A DNA stretch of 64,000 nt. Origin: Pedobacter sp. Leaf170. GTDB lineage: Bacteria > Bacteroidota > Bacteroidia > Sphingobacteriales > Sphingobacteriaceae. Below, one piece after another: positions 1 to 64,000 of the stretch. The number at the start of each line of letters is the position of its first letter. The first letter of the stretch is position 1. The notes below the pieces were generated by a model that was not told the origin of the DNA, searched no databases, and saw only the letters and a list, made by a program, of their open reading frames with translations. The stretch is from positions 310,001 through 374,000 of the forward strand of contig NZ_CAKLBP010000005.1 of assembly GCF_920984665.1 (NCBI RefSeq). Reading direction: 5' to 3'. A program made the translations under genes and the position numbers.

Positions 1-1681
1 CGGGGTAAATGCTGCAAAAAACTATAAAAATGATGGAGACAGCGTTTATCGCATGTTTTATGACACAATAAAAGGCGGCGACTTTCGATCAAGGGAAGCA
101 AATGTCTACCGGTTAGCAGAATGTTCATTGGCATTAATCGACCAGGCAGTTGCCCAGGGCGTACCTTTCGCAAGAGAATATGCAGGCTATTTGAGCAACC
201 GTTCATTTGGTGGGGTTCAGGTATCCAGAACATTTTATGCCCGGGGTCAGACCGGACAACAGTTATTGATCGGCGCCTACCAGGCATTGATGCGGCAGGA
301 ATCATTGGGTAAGGTAAAAACCTATACCCGGCATGAAATGCTTGATCTGGTATTAGTCGATGGTAAGGCAAAGGGCATTATTGCCCGTAACCTGGAAACC
401 GGCGAAATTGAACGTCATGCCGCCAATGCGGTGGTGCTGGCAACTGGAGGCTACGGAAAAGTTTACTATTTGTCAACCCTTGCCATGGGCTGCAATACCT
501 CGGCAATCTGGAGGGCACACAAAAAAGGTGCATTAATGTCAGGGGTAAGCTGGATTCAGTTTCATCCAACCTGTCTGCCACAAATTGGTGAAACACAGTC
601 TAAGTTGACCTTGATGTCTGAATCGCTTCGTAATGATGGCAGGATCTGGGTGCCTAAAAAAGCAGGTGATGAGCGTGTGCCAAATGAAATACCAGAGGAG
701 GAAAGAGATTACTACCTGGAAAGGCGTTATCCTACTTTTGGCAATCTTTCTCCAAGGGACATTTCCTCAAGGGCGGCCAAAGAGCGTATTGATGCCGGAT
801 GTGGTCTGGGACCAATGAAAAATGCGGTTTGCCTGGACTTTTCAAAAGCCTTAAAAGAACAGGGGAGGGACAAGATTGAGGAGAAATATGGCAACCTGTT
901 TCGGATGTACGAAAAGATAAATGGTATTGATGCATATAAAGAACCCATGCTGATTTCACCTGCTGCCCATTTCACTATGGGTGGTCTTTGGGTGGACTAT
1001 GAGCTGATGACTTCGATTCCAGGGCTATTTGCATTGGGTGAAGCTAATTTTTCTGATCATGGAGCCAACCGCCTTGGTGCAAATTCACTCCTGCAATCCT
1101 GCGTGGACGGTTATTTCATTGCACCCTATACCATTCCAAATTATCTTTCAGCAGAATTAAAAGCAGAAAAAGTAACCATAGACCATCCTGCATTTTCTGA
1201 ATCAGAGCAAATGATCAGAGAACAACTTGATAGGTTCATGAATGTGCAGGGGCACCTGTCAGCGGATCATTTCCATAAGACCCTGGGTAAACTGCTTTAT
1301 GATAAATGCGGGCTGTCCAGAACCAGGGAAAGCCTGGAGCAGGCCATCATTGAAATCAAGGCATTAAAGAAATCCTTTGATCATGAACTGAAAATTACCG
1401 GCGATCAACAGGTGAATTCCGAGCTTGAAAAGGCAGGGCGTGTGGCTGACTTTTTGGAACTGGGGATATTGATGTGTTACGATGCCCTTCAGCGTGAGGA
1501 ATCCTGCGGAGCACATTTTAGGGAAGAATTTCAGACCGCAGATGGTGAGGCTGTTCGTAATGACGAAGATTTCTGTTACGTCTCCGCCTGGGAATGGAAA
1601 GGTGAAGATCAGCCGCCGGAGTTGCATAAAGAACCGCTTGTTTTTGAAACCGTTGAACTGACCGTCAGAAGCTATAAATAA
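1..1681 (+). CDS. sdhA: Succinate dehydrogenase/fumarate reductase flavoprotein subunit, 5' truncated
   Basis: FAD-bearing catalytic subunit of complex II, oxidising succinate to fumarate on the cytoplasmic face of the inner membrane. The frame is open from base 2 of the window and reads [17 protein letters not shown] before the first in-window Met at base 53, so the real start and the N-terminal FAD-binding region lie outside. Seen, numbered from that Met: HPT at 171-173 (substrate-binding region of the family), and further on the [19 protein letters not shown] segment, typical of the FAD/substrate site near the C-terminal half. The family usually has about 640 residues; some 560 are present here. 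sdhB follows after 20 bases, the usual Bacteroidota order (sdhC expected upstream). Assignment is secure; only the start is missing. Confidence 0.96.
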
Positions 1682-1701
1682 AAACTAAAACGAATTACAT
1701 T

Positions 1702-2448
1702 ATGAAATTAAAGTTGAAAATCTGGCGTCAGGAAAACCGTGAAGCAAAAGGAAATATAATAAGCTACGACGTTGAAGGGATTTCCGAGCACATGTCCTTT
1801 TTGGAAATGCTCGACCTTTTGAATGAGCGGTTGATTAAGCAAGGGGAAAGGGTGATTGAATTCGATCACGACTGCAGGGAAGGAATCTGCGGCGCCTGCG
1901 GGATGATGATTAATGGTAGGGCACACGGGCCATTAAGCGGAACTACAACTTGTCAGCTGCACATGCGAAGTTTTAAGGACGGGGAAACGGTCTACATCGA
2001 GCCGTTTAGGGCAGCCGCTTTTCCCGTTTTAAGAGACCTGAAAATTGACCGGTCCGCCTTTGATCACATCATTCAATCCGGGGGATATGTATCGGCGTCG
2101 ACGGGACAAGCGCCGGAATCCAATAGCATACTCATCCCTCACAATATCACCGAAGCAGCATTTGATGCAGCGGCATGCATTGGCTGCGGCGCATGTGTCG
2201 CAACCTGTAAAAATTCGAGTGCCGCCCTTTTTACCTCAGCAAAAATTTCTCATTTGGTATTATTGCCACAGGGAAAGACCGAATCGGCTGACCGCGTGAT
2301 TCAGATGGTGAACCAAATGGACGAAGAAGGTTTTGGTCATTGTTCAAATACCGATGCCTGTGAAGTAGAATGCCCTCAGGAAATTTCTACCCTTCACATT
2401 GGCCGGATGAATTATGAGTACAATAAAGCATTGCTGCTAAGAAAATAG
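1702..2448 (+). CDS. sdhB: Succinate dehydrogenase/fumarate reductase iron-sulfur subunit
   Basis: Electron-transfer subunit that passes electrons from SdhA FAD to the membrane anchor. 248 residues, normal for the Bacteroidota form. Cysteines fall in the expected clusters: C58, C63, C66 and C84 for a [2Fe-2S] ferredoxin-type centre, then C159, C162, C165, C169 with C214, C220 and C224 for the [4Fe-4S] and third cluster in the C-terminal ferredoxin-like domain. Start chosen at the ATG 20 bases after sdhA; it forms an operon with it. No membrane segment. High confidence. Confidence 0.96.
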
Positions 2449-2452
2449 AAAA

Positions 2453-2533
2453 ATGACTACTGTTATTTACCTGATAGTTGCCTTTCTAGTATCTTATATG
2501 ATATTGGTCATCTTGTTGGAAAAACCAGCGTAG
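2453..2533 (+). CDS. Putative 26-residue single-span membrane peptide
   Basis: A tiny open frame four bases after the sdhB stop, with an ATG start. Almost the whole peptide is one hydrophobic helix (MTTVIYLIVAFLVSYMILVI followed by LLEKPA). Size and shape recall the KdpF accessory peptide of Kdp potassium ATPases, but no kdpA follows, so it may be a relic of a kdp locus or a chance frame. Tight spacing after sdhB is the only contextual support. No function assigned. Confidence 0.3.
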   Translation: MTTVIYLIVAFLVSYMILVILLEKPA

Positions 2534-2610
2534 ATTGACCCCCTCTCACCGAAAATAAAATTGTTGTTAAGTTTTGCTTGCCTGACTTTTAGTAAATTGG
2601 CGGGTAGGGA

Positions 2611-2790
2611 TCAAATCGATTGGTTTTTCCAGTCTACATTAGTTACATCTAAATTAACAAGCTCTAGTAAGCTTTTATCGGATGTTTTATTTTCTTTAGA
2701 TACACCCAACACATCATGATTGCGTTCAACTAGTTCATTTACAATATTACTGCCTACAAAACCCGTGGCGCCGATAACTACTATTCTCAT
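2611..2790 (-). pseudogene. N-terminal fragment of an NAD(P)-binding epimerase/NAD(P)H reductase
   Basis: Reads 59 residues starting MRIVVIGATGFVGSNIVNEL, a Rossmann dinucleotide-binding motif (GATGFVG) as in NmrA/YwnB-like atypical short-chain dehydrogenases, which normally run to about 210 residues. The frame ends at a TGA and no continuation is visible in the following bases, so this is a truncated gene. It is divergent from the HxlR regulator next door; HxlR proteins often control such a reductase, so this was probably the original target. Whether the peptide is still made is unknown. Confidence 0.6.
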
Positions 2791-2852
2791 ATCTTCTTAT
2801 CTTTTTAAACCTATACAAATGTAGGGGAAGCCTAATTACCAAATGTTATGTA

Positions 2853-2866
2853 TTACCTTTTGGTAA
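2853..2866. promoter_or_regulatory. Palindrome TTACC-TTTT-GGTAA, candidate HxlR operator
   Basis: A 14-base palindrome in the divergent intergenic region between the reductase fragment and the HxlR gene. A further upstream TTACCAAA (2836-2843) pairs with TTTGGTAA (2859-2866), and another GGTAAC stands at 2880-2885, so the spacer carries repeated half-sites. It overlaps the -33 element of the HxlR promoter. Autoregulation is inferred. Confidence 0.45.
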
Positions 2867-2893
2867 CTAATTACTGCGAGGTAACTATATTTG
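2859..2893 (+). promoter_or_regulatory. Bacteroidota-type promoter for the HxlR gene
   Basis: TTTG at 2859-2862 and an exact TAnnTTTG element (TATATTTG) at 2886-2893, separated by 23 bases, 16 bases before the ATG. The spacing is at the long end of the known range. Confidence 0.5.
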
Positions 2894-2909
2894 TATATAC
2901 CTTGCTAAA

Positions 2910-3266
2910 ATGAAGAAGAACACGGTTGAAATATCAGATCATTGTAAGATGTCTATTGTTGGAATCCGAGATGTACAAGACATAATGAGTGGAAAATGGA
3001 AGTATATGATCGTGACAGCATTACACTTCTCGGGTAAAATGAGGTTTATGGATTTAAAACGACTGATGGATAAAATCGCACCTAAGGTTTTATCCAAGGA
3101 GTTAAAAGATCTGGAGCTGAGTAATCTTCTTACAAGAACAATATGTGATACTAAACCCGTTACAGTAGAATACGAGCTTACAGACTTAGGTAACAACCTG
3201 AACGTTATCATAAAAGCAATGGGAGATTGGGGTCAAAGGTATCGGCAATCTATATCCAGGAAATGA
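2910..3266 (+). CDS. HxlR-family winged-helix transcriptional regulator
   Basis: 118 residues, the usual size of the HxlR (MarR-related) family of small dimeric DNA-binding proteins that respond to oxidants, aldehydes or quinones. Seen: a conserved Cys13 near the N-terminus (the redox-sensing position of HypR and YodB relatives), GKWKYMIVTAL at the start of the winged helix, and the segment KVLSKELKDLELSNLLTR matching the recognition helix and wing of the family. It stands divergent from a truncated NAD(P)-binding gene, the usual target. The palindrome in the spacer suggests autoregulation. Family call is firm; inducer unknown. Confidence 0.88.
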   Translation: MKKNTVEISDHCKMSIVGIRDVQDIMSGKWKYMIVTALHFSGKMRFMDLKRLMDKIAPKVLSKELKDLELSNLLTRTICDTKPVTVEYELTDLGNNLNVIIKAMGDWGQRYRQSISRK

Positions 3267-3307
3267 AATTAAGTTTGCGCTTGCCAAGTAAAGGTGCAAC
3301 ACAAGTC

Positions 3308-3514
3308 TATCATTATTCCCTACTTTCCTGATAATAGATTGTGACCAAATGCCGATGCCTTTAACCAAAGTAACCGTTCCACATAAGCATTAAATATCTC
3401 TTTTTCTTTTTGCTGATTATCATAAACCCATTCCATTATTCAAATCAGAATTTTAGTTTTTGATGATGAGTTTTTGATAATTTGGATTACAAAAAAACGA
3501 AGGTATATGTGTAA
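3308..3514. repeat. 207-bp direct repeat, left copy
   Basis: Nearly identical to the stretch at 15577-15784 in the same orientation, with about a dozen substitutions and one indel; the right-hand 110 bases are almost unchanged. The pair brackets the first arsenic operon and the first copper cassette (~12 kb). The unit begins TATCATTATTCCC and is rich in TGATAA/TTATCA words; a related ATTATCATTATTTCACC follows at 3521 and another at 7859. It has no open frame, and fills most of the non-coding stretch between the HxlR gene and the distal arsR. It could be a non-autonomous element or the trace of a duplication. Confidence 0.85.
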
Positions 3515-3633
3515 GGCGGCATTATCATTATTTCACCGTTTTTTGATAATTTGAAGAAGGAGAAATATGTAACGGCAATATTTTTCTTGCTCTGTCGTGT
3601 AATAGAAACCCTAGTTGAATTATCAAAGATAGC

Positions 3634-3975
3634 TTAAACCTTGGTTTTGCAGCTTTGCGTCGGTGCTTGCTCCACAAAGGTTTTAAATATCAAATTGAAT
3701 TGTTCGGAAAAATCCGAAAAGGCGTACCAGTTGATGCAATAACGTGACCTCAAATTTGAGGTATTCCCCTTTATAAGACCAACAATTTCCAGTGCTTTAA
3801 GATGTTTTGCAACTGAAGATTCTTCAATTGGCAAATCATTTATTATACCTTCAGTACAACCTTCCTGCCTGGCAAGCCGGATCATTATAGCGATTCGGGC
3901 TGGGTGTGCCAATGCCCGCATGAACTTTGCAAGTTGCTTTTCTACTGGCTCATAGTCACTAGTTTTAACATCCAT
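3634..3975 (-). CDS. ArsR-family winged-helix regulator (operon-distal)
   Basis: 113-residue helix-turn-helix protein of the ArsR/SmtB superfamily. Seen: ALAHPARIAIMIRL in the first helices, and the recognition region EESSVAKHLKALEIVGLIKG. Cysteines at 40, 80 and 109 are scattered and do not form the CIC or ELCVCDL metal motifs of the proximal arsR, so it may sense something else or act through the C-terminal Cys. It is the last gene of the leftward arsenic operon, 13 bases after a metallophosphoesterase, with no counterpart in the second ars operon. Family firm, ligand unknown. Confidence 0.85.
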   Translation of the reverse strand: MDVKTSDYEPVEKQLAKFMRALAHPARIAIMIRLARQEGCTEGIINDLPIEESSVAKHLKALEIVGLIKGNTSNLRSRYCINWYAFSDFSEQFNLIFKTFVEQAPTQSCKTKV

Positions 3976-3988
3976 TTGCTTTAGTAAT

Positions 3989-4726
3989 TTATTTGGCTAT
4001 TCGCAATGCATCTGCAAATTCACCTGGCAACAGACTATTCTCAATCATTTTTGCTGAGGATTCTACATTATAATCAAACCTTCTAAATTCTACCTGTATG
4101 CTGTTTTTATCTGATATGGAGCTGTCCGGAGCAATGGTAATTATTACATAGCAGCCTCTTGGATCTCCGTCTTTAGGCTTTCCTACCGACCCGAGGTTAA
4201 CTACATGATTGAACTTATTATCATTACCCTTTAAAATACGATGGTAAGGCTTATGAGAATGGCCAACAAAGAGCATGTCTGCACCTGCTTCCTGCATCAT
4301 ATCTAAAACATATTTTTCATCCGTATCTGTAAAAATATATTCATCTATACTTCTAGTGCTGCCGTGCGCAAAAACAAGATTAAGTGTTTCGGATTGTAGC
4401 TTGTATTCTAGTTTTATGTGCGCAGGCAGTGTCTTCAAGTAGTTTCTGTTATCCTGGCTAATTAAATGATAAGCGTAATTTTTACCTGGCTCCTGGAGAC
4501 TATTGGGGGTTGTAATTAATTTTTCAACCTTTTGATCATGATTGCCTTTTAAAGTTCCGATTCCACGTCTACGGATCTCCTGGATAACTTCGTTTGGATA
4601 AATGTGGTATCCCACCAAATCACCGAGACAATAAGCAGCATCGCGTTTTTGTTCATCCATATCGTCTAGCATTGCTTTAAATGCCGGTAGATTGGCGTGG
4701 ATATCTGAAAATAGCGCTATTCTCAT
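3989..4726 (-). CDS. Calcineurin-like metallophosphoesterase (YfcE/MJ0936 type)
   Basis: 245-residue cytosolic phosphodiesterase-like protein. All signature blocks are present: FSDIHANLPA (metal-binding D8 and H10), GDLVGY at 35-40, GNHD at 61-64, FAHGS, and GHSHKPYH near residue 177. Known family members hydrolyse phosphodiesters or phosphorylated nucleotides with two metal ions; the substrate here is unknown. It sits three bases after a paralogue and downstream of acr3, and a close relative closes the second ars operon (37098-37835), so a role in arsenic handling is inferred from repeated linkage only. Confidence 0.85.
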   Translation of the reverse strand: MRIALFSDIHANLPAFKAMLDDMDEQKRDAAYCLGDLVGYHIYPNEVIQEIRRRGIGTLKGNHDQKVEKLITTPNSLQEPGKNYAYHLISQDNRNYLKTLPAHIKLEYKLQSETLNLVFAHGSTRSIDEYIFTDTDEKYVLDMMQEAGADMLFVGHSHKPYHRILKGNDNKFNHVVNLGSVGKPKDGDPRGCYVIITIAPDSSISDKNSIQVEFRRFDYNVESSAKMIENSLLPGEFADALRIAK

Positions 4727-4729
4727 ACC

Positions 4730-5497
4730 TTATCCTTTACGTAACATGTCTGCATATTCATTCGGAAGTGGACTGTCTTCTACGGCTTTAGCTGCCTTTT
4801 CAATGTCATACTCAAAGCGAATAAATTCAACTTCAATGCTTTCTTTATCTGTTACTGTACTATCAGGGTTGATAGTTAAAATAACATAACCACCCCTTGG
4901 GTCGCTGTCTTTTGGTTTACCCACTGAGCCGATATTAATGGCATGCCTGAAATGATCTTCACCTTCATTCCCTGAGTTTAAAATTCTATGATAAGGCTTA
5001 TGGGTATGGCCAAAACACATAATATCTGCATCTGCCTGTTCCATGATCCGGAGCATGCTTTTTTCATCACGATCTTCAAAAAGGTATTCATTTACCTTGC
5101 GGGGGCTGCCATGTACAAACAGAACATTGCGCTTATCATTTAACTGGTATTCCAGTCTAATGTGAGCAGGAAGGGTTCTTAGATAAGCACGTTGCTCATC
5201 CTTTACAACTTCATTGGTATAGGAGATAGAAACCTTACCTAATGCTTTTTCTTCGTCTGTTTTATAGGCACAACCGCAATCATCGCTAGACCTGCCAATG
5301 CCCCAGTCATAATTTCCTGCGATAGTTGGTATGCCTCGCCTGCGGATTTCATCGATTACCTCGTTTGGCCAGATGTTATATCCAACTAAATCTCCAAGGC
5401 AATAAATTGCGTCCGTATTTCTGGTTTCAACGTCTTTAAAAAAGGCTTCCAGGGCAGGAAGATTTGCATGGATATCTGAAAAAAGTGCAATTCTCAT
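4730..5497 (-). CDS. Calcineurin-like metallophosphoesterase, paralogue
   Basis: 255 residues, with the same DIHANLPA, GDLVGY and GHTHKPYH blocks as its neighbour but GNYDWG where the other has GNHD, so one metal-site histidine is replaced by Tyr. It also has an insertion with a Cys pair (CGCAYK) near residue 75. The start overlaps the acr3 stop by one base, which points to translational coupling with the arsenite exporter. The His-to-Tyr change may alter metal use or activity. Tandem duplication with the downstream gene is likely. Family firm, substrate unknown. Confidence 0.83.
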   Translation of the reverse strand: MRIALFSDIHANLPALEAFFKDVETRNTDAIYCLGDLVGYNIWPNEVIDEIRRRGIPTIAGNYDWGIGRSSDDCGCAYKTDEEKALGKVSISYTNEVVKDEQRAYLRTLPAHIRLEYQLNDKRNVLFVHGSPRKVNEYLFEDRDEKSMLRIMEQADADIMCFGHTHKPYHRILNSGNEGEDHFRHAINIGSVGKPKDSDPRGGYVILTINPDSTVTDKESIEVEFIRFEYDIEKAAKAVEDSPLPNEYADMLRKG

Positions 5498-6582
5498 TAT
5501 TGTATGGTGTTTAAGGTTTTTGTTGGATAGTATTTTTTGCGGAAGTAAAAAGCGAGGTTGACCAGAGCGATCAGTGCCGGGACTTCAACCAAAGGGCCAA
5601 TAACGCCAGCGAATGCCTGTCCCGAATTGATTCCAAAAACACCAATAGCAACTGCTATGGCCAGTTCAAAATTGTTTCCCGTGGCCGTAAAAGCAATTGA
5701 TGTACTTCTTGAATAGTCTGCTCCGAAGTAACGGCCAGCAAAAAAGCTGATCACAAACATGATCGAGAAATAAATAACAAGGGGTATAGCAATTCTCACA
5801 ACATCCATAGGAATCTGTACAATCAGCTCGCCCTTCAGGCTAAACATAATTACAATTGTAAATAGTAAAGCGATAAGCGTAATCGGAGAAATTAAAGGGA
5901 TAAACTTGTTTTGAAACCAGTCTTCACCTTTCAGCTTTATAAGTCCGTACCGACTGATTATACCCATTGCAAAAGGAAGTCCCAAATAGATCCCTACGCT
6001 TTTAGCAATCTCAGAAATGGTAATGTTTACTTCAAGACTTTCAAGCCCAAAGAAAGGTGGCAAAACGGTAATAAAGATATAGGCAAACACACTGTAGAGC
6101 AATACCTGAAAAATGCTGTTCAGCGCAATCAAACCTGCTGCATATTCCCTATTACCCTCTGCAAGCTCGTTCCAAACCACCACCATAGCAATACACCTGG
6201 CCAGGCCAATAAGGATCAGCCCAACCATATATTCCGGATAATCTCTTAAAAAAGTAATTGCTAAAAAAAACATTAGAAGTGGGCCAATTACCCAATTCAG
6301 AACCAGGGATACGCTTAAGACTTTAGTGTCTTTAAACACTTCTCCCATCTTTTCATATTTCACCTTGGCTAGTGGGGGGTACATCATTAAGATCAGTCCG
6401 ATCGCTAAGGGGATGTTTGTGGTTCCGCTGGAAAACGAATTGATGAATCCGGAAGAAGATGGAAGAAAATAACCGGTAGCTACACCGATACCCATCGCCA
6501 GAAAAATCCATAGTGTAAGGTACCGGTCTAAAAAGCTTAATTTTCTTCTTTCGGCAGCAGGTGCACAGTTGTTTGCAGACAT
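5497..6582 (-). CDS. acr3: Acr3-family arsenite efflux transporter
   Basis: 361-residue inner-membrane carrier of the bile/arsenite/riboflavin superfamily, about ten membrane spans, exporting arsenite by proton antiport. Seen: the invariant Cys of Acr3 in [20 protein letters not shown] (C130), and [19 protein letters not shown] with the conserved Glu of the ninth span. The N-terminus MSANNCAP carries an extra cysteine that is also present in the second copy at 35991-37070. It follows the DUF6428 gene after 13 bases and is coupled to the metallophosphoesterase. Very high confidence. Confidence 0.95.
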
Positions 6583-6595
6583 GGTTATGATTTAT

Positions 6596-7066
6596 TTAGC
6601 AGCAACCGCCACCTGGTGTACACGTGGATCCGGAAGCGGCAAGATTCTGCAATTGTACTTTTTGTTTTACTTCAGGGACACCACATAGTTCCGGCGCAAG
6701 GCATGCTGTTGTCTTAGCAATTAGTAAGAAGTTTTTACCATCGTAACCAAGGTCGTATTTACCAATTGTCTGAGCCTGGTATTCTACTTCAATTTCTAGA
6801 TCTTCCATCCCTAATACTTTTTCAGAAAGTGATATGATGTTTAGCAGCTTGCCTGCTTTCAAACGATGCTCAAAATCGTTGGCATCCCAAAGTTGAAAGT
6901 TGGCCACTTTTTCATGACGTACTGTACCCCCACAATCAATAAAGTCTTTTGTAACAACACCAACTTCGGTTACATGGAAATGTTCAGGAACTGGTGTACC
7001 GTTTTCTAATTGAAAGTTTACGCTTTCAGCTTGCGCCAAGTGGGCTTTTATTTCTGATAGTTTCAT
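6596..7066 (-). CDS. DUF6428-type protein with terminal vicinal cysteines, arsenic-linked
   Basis: 156-residue soluble protein without signal peptide. It shares with the 34495-35064 protein the blocks HVTE, DCGG (44-47), QLW (58-60) and a C-terminal tail with C149 and a final C155-C156. The tail resembles that of the neighbouring ArsR, which also ends in CC. Placement between arsR and acr3 in both ars operons suggests an arsenite-binding accessory, functionally like the ArsD chaperone, though no ArsD fold is apparent. DUF6428 naming is from memory of the family; function is inference. An operator copy lies just upstream of the start. Confidence 0.72.
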   Translation of the reverse strand: MKLSEIKAHLAQAESVNFQLENGTPVPEHFHVTEVGVVTKDFIDCGGTVRHEKVANFQLWDANDFEHRLKAGKLLNIISLSEKVLGMEDLEIEVEYQAQTIGKYDLGYDGKNFLLIAKTTACLAPELCGVPEVKQKVQLQNLAASGSTCTPGGGCC

Positions 7067-7088
7067 AATTAAAGATTTAAGTATTATT

Positions 7089-7106
7089 ATATTGCAATTA
7101 AACGAT
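7089..7106 (-). promoter_or_regulatory. ArsR operator copy before the DUF6428 gene
   Basis: On the minus strand reads ATCGTTTAATTGCAATAT, 22 bases before the start codon. It matches the sites at 7459-7476, 34101-34120 and 34476-34493 with consensus ATCGTnnnATTGCAATAT. Binding by the adjacent ArsR is inferred from conservation across both operons. Confidence 0.6.
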
Positions 7107-7125
7107 TGACTTGGTTAAAAAAAAG

Positions 7126-7455
7126 CTAGCAGCAGCTAGCTTCTAGCTTATATGATCCAAGGAAAGCACCTATTTGGGTTTCCAGCAATTTCCATGTTTC
7201 CGGATTTATGCAATAGCAAACGCTAACCCCTTCGATGGTACCCTGGATAATTCCGACAGACTTTAATTCCCTTAAATGCTGAGATATTGTAGCCTGGGCA
7301 AGACCCAGCTCTTCTACAAGATCTCCACAAATACAAGTATTGGAAACTAGTATTCTTTGCAGAATAGCAATACGTGCAGGGTGAGCCATTGCCTTTAATA
7401 GCTGAGCAAGCTGGTTCTGCTCGGAGGTAAACATTTCGGTTTTTGTAAGTCCCAT
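7126..7455 (-). CDS. arsR: ArsR-family arsenic-responsive repressor
   Basis: 109-residue winged-helix repressor. The start is placed at the ATG reading MGLTKTEMFT because the second copy (34127) starts identically; the frame stays open four codons further upstream but that would overlap the operator. Seen: KAMAHPARIAILQRI, the CIC pair (C41, C43), recognition helix AQATISQHLRELKSVGIIQG, CYC (C80, C82) and a terminal C108-C109. These thiols suit As(III) coordination. First gene of the leftward ars operon; its promoter contains the operator, so it should repress itself. The second-copy protein is about 85 percent identical by eye. Confidence 0.93.
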   Translation of the reverse strand: MGLTKTEMFTSEQNQLAQLLKAMAHPARIAILQRILVSNTCICGDLVEELGLAQATISQHLRELKSVGIIQGTIEGVSVCYCINPETWKLLETQIGAFLGSYKLEASCC

Positions 7456-7458
7456 AAT

Positions 7459-7496
7459 ATATTGCAATATTACGATTAGTTTAGTGAAATAACAAA
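7459..7496 (-). promoter_or_regulatory. ars operon 1 promoter with overlapping operator
   Basis: On the minus strand TTTG (7493-7496), 20 bases of spacer, then TAATATTG (7465-7472), close to TAnnTTTG. The operator ATCGTAATATTGCAATAT (7459-7476) covers the -7 element and ends three bases before the ATG. The second ars operon has the same arrangement at 34084-34120. Confidence 0.65.
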
Positions 7497-7697
7497 TTTA
7501 TGGAACATTCATAATCTCAATTACTTACGATCTTTGTCTTGTAGTGAATGCTTTCAAAATTTACAGCTAAAAGAAAAAAAGTGCTCCGATTGATTCTCAT
7601 TTACTATATATCACTTATGTTCCCTTTGTCGGAAACCTTAATATGTAATAAAAGTTGCTAAAATATTTTTTAGCGTGAACAATAAATCAAAAGTTTA

Positions 7698-7768
7698 AAC
7701 GCTATAGTATTTGAGAGCGTTAATTTAGATAAGAGGGACTATGATCACAGATCACGGTCCCTTTTTTC
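7698..7768 (+). ncRNA. Candidate small RNA ending in an intrinsic terminator
   Basis: No gene is visible between the arsR promoter (7496) and the copper cassette start (8076). Here AACGCT (7698-7703) pairs with AGCGTT (7716-7721), followed by AGGGAC (7734-7739) pairing with GTCCCT (7757-7762) and six Ts, a good rho-independent terminator with no coding gene to terminate. A short stable transcript is therefore possible; no promoter element was recognised. The rest of the gap holds the hairpin at 7808, a copy of the TTATCATTAT repeat word at 7859, and the cassette promoter. Confidence 0.35.
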
Positions 7769-7807
7769 TTTACATCATTATAGTATGCCGGCTCATTAGT
7801 ATCCTAA

Positions 7808-7826
7808 TCAGAACCTTCGGTTCTGA
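7808..7826. other. Strong hairpin with C(UUCG)G loop
   Basis: TCAGAACC and GGTTCTGA are perfect complements around TTC, so RNA from the plus strand forms a stem closed by the exceptionally stable CUUCGG tetraloop. No T-tract follows. It lies 40 bases after the candidate small-RNA terminator and may belong to the same or a neighbouring untranslated transcript. Confidence 0.45.
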
Positions 7827-7960
7827 GACAGACATTTCTGTTTATAGGAAATATGAGTTATCATTATATCACCAATTTTTAATAAACTGCGAAAAACTTA
7901 AATTGCTTGCAAATACTTAGGTATATAATAAAATACGCTCTTTCGTCACTTCGAGCTATC

Positions 7961-8035
7961 TTTTCACCAGGTGAAAATTATATAACATTTTATGGAGATA
8001 ATGTAAGTTATGAAACATAAGGTTAGCTATCTTTG
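7961..8035 (+). promoter_or_regulatory. Promoter region of copper cassette 1
   Basis: TTTTCACC (7961-7968) and GGTGAAAA (7970-7977) form a perfect 8-bp inverted repeat with one base between. It runs into GAAAATTATATAA (7973-7985), which recurs before the genes at 18427 and 26379. An exact TAnnTTTG element (TATCTTTG) is at 8028-8035, 40 bases before the first ATG. A copper-responsive activator site is inferred from the recurrence; no copper regulator gene lies in the window. Confidence 0.45.
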
Positions 8036-8075
8036 TAGTTACTACGGTATTAAAATAAATTCTACTTTCATATAA

Positions 8076-8549
8076 ATGAAAATTAGTTCATCCATACAGT
8101 TTAAAGCAGCCTTTTTAAATTTTGTATTCTTATTGAATACCTTAGTTGGCTTTGCCTGTGCGGTAGGGGTGGATATGGGCTTTAATACAAAGCACCATGA
8201 AGACCAAAAAGTTGTAAGTTCCGGCAAGCATACTCACAAAAACGGCAAAGATCATGATCATGCAAAACATAGTCATGATCAAAACCCTGGTGATCATCAT
8301 GCCTCCAAAAGTCAAAAAGATAACTGCTGCAAAGAACAAGTAGACAAAATAACAAAAGCCGATAAGCTGACCCAACCTGGGTTTAATTATAGTCTGTTAT
8401 CCTCTTCGTTTTTTCTTTTGCCTTCGACAGTTTATCGAATTGGCCAGGCGGTTACTTTTCCAGTAAACGTTCCCAACACCTATTTTGTCCGGCATTGCCG
8501 TCCGCCAATTCCTGACGTACGTATTGCCATACAAAGTTTCCAAATTTGA
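8076..8549 (+). CDS. Secreted His-rich small protein, copper cassette 1
   Basis: 157 residues: a hydrophobic N-terminal segment (about 12-32), a long His/Lys/Asp-rich stretch (roughly 40-80, with HTH, DHDHAKHSHD, DHHAS), a CC pair near residue 84, and a C-terminal RPP motif ending IAIQSFQI. The paralogue at 26379-26816 keeps the LNT-VGFACAVG core, the His-rich stretch, CC and the same tail. It resembles the HYC_CC_PP group of small Bacteroidota proteins but lacks the HYC block, so that name is tentative. Likely an exported copper-binding protein, first gene of the cassette. Function inferred from composition and context. Confidence 0.7.
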   Translation: MKISSSIQFKAAFLNFVFLLNTLVGFACAVGVDMGFNTKHHEDQKVVSSGKHTHKNGKDHDHAKHSHDQNPGDHHASKSQKDNCCKEQVDKITKADKLTQPGFNYSLLSSSFFLLPSTVYRIGQAVTFPVNVPNTYFVRHCRPPIPDVRIAIQSFQI

Positions 8550-8621
8550 TTTTATAGTTTGATCATTTCTGAATGGTATTAATCATTCCAGCTAAGTAAT
8601 TATTCTATTAAAATCAAAAAA

Positions 8622-9107
8622 ATGAAAAAGATATTTCTAATGGTTGCTATTATTGCAACCTCCTTTGTGCAATATGGATTTGCACAAACTGATCATGCTA
8701 ATCATCAAACGCAACCCGTTGCGCTCCTTCCTTTATATTATAATATTAAAGATGCCTTAGTAAGTGGCGATGCAAAACTTGCAGCCTCAAAATCCCAGGA
8801 ATTTGTTAAAGCAGTAAACAGCACTGATGCGAAAGTAATTGGTGAAACTAGTAAGAAAGGCTTATTGGAACATGCTGGTAAACTTGCCAAAAGCAAAGAT
8901 CTTAAAAGTGAGCGTGAACATTTCGCAGGTCTTTCAACCAGCATGATCGCCCTGGCCAAAGCATCAAAATTATCGGCTGAACCTGTTTACCAAATGTACT
9001 GCCCAATGAAAAAAAACAATTGGCTAAGCAGCGAAAAAGCAGTTAAGAATCCATATTACGGCAGCGCCATGCTGACCTGCGGAAATGTAGTTGAGACTAT
9101 AAAATAA
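8622..9107 (+). CDS. DUF3347 domain protein, secreted
   Basis: 161 residues with an N-terminal signal peptide (cleavage near FAQ at 20-22). The rest is a single DUF3347 domain, otherwise found at the C-terminus of some CusB-type efflux adaptors. Candidate copper ligands: H100 in REHF, C127 and M129 in YCPM, M150 and C153 in MLTCG, with W134 and NPYYG conserved. Stand-alone here, so probably a periplasmic copper carrier or buffer. A lipoprotein paralogue follows after a hairpin; both are repeated in cassette 2. Domain call firm, role inferred. Confidence 0.85.
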   Translation: MKKIFLMVAIIATSFVQYGFAQTDHANHQTQPVALLPLYYNIKDALVSGDAKLAASKSQEFVKAVNSTDAKVIGETSKKGLLEHAGKLAKSKDLKSEREHFAGLSTSMIALAKASKLSAEPVYQMYCPMKKNNWLSSEKAVKNPYYGSAMLTCGNVVETIK

Positions 9108-9120
9108 CTATTGTCTATTG

Positions 9121-9145
9121 CCCCAAGCTATTTGCTTGGGGCTTT
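9121..9145 (+). terminator. Hairpin between the two DUF3347 genes (cassette 1)
   Basis: CCCCAAGC (9121-9128), loop TATTT, GCTTGGGG (9134-9141), then CTTTC. A GC-rich intrinsic-terminator shape, but with a short T-run and genes of the same cassette downstream, so partial termination or mRNA processing is more likely. Cassette 2 has a hairpin in the same place. Confidence 0.6.
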
Positions 9146-9162
9146 CTTACTATTTAAAAAAT

Positions 9163-9738
9163 ATGAAAACAGCAATATTAGGTATGGCACTCGTCATGCT
9201 ATTATTTTCCGCTTGTAATAGTGGAATTAAAGATACTGGTGATACTGGTAAAGCAATTGATACCGGACAAACAGGATCTACCACAAAAACAGTCCAAGCA
9301 GTCAGCCCTACAAAAAGAATTGTAACAGAATATCTAAGCTTGAAAAATGCATTAACCAAAGACGACGATAAGACTGCTGCGCAGGCCGGTAAAAGCCTGG
9401 TTGAGGCCATGGCAACAGTAGACAAATCTTCGCTAAGTGCAGAACAATCAAAAGTCTTCACTGATATCGCCGATGATGCAAAAGAACATGCTGAACATAT
9501 CGGAGCGAATGCAGGGAACATCAAACATCAGCGGGAACACTTTGAAACCTTAACCCAGGAAATTTATGATCTGGTTAAAGCAGGTGGTAGCGCAGGACAA
9601 AAGCTTTATTATGATAATTGCCCAATGTACAATAATGGAAAGGGCGGTAACTGGCTCAGTGAGACCAAAGACATCCAAAACCCATACCTGGGCAAAGAAA
9701 TGCCAACCTGTGGAAGCGTTAAGGAAGAACTAAATTAA
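9163..9738 (+). CDS. DUF3347 domain lipoprotein
   Basis: 191 residues from the ATG reading MKTAILGMALVMLLFSACNS; an upstream in-frame start was rejected because it would run through the terminator hairpin and spoil the lipobox (LLFSAC, C18). After a Thr/Asp-rich linker comes the DUF3347 domain with KHAEHIG-type helix, HQREHF, NCPMYNN with GGNWLSE, NPYLGKEMPTCG. Membrane-anchored partner of the preceding secreted DUF3347 protein. The next gene begins two bases after the stop. A periplasmic copper-binding role is inferred. Confidence 0.85.
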   Translation: MKTAILGMALVMLLFSACNSGIKDTGDTGKAIDTGQTGSTTKTVQAVSPTKRIVTEYLSLKNALTKDDDKTAAQAGKSLVEAMATVDKSSLSAEQSKVFTDIADDAKEHAEHIGANAGNIKHQREHFETLTQEIYDLVKAGGSAGQKLYYDNCPMYNNGKGGNWLSETKDIQNPYLGKEMPTCGSVKEELN

Positions 9739-9740
9739 TC

Positions 9741-10202
9741 ATGGGCAGGGTAACAAAAGGTTTTTTGTTTTTATCGGGGGTGCTGGTACTTATCCAGTTC
9801 ATTCAGCCTGCAGGGAATATCAGCACTCAGGCTTACCCTGCCGATATCAGCCGGATTTACCCGATGGAAGGAAAGATACAAGGGATCTTAAGAACCTCCT
9901 GTTACGACTGCCACAGCAACAATACCCGTTATCCCTGGTATGCTCAGATACAGCCAGGGGGATGGTGGCTTGCCTCGCATATTAGAGAAGGAAAACAAGA
10001 GCTCAATTTCAACGAGTTTGGCATGTACTCCTTACGCAGACAGCAAAGCAAGCTAAAAGCAATCGGTAACAGTATAAAAGACGGCACGATGCCCATCAGT
10101 TCCTATACACTGGTACACAGAAATGCCCTACTTACACAAGCTGAACAGGACTTGATCCTGGACTGGATAGAAAAAACGAAAGACAGTCTTTCAAAAAATT
10201 AA
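9741..10202 (+). CDS. Haem-binding domain protein with one CxxCH site
   Basis: 153 residues: an N-terminal membrane anchor or signal segment (6-22), then SCYDCHSNNTRYPWYA with C54, C57 and H58 forming a c-type haem attachment site, and the conserved NFNEF, LRRQQSKLKAI and DGTMPISSYTLVHRNA blocks of the Bacteroidota haem-binding domain family (Haem_bd). Predicted periplasmic monohaem cytochrome. Its constant position just before the multicopper oxidase in both cassettes suggests it exchanges electrons with that enzyme; this is inference. Confidence 0.85.
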   Translation: MGRVTKGFLFLSGVLVLIQFIQPAGNISTQAYPADISRIYPMEGKIQGILRTSCYDCHSNNTRYPWYAQIQPGGWWLASHIREGKQELNFNEFGMYSLRRQQSKLKAIGNSIKDGTMPISSYTLVHRNALLTQAEQDLILDWIEKTKDSLSKN

Positions 10203-10207
10203 TAAAG

Positions 10208-12946
10208 ATGAAAAAACTAATAGTATATATTTTGCTGATGGGTTTGTACGGGTTCGCCTCCGCGCACGAAGGACACACCATCTCATTGCAGCAAAAACAA
10301 CAGCCGGTAGTCTATACCTGCCCCATGCATCCAGAAATCCATGCTTCTAAACATAGCAATTGCCCTAAATGTGGAATGAAGCTGGTCGCTGAAAAGAAAA
10401 AAACCGTACCAGCCAAAAAAAGTCAGTCTGCAAAGATGGGTGATATAGGGGACATGAAAATGCCTACTCCAAAGAAGGCTACTGATAAGCCTGTACAGAC
10501 AGTTTCCTATACCTGCCCGATGCATCCTGAGATCCATGCTTCTAAACCGGGCAATTGCCCTAAATGTGGAATGAAGCTGGTGAAGGAAAGTCCTAAAACA
10601 ACGCCAATGAAGCATGATGGAATGGATATGCCCATGAAAGAGGAAGCTAAAAAGCCGGACAATATGGAAAATATGAAAGGTATGCAGATGGGAGATGAAG
10701 ATGCCACTATGGCCAATATCAGAAAGGCAAAAGCAAATTTAGGCCCGATAAAAACCATTACCAGCAGTACGCCGCCCCGCACAGTTCGTTACGATCTATA
10801 TGTCGCAGATACTACGGTAACCTATGGGAAAAAATCAAAGCGGGCAATTGCGGTAAATGGCCAGATTCCTATGCCCACCTTGACATTTACCGAGGGCGAC
10901 ACCGCACTGATTTATGTGCACAATAACCTGGACGAAGAAACCTCCCTTCACTGGCATGGGCTTTTTTTGCCTAACAAAATGGATGGGGTGCCTTTTTTAA
11001 CGCAGATGCCGATTATGCCCCACACTACTTATGTCTACAAGTTCCCGATCGTTCAGCATGGCACCCACTGGTACCATAGCCATAGCATGTTTCAGGAACA
11101 GATTGGCATGTACGGGGCTTTCATTATGAATAAAAGAAAGGAATGGGACATTCCAACCATCCCAATCACTTTAAGTGAGTGGACGGATATGAAACCTGAG
11201 GAAGTACATCGCAGCTTGAAAAATGCGACCGACTGGTTTGCCATACAAAAGGGGGCAACACAAAACTATGGGGAGGCTATAAAAAGCGGAAATTTCAAGA
11301 CCAAGGTAAACAATGAATGGAAACGCATGACGGCCATGGATGTCAGTGATGTATACTATGATAACTTTTTGATCAACGGCAAGAACCAAAATGAACAGCC
11401 CCAGTTTAAAGCTGGTGATAAAGTCAGGCTGCGCATTGCAAATGGAGGGGCATCTGATTATTTCTGGCTAAAATATGCAGGAGGCAAGATTACGGTAGTG
11501 GCCACAGACGGAAATGATGTGGAACCGGTAGAAGTGGACAGGCTGATCATTGCCGTTTCTGAAACCTATGATGTGGTAGTGACTATTCCTGAAAACAAGA
11601 GTTACGAATTTTTAGTCACCCCGGAAGACCGTACCAAATCAGCATCCTTGTGGCTAGGCAGCGGGGAGAAAGTGTCGGCGGTAAAATTGAAGCGACCTAA
11701 ATACTTTGCCGGTATGAAAATGATGAACGACATGATGGACATGCAGGGAAATATGATTGAAATGGATGGCATGAAGATGCAGAACCAGATCATGGACATG
11801 AATACGGTGATGTACCCCGAAATTACAGGTGAAGAAAATCCAAAGTCAGAAAGCAAAAAAGCTGATGCACCGGGGATGAAAATGCCGATGGATAAAAGCA
11901 TGGCTGGTATGGCTATGGATGCTGAAAGCCCGGATATGGTAACCTTGAACTATAATATGCTTCGGGATCCGAAAAGGACAACGCTACCAAAAGGGCCATG
12001 GAAAGAACTTAAATTCGATCTGACCGGGAATATGAATCGTTATGTCTGGACGCTGGATAATAAAACCGTTTCAGAAACTGATAAGATCCTGATCAAGAAA
12101 GGCGAAAATGTACGCATAATCATGTATAACAATAGTATGATGCGCCATCCCATGCACCTGCATGGCCATGACTTCAGGGTGCTGAACGGGCAGGGTGAAA
12201 ATGCGCCAATGAAAAATGTCCTTGACATCATGCCAATGGAAAGAGATACTATAGAGTTTGCGGCCAGTGAAAATGGAGGCGACTGGTTTTTTCACTGCCA
12301 TATCCTTTATCATATGATGAGTGGTATGGGCAGGGTCTTTAGTTATGAAAATTCACCGCCCAACCCTGAACTGCCGGACACCAAGCTAGCCTGGAGAAAA
12401 CTATCTGCTGATGACAGGAAATATCACCCAATGGCCAGTATTGGCCTTGAAAGTAATGGTAGTGATGGAGAGCTGATGTTTGCCAATACCCGTTACCGCT
12501 TATCTACAGAATGGAGAGTTGGACTTAAATCAGAACATGGGATTGAAAGCGAAACTTACTTCGGGCGCTATATTGGCAGGATGCAGTGGCTGATGCCGTT
12601 CGTTGGTTTTGACTATCATTATAACCGGATGAACAATGAAAGGGAAAATAATCTATTTGGGCAACTCAGCAATCAAAAGAACAGAAAAGCAGCTGTAATA
12701 GGTGCGCAGTATATTCTACCAATGCTGGTCACTGCTGAGGCAAGACTAGACAGTAAAGGAAAATTACGTTTCCAGCTGATGCGTGAAGATATTCCTCTAA
12801 CCAGTAGGTTACGCTTGAACTTTATGGCCAATACCGACAGGGAATATATGGGTGGTTTTAGATATATCGTTACTAAATATTTTTCTCTATCTACCCACTA
12901 TGACAGCGATATGGGTTATGGAGCTGGACTTACCGTCACTTATTAA
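10208..12946 (+). CDS. copA: Multicopper oxidase with two HMBD repeats and a CopB-like C-terminus
   Basis: 912-residue exported protein related to the CopA/PcoA multicopper oxidases of copper resistance. In order: signal peptide (to ~19), two HMBD metal-binding repeats (~36-60 and ~101-125, YTCPMHPEI...CPKCGMKL), cupredoxin domains with HWHG (248-251) and HWYHSH (287-292), a Met-rich stretch (~500-575, many MxM), the C-terminal copper sites HPMHLHGH (647-654) and HCHILYHMMSGM (696-707), then ~150 residues resembling the CopB outer-membrane barrel (FANTRYRLSTEWR, YFGRYIGR). All type 1, 2 and 3 ligands appear present. Likely oxidises Cu(I) in the periplasm. The oxidase-barrel fusion would tie it to the outer membrane. 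Twelve bases separate it from the ATPase gene. Confidence 0.92.
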   Translation: MKKLIVYILLMGLYGFASAHEGHTISLQQKQQPVVYTCPMHPEIHASKHSNCPKCGMKLVAEKKKTVPAKKSQSAKMGDIGDMKMPTPKKATDKPVQTVSYTCPMHPEIHASKPGNCPKCGMKLVKESPKTTPMKHDGMDMPMKEEAKKPDNMENMKGMQMGDEDATMANIRKAKANLGPIKTITSSTPPRTVRYDLYVADTTVTYGKKSKRAIAVNGQIPMPTLTFTEGDTALIYVHNNLDEETSLHWHGLFLPNKMDGVPFLTQMPIMPHTTYVYKFPIVQHGTHWYHSHSMFQEQIGMYGAFIMNKRKEWDIPTIPITLSEWTDMKPEEVHRSLKNATDWFAIQKGATQNYGEAIKSGNFKTKVNNEWKRMTAMDVSDVYYDNFLINGKNQNEQPQFKAGDKVRLRIANGGASDYFWLKYAGGKITVVATDGNDVEPVEVDRLIIAVSETYDVVVTIPENKSYEFLVTPEDRTKSASLWLGSGEKVSAVKLKRPKYFAGMKMMNDMMDMQGNMIEMDGMKMQNQIMDMNTVMYPEITGEENPKSESKKADAPGMKMPMDKSMAGMAMDAESPDMVTLNYNMLRDPKRTTLPKGPWKELKFDLTGNMNRYVWTLDNKTVSETDKILIKKGENVRIIMYNNSMMRHPMHLHGHDFRVLNGQGENAPMKNVLDIMPMERDTIEFAASENGGDWFFHCHILYHMMSGMGRVFSYENSPPNPELPDTKLAWRKLSADDRKYHPMASIGLESNGSDGELMFANTRYRLSTEWRVGLKSEHGIESETYFGRYIGRMQWLMPFVGFDYHYNRMNNERENNLFGQLSNQKNRKAAVIGAQYILPMLVTAEARLDSKGKLRFQLMREDIPLTSRLRLNFMANTDREYMGGFRYIVTKYFSLSTHYDSDMGYGAGLTVTY
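10313..10581 (+). repeat. Internal 74-bp near-identical repeat encoding HMBD
   Basis: Bases 10313-10386 and 10508-10581 differ at only about eight positions, while the encoded domain is far more variable between genes. This suggests a recent duplication or gene conversion of one metal-binding repeat inside the multicopper oxidase gene. In the cassette-2 oxidase the two repeats have diverged more. Confidence 0.8.
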
Positions 12947-12958
12947 TTTATAAGCATT

Positions 12959-15499
12959 ATGAAGCATACCTATCAAATAAGTGGAATGAGCTGCCAGGGC
13001 TGCAGCAAAAAAGCTGAGCTTGCCTTAAATGGAATTAGTGGAATTTCTGCAGTGGTTACTCTAGTCCCCCCGGTAGCAGTGATTACTATGGAACAGCATG
13101 TGCCAGTAGAAATATTACAGGATGCTTTATCCAAGGCGGGTGATTATAAAATCTTAATGCCAGGGAATCACCAGATCGATAAGACACATGATCATAACGC
13201 AGCCTCTATTAAAGTTGATCTTGCAGCAGCTGATCAAAAAGGGAAAGCAGCAAAATTAGGGTCAGGAAAATATTACTGCCCCATGCATTGCCAGGGAGAG
13301 AAAACTTATGATAAACCTGGTGATTGCCCAGTCTGCGGAATGGATTTGGTGCAGCAGCCGGCCTTAAAACAAGCTGTGCAATACTCTTGTCCTATGCACC
13401 CGGCAATCATTCGTGACCAGCCGGGCGCTTGTCCGATCTGCGGAATGGATCTGGTGCAAATTGCAGGTAATGAATCAAGTTCGGAAGATGATCAGACTTA
13501 TGAGCGGTTACTGCGAAAATTTAAGATAGCAGCCTTTTTTACCGTTCCCATCTTTTTAATTTCCATGTCAGAGATGATCCCTGGTAATCCCTTATTTAAA
13601 ATAATGGAACTCAGGTATTGGAACTGGGTGCAATTTGCTTTATCAATTCCAGTCGTCTTTTATGCAACCTGGATGTTTTTTGAAAGGGCATGGCGGTCAG
13701 TGGTGACCTGGAACCTGAATATGTTTACCTTAATAGGAATCGGGGCGGGGGTAGCCTGGCTATTTAGTTTACTAGCCTTATTATCCCCAGGCATTTTTCC
13801 AGATCAGTTCAAGACCCATTCCGGCACCGTGTATGTATATTTTGAAGCGGCAGCAGTCATTTTAACGCTGGTATTACTAGGCCAGCTTTTAGAGGCACGG
13901 GCACATGGCAAGACAAACAGTGCAATCAGGGAACTTTTAAAATTGGCACCAAACCAGGCCACCCGGATCATAGGCGACAAAGAAGAAACGGTGACCATTG
14001 ATGATATTCAAAAAGGAGATCTGCTTCGGGTAAAGCCAGGCGAAAAGGTGCCGGTTGACGGAAGCATCAAAATGGGAGAAGTCACCATTGATGAATCCAT
14101 GATTTCCGGGGAGCCTATTCCTGTAGATAAAAAGCGAGGTGATCAGGTAAGTGCAGGGACGATCAACGGAAATAAAACCTTTACCATGCTTGCTGAAAAA
14201 GTGGGATCAGAAACCCTGCTTTCCCAGATCATTGAGATGGTAAATTCTGCAAGCCGTTCGAAAGCGCCCATTCAAAAGCTGGCCGATAAGATTTCAGGGT
14301 ACTTTGTCCCGGTTGTTGTTTTTATTGCAGTGGCGACTTTTATTGTTTGGGCAATTTACGGACCGGAACCTTCTTATGTCTATGCATTTGTAAATGCAAT
14401 CGCGGTACTGATCATTGCCTGTCCATGTGCGCTTGGCCTCGCTACCCCAATGTCGGTGATGGTAGGCGTTGGAAAAGGTGCAAAGTCAGGCGTACTGATT
14501 AAAAATGCCGAGTCCCTGGAAAAACTGAATGCCATTGATATTGTGGTGATCGATAAGACCGGTACTGTTACCGAAGGTAAACCTTCAGTTGAAAAGGTGG
14601 TTAGTGCAGACCCTAAGTTTACTGAAGCGGATATTCTTCAGAAAATTATATCCTTAAACAGCAGCAGCGAACATCCACTTGCTCAGGCCACTTTAAAATA
14701 TGGGCAGCAAATGAATGTTGCTAAACTTCCAGTCGTAAATTTTGAAGCAGTTACCGGAAAAGGGGTTATTGGTACTATTGAAGAAGAAAACCTATCTCTT
14801 GGAAATGAAAAGTTAATGGAACAGGTAAAGGCAACTATTAGTCCTGCATTGCTTAAGCAGGTTAAGGCAGAGCAACAACAAGGTAAAACGGTATCTTATC
14901 TGGCAGTTGGTGATCATGCAGCCGGGTTTGTGGTTATTTATGATAAGATCAAAGAATCAAGCAAGGAAGCAATTAGTAAACTGCAAAAGGAAGGGTTAAA
15001 GGTATTCATGTTTACCGGAGACAATGAAGATACGGCAAAAGCAGTGAGCGAAACTTTAAGTCTTGACGGTTACAAAGCGCAGATGCTGCCTGAGGATAAA
15101 TTAAACGAAATTAAACGGTTGCAGGCAGAAGGAAAGAAGGTAGCAATGGCTGGTGATGGTATCAATGATGCCCCTGCATTGTCGCAGGCAGATATTGGAA
15201 TCGCTATGGGTACCGGAACTGATGTGGCTATTGAAAGCGCTGCAATCACACTGGTAAAAGGTGATCTAAACGGGATTGCTAAAGCACGACTTTTGAGCGA
15301 TAGAGTCATGGGAAATATTAAGGGAAACCTATTCTTTGCCCTGGGGTATAATGTACTGGGAATCCCCATTGCAGCAGGTGTTTTGTATCCGTTTTTTGGT
15401 ATTTTACTTTCACCAATGATTGCGGCCCTGGCCATGAGTTTTAGTTCAGTATCCGTTATTCTGAATTCTCTAAGACTAAGAAATATAAGGCTTGATTAA
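12959..15499 (+). CDS. copA: Cu(I)-type P1B ATPase with HMA and two HMBD domains
   Basis: 846-residue inner-membrane copper exporter. In order: HMA domain with GMSCQGC (C12, C15), two HMBD domains (YYCPMHC..., ~103-128; YSCPMHPAI..., ~140-165), eight predicted spans, ISGEP in the actuator, CPC in the metal-transport helix (488-490), phosphorylated D532 in DKTGT, SSSEHPLA, and GDGINDAPAL. CPC together with the C-terminal MSFSSVSVILNSLRL indicates the P1B-1 copper group. Three N-terminal metal domains of two kinds are unusual outside Bacteroidota. Last gene of cassette 1; the paralogue is at 31394-33931. Symbol shared with the oxidase by convention only. Confidence 0.93.
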   Translation: MKHTYQISGMSCQGCSKKAELALNGISGISAVVTLVPPVAVITMEQHVPVEILQDALSKAGDYKILMPGNHQIDKTHDHNAASIKVDLAAADQKGKAAKLGSGKYYCPMHCQGEKTYDKPGDCPVCGMDLVQQPALKQAVQYSCPMHPAIIRDQPGACPICGMDLVQIAGNESSSEDDQTYERLLRKFKIAAFFTVPIFLISMSEMIPGNPLFKIMELRYWNWVQFALSIPVVFYATWMFFERAWRSVVTWNLNMFTLIGIGAGVAWLFSLLALLSPGIFPDQFKTHSGTVYVYFEAAAVILTLVLLGQLLEARAHGKTNSAIRELLKLAPNQATRIIGDKEETVTIDDIQKGDLLRVKPGEKVPVDGSIKMGEVTIDESMISGEPIPVDKKRGDQVSAGTINGNKTFTMLAEKVGSETLLSQIIEMVNSASRSKAPIQKLADKISGYFVPVVVFIAVATFIVWAIYGPEPSYVYAFVNAIAVLIIACPCALGLATPMSVMVGVGKGAKSGVLIKNAESLEKLNAIDIVVIDKTGTVTEGKPSVEKVVSADPKFTEADILQKIISLNSSSEHPLAQATLKYGQQMNVAKLPVVNFEAVTGKGVIGTIEEENLSLGNEKLMEQVKATISPALLKQVKAEQQQGKTVSYLAVGDHAAGFVVIYDKIKESSKEAISKLQKEGLKVFMFTGDNEDTAKAVSETLSLDGYKAQMLPEDKLNEIKRLQAEGKKVAMAGDGINDAPALSQADIGIAMGTGTDVAIESAAITLVKGDLNGIAKARLLSDRVMGNIKGNLFFALGYNVLGIPIAAGVLYPFFGILLSPMIAALAMSFSSVSVILNSLRLRNIRLD

Positions 15500-15513
15500 T
15501 TCAATCAAGCCTT
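15487..15513 (+). terminator. Hairpin over the ATPase stop codon
   Basis: AAGGCTTGATT (15487-15497) and AATCAAGCCTT (15503-15513) are perfect 11-bp complements with a five-base loop; the stop codon lies inside. No T-run follows, so it may stabilise the 3' end rather than terminate. It marks the end of copper cassette 1. Confidence 0.55.
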
Positions 15514-15576
15514 AAAAACTTCAAATTAAGATCTGCTATAAAAACCGGAAGTGTTGTAAGCTGAGAAATATTGCGT

Positions 15577-15784
15577 TATCATTATTCCCTTCTTTTCTGA
15601 TAATCAATTGTGAGCAAATGCCGATGCCTTTAAGCAAAGTAAACCGTTCCAGAAAAGCATTAAATATCTCTTTTTCTTTTTGCCGATTATCATAAACTCA
15701 TTCCATTATTCAAATCAGAATTTTAGTTTTTGATGATGAGTTTTTGATAATTTGGATTACAAAAAAACGAAGGTTTATGTGTAA
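15577..15784. repeat. 207-bp direct repeat, right copy
   Basis: Same orientation as 3308-3514, starting TATCATTATTCCCTT and ending TTTATGTGTAA. It lies ~60 bases after the cassette-1 end hairpin, so the two copies tightly frame the ars1 plus copper-1 module. Flanks on the outer sides do not match each other. Confidence 0.85.
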
Positions 15785-16516
15785 TCTGCCAAATATCATT
15801 CATAATTATTTTTAGATACGCTGAGTGTATTACAATAAACAGTTACACAAAATGTATTACATTAAACCACTTGGTGTATGAGGTTTTTCTGTAATTTCTA
15901 GTCGCACCATAGACAGAGAGAGTTCAGCCTTCGCTTGCTTCCTTTAGGCAGATGGTAAACACAACCGTTACAGGCATAATCTATTAAGTTGTTCTTGGAT
16001 TGTAGGTTGGTTTCAAATCATAAAAAGCATTGCACAAAATTTGCACTGAAAATTCCGCCCTTTCCTTAGAGTCAATCCGCGGAAGTTCGAACTTTTATGA
16101 GCATTGCGAAGCGATAGTAAACTTTGAAAAAGTGGTGAAGAATAAAATTGAGGGGCAGTATAGGAAAAAGAAATTATTGTAAGTGTTTTTCTGTATCTGT
16201 TGATGACAAGCTAAGGCAGGATGAGACATCTTTCAGGTTCAGGTTTTACCTGTTCAGAACAATATGGATTATATACACCTAATTGTAGGCTATTTCTGTT
16301 TCCATTTGGCAGACACCTAAACTTTGTAGCTTATTTTTCTATCGTCCTAAATTGAAATATTTATCTAAATCATTCTTTATAGATCATTATAAAAAGAACA
16401 ATTGTGGTTTTGGCCATACTATTATTTACAGCTACCGCCTTTGTCCAAATACATATAAGCCATCATTAAATACGCCAATATAAATCAGGTACTTCCCGGA
16501 GCTACATTAAAGACAC
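15785..16516. other. Non-coding stretch with possible gene relics
   Basis: About 730 bases with no credible open frame. Around 16386-16470 the plus strand reads a signal-peptide-like string (KRTIVVLAILLFTATAFVQ) without an ATG and soon stopped, followed in another frame by NQVLPGATLKTLN, which looks like a decayed secreted-protein gene. The rest is AT-rich without recognised features. Confidence 0.35.
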
Positions 16517-16933
16517 TCAACCAATTTCCTCATAAAATGTAATAAGGTTTCCGTGAAGATCAAGTATCGAGAAATCCCTATGCCCCCAATGCTGTTCTTC
16601 GATGTCTGAATGTTCATTGTGGAGCACTCCCTGTGTTTTATACTCTTGATGTAGTTCATCGATTCCCTCTACCTCTATCCTGCAGCTCGCTGTCCCTGCT
16701 AGAAATGTTTCTGCGCCGCTCCAGATTGGCTTTAGAAAAAGCATTATGCTTCTATATTTCCAGCTCCGGTCACAAGATGCCCATAGGTGAATTTCGATTC
16801 CACCCCGTACAACTATTGCGAATGTTTCCTCTTTGTGACGCGTAGTGAAACCCATCCTGTTCTCATAAAATTCTACAGCCTTCGCTATACTTACAACCGG
16901 CAGTGCCGGAATGCTTTTTTTAAATCCTATCAT
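16517..16933 (-). CDS. VOC (glyoxalase/bleomycin-resistance) family protein
   Basis: 138 residues with the vicinal oxygen chelate fold: IPALPVVSIAKAVEFYENRMGF at the start of the first beta-alpha unit, IEIHLWA, a second unit ending WGHRDFSILDLHGNLITFYEE. It is closest in pattern to bleomycin-binding-type proteins rather than glyoxalase I. Candidate metal or ligand positions are H in IHLW and E near the C-terminus. It stands alone on this strand upstream of nothing co-oriented within 60 bases except the mer-like genes, so operon membership is doubtful. Substrate unknown. Confidence 0.8.
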   Translation of the reverse strand: MIGFKKSIPALPVVSIAKAVEFYENRMGFTTRHKEETFAIVVRGGIEIHLWASCDRSWKYRSIMLFLKPIWSGAETFLAGTASCRIEVEGIDELHQEYKTQGVLHNEHSDIEEQHWGHRDFSILDLHGNLITFYEEIG

Positions 16934-16992
16934 AAAAATTTATCTATTTTCCAGCATTCGATAAGCGCTTTTTTTTTGCTGTTCTAAAAGAA

Positions 16993-17217
16993 TTATTTGG
17001 CAGAACAGCAGGTTCTGTTTTCCTGTATCGGTGGACACTTTACTGTTCCGTAACTACAGAAGACACAGCAGTCACCCTGTAATGGTTTTAAGCGCTCGTG
17101 ACAGTTTTCACATTCGTAAAAATACTGGCAGGCATCCGTAGGCATTGACTCTTCCTTTTGATGCTGGCAAAGTGGGCAGGTGATTATTGATTGCAGGAAT
17201 ATTGTTTTAGTTGACAT
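16993..17217 (-). CDS. GDCCVxC-domain small protein
   Basis: 74 residues with a zinc-ribbon-like front (CPLCQ, CENCHE) and the diagnostic GDCCVFCSYGTVKCPP block, then a terminal CC-containing tail. The family is annotated as GDCCVxC domain (seleno)proteins; here all positions are ordinary cysteines. It overlaps merTP by 11 bases and is the last gene of the mer-like operon. With ten-odd cysteines in 74 residues it is probably a cytosolic soft-metal binder. Role in mercury handling is inferred from linkage. Confidence 0.82.
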   Translation of the reverse strand: MSTKTIFLQSIITCPLCQHQKEESMPTDACQYFYECENCHERLKPLQGDCCVFCSYGTVKCPPIQENRTCCSAK

Positions 17218-17815
17218 CTTTTTTTTTGCTTTTTACTTTATAACCGGTTTCATGTTCGATGGAAGAGACTAACTGCACAATTGATATCTGGGTACTGTCG
17301 AACTTTACAAAGGATTCACCTTTTAAATATGAAGTTCTGACTTCCAGCACACCCTTTCTTTCCCGCAAGGCATGATTTACATGACCTTCACAAGAAGAAC
17401 AGCTCATTCCCTGAATTTGAATAACAGTCTGTTGAACATTGGAGTTAATGCTAATTTCTTGTTTTGGCAATTTCTTTTGGAGGAACTTTGCATAATACGG
17501 AAAAGAAGCCAGCACGATTGAAAGTGCTGTTACTATCCATAAGAAGCCTTTGGATTGCAGCCAGTTTTTCCTTTCCGGGCAACCACATCCATCTTTTGGA
17601 GTGGGTTTATATGCCCTGTAAAAGGCAAAACCTAAAATCAGGGCAGTTGCCATTAACAGGTATGGCCTTAAGGGAGCGATCCAACTGAACATGGATAAGG
17701 TACTTCCCGTGGTACCCAGCAGTGCCAATAATGGAACAATACAGCAAAGGGAAGAACTGAGTGCCAAAAGTATTCCCGAACCTATGAGTTTGTTGTTATG
17801 TTTTACTTTGCTCAT
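17207..17815 (-). CDS. merTP: MerT-MerP fusion mercuric transport protein
   Basis: 202 residues. The N-terminal MerT part has three membrane spans, the vicinal C24-C25 in the first span and a cytoplasmic C78/C80 pair (DGCGC). The C-terminal part is a MerP-like HMA domain with GMSCSSC (C140, C143). Known MerTP proteins take up Hg(II) from the periplasm and deliver it to MerA. No merA is present in the window, so Hg(II) would have no obvious fate; another reductase elsewhere or another metal must be considered. Start overlaps the arsR stop by four bases. Confidence 0.9.
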   Translation of the reverse strand: MSKVKHNNKLIGSGILLALSSSLCCIVPLLALLGTTGSTLSMFSWIAPLRPYLLMATALILGFAFYRAYKPTPKDGCGCPERKNWLQSKGFLWIVTALSIVLASFPYYAKFLQKKLPKQEISINSNVQQTVIQIQGMSCSSCEGHVNHALRERKGVLEVRTSYLKGESFVKFDSTQISIVQLVSSIEHETGYKVKSKKKDVN

Positions 17816-18207
17816 ACTGTTTCAATTAAAGCATTGGCTTGATTAATCATAGTAAAGAAAGGCTGCATCAGTCTTAGGTGTTCATTCCGAAGGGAATAGA
17901 ATATTGTCTGACCGTCTTTTCTGAATCCTATAATATTGCCATCTTTCATCTTACGCAGATGTTGAGAAACTGCCGGGATGCTCATGCCAAGGATATCACT
18001 TAGATCACAGGGACACAACTCCTTTTCCTGTTGCAACAGATAAAGTATTTTCAGGCGGACTTCATTTCCAGCTAAGGATAATATACCCGACAATTGGGAA
18101 AAAGAGTATGCGTTTTCCTTGATCTTGTTTCTGCATCCATTAATCTGCATCGGGTTTGCTTTTTCCCGGATACAGTTACTCAGATTGTCCGTGTTTTTTA
18201 TCATCAA
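17812..18207 (-). CDS. ArsR/SmtB-family regulator of the mer-like operon
   Basis: 131-residue winged-helix protein with the metal motif ELCPCDL (C65, C67) and recognition region GMSIPAVSQHLRKMKDGNIIGF; further cysteines at 12 and 25. An internal Met at residue 20 is an alternative start. It takes the place of MerR, as is usual in Bacteroidota mer loci. A palindrome overlapping the -33 element of its promoter is the likely operator. First gene of the leftward operon, overlapping merTP by four bases. Confidence 0.88.
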   Translation of the reverse strand: MMIKNTDNLSNCIREKANPMQINGCRNKIKENAYSFSQLSGILSLAGNEVRLKILYLLQQEKELCPCDLSDILGMSIPAVSQHLRKMKDGNIIGFRKDGQTIFYSLRNEHLRLMQPFFTMINQANALIETV

Positions 18208-18211
18208 GGGC

Positions 18212-18253
18212 TAAAGGTATGGGTATATAATTATTTAAGCAAATGCTTAAATA
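18212..18253 (-). promoter_or_regulatory. Promoter and palindromic operator of the mer-like operon
   Basis: TATTTAAGCA (18232-18241) and TGCTTAAATA (18244-18253) form a perfect 10-bp inverted repeat around AA. On the minus strand the TTTG within it, 20 bases of spacer and TACCTTTA (18212-18219) fit the Bacteroidota promoter with one mismatch. An ArsR/SmtB repressor bound there would block the -33 element. Confidence 0.65.
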
Positions 18254-18345
18254 CTGTCTTTTTGATTTTTTTTATACGGAAAGTATATGATTTGTTTTGA
18301 CGGATACTTTGAACCTGACCGACTGCAATCATAATCTTATAACAT

Positions 18346-18364
18346 TTTCCGGAAATTATATAAA
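18346..18364 (+). promoter_or_regulatory. Palindrome TTTCCGGAAA with shared AT-rich motif
   Basis: TTTCCGGAAA (18346-18355) is a perfect palindrome running into GAAATTATATAAA (18352-18364), matching motifs at 7973 and 26330 upstream of the two copper cassettes. It lies 62 bases before the GTG start of the Cus operon. A common copper-responsive regulator is inferred. Confidence 0.4.
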
Positions 18365-18426
18365 CCTGTAATCTGATTTCAGGTTAACTTTACTTAGTTC
18401 ATCTAAAATATTCTTATATTAGAATT

Positions 18427-18810
18427 GTGAAACGTACAGCAGTCATAATAATAACAGTGATCTACATGCTATCCTCTTTAGGGATGGCTGTAAACCGTTT
18501 TTATTGCTGTGGAAGACTGGCTTCAGTAAAACTTATCCTTGCTTTACCAGACCAGAACGATGTTAAGGCCAAAACAAAGGATAACTGCTGTAAGAACGAA
18601 AGGAAAAGCCTTAAAATTAAGGACACCCATTTCAGTGCTGATGTGGTGACCTTGGATGTTCCTATGCCAGCGGTCCTTCCCGAACCTATACGGTTTTCAC
18701 AGGTAAATCTCTTTACTGATCGCGCCGACGTTCAGCCTTATCAGGCCAATGCCCCGCCCAGGCAGCCCGAGACACCGATCTATATCCTCAACTGCACTTA
18801 CCGGATTTAA
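18427..18810 (+). CDS. HYC_CC_PP family small secreted protein
   Basis: 127 residues from a GTG start (no ATG fits). A signal-like segment (5-22) is followed by FYCCGRLASV at 25-34 (the HYC position reads FYC), a CC pair at 54-55 and PP at 110-111 before a tail IYILNCTYRI. This triad of motifs defines the HYC_CC_PP group known from Bacteroidota metal-resistance loci; molecular role is not established. It opens the Cus-type operon, as a His-rich relative opens each copper cassette. Confidence 0.78.
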   Translation: MKRTAVIIITVIYMLSSLGMAVNRFYCCGRLASVKLILALPDQNDVKAKTKDNCCKNERKSLKIKDTHFSADVVTLDVPMPAVLPEPIRFSQVNLFTDRADVQPYQANAPPRQPETPIYILNCTYRI

Positions 18811-18943
18811 TCCTCTTTTCTGCCTTTTCCTCTCTGGAAAAGATTGCGGAGCATTCCGTTTTTAATCAATTTTCTTAATTATAAATCACGCGTAGGCCAT
18901 TGTTTGGCTCTATGCCATTATTCAATTCCTAAAATTCCAACAC

Positions 18944-19192
18944 ATGAAAAAATTAGTTTTTGTGGCATTTGCCATGCTGTTTTCTGGTATCTCCCTATTT
19001 GCGCAGACACCCGCCAAGCCCACCAAACAGGCTACCGTAAAAACAAAAAAGGCTGTTGTGCCCAAAGTGCAGTACACCTGCACGATGCACCCGGAAGTTT
19101 TAAGCGATAAGCCCGGGAAATGTCCCAAATGCGGCATGACGCTCGTAAAAAGGGAAGCGCCTAAAAAGCAAACAGGTAAAATGAAAATGTAA
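18944..19192 (+). CDS. Secreted stand-alone HMBD (heavy-metal-binding) protein
   Basis: 82 residues: signal peptide (to about FAQT, 22), a Lys/Thr-rich linker, one HMBD unit (YTCTMHPEVLSDKPGKCPKC, then GMTLV) and a basic tail. The two Cys-bearing halves CxMH and CPKCGM probably bind one soft metal ion. Such proteins precede cusA in many Bacteroidota and may hand copper to the pump; that is inference. Confidence 0.82.
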   Translation: MKKLVFVAFAMLFSGISLFAQTPAKPTKQATVKTKKAVVPKVQYTCTMHPEVLSDKPGKCPKCGMTLVKREAPKKQTGKMKM

Positions 19193-19201
19193 GTTCATCA
19201 T

Positions 19202-19224
19202 GCCCGGAACGGCGTGTTCCGGGC
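19202..19224 (+). other. GC-rich intercistronic hairpin before cusA
   Basis: GCCCGGAAC and GTTCCGGGC, perfect 9-bp stem with loop GGCGT, 14 bases before the cusA ATG. No T-run, so a processing or attenuation signal rather than a full terminator is likely. Confidence 0.55.
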
Positions 19225-19238
19225 CAATTATAATTAAG

Positions 19239-20513
19239 ATGATCAATCAACTTATTTCCCTGTCCTTAAAGAACAGGTATATTGTCCTGCTGGTCGCAAT
19301 AGCCTTATTTGCATGGGGCAGTTATGCCATCCGCGAAAACCCAATCGATGCCATACCCGATCTTTCGGAAAACCAGGTAATCGTTTTTACCGAATGGCAG
19401 GGCCGGAGTCCCCAGATCATGGAAGACCAGGTGACCTATCCCTTGGTGAGCAACCTTCAGGGCATTCCCAGGGTCAAGGCGGTCCGTGCTACATCCATGT
19501 TCGGGATGAGCTTTGTTTATATTGTTTTTGATGATAAGGTAGATGTCTACTGGGCACGGAGCCGTGTGCTTGAACGGCTAAACTATGCACAACGTTTATT
19601 GCCTGAAGGTATTACGCCAACACTTGGCCCTGATGGAACTGGGGTTGGGCATGTGCTTTGGTATACCCTTGATGCGAGGGGCATAGATCTTGGCGAGCAG
19701 CGCGCACTCCAGGACTGGTATATCAAGCTCGGCCTGCAGACGGTTCCCGGCGTAAGTGAAATCGCTTCCTTCGGAGGGTTTGAAAAACAGTACCAGATCA
19801 ATATTGACCCACATAAACTCAATTACTATAACATTCCTTTATCCCAGGTACTTAAGGCCGTCAAGAGCAACAACAACGATGTCGGTGGCCGCAAGTTTGA
19901 AATGAACGGAACCGGCTACATTGTCCGTGGCCTCGGTTATATCAAAAGCCTGAAGGATGTTGAGGATATCTCGATCGGCACGATAAAAAGTGTTCCTGTC
20001 AGGGTACGCGATATTGCCACCGTTCAGATGGGCGGAGACCTGCGCCTGGGCATCTTTGATGAGAACGGCACAGGTGAGGCCGTTGGGGGGATCGTGGTGA
20101 TGCGTTATGGCGAAAACGCAGACCAGGTTATCCACGCGGTCAAGGACAAGATGAAGGAGATCGAGCGCGGACTGCCTTCAGGTGTAAAGTTTAAGATTGC
20201 TTACGACAGGAGTGAACTGATCGAAAGCGCCATCAGCTCGGTAAAGCATACACTGATCGAGGAGATGATCACCGTATCCATTATTGTCATCCTGTTTCTG
20301 TTCAGTTGGAGAAGTGCCCTGAGCATCATCATCCAGATACCCATTACCATCGCAGCAAGCTTTATCCTACTCAATGCATTTGGCATCAGCTCCAACATTA
20401 TGTCCCTGACCGGTATTGCACTTGCCATAGGCGTTATTGTAGACAACGGCATTGTCATGGTCGAAAATTCACACCGCAACCTATCCATTGCACAAGAAGA
20501 AGAAACGTTATGA
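19239..20513 (+). CDS. cusA: CusA-type RND efflux permease, N-terminal part (frame broken)
   Basis: 424 residues from MINQLISLSLKNRYIV, the usual CusA/CzcA beginning; an upstream in-frame ATG at 19200 lies in the hairpin and adds an unlikely leader. Covers the first span, the first periplasmic porter half and spans 2-4, ending in VDNGIVMVENSHRNL then SIAQEEETL and a TGA. The match resumes in the -1 frame with the next entry. The break falls in an AAGAAGAAGAAA run, typical of a one-base slip. Together both parts make about 1,050 residues, normal for CusA. Either a real frameshift (pump inactive), a sequencing error, or two coupled half-proteins. Confidence 0.85.
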   Translation: MINQLISLSLKNRYIVLLVAIALFAWGSYAIRENPIDAIPDLSENQVIVFTEWQGRSPQIMEDQVTYPLVSNLQGIPRVKAVRATSMFGMSFVYIVFDDKVDVYWARSRVLERLNYAQRLLPEGITPTLGPDGTGVGHVLWYTLDARGIDLGEQRALQDWYIKLGLQTVPGVSEIASFGGFEKQYQINIDPHKLNYYNIPLSQVLKAVKSNNNDVGGRKFEMNGTGYIVRGLGYIKSLKDVEDISIGTIKSVPVRVRDIATVQMGGDLRLGIFDENGTGEAVGGIVVMRYGENADQVIHAVKDKMKEIERGLPSGVKFKIAYDRSELIESAISSVKHTLIEEMITVSIIVILFLFSWRSALSIIIQIPITIAASFILLNAFGISSNIMSLTGIALAIGVIVDNGIVMVENSHRNLSIAQEEETL

Positions 20514-22402
20514 CCACATCCGAAAGAATCAAAATTATAGAAGCCTCCTGCAAACAGGTTGGCCGGGGTGTCTTTTTCTCAACCCTGATCATTGTCGCTT
20601 CTTTTCTGCCGGTATTTTTGCTCGAAGGGCAGGAAGGCAAGCTGTTTGGCCCGCTGGCATGGACAAAGACATTTATACTGGCCATAGATGCTGTTCTGGC
20701 AGTAACACTGGCACCCGTGCTGATCTCGTTTTTTCTAAAGGGAAAGCTAAGGACTGACGCGCATAACCCATTGAACCGAACCCTTGAAAAAATCTATCAG
20801 CCCATCCTCAGCTGGTGCATGAAATGGAGGAAGACAACAATCGGGATCAATATCATTGCACTTCTGATCAGTGTCCCATTGCTGCTCAGTCTGGGCAGTG
20901 AATTTATGCCCCCGCTTGACGAAGGATCGATCCTGTTTATGCCGGTAACCCTGCCCGATATTTCCAATTCGCAGGCCAAACAGTTATTGCAGGTACAGGA
21001 CAGGATCATTAAAAGTGTACCCGAAGTCAAAAATGTACTGGGCAAAGCCGGCAGGGCAAATACAGCCACGGATAATTCTCCAATCAGTATGGTAGAAACG
21101 ATTGTTCTTCTAAAGCCCAGGAGCGAATGGCGCAAGGGCATTAAAAAAGAAGACATCATAAATGAACTCAATGCGAAGCTTCAGATCCCCGGGGTGGTAA
21201 ACGGATGGACCCAACCGATCATCAACCGCATCAATATGCTCTCTACCGGTATCCGTACCGACGTAGGTTTAAAAGTTTATGGGCAGAACCTGGATACCCT
21301 CTACGCTTTATCCGGCAGGATGAAGCAGGCACTACAGGGACTGAACGGGGTCAAGGATCTTTATGTGGATCCGATTACCGGCGGGCGCTACTTGGATATA
21401 CAGGTTGATAAGGAAGCAATAGGAAGATATGGACTCAGTGTAGACGATGTAAACCAGGTGGTAGAAAGTGCCCTGGGCGGCATGAACGTTACGCCAACCA
21501 TTGAGGGCCGGAGGCGCTTCAGCGTAAACCTAAGGCTGGCACAGGATTATCGGAGCAGCCTGGATGAGATCAGGCGCACACTGGTGCAGACCCCATCATT
21601 CGGGCCTGTCCCGCTATCTTCGGTTGCCCATATTACCATCAGTGACGGGCCGGCGATGATCCAGTCAGAAAACGCACTGCTGCGCGGAACGGTACTCTTT
21701 AATGTACGTGGCCGTGATCTGGGCAGTACAGTCAAAGAAGCGCAGGATAAACTGAACGGTATGGCGAAAACCCTGCCCAAGGGATATTTTATAGAATGGA
21801 GCGGACAGTACGAGAACCTGATCCGTGCCGAACGTACGTTGAAGCTCGTTATGCCCATTGTGCTGCTGATCATTTTCGCCTGCCTGTATTTTGCTTTTCA
21901 TTCGATAAGGGAAGCCTTCTTCAGTCTTATCTCTATCCCCTTTGCCCTGATCGGCGGGGCATATATGGTTTATTTTTTTGGTGTGCATTTATCTGTTGCT
22001 GTTGCAGTAGGTTTTATTGCCCTGTTCGGTATTGCCGTTGAAACGGGGATCGTGATGGTCATATACCTCAATGATGCCATGCAGCGGCTGGTCGCGGAGA
22101 AAGGTAATTCCAGCGAAACAATCAGTAAAGAAGACCTGCGGACCTATGTGATGAACGGCGCGGTAAAGCGGCTGCGCCCAAAACTGATGACTGTCTGCGT
22201 CGCCCTATTTGGTCTGGTTCCGGTATTATGGGCTACAGGGACAGGAAGTGACGTGATGCTGCCGATCGTGCTTCCCATGATTGGCGGTGTATTAACCTCT
22301 TCAACGCATATACTCCTTGTTACCCCACTCATTTTTCTAATGGTCAAAGAGCACGAACTCAGGAAGTATGGCAAACTGGAAGTGCTGGACGTAAAAGAAT
22401 AA
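20510..22402 (+). CDS. cusA: CusA-type RND efflux permease, C-terminal part
   Basis: 630 residues from the ATG in ATGA, where it overlaps the stop of the N-terminal part; the frame is open further upstream but that part is out of register with the protein. Begins MTTSERIKIIEASCKQVGRG, exactly where CusA continues after the first transmembrane half. Contains span 5-12 regions (FFSTLIIVASFLPVFLLEGQ, VAVGFIALFGIAVETGIVMV) and the second porter half with a Met-containing SEFMPPLDEGSILFMP segment. The overlap could permit coupled translation of two half pumps. Followed after four bases by the outer-membrane component. Confidence 0.85.
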   Translation: MTTSERIKIIEASCKQVGRGVFFSTLIIVASFLPVFLLEGQEGKLFGPLAWTKTFILAIDAVLAVTLAPVLISFFLKGKLRTDAHNPLNRTLEKIYQPILSWCMKWRKTTIGINIIALLISVPLLLSLGSEFMPPLDEGSILFMPVTLPDISNSQAKQLLQVQDRIIKSVPEVKNVLGKAGRANTATDNSPISMVETIVLLKPRSEWRKGIKKEDIINELNAKLQIPGVVNGWTQPIINRINMLSTGIRTDVGLKVYGQNLDTLYALSGRMKQALQGLNGVKDLYVDPITGGRYLDIQVDKEAIGRYGLSVDDVNQVVESALGGMNVTPTIEGRRRFSVNLRLAQDYRSSLDEIRRTLVQTPSFGPVPLSSVAHITISDGPAMIQSENALLRGTVLFNVRGRDLGSTVKEAQDKLNGMAKTLPKGYFIEWSGQYENLIRAERTLKLVMPIVLLIIFACLYFAFHSIREAFFSLISIPFALIGGAYMVYFFGVHLSVAVAVGFIALFGIAVETGIVMVIYLNDAMQRLVAEKGNSSETISKEDLRTYVMNGAVKRLRPKLMTVCVALFGLVPVLWATGTGSDVMLPIVLPMIGGVLTSSTHILLVTPLIFLMVKEHELRKYGKLEVLDVKE

Positions 22403-22406
22403 AGCC

Positions 22407-23642
22407 ATGAAAATAAATCATCGAATAATATACGGCCTATTGTTGTGTACCCTTAGCTTAACGGTTAAGGCACAGCAGGAATACCTATCATTGGACAGCG
22501 TGCTGGCAAGGGTTGCGGCCAACCCCTTATTGCGGACTTACGACGCGCAGATCAATGCGCAGAATGCCTACGCGGGCTCTGCCAGAAGCCTGGATGCCCC
22601 AAAGCTGAGCGCAGGACAGTACCAGACGCCTTATCAGCTTAAGCCCGATGGCGGTTCCTTTATGGTTACTGCCGATCAGATGTTCACCAACCCGGCCAAG
22701 CTCCGTGCAAAGGAAAACTACATGAAAAGCATATCCAGGGTTACCGCCGAAGAAAAGAAATACATGAACAACCAGTTGAACGCACAGGCCAAACAATATT
22801 ATTTTGAGCGGGCAATCCTGGAAAAGAAACTGGCAGTTTTGGATAACACCAGTGGCTTACTGGAATACATGTTAAAGGCTTCCAATATCCGGCTTACCTA
22901 TGGAAAGGAAAAACTGGATAATATCTATAAGACCAAAGCTGAACTGTTTCAACTGGACAATAGCCGGGAAGAAATTAAAAGTGAAATCAAACAGAAAAAT
23001 ATCCTGCTCAATACACTGATGAACCGGGACAAGGGGCAGGATTTTATGGTAGACACGAGTCTTGTGGTCAGGGATTATGCGGCTACAGTGACCGATACGG
23101 CTACACTTGCATCGGTACGGAGCGATATCAGGGGGATTGATCGCAGTATAGAACTGCAACAGCTTAATGCCAAAGTAGAATACAGTAAACGTAAACCCGA
23201 CTTCGGGCTGCAGGCGGGACATATGTTCAGTTATGGCGGGATGCCCAACCAGTACATTTTAATGGGTTCAATCACCATCCCAATTGCACCCTGGTCTTCC
23301 AAGAGCTATAAAGCAAACCTGAAGGGCAATCAATACGAAATAGATCAGCAGCGCGAACGCAAGATCTCGCTCCTCAACCAGGCAGAAGGAGAGCTGGCTG
23401 GACTGAAGGCTGCATGGACAGGTAAATCCAGGCAGTTGAAAAACTACCGGCAGAACATTATTCCCGCCCTACAGAACAGTTATAAAACATCGCTCCTCGT
23501 CTATGAACAGAATACCGGTGAACTGCTGCCAGTACTGGAAAGCATAAAAAGTCTGCAGACAGCAAGGATAGATGCTTTAGAACGGTTAGGGGAAATATTA
23601 TTAATACAGGTAGCTTATGAAAAAGAAAATGAAATGCATTAA
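22407..23642 (+). CDS. cusC: TolC/CusC-family outer-membrane efflux protein
   Basis: 411 residues with a signal peptide (SLTVKAQ near 18-24) and long alpha-helical coiled segments typical of outer-membrane factors: TYDAQINAQNAYAGSARSL, repeated QLDNSREEIKSEIKQKN, and a second helical pair in the C-terminal half. Slightly shorter than E. coli CusC. Forms the exit duct of the Cus tripartite pump. Its last 26 bases overlap the following adaptor gene. Symbol by analogy. Confidence 0.85.
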   Translation: MKINHRIIYGLLLCTLSLTVKAQQEYLSLDSVLARVAANPLLRTYDAQINAQNAYAGSARSLDAPKLSAGQYQTPYQLKPDGGSFMVTADQMFTNPAKLRAKENYMKSISRVTAEEKKYMNNQLNAQAKQYYFERAILEKKLAVLDNTSGLLEYMLKASNIRLTYGKEKLDNIYKTKAELFQLDNSREEIKSEIKQKNILLNTLMNRDKGQDFMVDTSLVVRDYAATVTDTATLASVRSDIRGIDRSIELQQLNAKVEYSKRKPDFGLQAGHMFSYGGMPNQYILMGSITIPIAPWSSKSYKANLKGNQYEIDQQRERKISLLNQAEGELAGLKAAWTGKSRQLKNYRQNIIPALQNSYKTSLLVYEQNTGELLPVLESIKSLQTARIDALERLGEILLIQVAYEKENEMH

Positions 23643-24885
23643 GATCATATTACCGGTCATTCTTTTTGGTATGTTGCTGATCGCCGCCTGTTCCAATCCT
23701 AACCAGGCACCGGTCGGGTCTCAATCCAAAACCGCTGTACAATATACCTGCCCGATGCATCCACAGGTACTGGAGGATCATCCTGGTAATTGTCCGATCT
23801 GTGGGATGACACTGGTAAAAAAAGCAGGTCAGGCAAGCGAGGGTTCGTGCATCAGCTTAAAAACAGTTTTGGAGCCTGTTAACAGTACGGTGATCTCCTC
23901 GGTGGCTTTTGCCTTGCCCCAAGAAAAAGAAGTGGCCACGCAGGTCTCCGCAGAAGGTTATCTGGATTTTGATACCCGGACATTTAACAATATCGCCTCG
24001 CGTTTTTCCGGACGCATCGAAAAGGTGTACATCAAATTTGCCTTTCAGAAGATCCATCCGGGACAGCGCATCTTTGATATATACAGTGCAGATATGGTAA
24101 CCGCTCAACAGGACCTGATCTATATCGCAAAGAATTCTTCAGGCGAAACCGAGTTGCTCAGGGCTGCTAAGCAAAAACTATTGCTGCTTGGAATGACAGC
24201 TGTCCAGGTTGAGCAGGTAGTCAGAACGGGCAAAGCATTTTATAGCTTACCAGTATACAGTGCCTACGAAGGGCATGTCCATGATGCTGCACATAGCCAG
24301 ATGGCTGGGGCAGTGGGTTCAGACCAAGGCCCTGATTTCAGTCGTAACATGCCCCTTGCTATAAAAGAGGGGATATATGTAGAAAAAGGACAGACTTTGT
24401 TCAATGTTGTTGACCCCCATAGGCTGTGGGCCATTATCAAGATTGACAGAAATTCACTGGCCAGCTTACAGTTAAATCAACCGGTTAAGATTACACTACC
24501 CGATCTGCCAGGTAAAACGCTATATGGGAAAGTAGATTTTATTGAACCTACCCTTCAGCAAGGTGACAAAACAGTTAGCGTCAGGGTTTATCTGGACAAT
24601 ATGGAACATCAGCTGAAGGTAAACAGTTTAATCAATGCCTCGATAGGGACGGGAAAATCCAAAGGGCTTTGGATACCGAGGTCTGCTCTGCAGGATCTTG
24701 GGCAGACAAAAATAATCTGGTTAAAAAAAGGCGGCTCATACTATGCACATAGCGTAAATATTGGGACTTTCAATGGGAACGAAATACAGATAACAAGAGG
24801 CCTTTCCGCAACCGATACGCTGGCAGTAGATGCAGGGTATTTAACAGACAGCGAGAGTTTCATCAAAACAAAGGGTCATGAATAA
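23617..24885 (+). CDS. cusB: CusB-type RND periplasmic adaptor lipoprotein with HMBD (1)
   Basis: 422 residues. Lipobox LLIAAC (C25), then HMBD (YTCPMHPQVLEDHPGNCPIC, GMTLV; about 43-68), a membrane-fusion-protein body with GRIEKVYIKF, a helical hairpin (DMVTAQQDLIYI...), a lipoyl half-domain (EGIYVEKGQTLFNVV) and beta-barrel (LWIPRSALQDLGQTKI). Links inner-membrane CusA to the TolC-like duct. A second ATG four codons in is also possible. Overlaps cusC by 26 bases and the next adaptor by 8. Confidence 0.9.
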   Translation: MKKKMKCIKIILPVILFGMLLIAACSNPNQAPVGSQSKTAVQYTCPMHPQVLEDHPGNCPICGMTLVKKAGQASEGSCISLKTVLEPVNSTVISSVAFALPQEKEVATQVSAEGYLDFDTRTFNNIASRFSGRIEKVYIKFAFQKIHPGQRIFDIYSADMVTAQQDLIYIAKNSSGETELLRAAKQKLLLLGMTAVQVEQVVRTGKAFYSLPVYSAYEGHVHDAAHSQMAGAVGSDQGPDFSRNMPLAIKEGIYVEKGQTLFNVVDPHRLWAIIKIDRNSLASLQLNQPVKITLPDLPGKTLYGKVDFIEPTLQQGDKTVSVRVYLDNMEHQLKVNSLINASIGTGKSKGLWIPRSALQDLGQTKIIWLKKGGSYYAHSVNIGTFNGNEIQITRGLSATDTLAVDAGYLTDSESFIKTKGHE

Positions 24886-26092
24886 TATAAAAAGAATTAA
24901 CCTGAAAAGGATCTGTGTCTTGCTGTTTGTGGTGCTTTCAGTAAGTATATTCAACAGCTGTAAACAAAAAGTACAGCCGGTGGTAAAAGTAAAAAGCAAA
25001 TTTTACTATACCTGTTCGATGCATCCACAGATACATGAAGACCATCCGGGCAACTGTCCGATCTGTGGTATGAAGCTGATCAAAGTTGAGCTTACTGGTT
25101 CAGGGAATTCAGCCACGGAAAAAATAACATTAACCGCAAGTCAGATCCAGTTAGCCGGAATAATGGTTGATACAGTAAGGAAAGAAAATACAGGGGGTGA
25201 AAAACTGCTGACCGGAACTGTTGTTACAGATGAAAGTAGGGCAGAAGAGATCAGTGCAAGAATAGCCGGACGGATACAGCGTTTATTTGTTAGGTCTGTA
25301 GGAGAGAAAATAACAATTGGTCAGGCAGTGTATTCCATTTATAGTGAAGACCTCTTATCGGCCGAAAAAGAATACCTTTTGGCAAGACAGCAACAGAAAG
25401 TTTTAAATAATCCCGATGTAGATTATGAGGCCCTGATCAAGACAGTAGAGCACAAATTATTATTGTGGGGGCTGAACACCGCCCAGATCAAAAGCCTTTC
25501 TTCTTTATCCAAAGCATCGGCAACAGCTACCATATACAGTAAGGTCAATGGAACGGTAAGTGATATAGCGGTCCATGAAGGTGACTATGTAACCGAAGGG
25601 ATGGCTATATTAAAAACCCAAGGGTTGAACAGTCTATGGATAGAGGCGCAGTTATATGCCAGCGAAAGCGGAAACTATAAGGAAAATGACATGGTGAATG
25701 TCTCTTTTCCAGACCTGAACGGACAGGTTATTAAAGGTAAGGTCGGATTTTTAAATCCTGAACTATCAGATGAATCTAAGGTTGTGCTCATCCGGATCGC
25801 AGTTCCAAATACGCAAGGGCTGATCAGGCCGGGGATGTTGGCATACATTTCCATTGATAATGGAAAACAGAATGCTGTTGCTGTGCCCAGATCTTCAATA
25901 CTCGCAGGAGGTAAAGGCAATAAGGTATGGATCAAAAATAGTGATGGAAGTTTTTCTGGAAGAAAGGTCAGTACCGGAGCAGGGAACGAGGGTTATGTGC
26001 AGGTATTGTCCGGCATTTCACCAGGTGAAATAGTGGTCACAACTGGAGCCTACCTGTTGGAGAGTGAATCGATATTTAAAAATGGAGGGTAA
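24878..26092 (+). CDS. cusB: CusB-type RND periplasmic adaptor lipoprotein with HMBD (2)
   Basis: 404 residues, same architecture as the preceding gene: lipobox-like IFNSC (C28), HMBD (YTCSMHPQIHEDHPGNCPIC), GRIQRLFVRSVGEKITIGQA, helical hairpin, lipoyl half (VHEGDYVTEGMAILKTQ) and barrel (VAVPRSSILAGGKGNKVWI). The two adaptors differ widely in sequence, so this is not a fresh duplication. Known RND pumps use six adaptors per permease trimer; a heterohexamer of two adaptor types is a reasonable inference. Last gene of the operon. Confidence 0.9.
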   Translation: MNNIKRINLKRICVLLFVVLSVSIFNSCKQKVQPVVKVKSKFYYTCSMHPQIHEDHPGNCPICGMKLIKVELTGSGNSATEKITLTASQIQLAGIMVDTVRKENTGGEKLLTGTVVTDESRAEEISARIAGRIQRLFVRSVGEKITIGQAVYSIYSEDLLSAEKEYLLARQQQKVLNNPDVDYEALIKTVEHKLLLWGLNTAQIKSLSSLSKASATATIYSKVNGTVSDIAVHEGDYVTEGMAILKTQGLNSLWIEAQLYASESGNYKENDMVNVSFPDLNGQVIKGKVGFLNPELSDESKVVLIRIAVPNTQGLIRPGMLAYISIDNGKQNAVAVPRSSILAGGKGNKVWIKNSDGSFSGRKVSTGAGNEGYVQVLSGISPGEIVVTTGAYLLESESIFKNGG

Positions 26093-26329
26093 GGTTATGA
26101 TTTGGTGCGTCATATGTTATGGATAAATACCCATGGTAAGTAAAATTTGGCATAGTATGTAACTTGATTGCGCTAAATACTGTCTGGACTTTGTAGAAAA
26201 GCAAATCCAGCATTTGACAGGTCGGAGTCGGCGAAACGAAATTACTTTTCGAGGGGCCGAAAAATATTGAAACAAGTTCAATGTCAGAAATTTGAGGTGA
26301 TTTTCTAATATAATTATATAAAAGATATG

Positions 26330-26371
26330 GAAAATTATATAAATTTAATTTCGCATCTTTATATAGATTTG
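26330..26371 (+). promoter_or_regulatory. Promoter region of copper cassette 2
   Basis: GAAAATTATATAA (26330-26342) matches the motif before cassette 1, and an exact TAnnTTTG element (TAGATTTG) lies at 26364-26371, only seven bases before the ATG. The leader is thus very short. The remaining non-coding bases from 26093 show nothing else recognisable. Confidence 0.45.
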
Positions 26372-26378
26372 TAGTCTG

Positions 26379-26816
26379 ATGAAAACCAAAGCCATCTTTC
26401 TTTTAGTGATTTTTCTGCTCAACACTGTTGTTGGCTTTGCCTGTGCAGTTGGAATGGAAAGAGATAATCATGGAGAAAGTGATGTACATGTTTCCTCTAA
26501 AAAGAATAATCACAAACATGATCATCAGCATAAAGGGGCACATGTGCATAAACACAGCGCTTCAAATGGACCGAATCTTTCAAAAGAAGAACCCTGTTGC
26601 AAGACTCTGGTCAACGACCTTGTGGTTCAGGGGAAGCTTGTTCCCCAAAGCGTTAAAAACCAGGTTATCCTACCTGTTCTATTGCTTCCAGATTATCATT
26701 ACAATTTTTTAATTCCTTCTGTCAAACTGGTTCTCAAAAAGAGTGTTTACGCCGGACAGCGGGAGCGGCCACCCAATAGGGACATCCGGATAACCATCAA
26801 TAGCTTTCAGATATAA
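26379..26816 (+). CDS. Secreted His-rich small protein, copper cassette 2
   Basis: 145 residues, paralogue of the 8076-8549 product: hydrophobic N-terminus with LLNTVVGFACAVG, His-rich middle (NNHKHDHQHKGAHVHKHS), a CC pair, and C-terminal RPP before IRITINSFQI. The last dozen residues are nearly unchanged between copies, so they matter for function or export. Probably a periplasmic copper-binding protein. No function has been shown to my knowledge. Confidence 0.7.
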   Translation: MKTKAIFLLVIFLLNTVVGFACAVGMERDNHGESDVHVSSKKNNHKHDHQHKGAHVHKHSASNGPNLSKEEPCCKTLVNDLVVQGKLVPQSVKNQVILPVLLLPDYHYNFLIPSVKLVLKKSVYAGQRERPPNRDIRITINSFQI

Positions 26817-26924
26817 GATTTCACCACGAATTACCAATAGAGCCCGTGTTACATTGACATGGTGCCTGACTTTCGCGCGGACAAAACTCCTGCGGAAATA
26901 GCGTAAACATTTAATCTTAAAATC

Positions 26925-27413
26925 ATGAAAAAAATATTTCTTCTGGTTGTCCTATTGGCAATCGTTTTCACTGGCCGCGTCATTGCGCAAAATAGCCAGA
27001 CACAGTCACTTTTAACTTCTTATTACGATATCAAAAATGCATTGATAAATGCAGATGCGACAGTCGCCGCCTCAAAAGCCGCTGAGTTTTCCAAAGAGTT
27101 GGTCAATATGGACATGAAATCAATGGCAGAAGCCGATATGAATATATTTATGGGTTTGAAGGATAAGCTTGCCTTTGATGCCAAACACATATTGGAGAGT
27201 AAGGATATTGCCCATCAGAGAGAACATTTCGCAACTTTTTCTGCCAATCTTTTTAAACTGGCGAAAGCGGTTAAACTCACCAAAGCGCCTGTTTATTATG
27301 CCTACTGTCCGATGAAAAAGAGCTATTGGCTTTCTGATAACGCTGGCATCAAAAACCCTTATTTCGGTAAGCAGATGCTGACCTGTGGTGCAGTAAAAGA
27401 GACTATCAAATAA
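26925..27413 (+). CDS. DUF3347 domain protein, secreted (cassette 2)
   Basis: 162 residues: signal peptide ending near VIAQ (22), then a DUF3347 domain with HQREHF, YCPMKKSYWLSD and NPYFGKQMLTCG. Same order and spacing as cassette 1, with the putative ligands His (REHF), Cys and Met (YCPM), Met and Cys (MLTCG) all kept although the rest has diverged considerably. Followed by a hairpin and the lipoprotein paralogue. Confidence 0.85.
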   Translation: MKKIFLLVVLLAIVFTGRVIAQNSQTQSLLTSYYDIKNALINADATVAASKAAEFSKELVNMDMKSMAEADMNIFMGLKDKLAFDAKHILESKDIAHQREHFATFSANLFKLAKAVKLTKAPVYYAYCPMKKSYWLSDNAGIKNPYFGKQMLTCGAVKETIK

Positions 27414-27423
27414 TTCATATTGT

Positions 27424-27468
27424 TATTGAACGGACATTTAGCATTGAGATGTTTTGGTCCGTTCAATA
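27424..27468 (+). terminator. Hairpin between the two DUF3347 genes (cassette 2)
   Basis: TATTGAACGGAC (27424-27435) and GTCCGTTCAATA (27457-27468) are perfect 12-bp complements with a 21-base loop and no T-run. The sequence is unrelated to the cassette-1 hairpin, but the position is the same, which suggests a conserved control point. Confidence 0.55.
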
Positions 27469-27528
27469 TAGCTGTGCATATATTCTACATACAGCTCGAA
27501 ATAATTTATTCAAAATATATCAATAACA

Positions 27529-28101
27529 ATGAAAACATTAATATATAGCCTTCTGGGCCCACTATTTTTCCTTGCCGCCTGTACAAATGGCAAAAATGAA
27601 AAGCAAGATTCTGCTGTAGCGGATTCCACGACCAAAAATGTTTCTAGGGAAACCAATAAGGTAAAAAAAAACCAAACGGCTGCGCTTTTATCCGGCTATC
27701 TGAAACTGAAAAATGCCCTTACCACGGACGATGATAAACAAGCTGCTGCCGCAGGCAGTGAAATAGTCGCAGGGTTCGCCAGTTTTGATGAAAAATCATT
27801 GACCTCGGAGCAGGCCAGGGCATATAGCGATATTCGGGATGATGCCAAGGAGCACGCAGAGCATATCGGTTCCAATGCAGGCAATATTGCCCATCAACGT
27901 GAGCATTTCGATATGCTGAGCAAAGACATGTACGACATGATCAAGCTCCTTGGCACTGACAAGCCCCTGTATGTTGACCGTTGTCCCATGTACAACAACA
28001 ACAAGGGTGCGATGTGGGTGAGTGAGGTAAAGGAGATCAAAAACCCTTACCTTGGAAAAACGATGCCGACCTGTGGTACTGTTAAGGAAGAACTGAAATA
28101 G
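27529..28101 (+). CDS. DUF3347 domain lipoprotein (cassette 2)
   Basis: 190 residues with lipobox LFFLAAC (C18), charged linker, then a DUF3347 domain: KEHAEHIGSNAGNIAHQREH, RCPMYNN, WVSEVKEIKNPYLG, MPTCG. The HAEHIG block adds His ligand candidates absent from the secreted paralogue but shared with the cassette-1 lipoprotein. The haem protein gene begins seven bases after the stop. Confidence 0.85.
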   Translation: MKTLIYSLLGPLFFLAACTNGKNEKQDSAVADSTTKNVSRETNKVKKNQTAALLSGYLKLKNALTTDDDKQAAAAGSEIVAGFASFDEKSLTSEQARAYSDIRDDAKEHAEHIGSNAGNIAHQREHFDMLSKDMYDMIKLLGTDKPLYVDRCPMYNNNKGAMWVSEVKEIKNPYLGKTMPTCGTVKEELK

Positions 28102-28108
28102 CACAAAA

Positions 28109-28585
28109 ATGACGGGCATAAAGAAAATCTTTCTTGGGCTATTAGTTATCTTCCTGCTTATGCAGATCTTACAGCCTGCACGCAATAAAAGCGCGCAGGT
28201 TATGCCTCAGGATATATCCACACTTGTTCCTGTGCCTGATGATGTACAGGGGATACTTAAAAAATCATGTTATGACTGTCATAGCAACAACACAGAATAT
28301 CCATGGTATGCCTATGTTCAGCCGCTTCACTGGTACCTTAACAGTCACATACGATCGGGAAAAGAGGAGCTAAACTTTAATGAATTCGCCGGCTATACCT
28401 TGCGAAGGCGTCAGAACAAACTTCGGGCCATAGAAAATAGCTTAAAAGATGGTACAATGCCGCTTTCTTCTTATATCATGATCCACAGAAATGCAATATT
28501 AGATCCGAGGGAAAAGTCGATACTCATAAAGTGGGTACAGGATTCAAGGGATAGTTTGACCAGAAAGAATCTCACTGCTCTTTAA
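28109..28585 (+). CDS. Haem-binding domain protein with CxxCH (cassette 2)
   Basis: 158 residues, N-terminal hydrophobic anchor, SCYDCHSNNTEYPWYAYVQP with the c-haem attachment motif near residue 50, then NFNEFAGYTLRRRQNKLRAI and DGTMPLSSYIMIHRNA. Predicted periplasmic cytochrome, upstream of the second multicopper oxidase by 12 bases. Cassette-1 equivalent is at 9741-10202. Confidence 0.85.
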   Translation: MTGIKKIFLGLLVIFLLMQILQPARNKSAQVMPQDISTLVPVPDDVQGILKKSCYDCHSNNTEYPWYAYVQPLHWYLNSHIRSGKEELNFNEFAGYTLRRRQNKLRAIENSLKDGTMPLSSYIMIHRNAILDPREKSILIKWVQDSRDSLTRKNLTAL

Positions 28586-28597
28586 ATTAACAAAGAA

Positions 28598-31381
28598 ATG
28601 AAAAATATATTAACAGTCTTTTTATTGATACTCTATTCTGTGGTTTCCGCCCAGGATATGAAGGGAATGAAAACGGACAAGAACGGCAGTGCTGGTCAGT
28701 CCAGGGTGATCTATACCTGTGTGATGCACCCGGAAATACAATCGGAAAAACCCGGGAACTGTCCAAAGTGCGGAATGAAGCTTATCCTGCAGAAAGGTAA
28801 AGCGGATAAGGCAAAGACAGCTGATCTACTCAATAAGAAACAGGAAGCAAAAAAGGGGGCTATGGAAGTCATGAAAATGCCGGCAGAAAAATTGGAAAGT
28901 AAGCCGAAACCAGAATCAGTAACCTATACCTGCCCAATGCACCCCGAGATCCATGATTCCAAACCTGGCAACTGTCCCAAATGTGGGATGAAGCTTGTTA
29001 AGGAAAAGCCCAAGGCTAACCCTGAGAAGAATGGGGAAATAAAGGAAAGTTCCAAAAAGAGTGAGGATGTGGGTGATATGGCGGGCATGGCAATGGATGA
29101 TAACGGTTCTGACATGGAAAATATCAAAACTGCAAAGGCTAATTTGGGCCCGATTAGAACCGTTTCGAATAAATTTCCGCCACGCACCGTGCGTTATGAT
29201 CTTTACATAGCCGATACAACGGTAACTTATGGAAAAAAATCAAAGCGGGCAATTGCGGTAAACGGACAGATTCCTATGCCGACACTGACCTTTACGCAAG
29301 GCGATACCGCACTGATCTACGTGCATAATAATCTTGACGAGGAAACCGCACTGCACTGGCACGGACTTTTTCTTCCGAACAAGATGGACGGTGTTCCTTT
29401 TCTGACCCAAATGCCGATCAAACCGCACGCTACTTACATCTATAAGTTCCCCATCGTCCAGCATGGAACGCACTGGTACCACAGCCATAGCGGCCTTCAG
29501 GAACAGATAGGTATGTATGGGGCATTTATAATGAACAAACGTACGGAGTGGGATATTCCAACCCTTCCAGTAGTCATTAGCGAATGGACAGATATGAAGC
29601 CCGAGGAGGTTCATAGAAGCCTGAAAAATGCCAACGACTGGTTTGCAATCAAAAAAGGGACTACCCAGAGTTATGCAGAAGCGATCAGGACCGGACATTT
29701 TAAAACAAAGGTAGCCAATGAATGGAAGCGCATGAATGCCATGGATGTGAGCGATGTGTATTATGAAGCCTTTCTCATCAATGGGAAAAATCAGAACGAA
29801 CAGCCGCAGTTCAAGGCTGGGGACAAGGTAAGGCTGCGTATTGCAAATGGGGGTGCCTCAGATTATTTCTGGCTTAAATATGCAGGGGGCAAGATTACCG
29901 TTGTGGCGACTGATGGAAATGATGTGGAGCCTGTAGAGGTCGACAGGCTGATTATAGCGGTTTCCGAAACCTATGATGTAGTGGTCACGATTCCGGAAAA
30001 TAAGAGCTATGAATTTTTGGTCACTCCTGAAGACCGTACGGGATCAGCATCGCTATGGCTGGGCAAGGGAGAAAAGGTGCATGCAGAGAAAATGCCCAAA
30101 CTGAAATATTTTGCCGGAATGAAGATGATGAACGATATGATGGATATGAGCGGCAATATGGTACAGATGGAAGGCATGAAGATGCAGAACCAGCTTATGG
30201 ATATGAATACGGTGATGTACCCGGAGGTAACCGGCGAAGAAAATCCGAAAACAGAGAAAAAAATGAAAGGGATGCCGGGTATGCAGATGTCTGTTGACAA
30301 GACCATGGCAGGGATGAATATGGAGGCAGAAACCGCCGATATCGTTACTCTGAACTATAATATGCTTCGAGATCCAAAGAAAACAACCCTGCCAAAAGGC
30401 CCATGGAAGGAACTCAAGTTTGACCTTACGGGAAATATGAACCGTTACGTCTGGACGCTGGATAACAAAACTGTTTCTGAAAGCGATAAGATACTGATAA
30501 AAAAGGGCGAAAATGTTAGGATAATCCTTTACAACAACAGTATGATGCGCCATCCTATGCACCTTCACGGCCATGACTTCAGGGTAATTAACCGGCAGGG
30601 AGAATATGCCCCAATGAAGAACATTATCGACATCATGCCCATGGAGCGGGATACCCTTGAATTTGCAGCAACAGAGCCAGGAGGCGACTGGTTCTTCCAC
30701 TGCCATATTCTCTACCATATGATGAGCGGTATGGGAAGGGTATTCAGTTATGAGAATTCTCCGCCTAATCCCGAAATTCCGGACCCCAAGCTGGCACAGC
30801 GAAAACTTTTCAGTGATGACAGGGCATTTCATCCAATGGCACGGGTTGGGATTGAAACAAACGGAAGTGATGGTGAGTTTATGCTCGCCAATACCCGTTA
30901 CCGCTTTACCACTGAATGGCGGATTGGGTTTGACAAGGAAATGGGCTATGAAAGTGAAAGTCATTTTGGAAGATATATCGGGCGAAACCAATGGCTATTG
31001 CCCTATGTCGGATGGGATTTTAGAAAAAGAACGGTTGATCCCTTGGACAAGAATGTTTTCGGGCAATCACTTTCGCCGGGAAACAATCTTTTCGGGCAGG
31101 GAAATACCAAAAATTTCAGGCAGGTATTTCATTTGGGAGTTCAATATACCCTACCGCTGTTGATCGTTGCAGATGCTTCCCTCGATCACAAGGGGAATGT
31201 CAGGTTTCAGCTGATGAGGGAAGATATCCCTGTTTCCAAAAGACTGCGCTTCCAGTTTATGGTCAATACCGATAAGGAATATATGGCCGGATTCAGGTAC
31301 ATCGTTACGAAGTACTTTGGGCTTTCAACACATTACGACAGTGATATGGGCTATGGCGCCGGATTGACATTAAGCTACTAA
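28598..31381 (+). CDS. copA: Multicopper oxidase with two HMBD repeats and a CopB-like C-terminus (cassette 2)
   Basis: 927 residues; same domain order as the first copy. The core from about residue 200 to 740 is very similar, with HWHG, HWYHSH, HPMHLHGH and HCHILYHMMSGM intact and a Met-rich segment before the third cupredoxin domain. The two HMBD units (YTCVMHPEI..., YTCPMHPEI...) have diverged from one another, unlike those of copy 1. The CopB-like tail is longer by an insertion (around FGQSLSPGNNLFGQG). Likely periplasmic Cu(I) oxidase anchored to the outer membrane through the barrel tail. Confidence 0.92.
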   Translation: MKNILTVFLLILYSVVSAQDMKGMKTDKNGSAGQSRVIYTCVMHPEIQSEKPGNCPKCGMKLILQKGKADKAKTADLLNKKQEAKKGAMEVMKMPAEKLESKPKPESVTYTCPMHPEIHDSKPGNCPKCGMKLVKEKPKANPEKNGEIKESSKKSEDVGDMAGMAMDDNGSDMENIKTAKANLGPIRTVSNKFPPRTVRYDLYIADTTVTYGKKSKRAIAVNGQIPMPTLTFTQGDTALIYVHNNLDEETALHWHGLFLPNKMDGVPFLTQMPIKPHATYIYKFPIVQHGTHWYHSHSGLQEQIGMYGAFIMNKRTEWDIPTLPVVISEWTDMKPEEVHRSLKNANDWFAIKKGTTQSYAEAIRTGHFKTKVANEWKRMNAMDVSDVYYEAFLINGKNQNEQPQFKAGDKVRLRIANGGASDYFWLKYAGGKITVVATDGNDVEPVEVDRLIIAVSETYDVVVTIPENKSYEFLVTPEDRTGSASLWLGKGEKVHAEKMPKLKYFAGMKMMNDMMDMSGNMVQMEGMKMQNQLMDMNTVMYPEVTGEENPKTEKKMKGMPGMQMSVDKTMAGMNMEAETADIVTLNYNMLRDPKKTTLPKGPWKELKFDLTGNMNRYVWTLDNKTVSESDKILIKKGENVRIILYNNSMMRHPMHLHGHDFRVINRQGEYAPMKNIIDIMPMERDTLEFAATEPGGDWFFHCHILYHMMSGMGRVFSYENSPPNPEIPDPKLAQRKLFSDDRAFHPMARVGIETNGSDGEFMLANTRYRFTTEWRIGFDKEMGYESESHFGRYIGRNQWLLPYVGWDFRKRTVDPLDKNVFGQSLSPGNNLFGQGNTKNFRQVFHLGVQYTLPLLIVADASLDHKGNVRFQLMREDIPVSKRLRFQFMVNTDKEYMAGFRYIVTKYFGLSTHYDSDMGYGAGLTLSY

Positions 31382-31393
31382 CAAATCAAAAAC

Positions 31394-33931
31394 ATGGAAC
31401 ACACCTATAAAATAACCGGAATGAGCTGTCAGGGCTGTCGGAGCAAAGTTGAAAATGTGCTGAATGCGATTGATGGCGTTTCTGCACAGGTAACCCTTGA
31501 ACCTGCTGAAGCCGTCATAACTATGCAAGAACATATCCCCATAGAAAAGCTGCAGGAGGCTCTTTCTGCCGCCGGACATTATGGTATTGAAATGGCAGTT
31601 CAGGGAAAACATGTTCTAAATTCGTCAGAACATCATAATCAGGATCATTCAGCCAATGAGCAAAGTCCCGCGGCTCAAAATGATGATAAAAATGAAGAGG
31701 GAGGCCTGTTTTATTGTCCTATGCACTGTGAAAGTCAGAAGACTTATGATAAGCCAGGTCACTGCCCTGTATGCGGGATGGACCTGGTAAAACAGCCTGC
31801 CAAGAAACAGGCATCTCAATTTACCTGCCCCATGCATCCCGAGATTATCAGGGACAAATCAGGATCATGTCCGCTCTGCGGAATGGACCTGGTGCCTACT
31901 GGGACAAACCTTGAAGAAGAAGATAAAACTTATGAAACCCTGCTCAAAAAGTTCAAGATAGCAGCAGGTTTTACCATACCCATTTTTGTTATAGCCATGA
32001 CTGAAATGATTCCAAATAATCCATTGTTTGATCTATTGGAACTTAAATACTGGAATTGGGTTCAGTTTTTTCTTTCTATTCCGGTGGTCTTTTATGCAAC
32101 CTGGATGTTCTTTCAGCGGGCATGGCAATCTATAATAACCTGGAAACTGAACATGTTTACACTGATTGGGATTGGTGCCGGGGTTGCCTGGGGCTTCAGT
32201 ATTGTTGCCCTTCTATTCCCCGGAGTTTTTCCTGATCAGTTTAAAACACATCATGGCACCGTTTTCGTTTATTTTGAGGCGGCAACCGTGATTCTTACGC
32301 TGGTACTGCTCGGTCAGCTTTTGGAAGCCCGGGCGCATGGCAAAACCAACAGCGCCATTAAGGAGCTGTTGAAGCTGGCCCCTAATTCAGCAACAAAAGT
32401 GGTTGGGGACAAGGAAATATCAGTATCTATTGATGATATTCAGAAAGGAGATCTGCTGAGGGTCAAGCCTGGTGACAAAATTGCGGTGGATGGTAGTATT
32501 AAGACCGGGGAAGCTATAATTGATGAATCAATGATCACAGGAGAACCCGTTCCTGTTGAGAAAAAAATAGGCGACAAGGTAAGTTCAGGCACCATCAACG
32601 GCAATAAGACTTTTGTGATGCTTGCCGAAAAAGTGGGCTCAGAAACACTGCTGTCACAGATCATCGAAATGGTCAATTCCGCCAGCCGCTCAAAAGCGCC
32701 CATCCAAAAGATGGCGGATAAAATCTCAGGTTATTTCGTGCCTGTTGTGGTATTGATTTCCATCGCAACGTTCGTGGTGTGGGCAGTATACGGCCCCGAT
32801 CCAGCCTACGTTTATGCTTTTGTAAATGCAATCGCGGTATTGATTATTGCATGTCCATGTGCGCTGGGCCTGGCTACCCCAATGTCCGTAATGGTGGGAG
32901 TAGGGAAGGGCGCCCAGTCTGGGATACTGATCAAAAATGCGGAATCCCTTGAGAAAATGAATGCGATTGATGTAGCGGTCATCGACAAGACGGGTACGGT
33001 TACAGAAGGTAAACCTTCGGTAGAAAAGGTGGTCAGTGTAAATCCAGATTTTTCTCAGAAGAATATACTCGAAAAAATTGTGGCTTTGAACAGCAGCAGC
33101 GAACATCCATTGGCTCAGGCAACTTTGCGTTATGGGGAGGAAAACGAAATATCCGTTAAGGCTATATCTGACTTTGAGGCCGTTACCGGGAAGGGAGTAA
33201 CAGGCAGTCTGAATGGGGAAAGACTGGCTTTGGGGAACCAAAAACTGATGGAGCATGTTAAAGCGGTGATTGATCCAAGTCTGGCCGAGCAGGTTAGTGC
33301 CGCTCAAAGGCAGGGTAAAACAGTTTCTTATTTGGCGGTTGAAAATCAGGCAGTGGGGTTTGTCGTGATTTCGGATAAGATCAAGCCTTCCAGCGCAGCT
33401 GCGATTCTAAAGCTCCAGCAGGAAGGCATCAAGGTGATTATGTTTACCGGAGACAATGAGGATACAGCGAGGGTAGTAAGCTCAACTTTAAATCTGGATG
33501 GTTTCAAAGCTCAGATGTTACCGGAAGATAAGCTGAATGAAATAAAAAAACTACAGGCCCAAGGCAAAAAGGTAGCCATGGCAGGTGACGGCATCAATGA
33601 TGCCCCTGCACTTTCCCAGGCTGATATCGGGATTGCGATGGGCACGGGAACGGATGTAGCGATCCAGAGCGCCGCGATTACATTGGTGAAGGGAGATTTA
33701 AACGGGATCGCAAAAGCAAGGTTGTTAAGCCATAACGTTATGGCAAATATCAAAGGAAACCTGTTTTTTGCCCTGGGATACAATATATTGGGCATTCCGA
33801 TAGCGGCAGGTATTTTATATCCGTTTTTTGGAATTTTACTTTCTCCAATGATCGCTGCACTCGCGATGAGCTTTAGCTCGGTTTCAGTTATATTAAATTC
33901 CCTGAGATTGAGAAATGCCAAAATCGACTGA
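31394..33931 (+). CDS. copA: Cu(I)-type P1B ATPase with HMA and two HMBD domains (cassette 2)
   Basis: 845 residues, the closest paralogue of the 12959-15499 product: HMA with GMSCQGC, two HMBD units, ITGEP (the first copy has ISGEP), CPC at 487-489, D531 in DKTGT, GDGINDAPAL and the same C-terminal MSFSSVSVILNSLRL. Differences cluster in the HMA-HMBD linker and nucleotide-binding domain. Inner-membrane copper exporter. Two such pumps in one window imply dosage or division of labour between cassettes. Confidence 0.93.
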   Translation: MEHTYKITGMSCQGCRSKVENVLNAIDGVSAQVTLEPAEAVITMQEHIPIEKLQEALSAAGHYGIEMAVQGKHVLNSSEHHNQDHSANEQSPAAQNDDKNEEGGLFYCPMHCESQKTYDKPGHCPVCGMDLVKQPAKKQASQFTCPMHPEIIRDKSGSCPLCGMDLVPTGTNLEEEDKTYETLLKKFKIAAGFTIPIFVIAMTEMIPNNPLFDLLELKYWNWVQFFLSIPVVFYATWMFFQRAWQSIITWKLNMFTLIGIGAGVAWGFSIVALLFPGVFPDQFKTHHGTVFVYFEAATVILTLVLLGQLLEARAHGKTNSAIKELLKLAPNSATKVVGDKEISVSIDDIQKGDLLRVKPGDKIAVDGSIKTGEAIIDESMITGEPVPVEKKIGDKVSSGTINGNKTFVMLAEKVGSETLLSQIIEMVNSASRSKAPIQKMADKISGYFVPVVVLISIATFVVWAVYGPDPAYVYAFVNAIAVLIIACPCALGLATPMSVMVGVGKGAQSGILIKNAESLEKMNAIDVAVIDKTGTVTEGKPSVEKVVSVNPDFSQKNILEKIVALNSSSEHPLAQATLRYGEENEISVKAISDFEAVTGKGVTGSLNGERLALGNQKLMEHVKAVIDPSLAEQVSAAQRQGKTVSYLAVENQAVGFVVISDKIKPSSAAAILKLQQEGIKVIMFTGDNEDTARVVSSTLNLDGFKAQMLPEDKLNEIKKLQAQGKKVAMAGDGINDAPALSQADIGIAMGTGTDVAIQSAAITLVKGDLNGIAKARLLSHNVMANIKGNLFFALGYNILGIPIAAGILYPFFGILLSPMIAALAMSFSSVSVILNSLRLRNAKID

Positions 33932-34083
33932 TATTTTTTAATTAAGAAATAAGGTAGATGCTGTTACCGATGGACGTTATTGAAGTACCTAATAGATCGC
34001 AGGCTTTGGTTTTTTCAAGCGGATGAAAACGTAAAATGCAGCTTTTTGATTTTCTAGTCAGCACAAATAAAAATCAAATTAAT

Positions 34084-34120
34084 TTTGGGTTATTGATTTT
34101 ATATCGTAATATTGCGATAT
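34084..34120 (+). promoter_or_regulatory. ars operon 2 promoter with overlapping operator
   Basis: TTTG (34084-34087), 19-base spacer, TAATATTG (34107-34114). The operator, ATATCG at 34101 through CGATAT ending at 34120, is an imperfect 20-bp palindrome over the -7 element, seven bases before the ATG. Same layout as ars operon 1, which supports autorepression. Confidence 0.68.
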
Positions 34121-34126
34121 AAAATT

Positions 34127-34456
34127 ATGGGACTTACAAGATCAGAAATATTCACCGACGAGCAGAACCAGCTTTCCACACTGCTGAAAGCAATTGCGCA
34201 TCCTGCCCGCATCGCCGTCCTGCAAAGGATCCTTATATCCAATACCTGTATCTGCGGGGATCTGGTAGAGGAATTGGGCTTAGCACAGGCAACCATTTCG
34301 CAACACCTTAAAGAACTTAAAACAGCCGGGATCATTCAGGGAACGATCGAAGGCGTGAGTGTCTGCTATTGTATCAACCCTAAAACCTGGAAATTATTGG
34401 AAGAACAGTTGGGTACATTCTTTGGCTCGTACAAAGGCGAAACCAGCTGCTGCTAA
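34127..34456 (+). CDS. arsR: ArsR-family arsenic-responsive repressor (operon 2)
   Basis: 109 residues from MGLTRSEIFT; an in-frame TTG five codons upstream lies inside the operator and was rejected. CIC (41, 43), AQATISQHLKELKTAGIIQG recognition helix, CYC (80, 82) and terminal CC are all kept relative to the first copy. Repressor of ars operon 2; since operators are shared, each ArsR may act on both operons (inference). Confidence 0.93.
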   Translation: MGLTRSEIFTDEQNQLSTLLKAIAHPARIAVLQRILISNTCICGDLVEELGLAQATISQHLKELKTAGIIQGTIEGVSVCYCINPKTWKLLEEQLGTFFGSYKGETSCC

Positions 34457-34475
34457 CCTTTTTTTATTTATATCA

Positions 34476-34493
34476 ATCGTTAAATTGCAATAT
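34476..34493 (+). promoter_or_regulatory. ArsR operator copy before the second DUF6428 gene
   Basis: ATCGTTAAATTGCAATAT, one base before the ATG. Same position relative to the gene family as the 7089-7106 copy. It implies a second regulated promoter or a repressor roadblock inside the operon. Confidence 0.6.
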
Positions 34494-34494
34494 T

Positions 34495-35064
34495 ATGAAC
34501 AATGCAGAATTGACTAACTGGCAAACATTCAAAGCCACATTAGAACAACATCCAGAACTGATCCTTCAATTCCAGTATGCGGAAGGTAAGTGGGTAGACG
34601 CTTCATACCATATTACCGAAATCAAACAGGCACCGATCGTATCTGTGGATTGCGGAGGAAAAATGAATACCTGGACAGAAATTATCGTACAGCTTTGGGA
34701 GCCATCCGTACAGGAAAGCGAAAGGGCCATGCAGGTTAGCAAAGCGTTGTCGATTGTAAGTCTGGTAGAAAAATCTTTACCACTTAACCCCCTGGGAACC
34801 GTTAAGATAGAGTTTGGAAACTCACAGTTTGATACCAGACAGATGTATCCCGGCGAATTTTTGATCGATGGCGATAACCTGATCGTTAACCTGATCCCTG
34901 ATTTTACGCAGTGCAAAGCAATCGGACGTGGGGGAAGTTGTGGAACAACAGAAACAGGGGAAGAATGCTGTGCACCAGCGGTGAAAGAAGAAAAACCAAA
35001 ATTACAGATGGTAAACCTTGCTGGGGCGGGACAGACCTGTGAACCCGGTTCGGGCTGCTGCTAA
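34495..35064 (+). CDS. DUF6428-type protein with terminal vicinal cysteines (operon 2)
   Basis: 189 residues, longer than the first copy through an insertion rich in Cys (GGSCGTTETGEECCAP, about 142-157). Shared blocks: YHITE, DCGG (52-55), VQLWEP and the final QTCEPGSGCC (C182, C188, C189). Three separate Cys clusters make soft-metal or As(III) binding likely. Position between arsR and the detoxification genes matches operon 1. Function inferred; no homologue of known activity recognised. Confidence 0.72.
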   Translation: MNNAELTNWQTFKATLEQHPELILQFQYAEGKWVDASYHITEIKQAPIVSVDCGGKMNTWTEIIVQLWEPSVQESERAMQVSKALSIVSLVEKSLPLNPLGTVKIEFGNSQFDTRQMYPGEFLIDGDNLIVNLIPDFTQCKAIGRGGSCGTTETGEECCAPAVKEEKPKLQMVNLAGAGQTCEPGSGCC

Positions 35065-35071
35065 TCAGCGT

Positions 35072-35563
35072 ATGGAAATTATAGAATTACTCCCCTTGCA
35101 CTGGGAAGAGGTTAGAATTATTTATCTACAATGTATCGCCACTAAGCAGGCTACCTTTCAGACCGATGCCCCGGCATGGGAAGAATGGGACAAAGGCCAC
35201 CTGGCTGGTCTCCGCTATGTTGCTATCATTGATGGTAACGTGGCAGGCTGGGCAGCTTTAACCCCTGTTTCAGGCAGATGTGTCTATGCAGGGGTAACAG
35301 AAGTGAGCGTTTATATACATGAAGGCTATCGAGGTAAAGGGATAGGTGGGGCGCTATTGCAAAAGCTGGTTACCGAAAGTGAGGCCAGTAACATCTGGAC
35401 GCTGCAATCAGGCATCTTTCCTGAAAATACGGGTAGTATCGCCCTGCACGAAAAGCTTGGTTTTAGAGAAATCGGTTATCGCGAAAAGATCGGCAAGATG
35501 GACGGGGTATGGCGGGATACAGTGCTGATGGAACGAAGAAGTAAAATAATAGGACAAGAATAA
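35072..35563 (+). CDS. arsN1: GNAT N-acetyltransferase, ArsN1-like
   Basis: 163 residues from MEIIELLPLHWEEV; an upstream start within the DUF6428 gene was rejected. GNAT fold with the acetyl-CoA loop GYRGKGIGGALL, and the family features ATFQTDAPAWEEW near the N-terminus and GVTEVSVYIHE, FPENTGSIALHEKLGFREIG. This pattern fits phosphinothricin-type acetyltransferases, of which ArsN1 members acetylate the arsenical antibiotic arsinothricin. Location directly before arsC supports that reading; a phosphinothricin or other amine substrate cannot be excluded. Absent from ars operon 1. Confidence 0.78.
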   Translation: MEIIELLPLHWEEVRIIYLQCIATKQATFQTDAPAWEEWDKGHLAGLRYVAIIDGNVAGWAALTPVSGRCVYAGVTEVSVYIHEGYRGKGIGGALLQKLVTESEASNIWTLQSGIFPENTGSIALHEKLGFREIGYREKIGKMDGVWRDTVLMERRSKIIGQE

Positions 35564-35567
35564 AAAC

Positions 35568-35987
35568 ATGAAAAAAATATTAGTACTCTGCACAGGAAAC
35601 AGCTGTAGAAGCCAGTTGGCAGAAGGTTATTTAAGGCATTTTGCCGGAGATCAGGTGGAAATATACAGCGCAGGGATTGAAACACATGGCGTAAATCCAA
35701 AAGCTATCGCAGTCATGGCAGAAGATCATATCGATATTTCGGGACATACCTCGAACCATGTAGATGAATATGGCGGAATTGATTTTGATGCAGTAATCAC
35801 TGTTTGCGATAATGCCAATGAAGCCTGTCCTTTCTTTCCGGGAAAAGTAGACCGTTTCCACAAGAATTTCCCTGACCCTGCAAAGGCTACAGGAACGCCA
35901 GAGGAAATGATGGACGAATTCAGAAGGGTACGTGAGCTGATCAAAGCCTATTCAGCAGATTTTGTAAACCAGTATATAAACAGATAA
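35568..35987 (+). CDS. arsC: Thioredoxin-coupled arsenate reductase
   Basis: 139 residues, low-molecular-weight phosphatase fold. P-loop CTGNSCRS gives C8 and C13; C80 and C87 follow in CDNANEACPFFP. The spacing equals C10, C15, C82 and C89 of the Staphylococcus pI258 enzyme, so the intramolecular disulfide cascade and thioredoxin recycling should work. DPAKATGT carries the general-acid Asp. Converts arsenate to arsenite for export by the Acr3 encoded four bases downstream. No counterpart in operon 1. Confidence 0.95.
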   Translation: MKKILVLCTGNSCRSQLAEGYLRHFAGDQVEIYSAGIETHGVNPKAIAVMAEDHIDISGHTSNHVDEYGGIDFDAVITVCDNANEACPFFPGKVDRFHKNFPDPAKATGTPEEMMDEFRRVRELIKAYSADFVNQYINR

Positions 35988-35990
35988 ACC

Positions 35991-37070
35991 ATGAGTGCAA
36001 ACAATTGTGCCCCCGTTGAAGAACGAAAAAAACTGGGATTCCTTGACCGTTACCTGACCCTATGGATCTTTATCGCGATGGCGATAGGGGTTGGCATCGG
36101 CTATTTTATCCCATCATCTTCCGGTTTTATCAATTCCTTTTCCAGCGGTACAACCAACATCCCACTGGCCATCGGCCTGATCCTGATGATGTACCCGCCA
36201 CTTGCCAAGGTAAAATATGAAAATATGGGCGAAGTGTTTAAGGATACCAAAGTGTTGAGCGTTTCCCTGGTGCTGAACTGGGTGGTCGGTCCGCTGTTGA
36301 TGTTCTTTCTGGCCATTACTTTTTTAAGGGACTATCCTGAATATATGGTTGGCCTGATCCTGATCGGGCTAGCACGTTGTATCGCCATGGTGGTGGTATG
36401 GAACGAGCTGGCAGAAGGTAACCGCGAATATGCCGCTGGCCTGATCGCATTGAACAGCATCTTCCAGGTATTGTTATACAGCGTGTTTGCCTATATATTC
36501 ATTACCGTATTGCCACCTTTCTTTGGCCTGAAAAGCCTTGAGGTAAATATAACCATTGGTGAGATCGCAAAAAGCGTGGGCATTTATTTAGGATTGCCAT
36601 TTGCAATGGGTGTTATCAGCAGATATGCACTGATCAAACTCAAAGGTGAAGACTGGTTCCAGAACAGGTTTATCCCATTTATATCTCCTATAACCCTGAT
36701 CGCTTTGCTGTTTACCATTGTCATTATGTTCAGCCTGAAAGGTAACCTGATCGTACAGATACCAATGGACGTGGTTCGTATTGCCATACCGCTGGTGATC
36801 TATTTCTCTATCATGTTCATCGTCAGCTTTTTTGCAGGCAGGTATTTCGGGGCAGATTATTCTAGAAGTACTTCCATTGCCTTTACTGCCACTGGTAACA
36901 ATTTTGAACTGGCGATCGCCGTGGCCATTGGTGTGTTTGGAATCAATTCGGGACAGGCATTTGCCGGAGTAATCGGACCTTTGGTGGAAGTACCCGCATT
37001 GATTGCCTTGGTTAATCTGGCCTTCTGGTTCAGGAAAAAATATTATACCACAACAGAGGCTACTAACTAA
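35991..37070 (+). CDS. acr3: Acr3-family arsenite efflux transporter (operon 2)
   Basis: 359 residues, very similar to the first copy throughout, including the MSANNCAP leader, C130 in [17 protein letters not shown] and [19 protein letters not shown]. Ten predicted spans. Differences are mostly conservative and at the C-terminal tail. Exports As(III) produced by the upstream ArsC. Confidence 0.95.
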
Positions 37071-37097
37071 CAAACAATTCTAAACACCTTTTCAGAT

Positions 37098-37835
37098 ATG
37101 AGAATTGCATTATTTTCTGACGTCCATGCCAATTTCCCCGCTTTTGAAGCCATGCTGCAAGATATGGACAGCCAAAAGCCCGATGCCGTATATTGTCTGG
37201 GGGATCTTGTAGGCTACCATATCTATCCCAATGAAGTCATTGATGAAATCCGCAGAAGAGGGATTGCAACCTTAAAAGGCAACCATGACGAAAAAGTTGA
37301 AAATATCATTACCACTCCTGAAAGTTTAAATGAACCGGAAAAAAAATATGCTTATCACCTGATTCGTGAGGATAACAGGGAATATCTGACAACGCTTCCG
37401 GCACATATCAGGTTAGAATATAAACTGAACGGTGAAAAACTAAACCTTGTTTTTGCGCACGGCAGTACCAGGAGCATAGATGAATATATCCTGATAGACA
37501 CAGATGCAGACTATGTTTTGGAAATGCTTAAAGAAGCTGAGGCAGATCTGCTTTTTGTCGGGCACTCCCATAAACCGTATCACCGAATCTTAGAGACACG
37601 AGATGGACGGCTTAAACATTTGATCAACCTGGGATCCGTCGGAAAGCCTAAAGACGGGGACCTAAAGGGATGTTACGTTATAGTTCACTTAAATGCAGGC
37701 AGTTCCACAACCGATAAAAATAGTATCGAAATTGAATTCAGACGTGTTGAGTACGATGTGGAAGCATCCGCCATAGCTATCATAAACAGCCCCCTCCCCG
37801 ATGAGTTCGCTGATGCCTTGAGGCTTGCAAAATAG
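37098..37835 (+). CDS. Calcineurin-like metallophosphoesterase (operon 2)
   Basis: 245 residues with FSDVHANFPA, GDLVGYHIYPNEV, GNHDEK, FAHGS and GHSHKPYH, all metal ligands present. Far closer to the 3989-4726 protein than to the GNYD paralogue. Ends the second ars operon, 27 bases after acr3. Repeated linkage to acr3 points to a job in arsenic tolerance, for example clearing an arsenylated or phosphorylated by-product, but the substrate is unknown. Confidence 0.85.
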   Translation: MRIALFSDVHANFPAFEAMLQDMDSQKPDAVYCLGDLVGYHIYPNEVIDEIRRRGIATLKGNHDEKVENIITTPESLNEPEKKYAYHLIREDNREYLTTLPAHIRLEYKLNGEKLNLVFAHGSTRSIDEYILIDTDADYVLEMLKEAEADLLFVGHSHKPYHRILETRDGRLKHLINLGSVGKPKDGDLKGCYVIVHLNAGSSTTDKNSIEIEFRRVEYDVEASAIAIINSPLPDEFADALRLAK

Positions 37836-37899
37836 GCATAAGGGATATACCGAACCTTATTTTTGCAAAAATTAGAAGACATTGGCAAATTCTTGGTAA

Positions 37900-38673
37900 A
37901 CGGATGTATTAAGCCTTACCCCAAAATTTGTTTTGAGCTATAAATTAGACCAGGACATGCTCTTATATGGAAGCTATGCACGAGGTTTCCGTGCCGGGGG
38001 ATTGAATACAAATGCTACCGATCCGGCTCAGGTTCCTTATGCACCGGAGAATTCAGACAACTTTGAGATCGGTTGGAAGAATATGTTCTTTGATCACAAG
38101 CTAAAGCTTAACCTGACTGCATTTTATCTAGAACAGCACAATCAGCAGATTAGTACTGCAATGGATGGCATCAACGCACTCATCTTAAATGTGGGTGAGA
38201 TGCGAAATAAGGGTCTGGAACTGGAACTTACTGCGTTGCCTGTTAAAGGCTTGCAGATCGACTGGAATGCAAGCTTTTCCCGCGCACGTTATTCCTCGCT
38301 GTTACTTTATAGTGCAGATCAAAATGCAGTGGTTAACTTCAAGGGAAACCAGCCAATTAATACTCCACCCCTTAGTTCTATGCTTGCTGCACAATATACC
38401 TACAATTTTGCCAGAAGTAAACCAGGGCTATCTGTTTTTGGCAGGGGAGAGTATCGATACTTGGGCAGGTTTTATTTTGATTTTATTAACGGCCTGAGCC
38501 AGCCAGGATACACTCTTTTTAACTTCAAGACAGGTATTACGACTAGGAGATTTGAGCTTAGTGGCTGGATGAGAAACGCATCCAACGCGAAGTATGTAGC
38601 CTACGGCTCATTCAGATCCTTCATGCTTGGAAGCCCTAAAACTTATGGAACAACATTTACCGCAAAATTTTAA
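37900..38673 (+). pseudogene. C-terminal fragment of a TonB-dependent receptor
   Basis: About 257 residues of outer-membrane beta-barrel, open from a TAA at 37897 with no ATG at the left: SLTPKFVLSYKLDQDMLLYG, SYARGFRAGGLNTN, then NFEIGWKNMFFDHKLKLNLT and the terminal GTTFTAKF ending in Phe. Full receptors have 700-900 residues with a plug domain, so the front two thirds are gone. The break lies ~65 bases after the ars operon, which suggests insertion or recombination of the ars module cut the gene. The 64-base junction has no recognisable terminal repeat. Confidence 0.8.
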
Positions 38674-38683
38674 TTCTATCCAA

Positions 38684-39603
38684 ATGAAGAAAGTAATTTT
38701 AGCTGCATTGCTGACAATTATTATGGCAGCTTGCACAGATAAAAAAAAGGAAACAAAACAAGACGGTAAAGGTGCAGAAAAGCAAAGGATTGATTTTCCT
38801 GCACCTAAGTCAAAGATAAAAACTGTGGGTATTCTGCTGTATGATAATTACGCGTTGCTGGATGCAATGGGTCCATATAATATATTTAGTGAACTGATGG
38901 GAGCAAAGGTGTTCTTCGTCGGCCGTCATAAGGGAATGATCTATACTTCCGGTATGAGCGTGCAATGCGATAGTTCCATTAATGAGGTCAAGCAACTTGA
39001 TATTCTGGTCATCCCGGGGGGCTTAACAGATCCTATTCATTGACAAAGGATACTACCTTGCTGACTTGGATCAGGAACATCGACAAACGCTCGAAATACA
39101 CAACCAGCGTATGTACCGGTGCATGGTTACTTGCCGCAACAGGACTATTAAAGAACCAACAGGCTACAACACACTGGTACGGGAAATCATTGTTAAAAGA
39201 TGAGTTCGGGATTAGTTCTCAAAATAAGCGTTACGTAAAAAGTGGTAAGTACTGGACCAGCGCAGGTGTTTCTGCCGGAATCGACATGAGCCTTGCAGTG
39301 ATAAAGGATATCATGGGCGAAAAATATACGCAGATGGTTATGCTAGATCTGGAATATGATCCCCAGCCACCAGTTAAAGGTGGAAGAACGGATAATACTG
39401 ACCCCTTCGTTGTAAAGGACATGAAGGAAATGTACGATGGGGGAATGGAAGCTGTACTGCATCCTCAATCAATGAAAACTGGCTATGCTATTGATAATAA
39501 GGCCGACCCAGTTTGTCAGATGGCCGTGGCTTCTAGTGTTAGAGATACAGTCCATTATAAGGGTAATATCTACGGCTTTTGCTCGGGCAGCTTCCAGGTT
39601 TAA
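38684..39603 (+). pseudogene. DJ-1/PfpI lipoprotein with YHS-like tail, frameshifted
   Basis: First frame (38684-39043): lipobox TIIMAAC, then KTVGILLYDNYALLDAMGPY and DILVIPGGLTDPIH followed by TGA. Second frame (from about 39040, -1 relative) continues the same domain: LTKDTTLLTWIRNIDK, nucleophile region TTSVCTGAWLLAATGL, TSAGVSAGIDMSLAVI. At the end DPVCQMAV...VHYKGNIYGFCSG resembles a YHS metal-binding unit cut short before its last Cys. One missing base near 39035 explains the split. Probably a dead gene unless the sequence is wrong; a TTG at 39040 could start the second part. Confidence 0.75.
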
Positions 39604-40348
39604 GCAACATCCAGCAGCTTACAACCAGTAATAAATTTAGCTTTTGACCTGCAAATTGTAATCACGCTCTATATCTATTAGGTCTTAAGGCATAAATTAA
39701 CAAAAAACAATTATAGATTTTCACCTCTCGACTTAGAGAGGTGGAAAATTGCTTTATTCGTTTTCCGTCTTAAATCCTAAAATAAGTGAAATAAAAAGTA
39801 CATTATTCACTTGCCTTTTCAAGCCAATCCGCAGCCCATCAATGCAAATGATAGACCAGCTTAAATGTGAGCGGAACCTCGCAATGAAAATACTGATGCG
39901 CATAAATTATTTAATTTTTTTTGCACAGATCGCATAATACACCTATAGGTAAAGGGGCTGGATATTTGATGTTTTATCGGGTCCTATTGCAAAAGTTAAT
40001 CGTGTAGCTTAAAAAGCGACCTTCGTTACTAACGCAATCTGATATTTTATATTTAACGCTATATTTATTAACTTTTATTGTCCGAAAATTTTTTTTACTT
40101 CTTTCCATCTCAAAAAACTCACAAGTTGGTTATTTTCACTATTATCTTCAATAAACTGATAGTTATCAGTTTTTCTTCAGTTCAATTTTTTGAGAAAATG
40201 TTTTGATTTAGGTGGTTGATAAAGAGATAAAGCGTGTTATTTGCCTCCATAGATAGCCCGCAGTAATTAAATTATTAAATATTTAAATTCCTTTTGGGTG
40301 CATCCCGACACAGCACATTAATTTTCTATCTCGTTTTTTAACATAAAA
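39604..40348. other. Non-coding AT-rich stretch
   Basis: About 745 bases without a convincing gene; a 62-codon frame at 39749 has no family features. A perfect 8-bp hairpin, CACCTCTC (39722-39729) with GAGAGGTG (39736-39743), may end transcription of the DJ-1 relic. Otherwise nothing recognised. It separates the arsenic block from the Czc operon. Confidence 0.5.
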
Positions 40349-40379
40349 TTTGTATTTGCAAATAAATGCATATATTTGC
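40349..40379 (+). promoter_or_regulatory. Czc operon promoter with palindromic operator
   Basis: TTTG (40349-40352), 18-base spacer, exact TAnnTTTG element TATATTTG (40371-40378). GCAAATA (40358-40364) and TATTTGC (40373-40379) flank ATGCAT, giving a near-perfect 22-bp palindrome over the spacer and -7 element. This looks like an ArsR/SmtB operator, but no such gene is adjacent, so the repressor is encoded elsewhere. Confidence 0.62.
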
Positions 40380-40393
40380 TTAAATTTTTCAGA

Positions 40394-40714
40394 ATGAAAA
40401 AATATATTCTGTTTTTATCCTTCATTATCGTATCTATGAGCTGCATGCCTTGCAGTGACATATTTGCTATGGGTAAAATGTCGAATATTCCTTCTACTGA
40501 AAAGAGTGTATCCACACATTCTAAAAGTGATCAAACCAGCGATTTATGCTCTCCATTCTGTGTTTGTTCTTGTTGTAATACAACATCTGAAGTTTTACTT
40601 ATCAATAGTCTTGTCATCATTTCTACATCTGTGAGCACTGAATTTGATGAGGCTTACAAGGGAGAGGTTATCTCATTGCCTTTATCTGTTTGGCAACCGC
40701 CAAAATTAAGTTAA
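40394..40714 (+). CDS. DUF6660-type small secreted Cys-rich protein
   Basis: 106 residues from MKKYILFLSFIIVSMSCMPC; a start six codons upstream would lie in the promoter. Signal or lipobox-like front (SMSC, MPC), then a Cys cluster LCSPFCVCSCCNTTSE and a C-terminal WQPPKLS. Small proteins of this type precede czcA-like genes in Bacteroidota (DUF6660); probably a periplasmic metal-binding or sensing accessory. Next gene follows after 104 bases. Confidence 0.7.
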   Translation: MKKYILFLSFIIVSMSCMPCSDIFAMGKMSNIPSTEKSVSTHSKSDQTSDLCSPFCVCSCCNTTSEVLLINSLVIISTSVSTEFDEAYKGEVISLPLSVWQPPKLS

Positions 40715-40818
40715 AAATCGATTTTCATTTCGATGCTGATTTTTGCCTGCATAATTGTTTGCTGGGCAATCTCTTGCGTTGATCTGTTTTTTTTATTTTT
40801 TACTTAATTAAACAAATA

Positions 40819-43800
40819 ATGCTGAAAAAAATTATTCAGTTTTCCATAGCGAACAAGCTAGTTGTAGCACTGTTTACATTGGGCCTGATCGCATGGGGAA
40901 TTTATTCCCTAAGACAACTTCCTATTGATGCTGTACCCGATATTACCAATAATCAGGTTCAGGTCATTACCCTTAGCCCATCACTAGCTACCCAGGAGGT
41001 AGAAAGACTCATTTCCTATCCGGTAGAACAGACCATGTCCACCATACCTGAGATCGAACAGGTACGTTCCATTTCTAGATTCGGACTCTCTGTAGTTACC
41101 ATCGTTTTCCATGATGATGTTGACATTTATTGGGCCCGTCAGCAAGTAAACGAAAAGTTAGCTGAAGCCAAAAATAATATTCCCTCAGGACTTGGCAATC
41201 CTGAAATCTCACCGATATCAACAGGACTCGGGGAGATTTACCAATATGTAATCCATGCCAAGCCTGGTTTCGAAAAGAAATTCAATGCCCGTGAACTCCG
41301 AAGCATACAGGACTGGATTGTAAGGAGACAGCTTCTGGGAACTCCGGGCATTGCCGAGGTCAACAGTTTCGGAGGCCTTCTAAAACAGTATGAAATTGCC
41401 CTAGATCCCGATAAACTAAGAAGTTTAAACCTGAGCATCAGTGATGTTTTTGCTGCGCTTGAACAAAATAACCAGAATACCGGGGGGGCTTATATAGACA
41501 AAAAACCTAATGCTTATTTTATCAGGAGTGAGGGCTTGGTCGGTAATCTCGATGACATTAACAAGATCGTTGTCAAAAACAATGCAAATGGTATACCCGT
41601 GCTCATACATGATATTGCCACCGTGCAGATCGGAAGTTCTATCCGCTATGGCGCTCTGACCCGGGCGACTAAACAAGGTGAAGGAGAAGCTGTCGGAGGC
41701 ATTGTGATGATGCTGAAAGGTGCAAATGCAAACAATGTTGTTAAACAGGTAAAGGAAAAAATTGCTCGTATCGGCAAAACCCTCCCTCAGGGCGTAACCA
41801 TTGAACCTTTCTTGGACAGAAGTGCACTTGTTGACCGGGCCATGGGCACGGTTGCCAAAAACCTGATCGAAGGAGCGTTAATTGTAATTTTCGTTCTGGT
41901 CTTGTTCCTTGGGAATTTCAGAGCCGGACTGGTGGTTGCATCGGTCATCCCGCTTGCCATGCTATTTGCGATTTCTATGATGAACCTTTTTGGGGTCTCG
42001 GGTAATCTGATGAGCCTTGGTGCGATTGATTTCGGACTCATTGTGGATGGCGCGGTAATTATCGTGGAAGCTACCATGCACATACTTTCGGAAAACAAAT
42101 TGGGCAGGGCATATACCCAAACCGAGATGAATGAGCAGGTTGAAAAATCTGCCGTAAGGATGATGAGCGCTGCTGCATTTGGACAGATCATTATTCTGAT
42201 CGTTTATCTTCCTATTCTTGCCCTGGTAGGTATTGAAGGTAAGATGTTCGGACCGATGGCACAAACGGTATCATTCGCCATCATGGGTGCCTTTATATTA
42301 TCACTTACCTATGTGCCGATGGTGTCTTCTATTTTCTTGAGTAAGAAGGGCGCACATAAAAGGAATTTTTCAGACCGTATGATGGATTTTTTCCAGCGTA
42401 AGTATTCTCCGATGATCAAGGGTGCGCTGAACAGACGTTTTCTAGTCGTTGCATTCTCTGTTGTGCTGTTGGCCATCAGTGTTTTCATATTTACGAAAAT
42501 GGGAGGAGAGTTTATTCCCACTTTAGAAGAAGGCGATTTCGCGGTAGAGACCCGGTTATTGACCGGTAGTTCGCTATCACAGACCATTGACAAAGTAAAT
42601 CAGGCGTCCAAGATCCTGGTTGAAAAATTTCCTGAGGTTAAAGAAGTGATCGGAAAGGTTGGTGCAGCAGAAATTCCCACAGATCCCATGCCCATGGAAG
42701 CCTGCGATCTGACGATTGTATTAAAGGATAAAAAAGATTGGACAACAACCCACGATAGGGAGGAACTGGCAGAGATGATGAGCAAGGCACTTGAAGAAGT
42801 TCCCGGCGTTAGCTTTGGTTTCTCTCAGCCGATCCAGCTCCGATCAAATGAACTGATCTCCGGGGTAAGACAGGATATCGGGATAAAGGTCTTTGGCGAT
42901 GACCTTGAAGCACTAACCAGCATTTCCCAAAAGATAGGTAAGATCGTTTCAGGTGTGGAAGGAGCAAAGGATCTGTACCTTGAACAGGCAACCGGTCTTC
43001 CGCAGATCGTCGTAAAAATCAACCGTGATCGCATCGCCCAATATGGGCTGAGTGTAGGCACGGTCAACCAAGCTCTTAACACGGCATTCGCAGGTCAGTC
43101 CGCCGGGCTAGTCTATGAAGGTGAACAGCGTTATGATATCGTTGTGCGTCTTTCCCAGCAAAATCGTCAAGGGATAGATGATGTTAAAAACGTATACGTA
43201 ACCGCACCGAATGGCAACCAGGTACCACTGGATCAGCTGGCACAAATCGAATTCAAGATCGGTCCAAACCAGATTCAGCGGGAAGATACCAAGCGAAGGA
43301 TTATCGTAGGCCTTAACGTCCGCGGTCGGGATATCCAGAGTGTGGTTACGGAGATTGAATCCAAGATCAATCAGCAGATCAAGCTTCCGGCAGGATACTA
43401 TATCACTTATGGCGGCCAGTTTGAAAACCTGAAGGAAGCAACCTCAAGACTCTCTGTCGCAGTACCTGTAGCGCTTTTACTGATCCTACTGTTGCTATAT
43501 TTCTCTTTCGGGTCTGTGAAACAATCCATACTCATCTTCTCGGCTATTCCCATGGCGGCAATTGGTGGTATACTTGGCCTTCTTTTAAGGGGAATGCCTT
43601 TTAGTATCTCAGCAGGCGTAGGTTTCATTGCGCTCTTTGGGGTGGCGGTACTAAACGGAATTGTTCTGATTACGGAATTCAACAGGCTCAAGAAAATGAA
43701 TAAATACAGTATCCGCGATATTGTACTCGAGGGAACTTCCATACGTTTGCGACCAGTGTTGATGACTGCAACAGTTGCCTCTCTTGGATTTCTTCCCATG

Positions 43801-45201
43801 GCGATATCAAGCGCAGCAGGTGCGGAGGTGCAAAAGCCGCTGGCTACCGTCGTGATCGGTGGATTGATTACCTCAACAATATTAACCCTAATCGTACTTC
43901 CCGTGCTTTATACTTATTTTGAAGGTTGGAAAAGCAAGAAAACTGCCCTTCCAACAACTGTAGTTGCCATTGCAATGTTCATCGGACTGCTTTCAATGTC
44001 TCCTCAGACGCAAGCGCAGACCATTCCCAATCAGGGCATGAGCCTCGAACAGGCTCTGAACACCGCTTTGAACAATAATCAGGCTGTCAAGTCCTCTACC
44101 CTGCAGATTGGCCGTCAACAGGCACTCCGCGGATCTTCAACGGATCTGGGGAAAACGACTGTCGAACTACAGTACGGACAGATCAATACCATTAAACGTG
44201 ACAATAACTTCTCAGCATCCCAGAACATTCCCTACCCTGGGCTATTTAAAAGCCAGCGTAATCTGTATGATGCGCAAATCAGGGGAGCGGAGATCAGCCT
44301 GCAGGTGACCCAGAGGGAACTGTCCTACCAGGTAAAAACTGTATACGCCCAGCTGGAGTATTTTATTGCCCTTCGAAAACTTTACAACAGTCAGGACAGT
44401 GTATATAGCAATTTCCTGAAAGCGGCCTCACTAAGGTTTCAGGCAGGGGAAACCAATCTGCTGGAAAAAACTACAGCTGAAACCCAATACAATGAGGTAC
44501 GCAACCAGATGAGCAAAAACGAAGCTGATATTTTAGCTTACACAGCTGAACTTAAGCGTTTACTTAATACCCGGGAACAAATCAGCATTATGAATGCTGA
44601 ATTTACTCAGGTATCCTGGAACATCAATCCAACCGATACCGTAACCGCTGAAAATCCAATTCTTGCACTTCAGGCCCAGCAGATTCAAATTGCCGATAAA
44701 GCCATCAGGCTGGAACGTTCACGTTCAGGTCCCGATTTCAGTGTTGGTTATTTCAATCAATCCATTATTGGTGCCCAGAACGTTGGCGGCCAGGACCTTT
44801 ATTTCAATGGTGGCAAGCGTTTTCAGGGTGTTTCAGCTGGAATATCCATTCCACTTTTCTTTAAACCCTTTGCCTCCAGGATAAAGGCGGCAAAGATTGA
44901 TAAACAAGTAGCAGAAAGTGATTTTGTCCTCTCCCAAACTGACCTGCGCGGGCGGTATGAGCAGGCTTTTCAGGACCTCCAAAAGAATTCCAGAAGTATA
45001 GCCTATTATAAGAATAGTGCCCTTCCAAATGCCAACTTGATTTTAAAACAATCTCAAATTGCCTTCCAGGCAGGGGAGATCGGTTATGTGGAATATCTTC
45101 AGGCCCTTAGAACTTACTCAGATATCCGTTTCAACTATCTGGAAGCCATCAACCAATACAATCAATCCGTATACACATTACAGTACCTAAAAGGTCAATA
45201 A
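40819..45201 (+). CDS. czcA: CzcA-type RND permease fused to TolC-like outer-membrane factor
   Basis: 1460 residues. Residues ~1-1045 are a heavy-metal RND permease: MLKKIIQFSIANKLVVALF, DAVPDITNNQVQV, IDFGLIVDGAVIIVEATMHI with the acidic spans of the zinc/cobalt/cadmium group, and GEFIPTLEEGDFAVETRLL. A final span and a signal-like FIGLLSMSPQTQAQT (near 1056-1070) lead into a TolC-like domain (MSLEQALNTALNNNQAVKSS ... YVEYLQALRTYSDIRFNYL). Such fusions are known in Bacteroidota; the linker may be cut after export. Operon with the adaptor downstream. Substrate probably Zn/Co/Cd, not settled by sequence. Confidence 0.92.
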   Translation: MLKKIIQFSIANKLVVALFTLGLIAWGIYSLRQLPIDAVPDITNNQVQVITLSPSLATQEVERLISYPVEQTMSTIPEIEQVRSISRFGLSVVTIVFHDDVDIYWARQQVNEKLAEAKNNIPSGLGNPEISPISTGLGEIYQYVIHAKPGFEKKFNARELRSIQDWIVRRQLLGTPGIAEVNSFGGLLKQYEIALDPDKLRSLNLSISDVFAALEQNNQNTGGAYIDKKPNAYFIRSEGLVGNLDDINKIVVKNNANGIPVLIHDIATVQIGSSIRYGALTRATKQGEGEAVGGIVMMLKGANANNVVKQVKEKIARIGKTLPQGVTIEPFLDRSALVDRAMGTVAKNLIEGALIVIFVLVLFLGNFRAGLVVASVIPLAMLFAISMMNLFGVSGNLMSLGAIDFGLIVDGAVIIVEATMHILSENKLGRAYTQTEMNEQVEKSAVRMMSAAAFGQIIILIVYLPILALVGIEGKMFGPMAQTVSFAIMGAFILSLTYVPMVSSIFLSKKGAHKRNFSDRMMDFFQRKYSPMIKGALNRRFLVVAFSVVLLAISVFIFTKMGGEFIPTLEEGDFAVETRLLTGSSLSQTIDKVNQASKILVEKFPEVKEVIGKVGAAEIPTDPMPMEACDLTIVLKDKKDWTTTHDREELAEMMSKALEEVPGVSFGFSQPIQLRSNELISGVRQDIGIKVFGDDLEALTSISQKIGKIVSGVEGAKDLYLEQATGLPQIVVKINRDRIAQYGLSVGTVNQALNTAFAGQSAGLVYEGEQRYDIVVRLSQQNRQGIDDVKNVYVTAPNGNQVPLDQLAQIEFKIGPNQIQREDTKRRIIVGLNVRGRDIQSVVTEIESKINQQIKLPAGYYITYGGQFENLKEATSRLSVAVPVALLLILLLLYFSFGSVKQSILIFSAIPMAAIGGILGLLLRGMPFSISAGVGFIALFGVAVLNGIVLITEFNRLKKMNKYSIRDIVLEGTSIRLRPVLMTATVASLGFLPMAISSAAGAEVQKPLATVVIGGLITSTILTLIVLPVLYTYFEGWKSKKTALPTTVVAIAMFIGLLSMSPQTQAQTIPNQGMSLEQALNTALNNNQAVKSSTLQIGRQQALRGSSTDLGKTTVELQYGQINTIKRDNNFSASQNIPYPGLFKSQRNLYDAQIRGAEISLQVTQRELSYQVKTVYAQLEYFIALRKLYNSQDSVYSNFLKAASLRFQAGETNLLEKTTAETQYNEVRNQMSKNEADILAYTAELKRLLNTREQISIMNAEFTQVSWNINPTDTVTAENPILALQAQQIQIADKAIRLERSRSGPDFSVGYFNQSIIGAQNVGGQDLYFNGGKRFQGVSAGISIPLFFKPFASRIKAAKIDKQVAESDFVLSQTDLRGRYEQAFQDLQKNSRSIAYYKNSALPNANLILKQSQIAFQAGEIGYVEYLQALRTYSDIRFNYLEAINQYNQSVYTLQYLKGQ

Positions 45202-45211
45202 CAATATTAAA

Positions 45212-46444
45212 ATGAAAAAATTATTTAAAATCCTAAGCCGATTATCTTATGTAGCCGCACTAGCGGTGCTTCTCTCTTCCTGCGGTAGCAAGGAAAAAGA
45301 TGGCGCTGGAACGGAAGGCGCTGCGGATAGTACGGCAACTGAAGAAAGCAATTCTGTAGAGCTCAGCCAGTCACAGTTCAAGACTGTGGGTGTAGAACTT
45401 GGAAGTCCCGAACTCCGCGCACTCAGCGGTATGCTCAAAGTCAACGGATTTATAGACGTTCCCCCGCAAAATCTGGTTAGCATAACGACCCAGATGGGCG
45501 GCATCGTAAAATCAACTCCATTATTACAGGGAACAAAGGTAAGTAAGGGCCAGGTGATCGCTATACTTCAAAACCAGGAATTTGTTCAGATGCAGCAGGA
45601 CTACCTTGAAAGTAAGAGCCAACTGGAGCTGTCAGATTCAGAATACAAAAGACAGCAGACTCTTGCTCAGCAGAACGTTAATGCACAAAAGACCCTGCAG
45701 CAGGCAAAAGCAGCTTATCAAGGGAATCTTGCCAGGGAAAATGCGTTGAGACAACGCCTCCAGCTTATCAACATCAGCCCCTCTACGCTCACCGCCAATA
45801 ACATCCGCAGTCAGGTGAATATCTATTCCCCAATCAGCGGATATGTAACCAAGGTAAACGTGAATACCGGAAAATTTGTAGCACCCAACGATGTAATGTT
45901 TGAGATCGTCAACAGTTCAAACCTTCACGTCGAGCTAAATGTGTTTGAGAAGGATGCACAGATGGTCAAAAAAGGTCAAAAGGTACTTTTTACACTGACC
46001 AATGATTCAACCCAACGGACTGCAACCGTGCAACTGGTGGGCGGTGAGATCAATACCGATAAAACAGTGACCGTTCACGCGATTGCCCAGGGAAGTACGG
46101 GATTTATACCTGGTACTTACCTGAAGGCTTTAATCGAGACCGGTACCATGCAGGTTACCGCCTTGCCTTCTGCAGCGGTTGTAGACTTTGAGGGTAAAAA
46201 ATACATTTTCGTCAAAAATACAGCAGATAAAAAAGCAAATGAACCTGCGAAAGCGGAGAACGGGGCTACAACGGCAAGCAGTGGAACAGTGCACCATTTC
46301 GAAATGGTGGAAGTGACAACAGGAATATCCGATGGTGGTTATATTGAAGTAACCATGCCCGCTGGAAGAGATTTCGCGGGTAAGGTCGTATTAAAGGGAA
46401 CTTACGATCTCCTGTCCAAAATGAAGAACAGCGAGGAAGAGTAG
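45212..46444 (+). CDS. czcB: CzcB-type RND periplasmic adaptor lipoprotein
   Basis: 410 residues with lipobox VLLSSC (C24), an Asp/Glu-rich linker, lipoyl halves (GGIVKSTPLLQGTKVSKGQV ... SPISGYVTKVNVNTGKFV) around a coiled-coil hairpin (residues ~125-180), and barrel plus membrane-proximal domains. It lacks the HMBD found in the two CusB proteins, in line with a different metal. A terminator follows, so this ends the Czc operon. Confidence 0.9.
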   Translation: MKKLFKILSRLSYVAALAVLLSSCGSKEKDGAGTEGAADSTATEESNSVELSQSQFKTVGVELGSPELRALSGMLKVNGFIDVPPQNLVSITTQMGGIVKSTPLLQGTKVSKGQVIAILQNQEFVQMQQDYLESKSQLELSDSEYKRQQTLAQQNVNAQKTLQQAKAAYQGNLARENALRQRLQLINISPSTLTANNIRSQVNIYSPISGYVTKVNVNTGKFVAPNDVMFEIVNSSNLHVELNVFEKDAQMVKKGQKVLFTLTNDSTQRTATVQLVGGEINTDKTVTVHAIAQGSTGFIPGTYLKALIETGTMQVTALPSAAVVDFEGKKYIFVKNTADKKANEPAKAENGATTASSGTVHHFEMVEVTTGISDGGYIEVTMPAGRDFAGKVVLKGTYDLLSKMKNSEEE

Positions 46445-46484
46445 CTTCCCGGACAGATATTTTTCAGTACACACAGTTGAATAA

Positions 46485-46511
46485 GGTGCCTCGTTAGGGA
46501 GGCATCTTTTT
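46485..46511 (+). terminator. Intrinsic terminator after the Czc operon
   Basis: GGTGCCTC (46485-46492) pairs with GAGGCATC (46499-46506; one G-U pair) around GTTAGG, followed by five Ts. 40 bases after the czcB stop. Confidence 0.8.
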
Positions 46512-46594
46512 AAAGAAAAATATGATCCCAAAAAGGCGATAAGTATACCTCAAGTTCTTGCACTGAATATCCAATTAAATCAATCTACCCCGAC

Positions 46595-48787
46595 ATGGAA
46601 AACAAGAATAAAAAATCTGAAACTAAATCAACTGGCAAAAAGCCCGTAATCCGGGAAAAAGGTCCGGATGCCAAAGAAGTTAAAAAGGAGGAGACTCAGC
46701 AAGACAGTAAAACTGCAAAACGCATCACTCCGGAAACGCAACCTAATAGAAAAAAAGAAACGACTAAGAAAAAGGATTCAAATAAAGACCATACTAATGA
46801 AGAAGGCGAAGATCATGAACATGGCGGGATTTTCGGTAAAAACACCGAAATGATCTTTGCCATCATCTGTGGGGTGGCCTTAGGGACAGGATTTGGGATT
46901 TCCTTCATCGAAGGTGTGCCAGAATGGGCAAGCCTGGTGCTCTACATAACGGCCTATTTCTTTGGTGGTTTCTTTACGGCCAAGGAAGCTGTGGAGACCA
47001 TACTGAAAGGTGGGTTTGAAATTGATTTTTTAATGCTGGTTGCAGCAATAGGCGCGGCTATTTTGGGTTCATGGGCTGAAGGTGCACTGCTGCTGTTTTT
47101 ATTTAGCTTGGGACATGCCCTGGAGCATTATGCTATGGGCAAGGCCAGGAAAAGTATCGAAGCTTTGACCAGCCTCGCACCACCTACAGCTCTGGTAGTC
47201 AGAGGTGGTAAAGAATCCGAAGTGAGAATCGAGGAACTCGAGCTCGGGGATGTCATTATCATTAAACCAAACAGCAAGATCCCGGCAGATGGGGTTGTTG
47301 TGAAGGGGGAAGGTAGCGTTAACCAGGCGCCAATCACAGGGGAAAGTGTTCCTGTAGATAAATCTCCCGTTCCTGACCCCGATACCGACTACACCACCGA
47401 TAAGAAGATTAAGCCGCAATTCCGCGTTTTTGCAGGAACCATAAACGGCGCTTCGGTTCTTGAAGTAAAAGTCATTCGCGAGGCTAAGGACTCCACCATT
47501 TCCCGTTTGGTGAAAATGGTCAACGAGGCGGAAAAACAAAAATCACCTACCCAGCTTTTTACCGATAAGTTCGAAAAATATTTTGTTCCAACAGTATTGG
47601 TGCTGGTAGCACTACTATGTTTTGCCTTTTTGGTGATCGATGAACCGTTTAGCAAAAGCTTTTACAGGGCAATGTCGGTATTGGTGGCCGCAAGCCCATG
47701 TGCATTGGCAATCTCTACGCCTAGTGCGGTGCTCAGTGGCGTCGCCCGGGCAGCACGTGGTGGCGTTCTGATAAAAGGCGGCAGACCTCTCGAGGATCTG
47801 GGTGCACTTAATGCCATTGCATTTGACAAAACCGGCACACTTACCGAAGGAAAACCCCAGCTCACAAACGTCATTCCGCTCAACGGTGTTGATGAGCAGG
47901 ATTTAATGGCTATCTCCATAGCCGTAGAGAAACTAAGCGATCACCCGCTCGCCGAAGCTATTGTTAAGGGGGCAGGTGAGCGAATGAAGAAAAAAACGCT
48001 TCCCCAGGCCCATAACGTGAAAGGGATCACGGGTAGGGGCGTTCAGGCAGAGGTGGACGGCAAAAAGGTATTCATTGGGAACAAAGCGCTCTTTGAAAAA
48101 GATGGCATTCCGGACGATATCAGAAAGCAGGTTGAAGATCTGGAAAAGGGTGGACATACTTCGATGCTGGTCAGAGTGGAAAAGAATTTCATTGGTATAC
48201 TTTCTCTCATGGACGTTCCCAGGGATGAAGCCAAGAATGTGCTTAAAGAGCTTTCCGAGCTAGGGATCAAAAAGATGATCATGCTTACCGGTGATAATCA
48301 ACAGGTTGCCGAGGCGGTAGCCAAGCAGATTGGGGTAACCGAGGCCTGGGGGAACCTGATGCCCGAGGATAAAGTGAAGGCGGTACAGAAGCTTGCCAAA
48401 TCAGAAAAGATGGTCGCCATGGTGGGGGATGGCGTGAACGATGCTCCAGCCATGGCCAAAAGCACAGTTGGGATCGCTATGGGTGCTGCAGGATCTGATG
48501 TAGCACTGGAAACGGCCGATATCGCCCTGATGGGCGACAAGCTGGAAAGCCTTCCCTTTGCTATCGGACTCAGTCGCAAAGCTAAAGGTATCATTAAGCA
48601 GAACCTATGGATTTCCCTTGGCGTTGTTGGTGCTTTGATTCCCTTGACTATTGCAGGGATCGCCACAATCGGTCCTGCGGTGATTGCCCACGAGGGTTCA
48701 ACCCTTGTTGTTGTATTCAATGCGCTAAGGCTTCTCGCTTATAATAATAGCTATAATAAGAAAACTCCAAAAGGGAAGAAAAAATAA
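46595..48787 (+). CDS. P1B-4-type heavy-metal ATPase (SPC, HEGST)
   Basis: 730 residues. The first ~80 are strongly charged (Lys/Glu/Thr) and end in EGEDHEHGG; no HMA domain. Then about six membrane spans, ITGESVP, SPC at 367-369 instead of CPC, D411 in DKTGT, GDGVNDAPAM, and HEGST from H699 in the last span region. SPC plus HEG[GS]T marks the P1B-4 group (CoaT, CtpD), which exports cobalt, nickel, iron or zinc. Nramp and ZIP importer-like genes follow, so the cluster handles transition-metal balance in both directions. Group call firm; ion unproved. Confidence 0.88.
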   Translation: MENKNKKSETKSTGKKPVIREKGPDAKEVKKEETQQDSKTAKRITPETQPNRKKETTKKKDSNKDHTNEEGEDHEHGGIFGKNTEMIFAIICGVALGTGFGISFIEGVPEWASLVLYITAYFFGGFFTAKEAVETILKGGFEIDFLMLVAAIGAAILGSWAEGALLLFLFSLGHALEHYAMGKARKSIEALTSLAPPTALVVRGGKESEVRIEELELGDVIIIKPNSKIPADGVVVKGEGSVNQAPITGESVPVDKSPVPDPDTDYTTDKKIKPQFRVFAGTINGASVLEVKVIREAKDSTISRLVKMVNEAEKQKSPTQLFTDKFEKYFVPTVLVLVALLCFAFLVIDEPFSKSFYRAMSVLVAASPCALAISTPSAVLSGVARAARGGVLIKGGRPLEDLGALNAIAFDKTGTLTEGKPQLTNVIPLNGVDEQDLMAISIAVEKLSDHPLAEAIVKGAGERMKKKTLPQAHNVKGITGRGVQAEVDGKKVFIGNKALFEKDGIPDDIRKQVEDLEKGGHTSMLVRVEKNFIGILSLMDVPRDEAKNVLKELSELGIKKMIMLTGDNQQVAEAVAKQIGVTEAWGNLMPEDKVKAVQKLAKSEKMVAMVGDGVNDAPAMAKSTVGIAMGAAGSDVALETADIALMGDKLESLPFAIGLSRKAKGIIKQNLWISLGVVGALIPLTIAGIATIGPAVIAHEGSTLVVVFNALRLLAYNNSYNKKTPKGKKK

Positions 48788-48790
48788 AGC

Positions 48791-50113
48791 ATGTTTAAAA
48801 AGGTTAAAAAATTCCTGAAGGCCCTTGGGCCGGGCATCGTTACCGGTGCGAGTGACGATGACCCATCAGGTATTGCCACCTATTCGCAGGCTGGAGCGAA
48901 ATATGGCCTTGCAACACTTTGGACAGTGATCATCACATTTCCCCTGATGGCAGCAATTCAGGAGATCTGTGCTCGGATCGGGCTGATCACAACGGTCGGC
49001 CTGACCACTACGCTTAAAAACCACTATCCCAAATGGGTACTGTACCTGATGATTATATTCAGTGTTCCCGCTATTGTGCTAAACATAGGCGCTGATATCG
49101 CTGGAATGGGCGCAGTGGCACATCTTATATTTCCTGGTATCCATGCCATAATTTTCAGTGTGCTGTTTACCGGGATTCTGCTATTTTTTATCATCTACCT
49201 GCCTTATTCAACATTCGTCTCGGTGTTAAAGTATCTGTGCCTGACACTAATGCTTTATATTATCGTTCCCTTTTTTACCAAGCCCGATTGGGCAGCCGTG
49301 ATGAAGGCTACCTTTATTCCAACTATCAAATGGAACAAGGAGTTTATTGGCATGTTGGTAGCGATTCTGGGAACGACCATATCACCATATCTTTTTTTCT
49401 GGCAGACTGCAATGGAAGCTGAGGATGTAAAGTCTGTAAAAAGGCAGATGATGGTCAATAAAAGACTGGTCAGTATCAATGGGGAAAAACTCACAGGCGA
49501 GGAACATAAGAAAAAAGAAAACAAACTCCTCGGACTACTCATCAGCAAGATGTCGCTGGACGTGAACCTGGGTATGTTGCTTTCCAACATGATTATGTTT
49601 TTTACCATCCTGGCTACCGGAACTGCTTTGTATAACCAGGGTATTCGTCAGATCGATACCGTGGAGCAGGCTGCCAAAGCACTTGAACCCGTTGCAGGGA
49701 AAGCATCTTACCTTCTTTTTGCCCTCGGGGTGATCGGAACAGGGTTTCTTGCAATCCCCGTACTCAGCGGAAGCTTGTCCTATATCATCTCTGAGACATT
49801 CGGATGGAAAGGCAACCTGGACAGGAAGTTCAATCAGGCAAAGCCATTCTACGCAGTTATTATTGTATCGGTAATTCTGGGCTTACTAATGAACTATATT
49901 GGAATCAGCCCCGTGGATGCACTGCTCTACACGGCTATACTTTATGGTGTGACCTCGCCGGTGATCATTGCCATATTGTTGCACATTTCCAATAACCGAA
50001 AGGTTATGGGAGAATTTACCAACGGCAGAATTTCCAATATCCTTGGCCTGGCAACATTTCTGCTGATGGCAGTATCGGCAATATTCCTGATCTACCTCCA
50101 ATTTACCTCATAA
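48791..50113 (+). CDS. Nramp-related divalent metal transporter, atypical motifs
   Basis: 440 residues, about eleven spans. The first-helix motif reads DDDPSGIATYSQ where classic Nramp has DPGN, and the sixth-helix metal motif reads TTISPYLFFWQ instead of MPH. The metal-binding Met is therefore lost. Related clades with such changes (NRMT-type) transport harder ions such as magnesium, so Mn/Fe uptake should not be assumed. A long cytoplasmic loop (RQMMVNKRLVSINGEKLTGE) lies mid-protein. Four bases after the P1B-4 ATPase gene. Confidence 0.82.
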   Translation: MFKKVKKFLKALGPGIVTGASDDDPSGIATYSQAGAKYGLATLWTVIITFPLMAAIQEICARIGLITTVGLTTTLKNHYPKWVLYLMIIFSVPAIVLNIGADIAGMGAVAHLIFPGIHAIIFSVLFTGILLFFIIYLPYSTFVSVLKYLCLTLMLYIIVPFFTKPDWAAVMKATFIPTIKWNKEFIGMLVAILGTTISPYLFFWQTAMEAEDVKSVKRQMMVNKRLVSINGEKLTGEEHKKKENKLLGLLISKMSLDVNLGMLLSNMIMFFTILATGTALYNQGIRQIDTVEQAAKALEPVAGKASYLLFALGVIGTGFLAIPVLSGSLSYIISETFGWKGNLDRKFNQAKPFYAVIIVSVILGLLMNYIGISPVDALLYTAILYGVTSPVIIAILLHISNNRKVMGEFTNGRISNILGLATFLLMAVSAIFLIYLQFTS

Positions 50114-50144
50114 ATAACAGGCAGCCACAACCTTCGATAAAAAC

Positions 50145-50798
50145 ATGAAAGATAAGATTCCATTTCCGGTTCTAATTACAGGCTTAGTTTTTTTAGGTCT
50201 GATGGCTATGTTTACGTTTGCCGATACCCATATTTTAAGCTATCTTAAAAACCAAGATGAGCTTCTGCTTTTTCTGGCCAATGAAAAGCATTCTCGTTTC
50301 TGGGACCTGGTATTAAAGGAGTCAGCTAGCTTTTGGTTCTGGATACCCTTTTATTGTTTCCTCTTACTAATGCTACTCGCTTATGACCGGGTCAGATTCT
50401 TAAGAAAAGTCATTTTTATTCTTATTTATTTATTGGTTTCAATAGGAAGCCTGACGGCTTTAAATAGGATTTTTGGTCATCTGAGGCCCCTATACGACCA
50501 ATCTTTCAAAACCGAACTTAAAATCAGTATCAATGGTGCGGGTGAGCTTTACGGTTGTCTTCCGATTCCTTCTATTGCAGCAGGTCTCGCGATTCTCATG
50601 GTCCTGTTCTTTGGCAGGCGCCATTTGATTCTAAATGGGGTGATTGGACTTTGGGCTTTGCTTTACATGTATAGCAGGGCCTATAATAGCTGGAACTATC
50701 CCAGCGAAATTATTTTCGGTGCAGGCTTTAGCCTCGCCCTTGGATATCTTTCCTTTTATGCCTATAACCTTTATTTAAAAAAGAGCTATGCAGGTTAA
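50145..50798 (+). CDS. PAP2-like membrane protein lacking catalytic histidines
   Basis: 217 residues, six spans, overall PAP2 superfamily layout. Motif 1 is partly kept (NRIFGHLRPLYD), motif 2 reads IPSIAAG where active enzymes have PSGH, and motif 3 reads SRAYNSWNYPSE where R-(x5)-H-(x3)-D is needed. Both catalytic His are missing, so phosphatase activity is unlikely; a binding or transport role is possible. It overlaps the ZIP gene by 11 bases. A complete PAP2 lies at 55886-56677. Confidence 0.6.
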   Translation: MKDKIPFPVLITGLVFLGLMAMFTFADTHILSYLKNQDELLLFLANEKHSRFWDLVLKESASFWFWIPFYCFLLLMLLAYDRVRFLRKVIFILIYLLVSIGSLTALNRIFGHLRPLYDQSFKTELKISINGAGELYGCLPIPSIAAGLAILMVLFFGRRHLILNGVIGLWALLYMYSRAYNSWNYPSEIIFGAGFSLALGYLSFYAYNLYLKKSYAG

Positions 50799-51531
50799 TC
50801 AACTGATATCAGTTAATATACTGCTGTTTGCAGTCGTTCCGGTTATTCTGCTATTGATCGGAGGCATGATTGTTACCTGGAAAAAGCCAACAGTCGCGCT
50901 GCAGAGTACGATCCTTCACTTCGCCGCGGGAGTGGTCTTTTCTGTGGTTGCAGTGGAACTTTTGCCTGATATGATCAGGATCCATGATACCACCGCAATC
51001 ATAATAGGCTTTACCCTGGGTATTTCGGCCATGCTAGTCATCAAATGGTATACCGCCAGGCTTGAACTTAAAATGGGCGGATCAAATGATGGAAAGCTTT
51101 TGCCATGGGGAATGCTAATTGCAGTAGGCATTGACCTGTTGCTGGATGGGCTTCTCCTCGGGATCGGATTTGCAGCAGGATCAAAAGAAGGAACCCTGCT
51201 TGCACTGGCGCTTGCCATGGAATGCCTTTCGCTTGGCCTTGCGGTAGGAACCAGGCTGACCAAACTTGGAAGTTCCAAAAGCAGGCTGATGCGCATCCTT
51301 TTGATTTTTGGACTCGTTTTTTTATTGGGAACCGCAGGTGGTTTTTTCATGCTGCATTTTACAGGAGAAAAAGTGTTAGAGCTCGTGCTCTCCTTTGGCA
51401 GCGCAGCCTTATTGTTTTTAGTTACTGAGGAACTGCTGGTGGAAGCCCATGAAGAAAAGGACTCCCCATTTTTCACAGCCGCCTTTTTCGCCGGATTTCT
51501 ATTATTTATGGTTCTGGGACTCATCATTTAA
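50788..51531 (+). CDS. ZIP-family metal transporter
   Basis: 247 residues, eight spans. Seen: HFAAGVVFSVVAVELLPD (a ZIP metal-binding helix), a second helix with GIDLLLDGLLLGIGFAAG (the usual H replaced by D at the first position) and MECLSLGLAVG, plus EELLVEAHEE near the end. ZIP proteins usually import Zn or Fe, though some move metal either way. Coupled by overlap to the PAP2-like gene. Substrate unknown. Confidence 0.82.
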   Translation: MQVNQLISVNILLFAVVPVILLLIGGMIVTWKKPTVALQSTILHFAAGVVFSVVAVELLPDMIRIHDTTAIIIGFTLGISAMLVIKWYTARLELKMGGSNDGKLLPWGMLIAVGIDLLLDGLLLGIGFAAGSKEGTLLALALAMECLSLGLAVGTRLTKLGSSKSRLMRILLIFGLVFLLGTAGGFFMLHFTGEKVLELVLSFGSAALLFLVTEELLVEAHEEKDSPFFTAAFFAGFLLFMVLGLII

Positions 51532-51534
51532 TCA

Positions 51535-52227
51535 ATGCCAATGCAAAACGTAAAAAAAATCAGCCAACTCGATGCCCATCATAAGCTTTACATCTCGCTT
51601 GGTGTTGCCATTACTGCCCTCGGAATATGCTATGCTGTGGAACTGGAGAATTCGCTCAGGTGGATGATTGCATGGCTTAGTTATGCGCTCACGAGCATCA
51701 TCCTTGTCTGGATAACGATTCGTTCCGCTCATCCCAGTCAGATCAAACACGATGCCCATGCCCAGGATTCAAGCAGAACATTTATTTTTTTATTTGCCGT
51801 TGCCGCTGCTTTCGCCAGTCTTTTTTCCATTATCATGCTGCTGCGGGAGAATTCTGATAAGACTGATCAGAGCATGTTGACGGAGATCATCGTTCCCCTG
51901 CTTTGCGTGGTCAGCTCGTGGTGGCTTGTCCATACCGTCTTTACGATGCGATATGCACATTTTTATTACTGTGACATCGACCATGAGAAGAAAGGGAAAG
52001 TAGAAAAGCCGGGCGGACTCATCTTTCCTGGCGGGCAAGATCCGGATTACATGGACTTTGTTTACTTCGCCTTCGTGGTTGGAATGACCTTTCAGGTATC
52101 CGATGTAGAAATTTCCGCCAAACGTATCCGCAGACTTGCCTGGATGCATGGGGTACTTTCTTTTGCTTTCAATACGGTCATTGTGGCCCTAACAATTAAT
52201 GTGCTCTCGGGCATGGTTCAAAAATAA
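51535..52227 (+). CDS. DUF1345 membrane protein
   Basis: 230 residues with five or six spans. The C-terminal half has the DUF1345 signature YMDFVYFAFVVGMTFQVSDV followed by RIRRLAWMHGVLSFAFNTVI. Starts three bases after the ZIP stop, so it is translationally linked to the metal transporters. Function of the family is unknown. Confidence 0.85.
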   Translation: MPMQNVKKISQLDAHHKLYISLGVAITALGICYAVELENSLRWMIAWLSYALTSIILVWITIRSAHPSQIKHDAHAQDSSRTFIFLFAVAAAFASLFSIIMLLRENSDKTDQSMLTEIIVPLLCVVSSWWLVHTVFTMRYAHFYYCDIDHEKKGKVEKPGGLIFPGGQDPDYMDFVYFAFVVGMTFQVSDVEISAKRIRRLAWMHGVLSFAFNTVIVALTINVLSGMVQK

Positions 52228-52251
52228 TTTAAACAACAAAAAATATATAAA

Positions 52252-52428
52252 ATGGCCTGGACAGAACAGAATTTTCCGATGGAAATGAAAGACCTCGACC
52301 CAAGGGTGAGAGAGAAAGCACTAGAGATTGCCAATGAACTTAAAAATACAAGAGAAGTAAGCGAACTACATATAGTGGAAGTCGCCATCAACAGGGCTCA
52401 GCAATGGTTCATGAACCTTGAGGGGTAA
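52252..52428 (+). CDS. Small conserved-type 58-residue protein
   Basis: ATG start 24 bases after DUF1345. Reads MAWTEQNFPMEMKDLDPRVR, EKALEIANELK and ends QQWFMNLEG. The pattern PWTE-(x)-YP-(x)-SMKNL-(x)-VR-(x)-KAIEIAN is known to me from short Bacteroidota and Bacillus (YdaT-like) proteins of unknown function, hence probably real. Helical, acidic, no signal. Confidence 0.6.
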   Translation: MAWTEQNFPMEMKDLDPRVREKALEIANELKNTREVSELHIVEVAINRAQQWFMNLEG

Positions 52429-52510
52429 TAATAACCGATCAAATACAATATGATTTAAAAAGTGGTCAGGAGTTCAGAAATCTTCGGGCCATTCAAAAGA
52501 ATTTAATCAA

Positions 52511-52756
52511 ATGCAGAACAAAAGAAACATAAAGGCCCGGCCCGCTGCTGCCGGGACTGGCGGAAACGCCGCAAGGAAGAAAAAGTTGAAAACCCCAAGG
52601 ACTTCCATATATCGAATGGTTTTTTATTGGATAATGACACTGCTCCTTATGCTTGGCGTTTATTCGAAAGCTAGGCATTTTTTCAGGATCCACTGGAACA
52701 AAGATAAAAAGCCAATAACCCAATCAGCCTCCCCCAATCAAAAAACCGAAAAATGA
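52511..52756 (+). CDS. Hypothetical 81-residue single-span protein
   Basis: Basic N-terminus (KRNIKARP, ARKKKLK), one membrane helix (RMVFYWIMTLLLMLGVY) and a polar tail. The last four bases overlap the start of the sulfatase gene (ATGA), which supports translation and a link with it. No family recognised. Confidence 0.55.
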   Translation: MQNKRNIKARPAAAGTGGNAARKKKLKTPRTSIYRMVFYWIMTLLLMLGVYSKARHFFRIHWNKDKKPITQSASPNQKTEK

Positions 52757-54705
52757 TAAGATCTATTTTCATCAAAAGTCGCTACAGCCTCCTGCATTAT
52801 TTTATGCTAAGTTTTCTTGTCGTCTCCAGTTTCTTCAGGATCATTTTAATCGCGATGTCCTTCAGCAAGGGAGGGCTCAAAACCATAGACATATTTACTG
52901 CACTTGCAAAGGGCGTGGTTTTCGATCTGGGGGTGAGTATCTATTTTTGCTTATTTTATGCCGTTTATCTGCTTTGCCTTCCCCAAAAATGGAACGGGTC
53001 AGCTTTTGACCGCACCTTTACCAGGATATTATTGTTTCTAATGGTACTGATATCGGTATTCTCTTTCTTTGCTGAATTTACCTTCTGGCTGGAATTTGAA
53101 AGCCGCTTCAATTTCATAGCAGTAGATTATTTGATCTACACTTACGAGGTACTGCACAACATCAATGAGTCTTACCCACTCCCGCTTTTAATTGCAGGCG
53201 TTGTACTCATTTCCCTGCTATGGAACTATCTCATGCGTGCAGCCTTCAGGATCAGTTTCCGTTCAGTTACCCCTGTTCTCCACAGGTTTTTATTTACCCT
53301 ACTGATTGTTTTGATGGCAATATTTTATGGCCAGAAGGTGGACAATTCCTGGGCCGAGCGTAGCAGTAACCGATATGTAAGCGAAATTTCCAAAGCGGGG
53401 ATATATTCATTCATTGCAGCGTTCCGCTCAAATGAGCTGAACTATGACCAGTTTTATCCCATGACATCAGAGATGGTCGCATTTAATACCACAAGAAAAG
53501 AGCTGTCATCTCCATTGGCAAGATTTATGCCAGGGGAAGGTTCGATTCGCCGAATCGTTTCCAATGGCAATGGCCAAAGCAGATCGAACGTGATCATGGT
53601 GGTAATGGAAAGTTTTAGTGCGGATTATATGGGAACCTTTGGTAATGCACAGGGACTTACGCCAACACTTGATACCCTCGCAAAACAAAGCGTTTTATTT
53701 AAGCGGATGTATGCCACTGGCACACGAACGGTACGCGGTATGGAAGCGCTTTCCCTAGCCCTTCCGCCAACCCCTGGAAACAGCATTGTCAGAAGAGAAA
53801 ATAATGCAAATCTAACCACCATTGGAAGTATATTTTCTAAACGCGGGTATTCAACTTCTTTTTTTTATGGTGGGGATGGCTACTTCGACAATATGAATCA
53901 GTTCTTTGGTAACAATGGATACGAGATAACCGATAGGGGCCGAAAACTAACAGTGGGAGATACCTATAAGGTAAAACGAACGATCCTAAAGGATGATCAG
54001 GTTGCCTTTGAAAATGCCTGGGGCATTTCTGACGGGGACCTGCTTTCTGCAGTGATCCGTGATGCGGACAAACGTTTCCAGACAAAAAAGCCGTTCTACG
54101 ATTTTGTGATGACCACATCCAACCATCGTCCTTTTACCTATCCCGGAGGAAAAATTGATATCGCCCCGGGAACGGGGAGGGAGGGGGCCGTGAAGTACAC
54201 TGACTTTGCCATCGGTGAATTTTTAGAAAAAGCCCGGAAAAAACCTTGGTTCGACAATACGATATTTATATTCATTGCTGATCACTGCGCTGAAAGTGCA
54301 GGGAAAAATGAAATCGATATCTCCCGGTACCATATTCCCGCTATGATCTATAATCTTAAAGGACAGGTCCCTTTGACAATTTCAGCCCTCTGTTCTCAGA
54401 TCGACCTCTACCCAACCTTGTTTGGATTGCTCAAATGGGATTTCCAGGGCAATAACTATGGAATGGATGTACGCTCAGTAGCCTATCGCCCAAGGATCAT
54501 GCTGGGGACCTATCAAAAACTTGGCTATCTCCGCAATGACACGCTTGTGGTACTCAGCCCACGAAAAGCCCCCCAGAGTTATAGGTACGATTTCACTACA
54601 AACGTACAAACGCCCGTAAAGACGCCAAAAAAGATAAGTCTGGAAGCCATCTCGCTATACCAGAGCGCCTATCATCTTTTTAAAAATGGTGGATTAAAAC
54701 AATAA
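52753..54705 (+). CDS. LTA-synthase-like sulfatase-domain membrane protein
   Basis: 650 residues. Five N-terminal spans (~10-195), then an extracytoplasmic alkaline-phosphatase/sulfatase domain: NVIMVVMESFSADYMGTFG (metal-binding Glu), ATGTRTVRGMEALSL with the candidate nucleophile Thr, TSNHRPFTYPGG, and FIADHCAES (Asp and His metal ligands). Relatives transfer glycerol-phosphate or phosphoethanolamine onto envelope polymers; Gram-negative members of this family modify lipids or periplasmic glycans. Exact acceptor unknown. The following gene starts after seven bases. Confidence 0.85.
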   Translation: MIRSIFIKSRYSLLHYFMLSFLVVSSFFRIILIAMSFSKGGLKTIDIFTALAKGVVFDLGVSIYFCLFYAVYLLCLPQKWNGSAFDRTFTRILLFLMVLISVFSFFAEFTFWLEFESRFNFIAVDYLIYTYEVLHNINESYPLPLLIAGVVLISLLWNYLMRAAFRISFRSVTPVLHRFLFTLLIVLMAIFYGQKVDNSWAERSSNRYVSEISKAGIYSFIAAFRSNELNYDQFYPMTSEMVAFNTTRKELSSPLARFMPGEGSIRRIVSNGNGQSRSNVIMVVMESFSADYMGTFGNAQGLTPTLDTLAKQSVLFKRMYATGTRTVRGMEALSLALPPTPGNSIVRRENNANLTTIGSIFSKRGYSTSFFYGGDGYFDNMNQFFGNNGYEITDRGRKLTVGDTYKVKRTILKDDQVAFENAWGISDGDLLSAVIRDADKRFQTKKPFYDFVMTTSNHRPFTYPGGKIDIAPGTGREGAVKYTDFAIGEFLEKARKKPWFDNTIFIFIADHCAESAGKNEIDISRYHIPAMIYNLKGQVPLTISALCSQIDLYPTLFGLLKWDFQGNNYGMDVRSVAYRPRIMLGTYQKLGYLRNDTLVVLSPRKAPQSYRYDFTTNVQTPVKTPKKISLEAISLYQSAYHLFKNGGLKQ

Positions 54706-54712
54706 CAATCAT

Positions 54713-55405
54713 ATGAACAATTATTTTTTATTGCTAATTGGTTTGTTTTTAGGGATACTGGCGCTCTTAATAGGAAACTATTTTTTCAAGTTAAGAAGGA
54801 AAAATGTATTTGATCTGCTTTTGGAGGAGACCGAGGCTTACGTTAGTCAACTCTTTCAACAGCACTGGCATACCGATCTGGTATACCATGACCTCGAACA
54901 CACAAAGCTTGTAGTTAGCCGAACACGCGAAATTGCTTCGAACTACCGCCTGGACAAGCTCCGTGAGTTTGTACTCTTCGCCGCAGCTTGGTTTCACGAC
55001 ACCGGGCAGCTTTTGGGCAGCCCCGCTGGTCATGAAGAGAGAAGCGTGATTTTAATGCGAGAGTTTATGCTCGATAGAGGAATTGAACTAGATGTTATTT
55101 TCGATATAGCGGCTTGCATTCGGGCAACTACAATACCTCATGATCCCAGGAATACGATCCAGGAGATCATCTGTGATGCGGACACCTATAACCTTGGAAA
55201 CGAGGAATTCCTGATAACTGATGAGAAGGTGGCAAGAGAGGTCAATAAAAGAAGCGGAATGGATTTGACAGAATGGGATAATAAAACACTCAACTTCTTA
55301 ACTGCACATCGTTTTTTTACTCCATACTGCAGGTCTTTACTGGCAACAGGAAAACAAGCAAATATTGAAACGGTCAAAGCGCGGATAAAGAAAAAACAAC
55401 ACTAA
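54713..55405 (+). CDS. HD-domain phosphohydrolase-like protein
   Basis: 230 residues: one N-terminal span (3-26), then an HD domain with YHDLEHTKLVV, WFHDTGQLLG (the HD pair), GHEERSV and CDADTYNLG (distal Asp). This ligand set fits metal-dependent phosphohydrolases such as (p)ppGpp or nucleotide phosphatases. Membrane tethering is uncommon. Substrate unknown; co-oriented and tightly packed with the sulfatase and MgtC genes. Confidence 0.8.
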   Translation: MNNYFLLLIGLFLGILALLIGNYFFKLRRKNVFDLLLEETEAYVSQLFQQHWHTDLVYHDLEHTKLVVSRTREIASNYRLDKLREFVLFAAAWFHDTGQLLGSPAGHEERSVILMREFMLDRGIELDVIFDIAACIRATTIPHDPRNTIQEIICDADTYNLGNEEFLITDEKVAREVNKRSGMDLTEWDNKTLNFLTAHRFFTPYCRSLLATGKQANIETVKARIKKKQH

Positions 55406-55408
55406 AAA

Positions 55409-55873
55409 ATGGAAATGGAAAACGAATGGGATATAATCCTAAGGCTTCTTGTAGCTTTCATTCTTGGATGCATCATCGGTCTTGACCGTGAAAAACATGG
55501 CAGGAGTGCCGGAATACGTACTTATGCCGCGGTGTGTCTCGGCGCCGCACTCTTCACCGCCATTGGCGAGCATATGGGGGACACAGCGGCAGCCTCTAGA
55601 ATCATTGCCAACGTTCTGGTGGGCATTGGTTTTTTGGGTGCAGGAATCATTTACAAGAATGATCAAACCAACACTTCACAAGGCCTCACTACCGCAGCTA
55701 CCCTGTGGTGTACCGCGGGAATCGGTGTGGCCGTAGGACTTAACATGTTCCTCATCGCAGTAGCTGCTGCCCTGGGAATCTATTTCTTGCTGAGTCTTCA
55801 TCACCAGAAATGGTACGTAAAATGGAAAAAGAAATTTAAACATGAGAATGACTCGCATACCGCTGATGATTAA
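55409..55873 (+). CDS. MgtC/SapB family membrane protein
   Basis: 154 residues, four or five spans. Family signatures: LGCIIGLDREKHGRSAGIRT, AASRIIANVLVGIGFLGAG, and TTAATLWCTAGIGVAVGL. MgtC-like proteins influence magnesium homeostasis and ATP synthase or membrane potential. C-terminal tail cytoplasmic, short, so lacks the ACT-like domain of full MgtC. Confidence 0.9.
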   Translation: MEMENEWDIILRLLVAFILGCIIGLDREKHGRSAGIRTYAAVCLGAALFTAIGEHMGDTAAASRIIANVLVGIGFLGAGIIYKNDQTNTSQGLTTAATLWCTAGIGVAVGLNMFLIAVAAALGIYFLLSLHHQKWYVKWKKKFKHENDSHTADD

Positions 55874-55885
55874 AATATATATAAG

Positions 55886-56677
55886 ATGAGTTTTTTTAGA
55901 ATATTATTTTGGTTGCTGTTCACATTCCTGCATCCCTTTGCATCCTTTTCACAAAAACCAGGGGATACGTTGCTGATGAAAAAACAGACCCTTGCGGACG
56001 GCATAACAGAACACGGCGACTTTAAGATTCGGATGTCACCAATAGTGGGAGCTGCAGCCTCAGCAAGTATAGTTTACGGATTTGTAAAGCTGGGAAGCCA
56101 CGAACTCACAGACCTTGATATTGCCGCCAGGCAGGAGTTTGCACTTGAGCATCCGCACAATAAGTTTAGGATAGATGACTATCTGCAGTTCGCCCCCGGG
56201 GTATTGGCGCTAGGCCTGAGCACGGCTGGCATACAAGGAAGAAATAAAACCATTGACCAGGCCGGGGTCTATCTGCTGAGCAATATCATACTTACCGCCA
56301 CCTGCCAATCCCTTAAAAGGATCACCCAGGTGACCAGGCCGGACGGATCCAGCAACGCATTTCCTTCAGGGCATACCGCAGAGGCATTCGCATCGGCAGA
56401 ACTGCTCAGTCAGGAATATAAGGAAAGATCAGTTATTTACCCCATTTCAGGCTATGCTGCCGCAGTGGCAACCGCATATTACCGGATGTATAATAATAAG
56501 CACTGGCTCAGTGATGTTGTAGCAGGAGCAGGGATAGGTTTTCTTTCCACGCGGGCATCTTACTGGCTATATCCAAAGATTAAAAAAATCTTTACACAAA
56601 AGGAAATCGGGCGTTCAGTAGTAATGCCCAGCTACAGTCACGGAGCAATTGGAGCCGGTATATTCAGTTACTTTTAA
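55886..56677 (+). CDS. PAP2-family phosphatase
   Basis: 263 residues with signal or anchor helix then the complete lipid-phosphatase triad: KRITQVTRPDGS, FPSGHTAEAFASAEL, and YYRMYNNKHWLSDVVAG. The catalytic His of PSGH and the nucleophile His of KHWLSD are present, in contrast to the degenerate gene at 50145. Likely acts on a lipid diphosphate such as undecaprenyl diphosphate or a phosphatidyl substrate at the periplasmic face. Confidence 0.88.
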   Translation: MSFFRILFWLLFTFLHPFASFSQKPGDTLLMKKQTLADGITEHGDFKIRMSPIVGAAASASIVYGFVKLGSHELTDLDIAARQEFALEHPHNKFRIDDYLQFAPGVLALGLSTAGIQGRNKTIDQAGVYLLSNIILTATCQSLKRITQVTRPDGSSNAFPSGHTAEAFASAELLSQEYKERSVIYPISGYAAAVATAYYRMYNNKHWLSDVVAGAGIGFLSTRASYWLYPKIKKIFTQKEIGRSVVMPSYSHGAIGAGIFSYF

Positions 56678-56912
56678 AAACAGTGCGGTTAGAATATAAT
56701 TTCGTTACCGCTGCAATTTCAAAATAGGTTGCACCGCTGCGCGTAAAGTCAAGCGTAGAATCGCAATAATGCACAGGATGCTGAAAACATCAAGCAATAA
56801 ACAAAATAAATTAAAAGTAGGACATCTTCTTATAGTACTTGTTAGGCTATAAAGTTACCAAAAAAAGGTGATAAGCACAGGAGATTTCCAGTAAAAATAG
56901 ATTAAGGAATTC

Positions 56913-57134
56913 ATGAGAAAAAATAAAAAGAACCCATATACCCAAGCAGTCCCTCTCCATGTCTCTGGCCGAAGAAAAATGCTACTCAGGGTGTTGATTA
57001 TAGCGGCAGTGACACTCTTTACAATACTTTTATGGTTCATGGCCTTGATATCCCCTAAAGGACATGGGCATAAGGGTCGTATTGAAAGTAAGTCAGTTCC
57101 AGGTTCAAATCGATCGCGGTTGAAAGCAATGTAA
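56913..57134 (+). CDS. Hypothetical 73-residue single-span protein
   Basis: Basic start (MRKNKKNPYTQ), a membrane helix (VLIIAAVTLFTILLWFMALI) and a Gly/His/Lys tail (GHGHKGR). The preceding 235 bases contain no gene or clear promoter. Eleven bases separate it from the next small gene. No family recognised. Confidence 0.45.
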   Translation: MRKNKKNPYTQAVPLHVSGRRKMLLRVLIIAAVTLFTILLWFMALISPKGHGHKGRIESKSVPGSNRSRLKAM

Positions 57135-57145
57135 ATAAATTCATT

Positions 57146-57538
57146 ATGAACTTCCGCCTGGTCTACACCGTTCTTTTACTTGCATTCAGTTTCCTGCTGG
57201 ATCAGTGCCTCGTGCTCGAGAATCCACACAATAAAATTTCACAGTATAATCAGCGTGCTAAACACGGTGCCGGGGAGTTTGAAACTGTCCTGCATGCCAT
57301 CATTTTATCTTCAAGCCATCAGGAAGTTAATCAGGAAAAAGATAAATTTAGTTTCGACACTTTCAGAACACTCAACCATCCGTATTTTTTTCTGACCTCC
57401 CACCTGTTGCAGGCGAAACCGGTTCTCCAAAATTCCTCAATACGTACTTATTTTCTTAAATCTCCCTGTTTTCGAGGACCACCGAAATCCGTTTATAATA
57501 CTTTGGCCGGCCTCTCTGACTTGCAAAGCATGTCTTAA
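57146..57538 (+). CDS. Hypothetical 130-residue secreted protein with FRGPP tail
   Basis: N-terminal signal-like segment (5-20, LLLAFSFLLDQC) with possible lipobox Cys20, followed by a polar body and KSPCFRGPPKSVY near residue 108. The RGPP element recalls the RPP end of the His-rich copper proteins and other small Bacteroidota secreted proteins, but no family can be assigned. The next 115 bases are non-coding. Confidence 0.5.
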   Translation: MNFRLVYTVLLLAFSFLLDQCLVLENPHNKISQYNQRAKHGAGEFETVLHAIILSSSHQEVNQEKDKFSFDTFRTLNHPYFFLTSHLLQAKPVLQNSSIRTYFLKSPCFRGPPKSVYNTLAGLSDLQSMS

Positions 57539-57653
57539 GGAGAACTTTCAAACCCCTTGCCGCGGCGTTACTGGCCAATATTACTTTTTACATAACTGTT
57601 TACCCGAACAGCAGGCCTAATGTTGCCTGCCGTCTAAATCTTTTTTACATGTC

Positions 57654-59126
57654 ATGCGAAAAAACCTAACTGCCGGCCTATCTCCAGCTGTTTTTTATAT
57701 GCTATGTGCTATCCTGGTCATTCGTGTTATTGCTGTGTTTTCAATGGGACCAATGCCGCAGGATGCGTATTACTTTTTTTATGCCAGCCACCCCAGTCTT
57801 TCCTATTTTGACCACCCTCCGGCCATTTCCTGGTTAATCAGGATTTTTACAGAAATTTTTGGCAAAAATCCAACTGCCATTAAGCTCGGGGATTCGGTAC
57901 TCACCGTTCTTACCTCCATTGCCGTTTTCAATCTGTCACTTCGGTTCTATCCTTCAGGTCAGTCAAAAAAAGTAATTGTGCTATTTTTATCCACCTTAAT
58001 GGTAAGCATCCTTTCCTTGATTTCCACCCCGGATACCCCGCTGCTTTTCTTCTGGGCACTTGCCCTTTGCAAAATCCATGATGCAGTGTTCAGAAAAAGA
58101 AAAATAGACTGGATTTATGCCGGTATACTTATGGGACTCGCTTTTGATAGCAAATATACAGCCGTCTTCCTTCCTGCAGGAATGTTCATTTTCTTATTGT
58201 TTTCCTCCTCAAACAGGAAACAACTTCTGACCATATGGCCCTGGCTATCAGTGTTGCTGATGATAATGGTTTCTTCACCGGTGATTATATGGAACTGGAA
58301 TAACAACTTTGCATCTTTCGCTTTTCAGGGTACAAAACGCATGAATTCTGTTTCTGAACTTCAGTTTAGCCCAAGGTTTATCTTTGGTCTCTTTGGCCAT
58401 CAACTCGCGCTGCTTATCCCTGTCGCTTTTGCCTTTTTGTTTCGCGCTACTTATCTGATGTTCAGCCTGAAAGAAAAAGGTAGATTCAAGCTTTCTGCAG
58501 GGCAGATCTTTTTGCTCGCTTTCTTTCTGCCCATTTTCATGATTTTTCTCTCGCTCTCGCCTTTTTACTGGGTAAAGATTAACTGGATGATGCCGGCTTA
58601 TATCACAGGCATTATTCTGGTAGGTGGGATAATCCCGGACCGTTGGATAAAGATTCAGCTTATCATTTCACTGATTATCCATGCAGGGCTTTTCGTGGAG
58701 ATAGTATTCTATCCCGTACCGGTTCGTTCAGATGATACATGGGTAGGATGGGAAGAACTCCATAGGAAATCACAAATCCTTAAAACACAATATAAAGCCG
58801 ACTTCATCTTTTCTGCTGACAGTTATAAAACATCAGCTGAACTCAATCTCTTAAGCCGGGAATTTATATATGGGCAAAACGTGATCGGCGAGCACGCACT
58901 ACATTTCAGCTACATTGGAACGGATCTTTCCAAGCTAAAAGGTAAAAACGCAATATTTCTGGATTCAGAGCCATCGTTTAAAAACCTGGCAAGGAAAGCT
59001 GGAGATCCACCTGCAATAAATGGCCATTTTACAAGTGTCAGGCAGCTCCGGCCAATTGTAATTTTCAGAAACGGAAGACCGGTAAGAAAATTTCTGGTCT
59101 ATTTCTGCCAGAATTATATCCCTTGA
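57654..59126 (+). CDS. Family-39 (ArnT/PMT-like) membrane glycosyltransferase
   Basis: 490 residues, about ten spans. The first periplasmic loop has PQDAYYFFYASHPSLSYFDH with the acidic pair and the DHPP motif (YFDHPPAISWLIRIF) typical of family GT39/GT83 enzymes that use polyprenyl-phosphate sugars. Spans follow in pairs, and the C-terminal domain is soluble. Such enzymes glycosylate lipid A or proteins. Substrate unknown. Confidence 0.85.
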   Translation: MRKNLTAGLSPAVFYMLCAILVIRVIAVFSMGPMPQDAYYFFYASHPSLSYFDHPPAISWLIRIFTEIFGKNPTAIKLGDSVLTVLTSIAVFNLSLRFYPSGQSKKVIVLFLSTLMVSILSLISTPDTPLLFFWALALCKIHDAVFRKRKIDWIYAGILMGLAFDSKYTAVFLPAGMFIFLLFSSSNRKQLLTIWPWLSVLLMIMVSSPVIIWNWNNNFASFAFQGTKRMNSVSELQFSPRFIFGLFGHQLALLIPVAFAFLFRATYLMFSLKEKGRFKLSAGQIFLLAFFLPIFMIFLSLSPFYWVKINWMMPAYITGIILVGGIIPDRWIKIQLIISLIIHAGLFVEIVFYPVPVRSDDTWVGWEELHRKSQILKTQYKADFIFSADSYKTSAELNLLSREFIYGQNVIGEHALHFSYIGTDLSKLKGKNAIFLDSEPSFKNLARKAGDPPAINGHFTSVRQLRPIVIFRNGRPVRKFLVYFCQNYIP

Positions 59127-59297
59127 AGAGTCGGCTAAATCAAATGCCAAACACCAATTAAAATTCTTTTTGCAAAACGAAACAACCATAAAATGAATTT
59201 GCAAAGTGAAAGCGGAAACTATATATTTATTTGGATAATAACAAAATATCAATCACTGCACAACGTGCATTTCATGCTAAATAGACAAAATAAGAAC

Positions 59298-60185
59298 ATG
59301 CTTATAAATAAAAAAATATCAGTGCTATACTTCATTAGGTTAATAAAATGGGATATCATAACAATTGGAATATATGCCATAGTTGCTGGAACGCTCGATC
59401 ATTATGGTTTCTTCGAACAAATTAAAATCCCTTTGGCGCTTTCTGCCTTTGTGGGTACGACCCTTTCGCTCTTGCTTGCTTTCAGGACCTCGCAGTCTTA
59501 TGAACGCTGGTGGGAAGCAAGAGTGGTTTGGGGCGCAATAGTGAACGATAGCAGGACACTGATAAGGCAATTGACCCTATTCCTTCCAAAACACAAGGAT
59601 AGAGCTGATTTACTTGAATCATTTGCGACTCGTCAGGTGATCTGGTGTTTTGCGCTCTCAGAGTCGCTGAGGAAGACTGCTCCTTCTACAAAAGTGAAGA
59701 ATTATTTTATCAAGCATAATCTCAACAGTGAAAACCAAGCAAATTTATTACTCATCCGCCACAGCTCAGCGCTGGCCTCGGCCAGTGAACGTGGTCAGAT
59801 GGATCCCAACAAAGTTGTACAAATCGATTCCACCATTGCCCGCCTGTGCGATTCAATGGGAAAATGCGAACGAATTAAAAACACGATCTTTCCACGCTCA
59901 TATAGTGTACTCATTCATTTTCTGATCTATGTCCTAATGACTATTATGCCTTTTGGACTGGAAGATGAAACACCAGTTGTAGAAATAATGTTGATATTTC
60001 TCGTTCCGATTCTCTTTATTATGATCGAAAAAACAGCAATCATTATGCAGGATCCATTCGAAAATGTTCCCACCGATACGCCGATGACAGCAATCTGCAT
60101 GACCATAGAGCGGAATCTGATGGAGATGATAGAACACCCACCGATGGCGCAGCCAAAAGCTGATAACACATACTTTATTATGTAA
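59298..60185 (+). CDS. Bestrophin-family ion channel
   Basis: 295 residues from MLINKKISVLYFIRLIKWD; two upstream Met codons add a poorly matching leader and were rejected. Signatures: IPLALSAFVGTTLSLLLAFR, TSQSYERWWEARVVWGAIVN and later DPFENVPTDTPMTAI. Bacterial bestrophins form pentameric channels, often for anions or cations. Location after envelope and metal genes gives no decisive hint on the ion. Confidence 0.9.
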   Translation: MLINKKISVLYFIRLIKWDIITIGIYAIVAGTLDHYGFFEQIKIPLALSAFVGTTLSLLLAFRTSQSYERWWEARVVWGAIVNDSRTLIRQLTLFLPKHKDRADLLESFATRQVIWCFALSESLRKTAPSTKVKNYFIKHNLNSENQANLLLIRHSSALASASERGQMDPNKVVQIDSTIARLCDSMGKCERIKNTIFPRSYSVLIHFLIYVLMTIMPFGLEDETPVVEIMLIFLVPILFIMIEKTAIIMQDPFENVPTDTPMTAICMTIERNLMEMIEHPPMAQPKADNTYFIM

Positions 60186-60324
60186 TGGCAATATCAGGAA
60201 TTTTCTACAGATATTAGATGGTTTATTTTATTGGATACAAAACTGCCAAGGCCCCTATTCAGACAGGGATACTGATAATAGATGAGGTTGATCTTTACAA
60301 ACCTATTACTTTGATAGTTAATAA

Positions 60325-60358
60325 GTGGAAAGGAATATCGGCTCGCACATTCCTTTCC
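60325..60358. terminator. Convergent-gene hairpin
   Basis: TGGAAAGGAAT (60325-60335) and ATTCCTTTCCA (60348-60358), perfect 11-bp stem with a 12-base loop, between the rightward bestrophin gene and the leftward His-rich gene. Likely a bidirectional transcription end, though without strong T-runs. Confidence 0.55.
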
Positions 60359-60370
60359 AAACTGCCATAA

Positions 60371-60565
60371 TTAACTTTTTTTTGTGTTCTTATGTTCATC
60401 ATCGTTATGGTGTTCAGCCTCAGAATGGTGTTCTTTCTCTTTGTGATGTTCCATTTCATTCGCATGCTCAGGCCCTTCATGATGCTCTTTGTGGGGGTGA
60501 TGCTCCTGATGTTCATGGTGTTCCGGATGCTTTTGACTCTCTTTTTTTGAATTTTCTGTGTTCAT
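60371..60565 (-). CDS. His/Glu-rich 64-residue peptide
   Basis: Nearly a third of residues are His (HPEHHEHQEHHPHKEHHEGP, ...EHHSEAEHHNDDEH) with Glu and Lys between; no signal peptide. Composition suggests a cytosolic nickel, zinc or copper buffer, but low-complexity frames can be chance. Support comes from an ATG start, the metal-gene context and the hairpin at its 3' end. Confidence 0.5.
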   Translation of the reverse strand: MNTENSKKESQKHPEHHEHQEHHPHKEHHEGPEHANEMEHHKEKEHHSEAEHHNDDEHKNTKKS

Positions 60566-60590
60566 GACTTTAAATTTTAGTGATTAAAAA

Positions 60591-60977
60591 TTATTTACCA
60601 GAGCGCTTGATTTTAGAGGTGTTTTTGAGAAAAAAAGTGTCAGCAAATGCTTTCATCACCCTATCTAACTGGATGGTAGGAAAGTGATGGCTTTTTGTTG
60701 ATAAGTTTATTGCGTTGAGCTTACGTATACCTTTATTTATTGGTAATTCTAACCTCCATCGGCCAGCCACGAAGACTTTGTTTGTTGGATGACCGTCATC
60801 ATCGAATAAAGAAAACCCTTTCCAGCTTTTTAATTTTTGAATTGTGTTTGCCAGTAGTACATCAGAGGCCGAAAGCCCGGTTTCCAGGGCTATAGCCAAA
60901 TTAATATTATCCCTGTAGCAAAATCGTATAGTATGAAGGTATAGGGCAGCCGGAATAACAGTTTCCACATTTTTCAT
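60591..60977 (-). CDS. Hypothetical 128-residue protein
   Basis: Start placed at the ATG reading MKNVETVIPAAL because the upstream extension lacks protein-like composition. Helical first part (NINLAIALETGLSASDVLLA) followed by a basic segment (KVFVAGRWRLELPINKGIRKL). No domain recognised, no signal peptide. 26 bases upstream of the His-rich gene on the same strand, so possibly one transcript. Confidence 0.45.
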   Translation of the reverse strand: MKNVETVIPAALYLHTIRFCYRDNINLAIALETGLSASDVLLANTIQKLKSWKGFSLFDDDGHPTNKVFVAGRWRLELPINKGIRKLNAINLSTKSHHFPTIQLDRVMKAFADTFFLKNTSKIKRSGK

Positions 60978-61640
60978 TATAAACTGATGTTTTGTTATTA
61001 TAAAAACAACAGTGAAGCGAATTAGTTTAAAAAATGTTGATGTATTTTCGTACGAATGGGAAGACTGCTGCTGACCCTTGGTACTTAATCTATAACCAAA
61101 ATAGTGCAACGAAAAAGTGTGTCTTCCAATCTGTGAGGCATTGTTACTCACGTTTTATCATGACTTATATAGGAGCGCCGGCAGCTATTTATGTATGGTG
61201 AGCGTCAAGTTTGATAATATCGGTATAGCTGTAAAGACTTTCTGTTAATATTGATTATTATTCTCCGGCCTTTTATTTTATTTTTGTGTGAATGTTTCTT
61301 TTATCAGTATTTTGAAACCTATGTTCGAAAGTTATTTTGATTTTTGTCTGGTTACACTAAAGTTATTCCGGGCAGGGTAAAAGATAGAAGTAAAATAAAA
61401 AACTCCGATAAAATAGATCGCCACAGACTTACATTTTCAATTCCTGGAATGAAGTAAGCCATTGTAGGCCAAAGACGCTGTTTGACAATACCTCTGCCGT
61501 ACGCTTCTCAGCACCAAGGCTTCGAATCGGATAGGTTGAAACTGAAGATAGACAATGCACAGCACCTTGTTATCAGAGTAATATTTGGCATGATACATGG
61601 AGAGGTTTATCACTGAAAAAGTACAATAAAAAATCATATT
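60978..61640. other. Non-coding stretch before the CadA-type gene
   Basis: About 660 bases without a credible open frame. It must contain the divergent promoters for the 128-residue protein and the ATPase, but no clear TAnnTTTG element with a matching -33 box was found. Confidence 0.4.
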
Positions 61641-63656
61641 ATGAAGGACTGTTGCGAAAACGATGATATTAAGGCAGAAGCACCGAAAAATAATATTCGG
61701 CAAACTGCTCCAGCTTATAAGGCGGAAGCCGGCGCGCTTCATATTAACGAAGATAGCGTTGCGGATCATGATCGCAAAACGGGTGCCGGTGATAAGCCAC
61801 AATGGCAACAGCATCTTGGACTGCTATCGGGCCTGGCGATATTGATATGCGTTCTGGTGATGGACTATGGATTTAATATTAAACTTTCTAGATGGGTTTC
61901 ATTAGCCGTCAACAGTATCGCCTATCTTCTCGCTGGATGGGGAGTACTTGTTTTAGCTTTTAGAAAAGCGATAAGGGGGGATATCTTCAATGAGTTTGTG
62001 CTGATGAGTGTGGCAACCTTAGGCGCATTCTTTATAGGGGAATATTCCGAAGGTGTTGCTGTAATGGTCTTTTACTCAATTGGTGAATGGTTCCAGGATG
62101 CAGCAGTGGACCGTGCGAAAGCAAGCATAAAAGCCCTGCTGGACATAAGGCCCGATAAGGTTACCGTAATCAGAGATGGGAAAGCTGAGCTCGCTGGCTC
62201 TGCTGATGTAGAGCTCGGAGATACCATACAGGTGAAAGCTGGTGAAAAAGTTGGATTGGACGGCGAGCTACTCTCAGAAAAAGGATCCTTTAATACCGCT
62301 GCATTAACTGGAGAGAGTCGTCCTGACAGTAAATATAAAGGTGAAACCGTGCTGGCAGGAATGATCAATATAAACACCGTCTCAGAGATCAAGGTAACTG
62401 CACTGTTCAGGGACAGTAAGCTTAGCAGGATTCTGGAAATGGTACAGGATGCATCCTCAAGAAAGTCGCAGACGCAGCTTTTTATTTCAAAATTTGCAAA
62501 GATATATACGCCCATAGTTTTCTTTTTGGCCTTAGCGCTAGCGCTGGTTCCGTATCTGTTTGTTGAAAATTATGTCTTTAATGACTGGCTTTATCGCGCG
62601 CTGGTATTTCTGGTGATCAGCTGCCCATGCGCACTTGTCGTATCTATTCCTTTAGGATATTTTGGCGGGATTGGCCTGGCTTCGAAAAATGGGATTCTAT
62701 TCAAGGGAGGTAACTTTTTGGACGTAATGACCAAGATAGATACCATAGTAATGGATAAGACGGGAACATTGACCAAAGGGGTTTTCAAAGTTCAAAAAAT
62801 AGTGCCCTCAGGGCTTGCCGAAAAAGATTTAATCAGACTGGCAGCAATTCTGGAAAAGAATTCAACCCATCCCGTTGGACAGGCAATTATTGAATATGCA
62901 GGAAAGGACGCAAGCGAGGGCACTGCAACTTCAATTGAAGAAATATCCGGACACGGACTTAAAGGAGTAGTAGATGGAAAGCATGTGCTCGCAGGGAACC
63001 TTAAGCTACTAAAAAAATATAAGGTGGATTTTCCAAAGGATGTTGAGGAGATCTTAGATACCATTGTTGTGATCGCGGTGGATGAAAAATATGCCGGTTA
63101 TATTACTATAGCAGATGAAATAAAAGAAGATGCGGGAGAAGGTGTTAAGCAGATGCAGGCCTTAAATATAAGGACTGTTATGTTGTCCGGCGACAAAAAA
63201 GCTGTAGTAGATCAGGTTGCAAACAGACTTAATATTGACTATGCTTTTGGCGATCTTTTGCCTGAAGGAAAAGTAGAAAAGATGGAGGCTTTGATAAAGG
63301 AGGGACGCCATATTGCTTTTGTGGGCGACGGGGTAAATGATGCCCCTGTAATTGCCCTGGCCGATGCGGGTATTGCCATGGGTGGGCTTGGAAGTGATGC
63401 AGCCATTGAAACGGCTGATATCGTAATACAAAATGACCAGATAACAAAGATTGTTTTAGCTTTGAAGATAGGCAAGCTGACCCGTAACATCGTCTGGCAG
63501 AACATTATTTTGGCAATGGCAGTGAAGATCGCCGTGCTCTCTCTTGGGGCCTTCGGTGTTGCGAATCTCTGGGAGGCTGTAATTGCAGATGTGGGTGTAG
63601 CTTTCTTAGCTATTCTCAATGCAGTAAGAATACAGCGTAAAGAGATTGGGCAGTAA
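61641..63656 (+). CDS. cadA: Zn/Cd/Pb-type P1B-2 ATPase
   Basis: 671 residues. N-terminus MKDCCENDD has a Cys pair but there is no HMA domain. Then eight spans, TGESRP, CPC at 328-330, D372 in DKTGT, STHPVGQAI, GDGVNDAPVIALADAGIAMG, and ADVGVAFLAILNAVRI near the end, whose Asp-x-Gly is the P1B-2 mark. Exports zinc, cadmium or lead. Monocistronic as far as seen; regulator not adjacent. Confidence 0.9.
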   Translation: MKDCCENDDIKAEAPKNNIRQTAPAYKAEAGALHINEDSVADHDRKTGAGDKPQWQQHLGLLSGLAILICVLVMDYGFNIKLSRWVSLAVNSIAYLLAGWGVLVLAFRKAIRGDIFNEFVLMSVATLGAFFIGEYSEGVAVMVFYSIGEWFQDAAVDRAKASIKALLDIRPDKVTVIRDGKAELAGSADVELGDTIQVKAGEKVGLDGELLSEKGSFNTAALTGESRPDSKYKGETVLAGMININTVSEIKVTALFRDSKLSRILEMVQDASSRKSQTQLFISKFAKIYTPIVFFLALALALVPYLFVENYVFNDWLYRALVFLVISCPCALVVSIPLGYFGGIGLASKNGILFKGGNFLDVMTKIDTIVMDKTGTLTKGVFKVQKIVPSGLAEKDLIRLAAILEKNSTHPVGQAIIEYAGKDASEGTATSIEEISGHGLKGVVDGKHVLAGNLKLLKKYKVDFPKDVEEILDTIVVIAVDEKYAGYITIADEIKEDAGEGVKQMQALNIRTVMLSGDKKAVVDQVANRLNIDYAFGDLLPEGKVEKMEALIKEGRHIAFVGDGVNDAPVIALADAGIAMGGLGSDAAIETADIVIQNDQITKIVLALKIGKLTRNIVWQNIILAMAVKIAVLSLGAFGVANLWEAVIADVGVAFLAILNAVRIQRKEIGQ

Positions 63657-64000
63657 AAACCTGTAACGCATACGATGTAGAGCAGCTCATGCGGCACTTA
63701 TTACCATGCAGAGTCCTATTGTGAATCCAAACAGAGCATCGATAACATTATTTTGGCGCCTGATTGAGAGTACCGCCAATGCATACCAAACAGTACGCGA
63801 CTGATTTTACAGTCCAGAAAATTTGTGTCGATCTAAAAGTTTCCCAAAGTGCGGGTCAAAGGAAACAAATTGCCAGGTCAGTCACCTCCAGAAATGGAAT
63901 CCGTAGATAGGCTTCTTTGGCACCTTCTAACAAATGGTGGGCAGGGTCAAGAAATATAGCTCTAATTGGGGCATTCCCAATACTCAAATTACTTTATTGC
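63657..64000. other. Right-edge non-coding stretch
   Basis: No clear gene. On the minus strand a 45-codon frame (63856-63993) reads DPAHHLLEGAKEAYLRIPFL without an ATG; it may be the end of a gene interrupted or decayed here, but is unassigned. Confidence 0.35.

Follow-up and report, generated by a model that had tools for sequence, protein, structure and literature searches.

Introduction

Three described systems stand closest to the protein family considered here. ArsD (PF06953, NF033727) is the As(III) metallochaperone of ArsAB and has a thioredoxin-like fold; in R773 ArsD the chaperone site is formed by Cys12, Cys13, and Cys18, whereas the C-terminal vicinal cysteine pairs matter for regulation and are dispensable for chaperoning. 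ArsM (NF008823) is the As(III) S-adenosylmethionine methyltransferase, and the vicinal cysteines of a red-algal ArsM have been proposed to bind As(III) strongly (PMC9812998). AfArsR is reported to bind As(III) through Cys95, Cys96, and Cys102 (PMC2440759), and a short AfArsR peptide with cysteines at positions 2, 3, and 9 is reported to bind As(III) with a log K of 6.35 at pH 7.5, passing from disorder to order (PMC11212059).

Here, we examine DUF6428 (PF20001), a family encoded twice in a 64,000-nucleotide stretch of Pedobacter sp. Leaf170 (contig NZ_CAKLBP010000005.1, positions 310,001 to 374,000), referred to below as the window. Like ArsD, DUF6428 is a small ars-operon protein with conserved thiols. 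Judging from sequence, we think it fairly probable that DUF6428 is induced by arsenite and acts in the cytosol as a buffer or carrier of As(III), bound as a thiolate, for whatever As(III) sink its operon encodes.

Genomic context of the DUF6428 genes

The window contains two ars operons. Operon A, on the minus strand, begins with arsR (7126-7467, listed from a TTG with an ATG at 7455; the product has a CIC motif and ends SCC) and continues with DUF6428 copy A (6596-7066, 156 aa), the arsenite efflux permease gene acr3 (5497-6582; TIGR00832, 4e-136), two metallophosphoesterase genes (3989-5497, that is 3989-4726 and 4730-5497, assigned by Pfam and by the gene order of plasmid pA27BH1), and a third ArsR-like gene at the end of the cassette (3634-3975, assigned by profile matches and pA27BH1). 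Operon B, on the plus strand, comprises arsR (34112-34456, whose product also ends SCC), DUF6428 copy B (34495-35064, 189 aa, with an extra Cys-containing insert), and arsN (GNAT), arsC (LMW phosphatase type), acr3, and a metallophosphoesterase gene in that order (35018-37835, by gene calls and profiles). Copy A matches PF20001 over profile positions 1-155 of 155 (E 3.3e-64; 215.8 bits against a gathering threshold of 28.7), and copy B is also above the cut-off.

These two copies were the only ones found in the source genome and are just 31-32% identical, so the cysteines that they share are not the product of a recent duplication. Both retain DCGG, which in copy A spans residues 44-47 (6926-6937, minus strand; it includes Cys45, and DCG is invariant in the family) and in copy B residues 52-55. 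Both end in CC, within the tails CTPGGGCC of copy A (C149, C155, and C156; 6599-6622, minus strand) and CEPGSGCC of copy B (35038-35061, plus strand), each located by pattern search. A third conserved position in copy A, Cys122 of a TxC[LK][AP] motif (6701-6703, minus strand), is likewise an invariant cysteine. A first-pass annotation of this DNA had pointed to DCGG and the terminal CC in both copies and to a terminal CC on the ArsRs encoded beside them, and we confirm these features. Its placement of DUF6428 between arsR and acr3 applies directly to copy A; in operon B, arsN and arsC intervene before acr3.

Cassette A, including the third ArsR-like gene, occurs in the same order on the Pedobacter plasmid pA27BH1, whose DUF6428 is 97.9% identical to copy A over 92% of its length; cassette A is therefore probably mobile. 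Neither this plasmid nor its strain was mentioned in the literature searched. Calcineurin-like phosphoesterase genes lie beside acr3 in both operons of the window (3989-5497 and 37098-37835), and of 114 sampled loci, 13 have a metallophosphoesterase gene close to DUF6428. Between the operons, at 8000-33900, are what we take to be two similar copper-type gene sets, presumably encoding a CopA-like oxidase, a P-type ATPase, and small Cys-containing proteins, with 'CPMHPE' motifs.

Of 392 Bacteroidota genomes sampled, 102 encode PF20001, with 115 copies between them. Within the taxonomic family of the source the figure is 109 of 151, and the 14 control genomes have none; these counts, like the locus counts below, are uncorrected for relatedness. 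A scan of named genomes gave at least 588 confirmed places, the best 80 of which are from Bacteroidota by their record titles, except for one Ignavibacteriales MAG. Flavobacterium johnsoniae is one species in which it occurs (L236). Sixteen plasmid records from Hymenobacter, Pedobacter, Pontibacter, Empedobacter, and Persicobacter also carry the gene. NCBI plasmid records name its product "DUF6428 family protein," the Pfam entry for PF20001 assigns no function, and in the literature searched, which did not extend to subscription papers, DUF6428 was not mentioned by name and PF20001 matched only what is, by its listing, a chemistry paper.

In 114 of the 115 loci (L121 was lost in gene calling), ArsR is encoded within 5.5 kb of DUF6428 in 102, ArsC in 91, Acr3 in 64, an MIP channel (identified by its similarity to a single channel confirmed by Pfam) in 8, and ArsM in 7. 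arsR lies directly upstream in 89 loci, and arsC is the next gene in 62. An ars gene was not detected within 5.5 kb in four loci (L127, L130, L131, and L133), of which L130 is at a contig end. In two further loci, L182 (G446) and L185 (G530), the DUF6428 gene is apparently broken into two frames. Two long open reading frames (283 aa in L075 and 239 aa in L124) were considered as fusion proteins that might offer functional clues and were set aside, as they match PF20001 alone and look over-extended.

Operator-like sites

The motif ATCGT-N3-ATTGC[AG]AT precedes each arsR and recurs between arsR and each DUF6428 gene. In operon A, the main operator-like site, ATCGTAATATTGCAAT, is at 7461-7476 before arsR, and the internal site, ATCGTTTAATTGCAAT, is at 7091-7106 in the arsR-DUF6428 gap (both minus strand); the corresponding sites of operon B are ATCGTAATATTGCGAT at 34103-34118 and ATCGTTAAATTGCAAT at 34476-34491 (both plus strand). 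The earlier suggestion that each DUF6428 gene stands behind its own ArsR-type operator copy is thus borne out, at the level of an operator-like site in both gaps. This arrangement supports a separate, arsenite-responsive control of DUF6428 and the later genes in these two operons, as far as such motifs can predict it.

Among relatives, the hexamer TTGCAA was found in 98 of 163 stretches upstream of arsR against 6.6 expected, and in 38 of 142 arsR-DUF6428 gaps against 2.0 expected (both by base shuffling); many relatives have a short gap without TTGCAA. A loose search with a 13-mer and three mismatches showed no excess, returning 40 sites against 40.9 expected. Just ahead of the internal operator-like site of operon A, at 7105-7150 on the minus strand, the codons for the terminal CC of ArsR and the stop codon fall inside a terminator-like hairpin that is followed by eight U residues (z -1.8); a terminator scan did not flag it, and no strong stem was found at the equivalent place in operon B.

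Conserved residues and predicted structure

Among 141 distinct DUF6428 proteins (loci L001-L146, with the family sample included and identical sequences removed), the D-C-G motif, H31, E34, Q58, E95, C122, and the last cysteine are invariant. An alignment of 80 diverse members has ten invariant columns (H31, T33, E34, D44, C45, G46, Q58, E95, C122, and C156) at a mean column identity of only 46%, against which the invariant cysteines stand out. The exact CC end is found in 140 of the 141 proteins, the exception being L075, which ends IC. The full C-x5-CC-stop arrangement is present in 125; the other 16, which are short divergent forms together with L075, are the members in which C149 is absent, and 15 of them end in CC only.

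Copy A and a divergent member have AlphaFold models with pLDDT values of 87.0 and 90.7, respectively. Both models predict the order helix-strand-strand-strand-helix-strand-strand-strand, and that of the divergent member adds a short helix at its end. Going by the modeled strand limits, Cys45 is placed at the tip of a long hairpin, and the tail is of low confidence in both models (block pLDDT 52-69). Foldseek searches of the PDB with the two models returned nothing confident (best E 0.096 and 0.15), and VIA fold searches gave best Z scores of 2.9 (rmsd 5.1, 97 residues aligned) and 2.1 (rmsd 3.7, 57 aligned), which are likewise not confident. The best match in a viral library (E 0.0045, TM about 0.5) was to a protein without a name at hand, and a sequence search of the PDB returned nothing below E 0.46. 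The lack of a confident match to a solved structure is no proof of a new fold. ArsD was not among the weak fold matches of either model, an absence that does not exclude an ArsD fold.

The invariant H31, T33, E34, D44, Q58, and E95 exceed the needs of a mere thiol carrier. It is conceivable, though we regard it as rather unlikely, that DUF6428 is an enzyme, in which H31, E34, D44, Q58, and E95 together with Cys45 and Cys122 would form an active site for a thiol-bound arsenical or for the ArsC reaction, and in which the tail would merely recruit As(III), as it may in ArsM. Besides these polar residues, the frequent proximity of arsC (in 62 of 114 loci it is the gene after DUF6428, and in 91 it is within 5.5 kb) would agree with an enzyme, as would the presence of the tail on one, ArsM, which is encoded in 7 of the 20 acr3 loci from DUF6428-less genomes, several of which place it between arsR and the pump gene. 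However, profile searches with copy A at E 0.001 found no enzyme family, structure searches gave it no confident match to a solved fold, and DUF6428 is kept in operons without arsC, such as that of copy A.

Relation to Acr3

The first-pass annotation had proposed DUF6428 as an ArsD-like, As(III)-binding chaperone that delivers to Acr3. Its comparison with ArsD gains from a terminal tail common to DUF6428, true ArsD, and ArsM, described below; specific delivery to Acr3 finds no support. With an Acr3 threshold of E 1e-30, Acr3 was found in 63 of 102 genomes with DUF6428 and in 182 of 290 without it (Fisher p = 0.91, uncorrected for relatedness), which amounts to no association at the genome level. 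The remaining 39 of the 102 DUF6428 genomes are without Acr3, so that the two do not always occur together, and ArsB is absent from 38 of these 39. At least one MIP channel is encoded in all 39, but these channels are widespread, being present in 8 of the 14 control genomes.

A dedicated Acr3 chaperone that supplies the pump with As(III), possibly through an extra N-terminal cysteine of Acr3, is thus in our view distinctly unlikely. It would suit the position of copy A directly upstream of acr3 and the presence of Acr3 within 5.5 kb in 64 of 114 loci, and the extra cysteine, which had been described as conserved, is indeed carried by 64 of the 110 Acr3 proteins counted in DUF6428 loci (those whose N-terminus matched an anchor). 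However, it is missing from the other 46 of these partners and occurs in 5 of 20 Acr3 proteins elsewhere, two of these five being over-extended frames; by sequence, it appears common in close relatives and is not a general partner site. Moreover, some DUF6428 operons hold an aquaporin instead of Acr3: an aquaporin gene is near DUF6428 in 8 of 114 loci, in 7 of them in a same-strand run.

The related statement that no chaperone of Acr3 is known goes too far. ArsD co-occurs with Acr3 in 42 of the 60 genomes that encode ArsD, and its gene adjoins acr3 in locus L291. An arsD-arsA-acr3 arrangement has been reported for Geobacter OR-1 (PMC4319506), and ArsA and Acr3 are reported not to have coevolved (PMC2963123).

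Proteins with a terminal CC

Among the 2596 distinct genes called in the fetched loci, a terminal CC is present on 200 of 203 DUF6428 proteins (the exceptions are two broken fragments and L075), on 184 of 220 ArsRs, and on 10 of 14 ArsMs, with 36 ArsRs and 4 ArsMs ending otherwise. It is absent from all 161 Acr3, 185 ArsC, and 45 ArsN proteins and all 41 metallophosphoesterases of these loci. As the known As(III)-thiolate proteins are mostly tailed in this way and the rest of the operon is not, we take this distribution as the main ground for considering DUF6428 a likely As(III) binder. Nine of 1727 unclassified genes also end in CC, against about 0.15 expected from the cysteine frequency in 1754 genes; they are six copies of a hydrophobic protein of about 188 aa, an ArsD, a flavoprotein from an ars operon, and a protein of 93 aa that weakly matches Fe-S_biosyn. 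By comparison, the frequency of the CC end on DUF6428 greatly exceeds chance.

The hydrophobic protein, apparently a membrane protein, adjoins DUF6428 in five ars operons and lies downstream of it in a sixth (L085, 8622-9185; L139, 4410-4985; L240, 4377-4943; L242, 4585-4947; L251, 4382-4948; L262, 4412-4981). One of the six copies is a 120-aa piece, and the three copies scanned had no Pfam family above the cut-off.

The CC on ArsR bears on the possibility that DUF6428 acts as a co-regulator of ArsR, donating As(III) to the CC-tailed ArsR or accepting it from that protein. A terminal CC is found on 104 of 110 distinct ArsRs encoded no more than three genes upstream of DUF6428, compared with 8 of the 17 ArsRs in the 20 acr3 loci without DUF6428 (L273-L279 and L289; the other nine do not end in CC), and arsR is directly upstream in 89 of 114 loci. 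However, ars operons usually begin with arsR, so that whichever gene is second will abut it, and all seven ArsRs of the same-class loci lacking DUF6428 (L273-L279) end in CC, which indicates that the tail follows the ArsR lineage. We therefore give co-regulation a slim chance, and we rejected the ArsR tail as a sign of pairing with DUF6428, given its occurrence on 8 of those 17 ArsRs.

The C-x-P-x-x-G-C-C tail

Two of the seven ArsMs in the acr3 loci from DUF6428-less genomes end in the same tail as DUF6428 (L274 and L279); that of L276 ends in CC with another spacing, those of L275, L278, and L280 have a CC followed by one or two further residues, and that of L289 has none. Because an identical tail occurred on ArsMs of loci lacking DUF6428, we searched 296 Bacteroidota genomes for C-x-P-x-x-G-C-C-stop as a DNA pattern. 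There were 134 matches, compared with 22 for the pattern read backward. Excluding 16 that end in TGG in place of a stop and 4 with an internal stop leaves 114, of which 58 are DUF6428 genes and 56 lie elsewhere; the source genome contributes just two, the DUF6428 genes of the window, both with the tail at the C-terminus. The 51 of these 56 that were examined comprise 25 ArsMs and 8 ArsDs, one FmdB-type zinc ribbon reading frame (L386, where acr3 is present within 6 kb), and 17 without an in-frame open reading frame of at least 60 aa. The 25 ArsMs are 20 from the pattern follow-up and 5 in loci L063, L066, L067, L070, and L077; NCBIfam cut-offs confirm all six of the scanned ArsMs, of which five belong to the 25 and one, L279, comes from outside the 296 genomes, as well as the single scanned ArsD, and the remaining ArsM and ArsD assignments rest on profiles built in this analysis.

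No mercury or copper gene with the tail was seen among the gene-sized frames examined in the 296 genomes. It is very improbable that the DUF6428 thiols serve another soft metal or disulfide chemistry in place of As(III). Terminal CC pairs would suit Hg(II), Cu(I), or redox work, and the window is rich in what we take to be P-type ATPase-like and CusA-like pump genes; against this stand the residence of DUF6428 in ars operons, the ArsR-type operators, and the identity of the tailed gene-sized frames, which are DUF6428, ArsM, ArsD, and a single zinc ribbon frame near acr3.

Profile alignment of DUF6428 with ArsD by hhalign covers the last 13 columns only (probability 84.7), and alignment with ArsM (13 sequences, L327 left out) covers the same 13 columns only (probability 75.4). 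Three of the ArsM tails also bear the DUF6428 linker K-x-K-[LIV]-x-L-S-[ED]-L, with identities of 10/11, 9/11, and 8/11 against best shuffled values of 8, 7, and 7, the third being marginal. A linker common to DUF6428 and ArsM suggests that the tail itself may have been exchanged. At L336 (1501-2994), an ArsM-ArsN2 fusion has the tail at its new C-terminus, and the ArsDs of L372, L374, L375, L378, and L380-L383, 191-233 aa in length, have an extra C-terminal region before the tail CxPGxGCC.

We therefore suggest, tentatively, that C-x-P-x-x-G-C-C is a portable arsenic tail of Bacteroidota that has moved between unrelated proteins, namely DUF6428, ArsM, ArsD, and the ArsM-ArsN2 fusion, with a bare CC on ArsR and the small hydrophobic protein. 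The tails might then form an As(III) relay in which DUF6428 is a general carrier. In the literature searched, PGSGCC and PNSGCC were not mentioned and PGGGCC appeared only on a human enzyme; a printed description of the shared tail may nevertheless exist. The putative portable tail is a more interesting result than the role of DUF6428.

Comparison with known arsenic-binding proteins

The eight Bacteroidota ArsDs share the CxPGxGCC ending with DUF6428, and a Cupriavidus ArsD, which ends GCCSSRGCC, likewise has C-x5-CC. However, the N-terminal CC-x4-C of ArsD (Cys12, Cys13, and Cys18), invariant in nine ArsDs, has no equivalent among the conserved columns of DUF6428, and the hhalign match is limited to the tail. 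In copy A, Pfam gives PF20001 only and NCBIfam gives no family, at E 0.001. We accordingly rejected homology of DUF6428 to ArsD, there being no Pfam or NCBIfam ArsD match and no profile alignment beyond the tail. ArsD is encoded in 3 of the 102 DUF6428 genomes compared with 57 of the 290 others (p = 1e-5), a difference that may reflect lineage alone, being uncorrected for relatedness. Most likely, DUF6428 works like ArsD and shares its terminal tail, yet is not an ArsD. Since R773 ArsD can chaperone without its C-terminal cysteines, the shared tail may not be a chaperone site.

ArsM resembles DUF6428 in the tail of the 25 proteins above, in the linker of three of them, and in occupying the slot after arsR in some relatives; it differs in that DUF6428 has no methyltransferase match and aligns through the tail alone. 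The AfArsR site also has a vicinal cysteine pair and, at a distance of five residues, a third cysteine, all within a short segment that as a free peptide is disordered. Its order is CC-x5-C, the reverse of C-x5-CC in DUF6428, and copy A has no match to a DNA-binding family.

Proposed function of DUF6428

In the buffer or carrier that we favor, DUF6428 would combine a folded alpha/beta core bearing Cys45 (in DCGG) and Cys122 with a flexible tail, C149-x5-C155-C156. As(III) would free ArsR from the main and internal operators, allowing DUF6428 to be produced. Either by itself or together with a core thiol, the tail would trap As(III) as a two- or three-sulfur complex. DUF6428 may thereby lower free As(III), to the presumed benefit of the cell, and hand it to the sink of the operon, be it Acr3, an aquaporin, or ArsM.

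Through this proposal, a family that is unnamed yet widespread (102 of the 392 sampled Bacteroidota genomes) gains a function that can be tested. If it is right, it would explain how cytosolic As(III) could still be controlled where a Bacteroidota operon lacks ArsD, or lacks Acr3 or ArsB. If the tail is portable as suggested, its eight residues would serve as a marker for further arsenic proteins, and As(III) in these bacteria would be handled by a shared, transferable thiol tail and not by one chaperone per pump.
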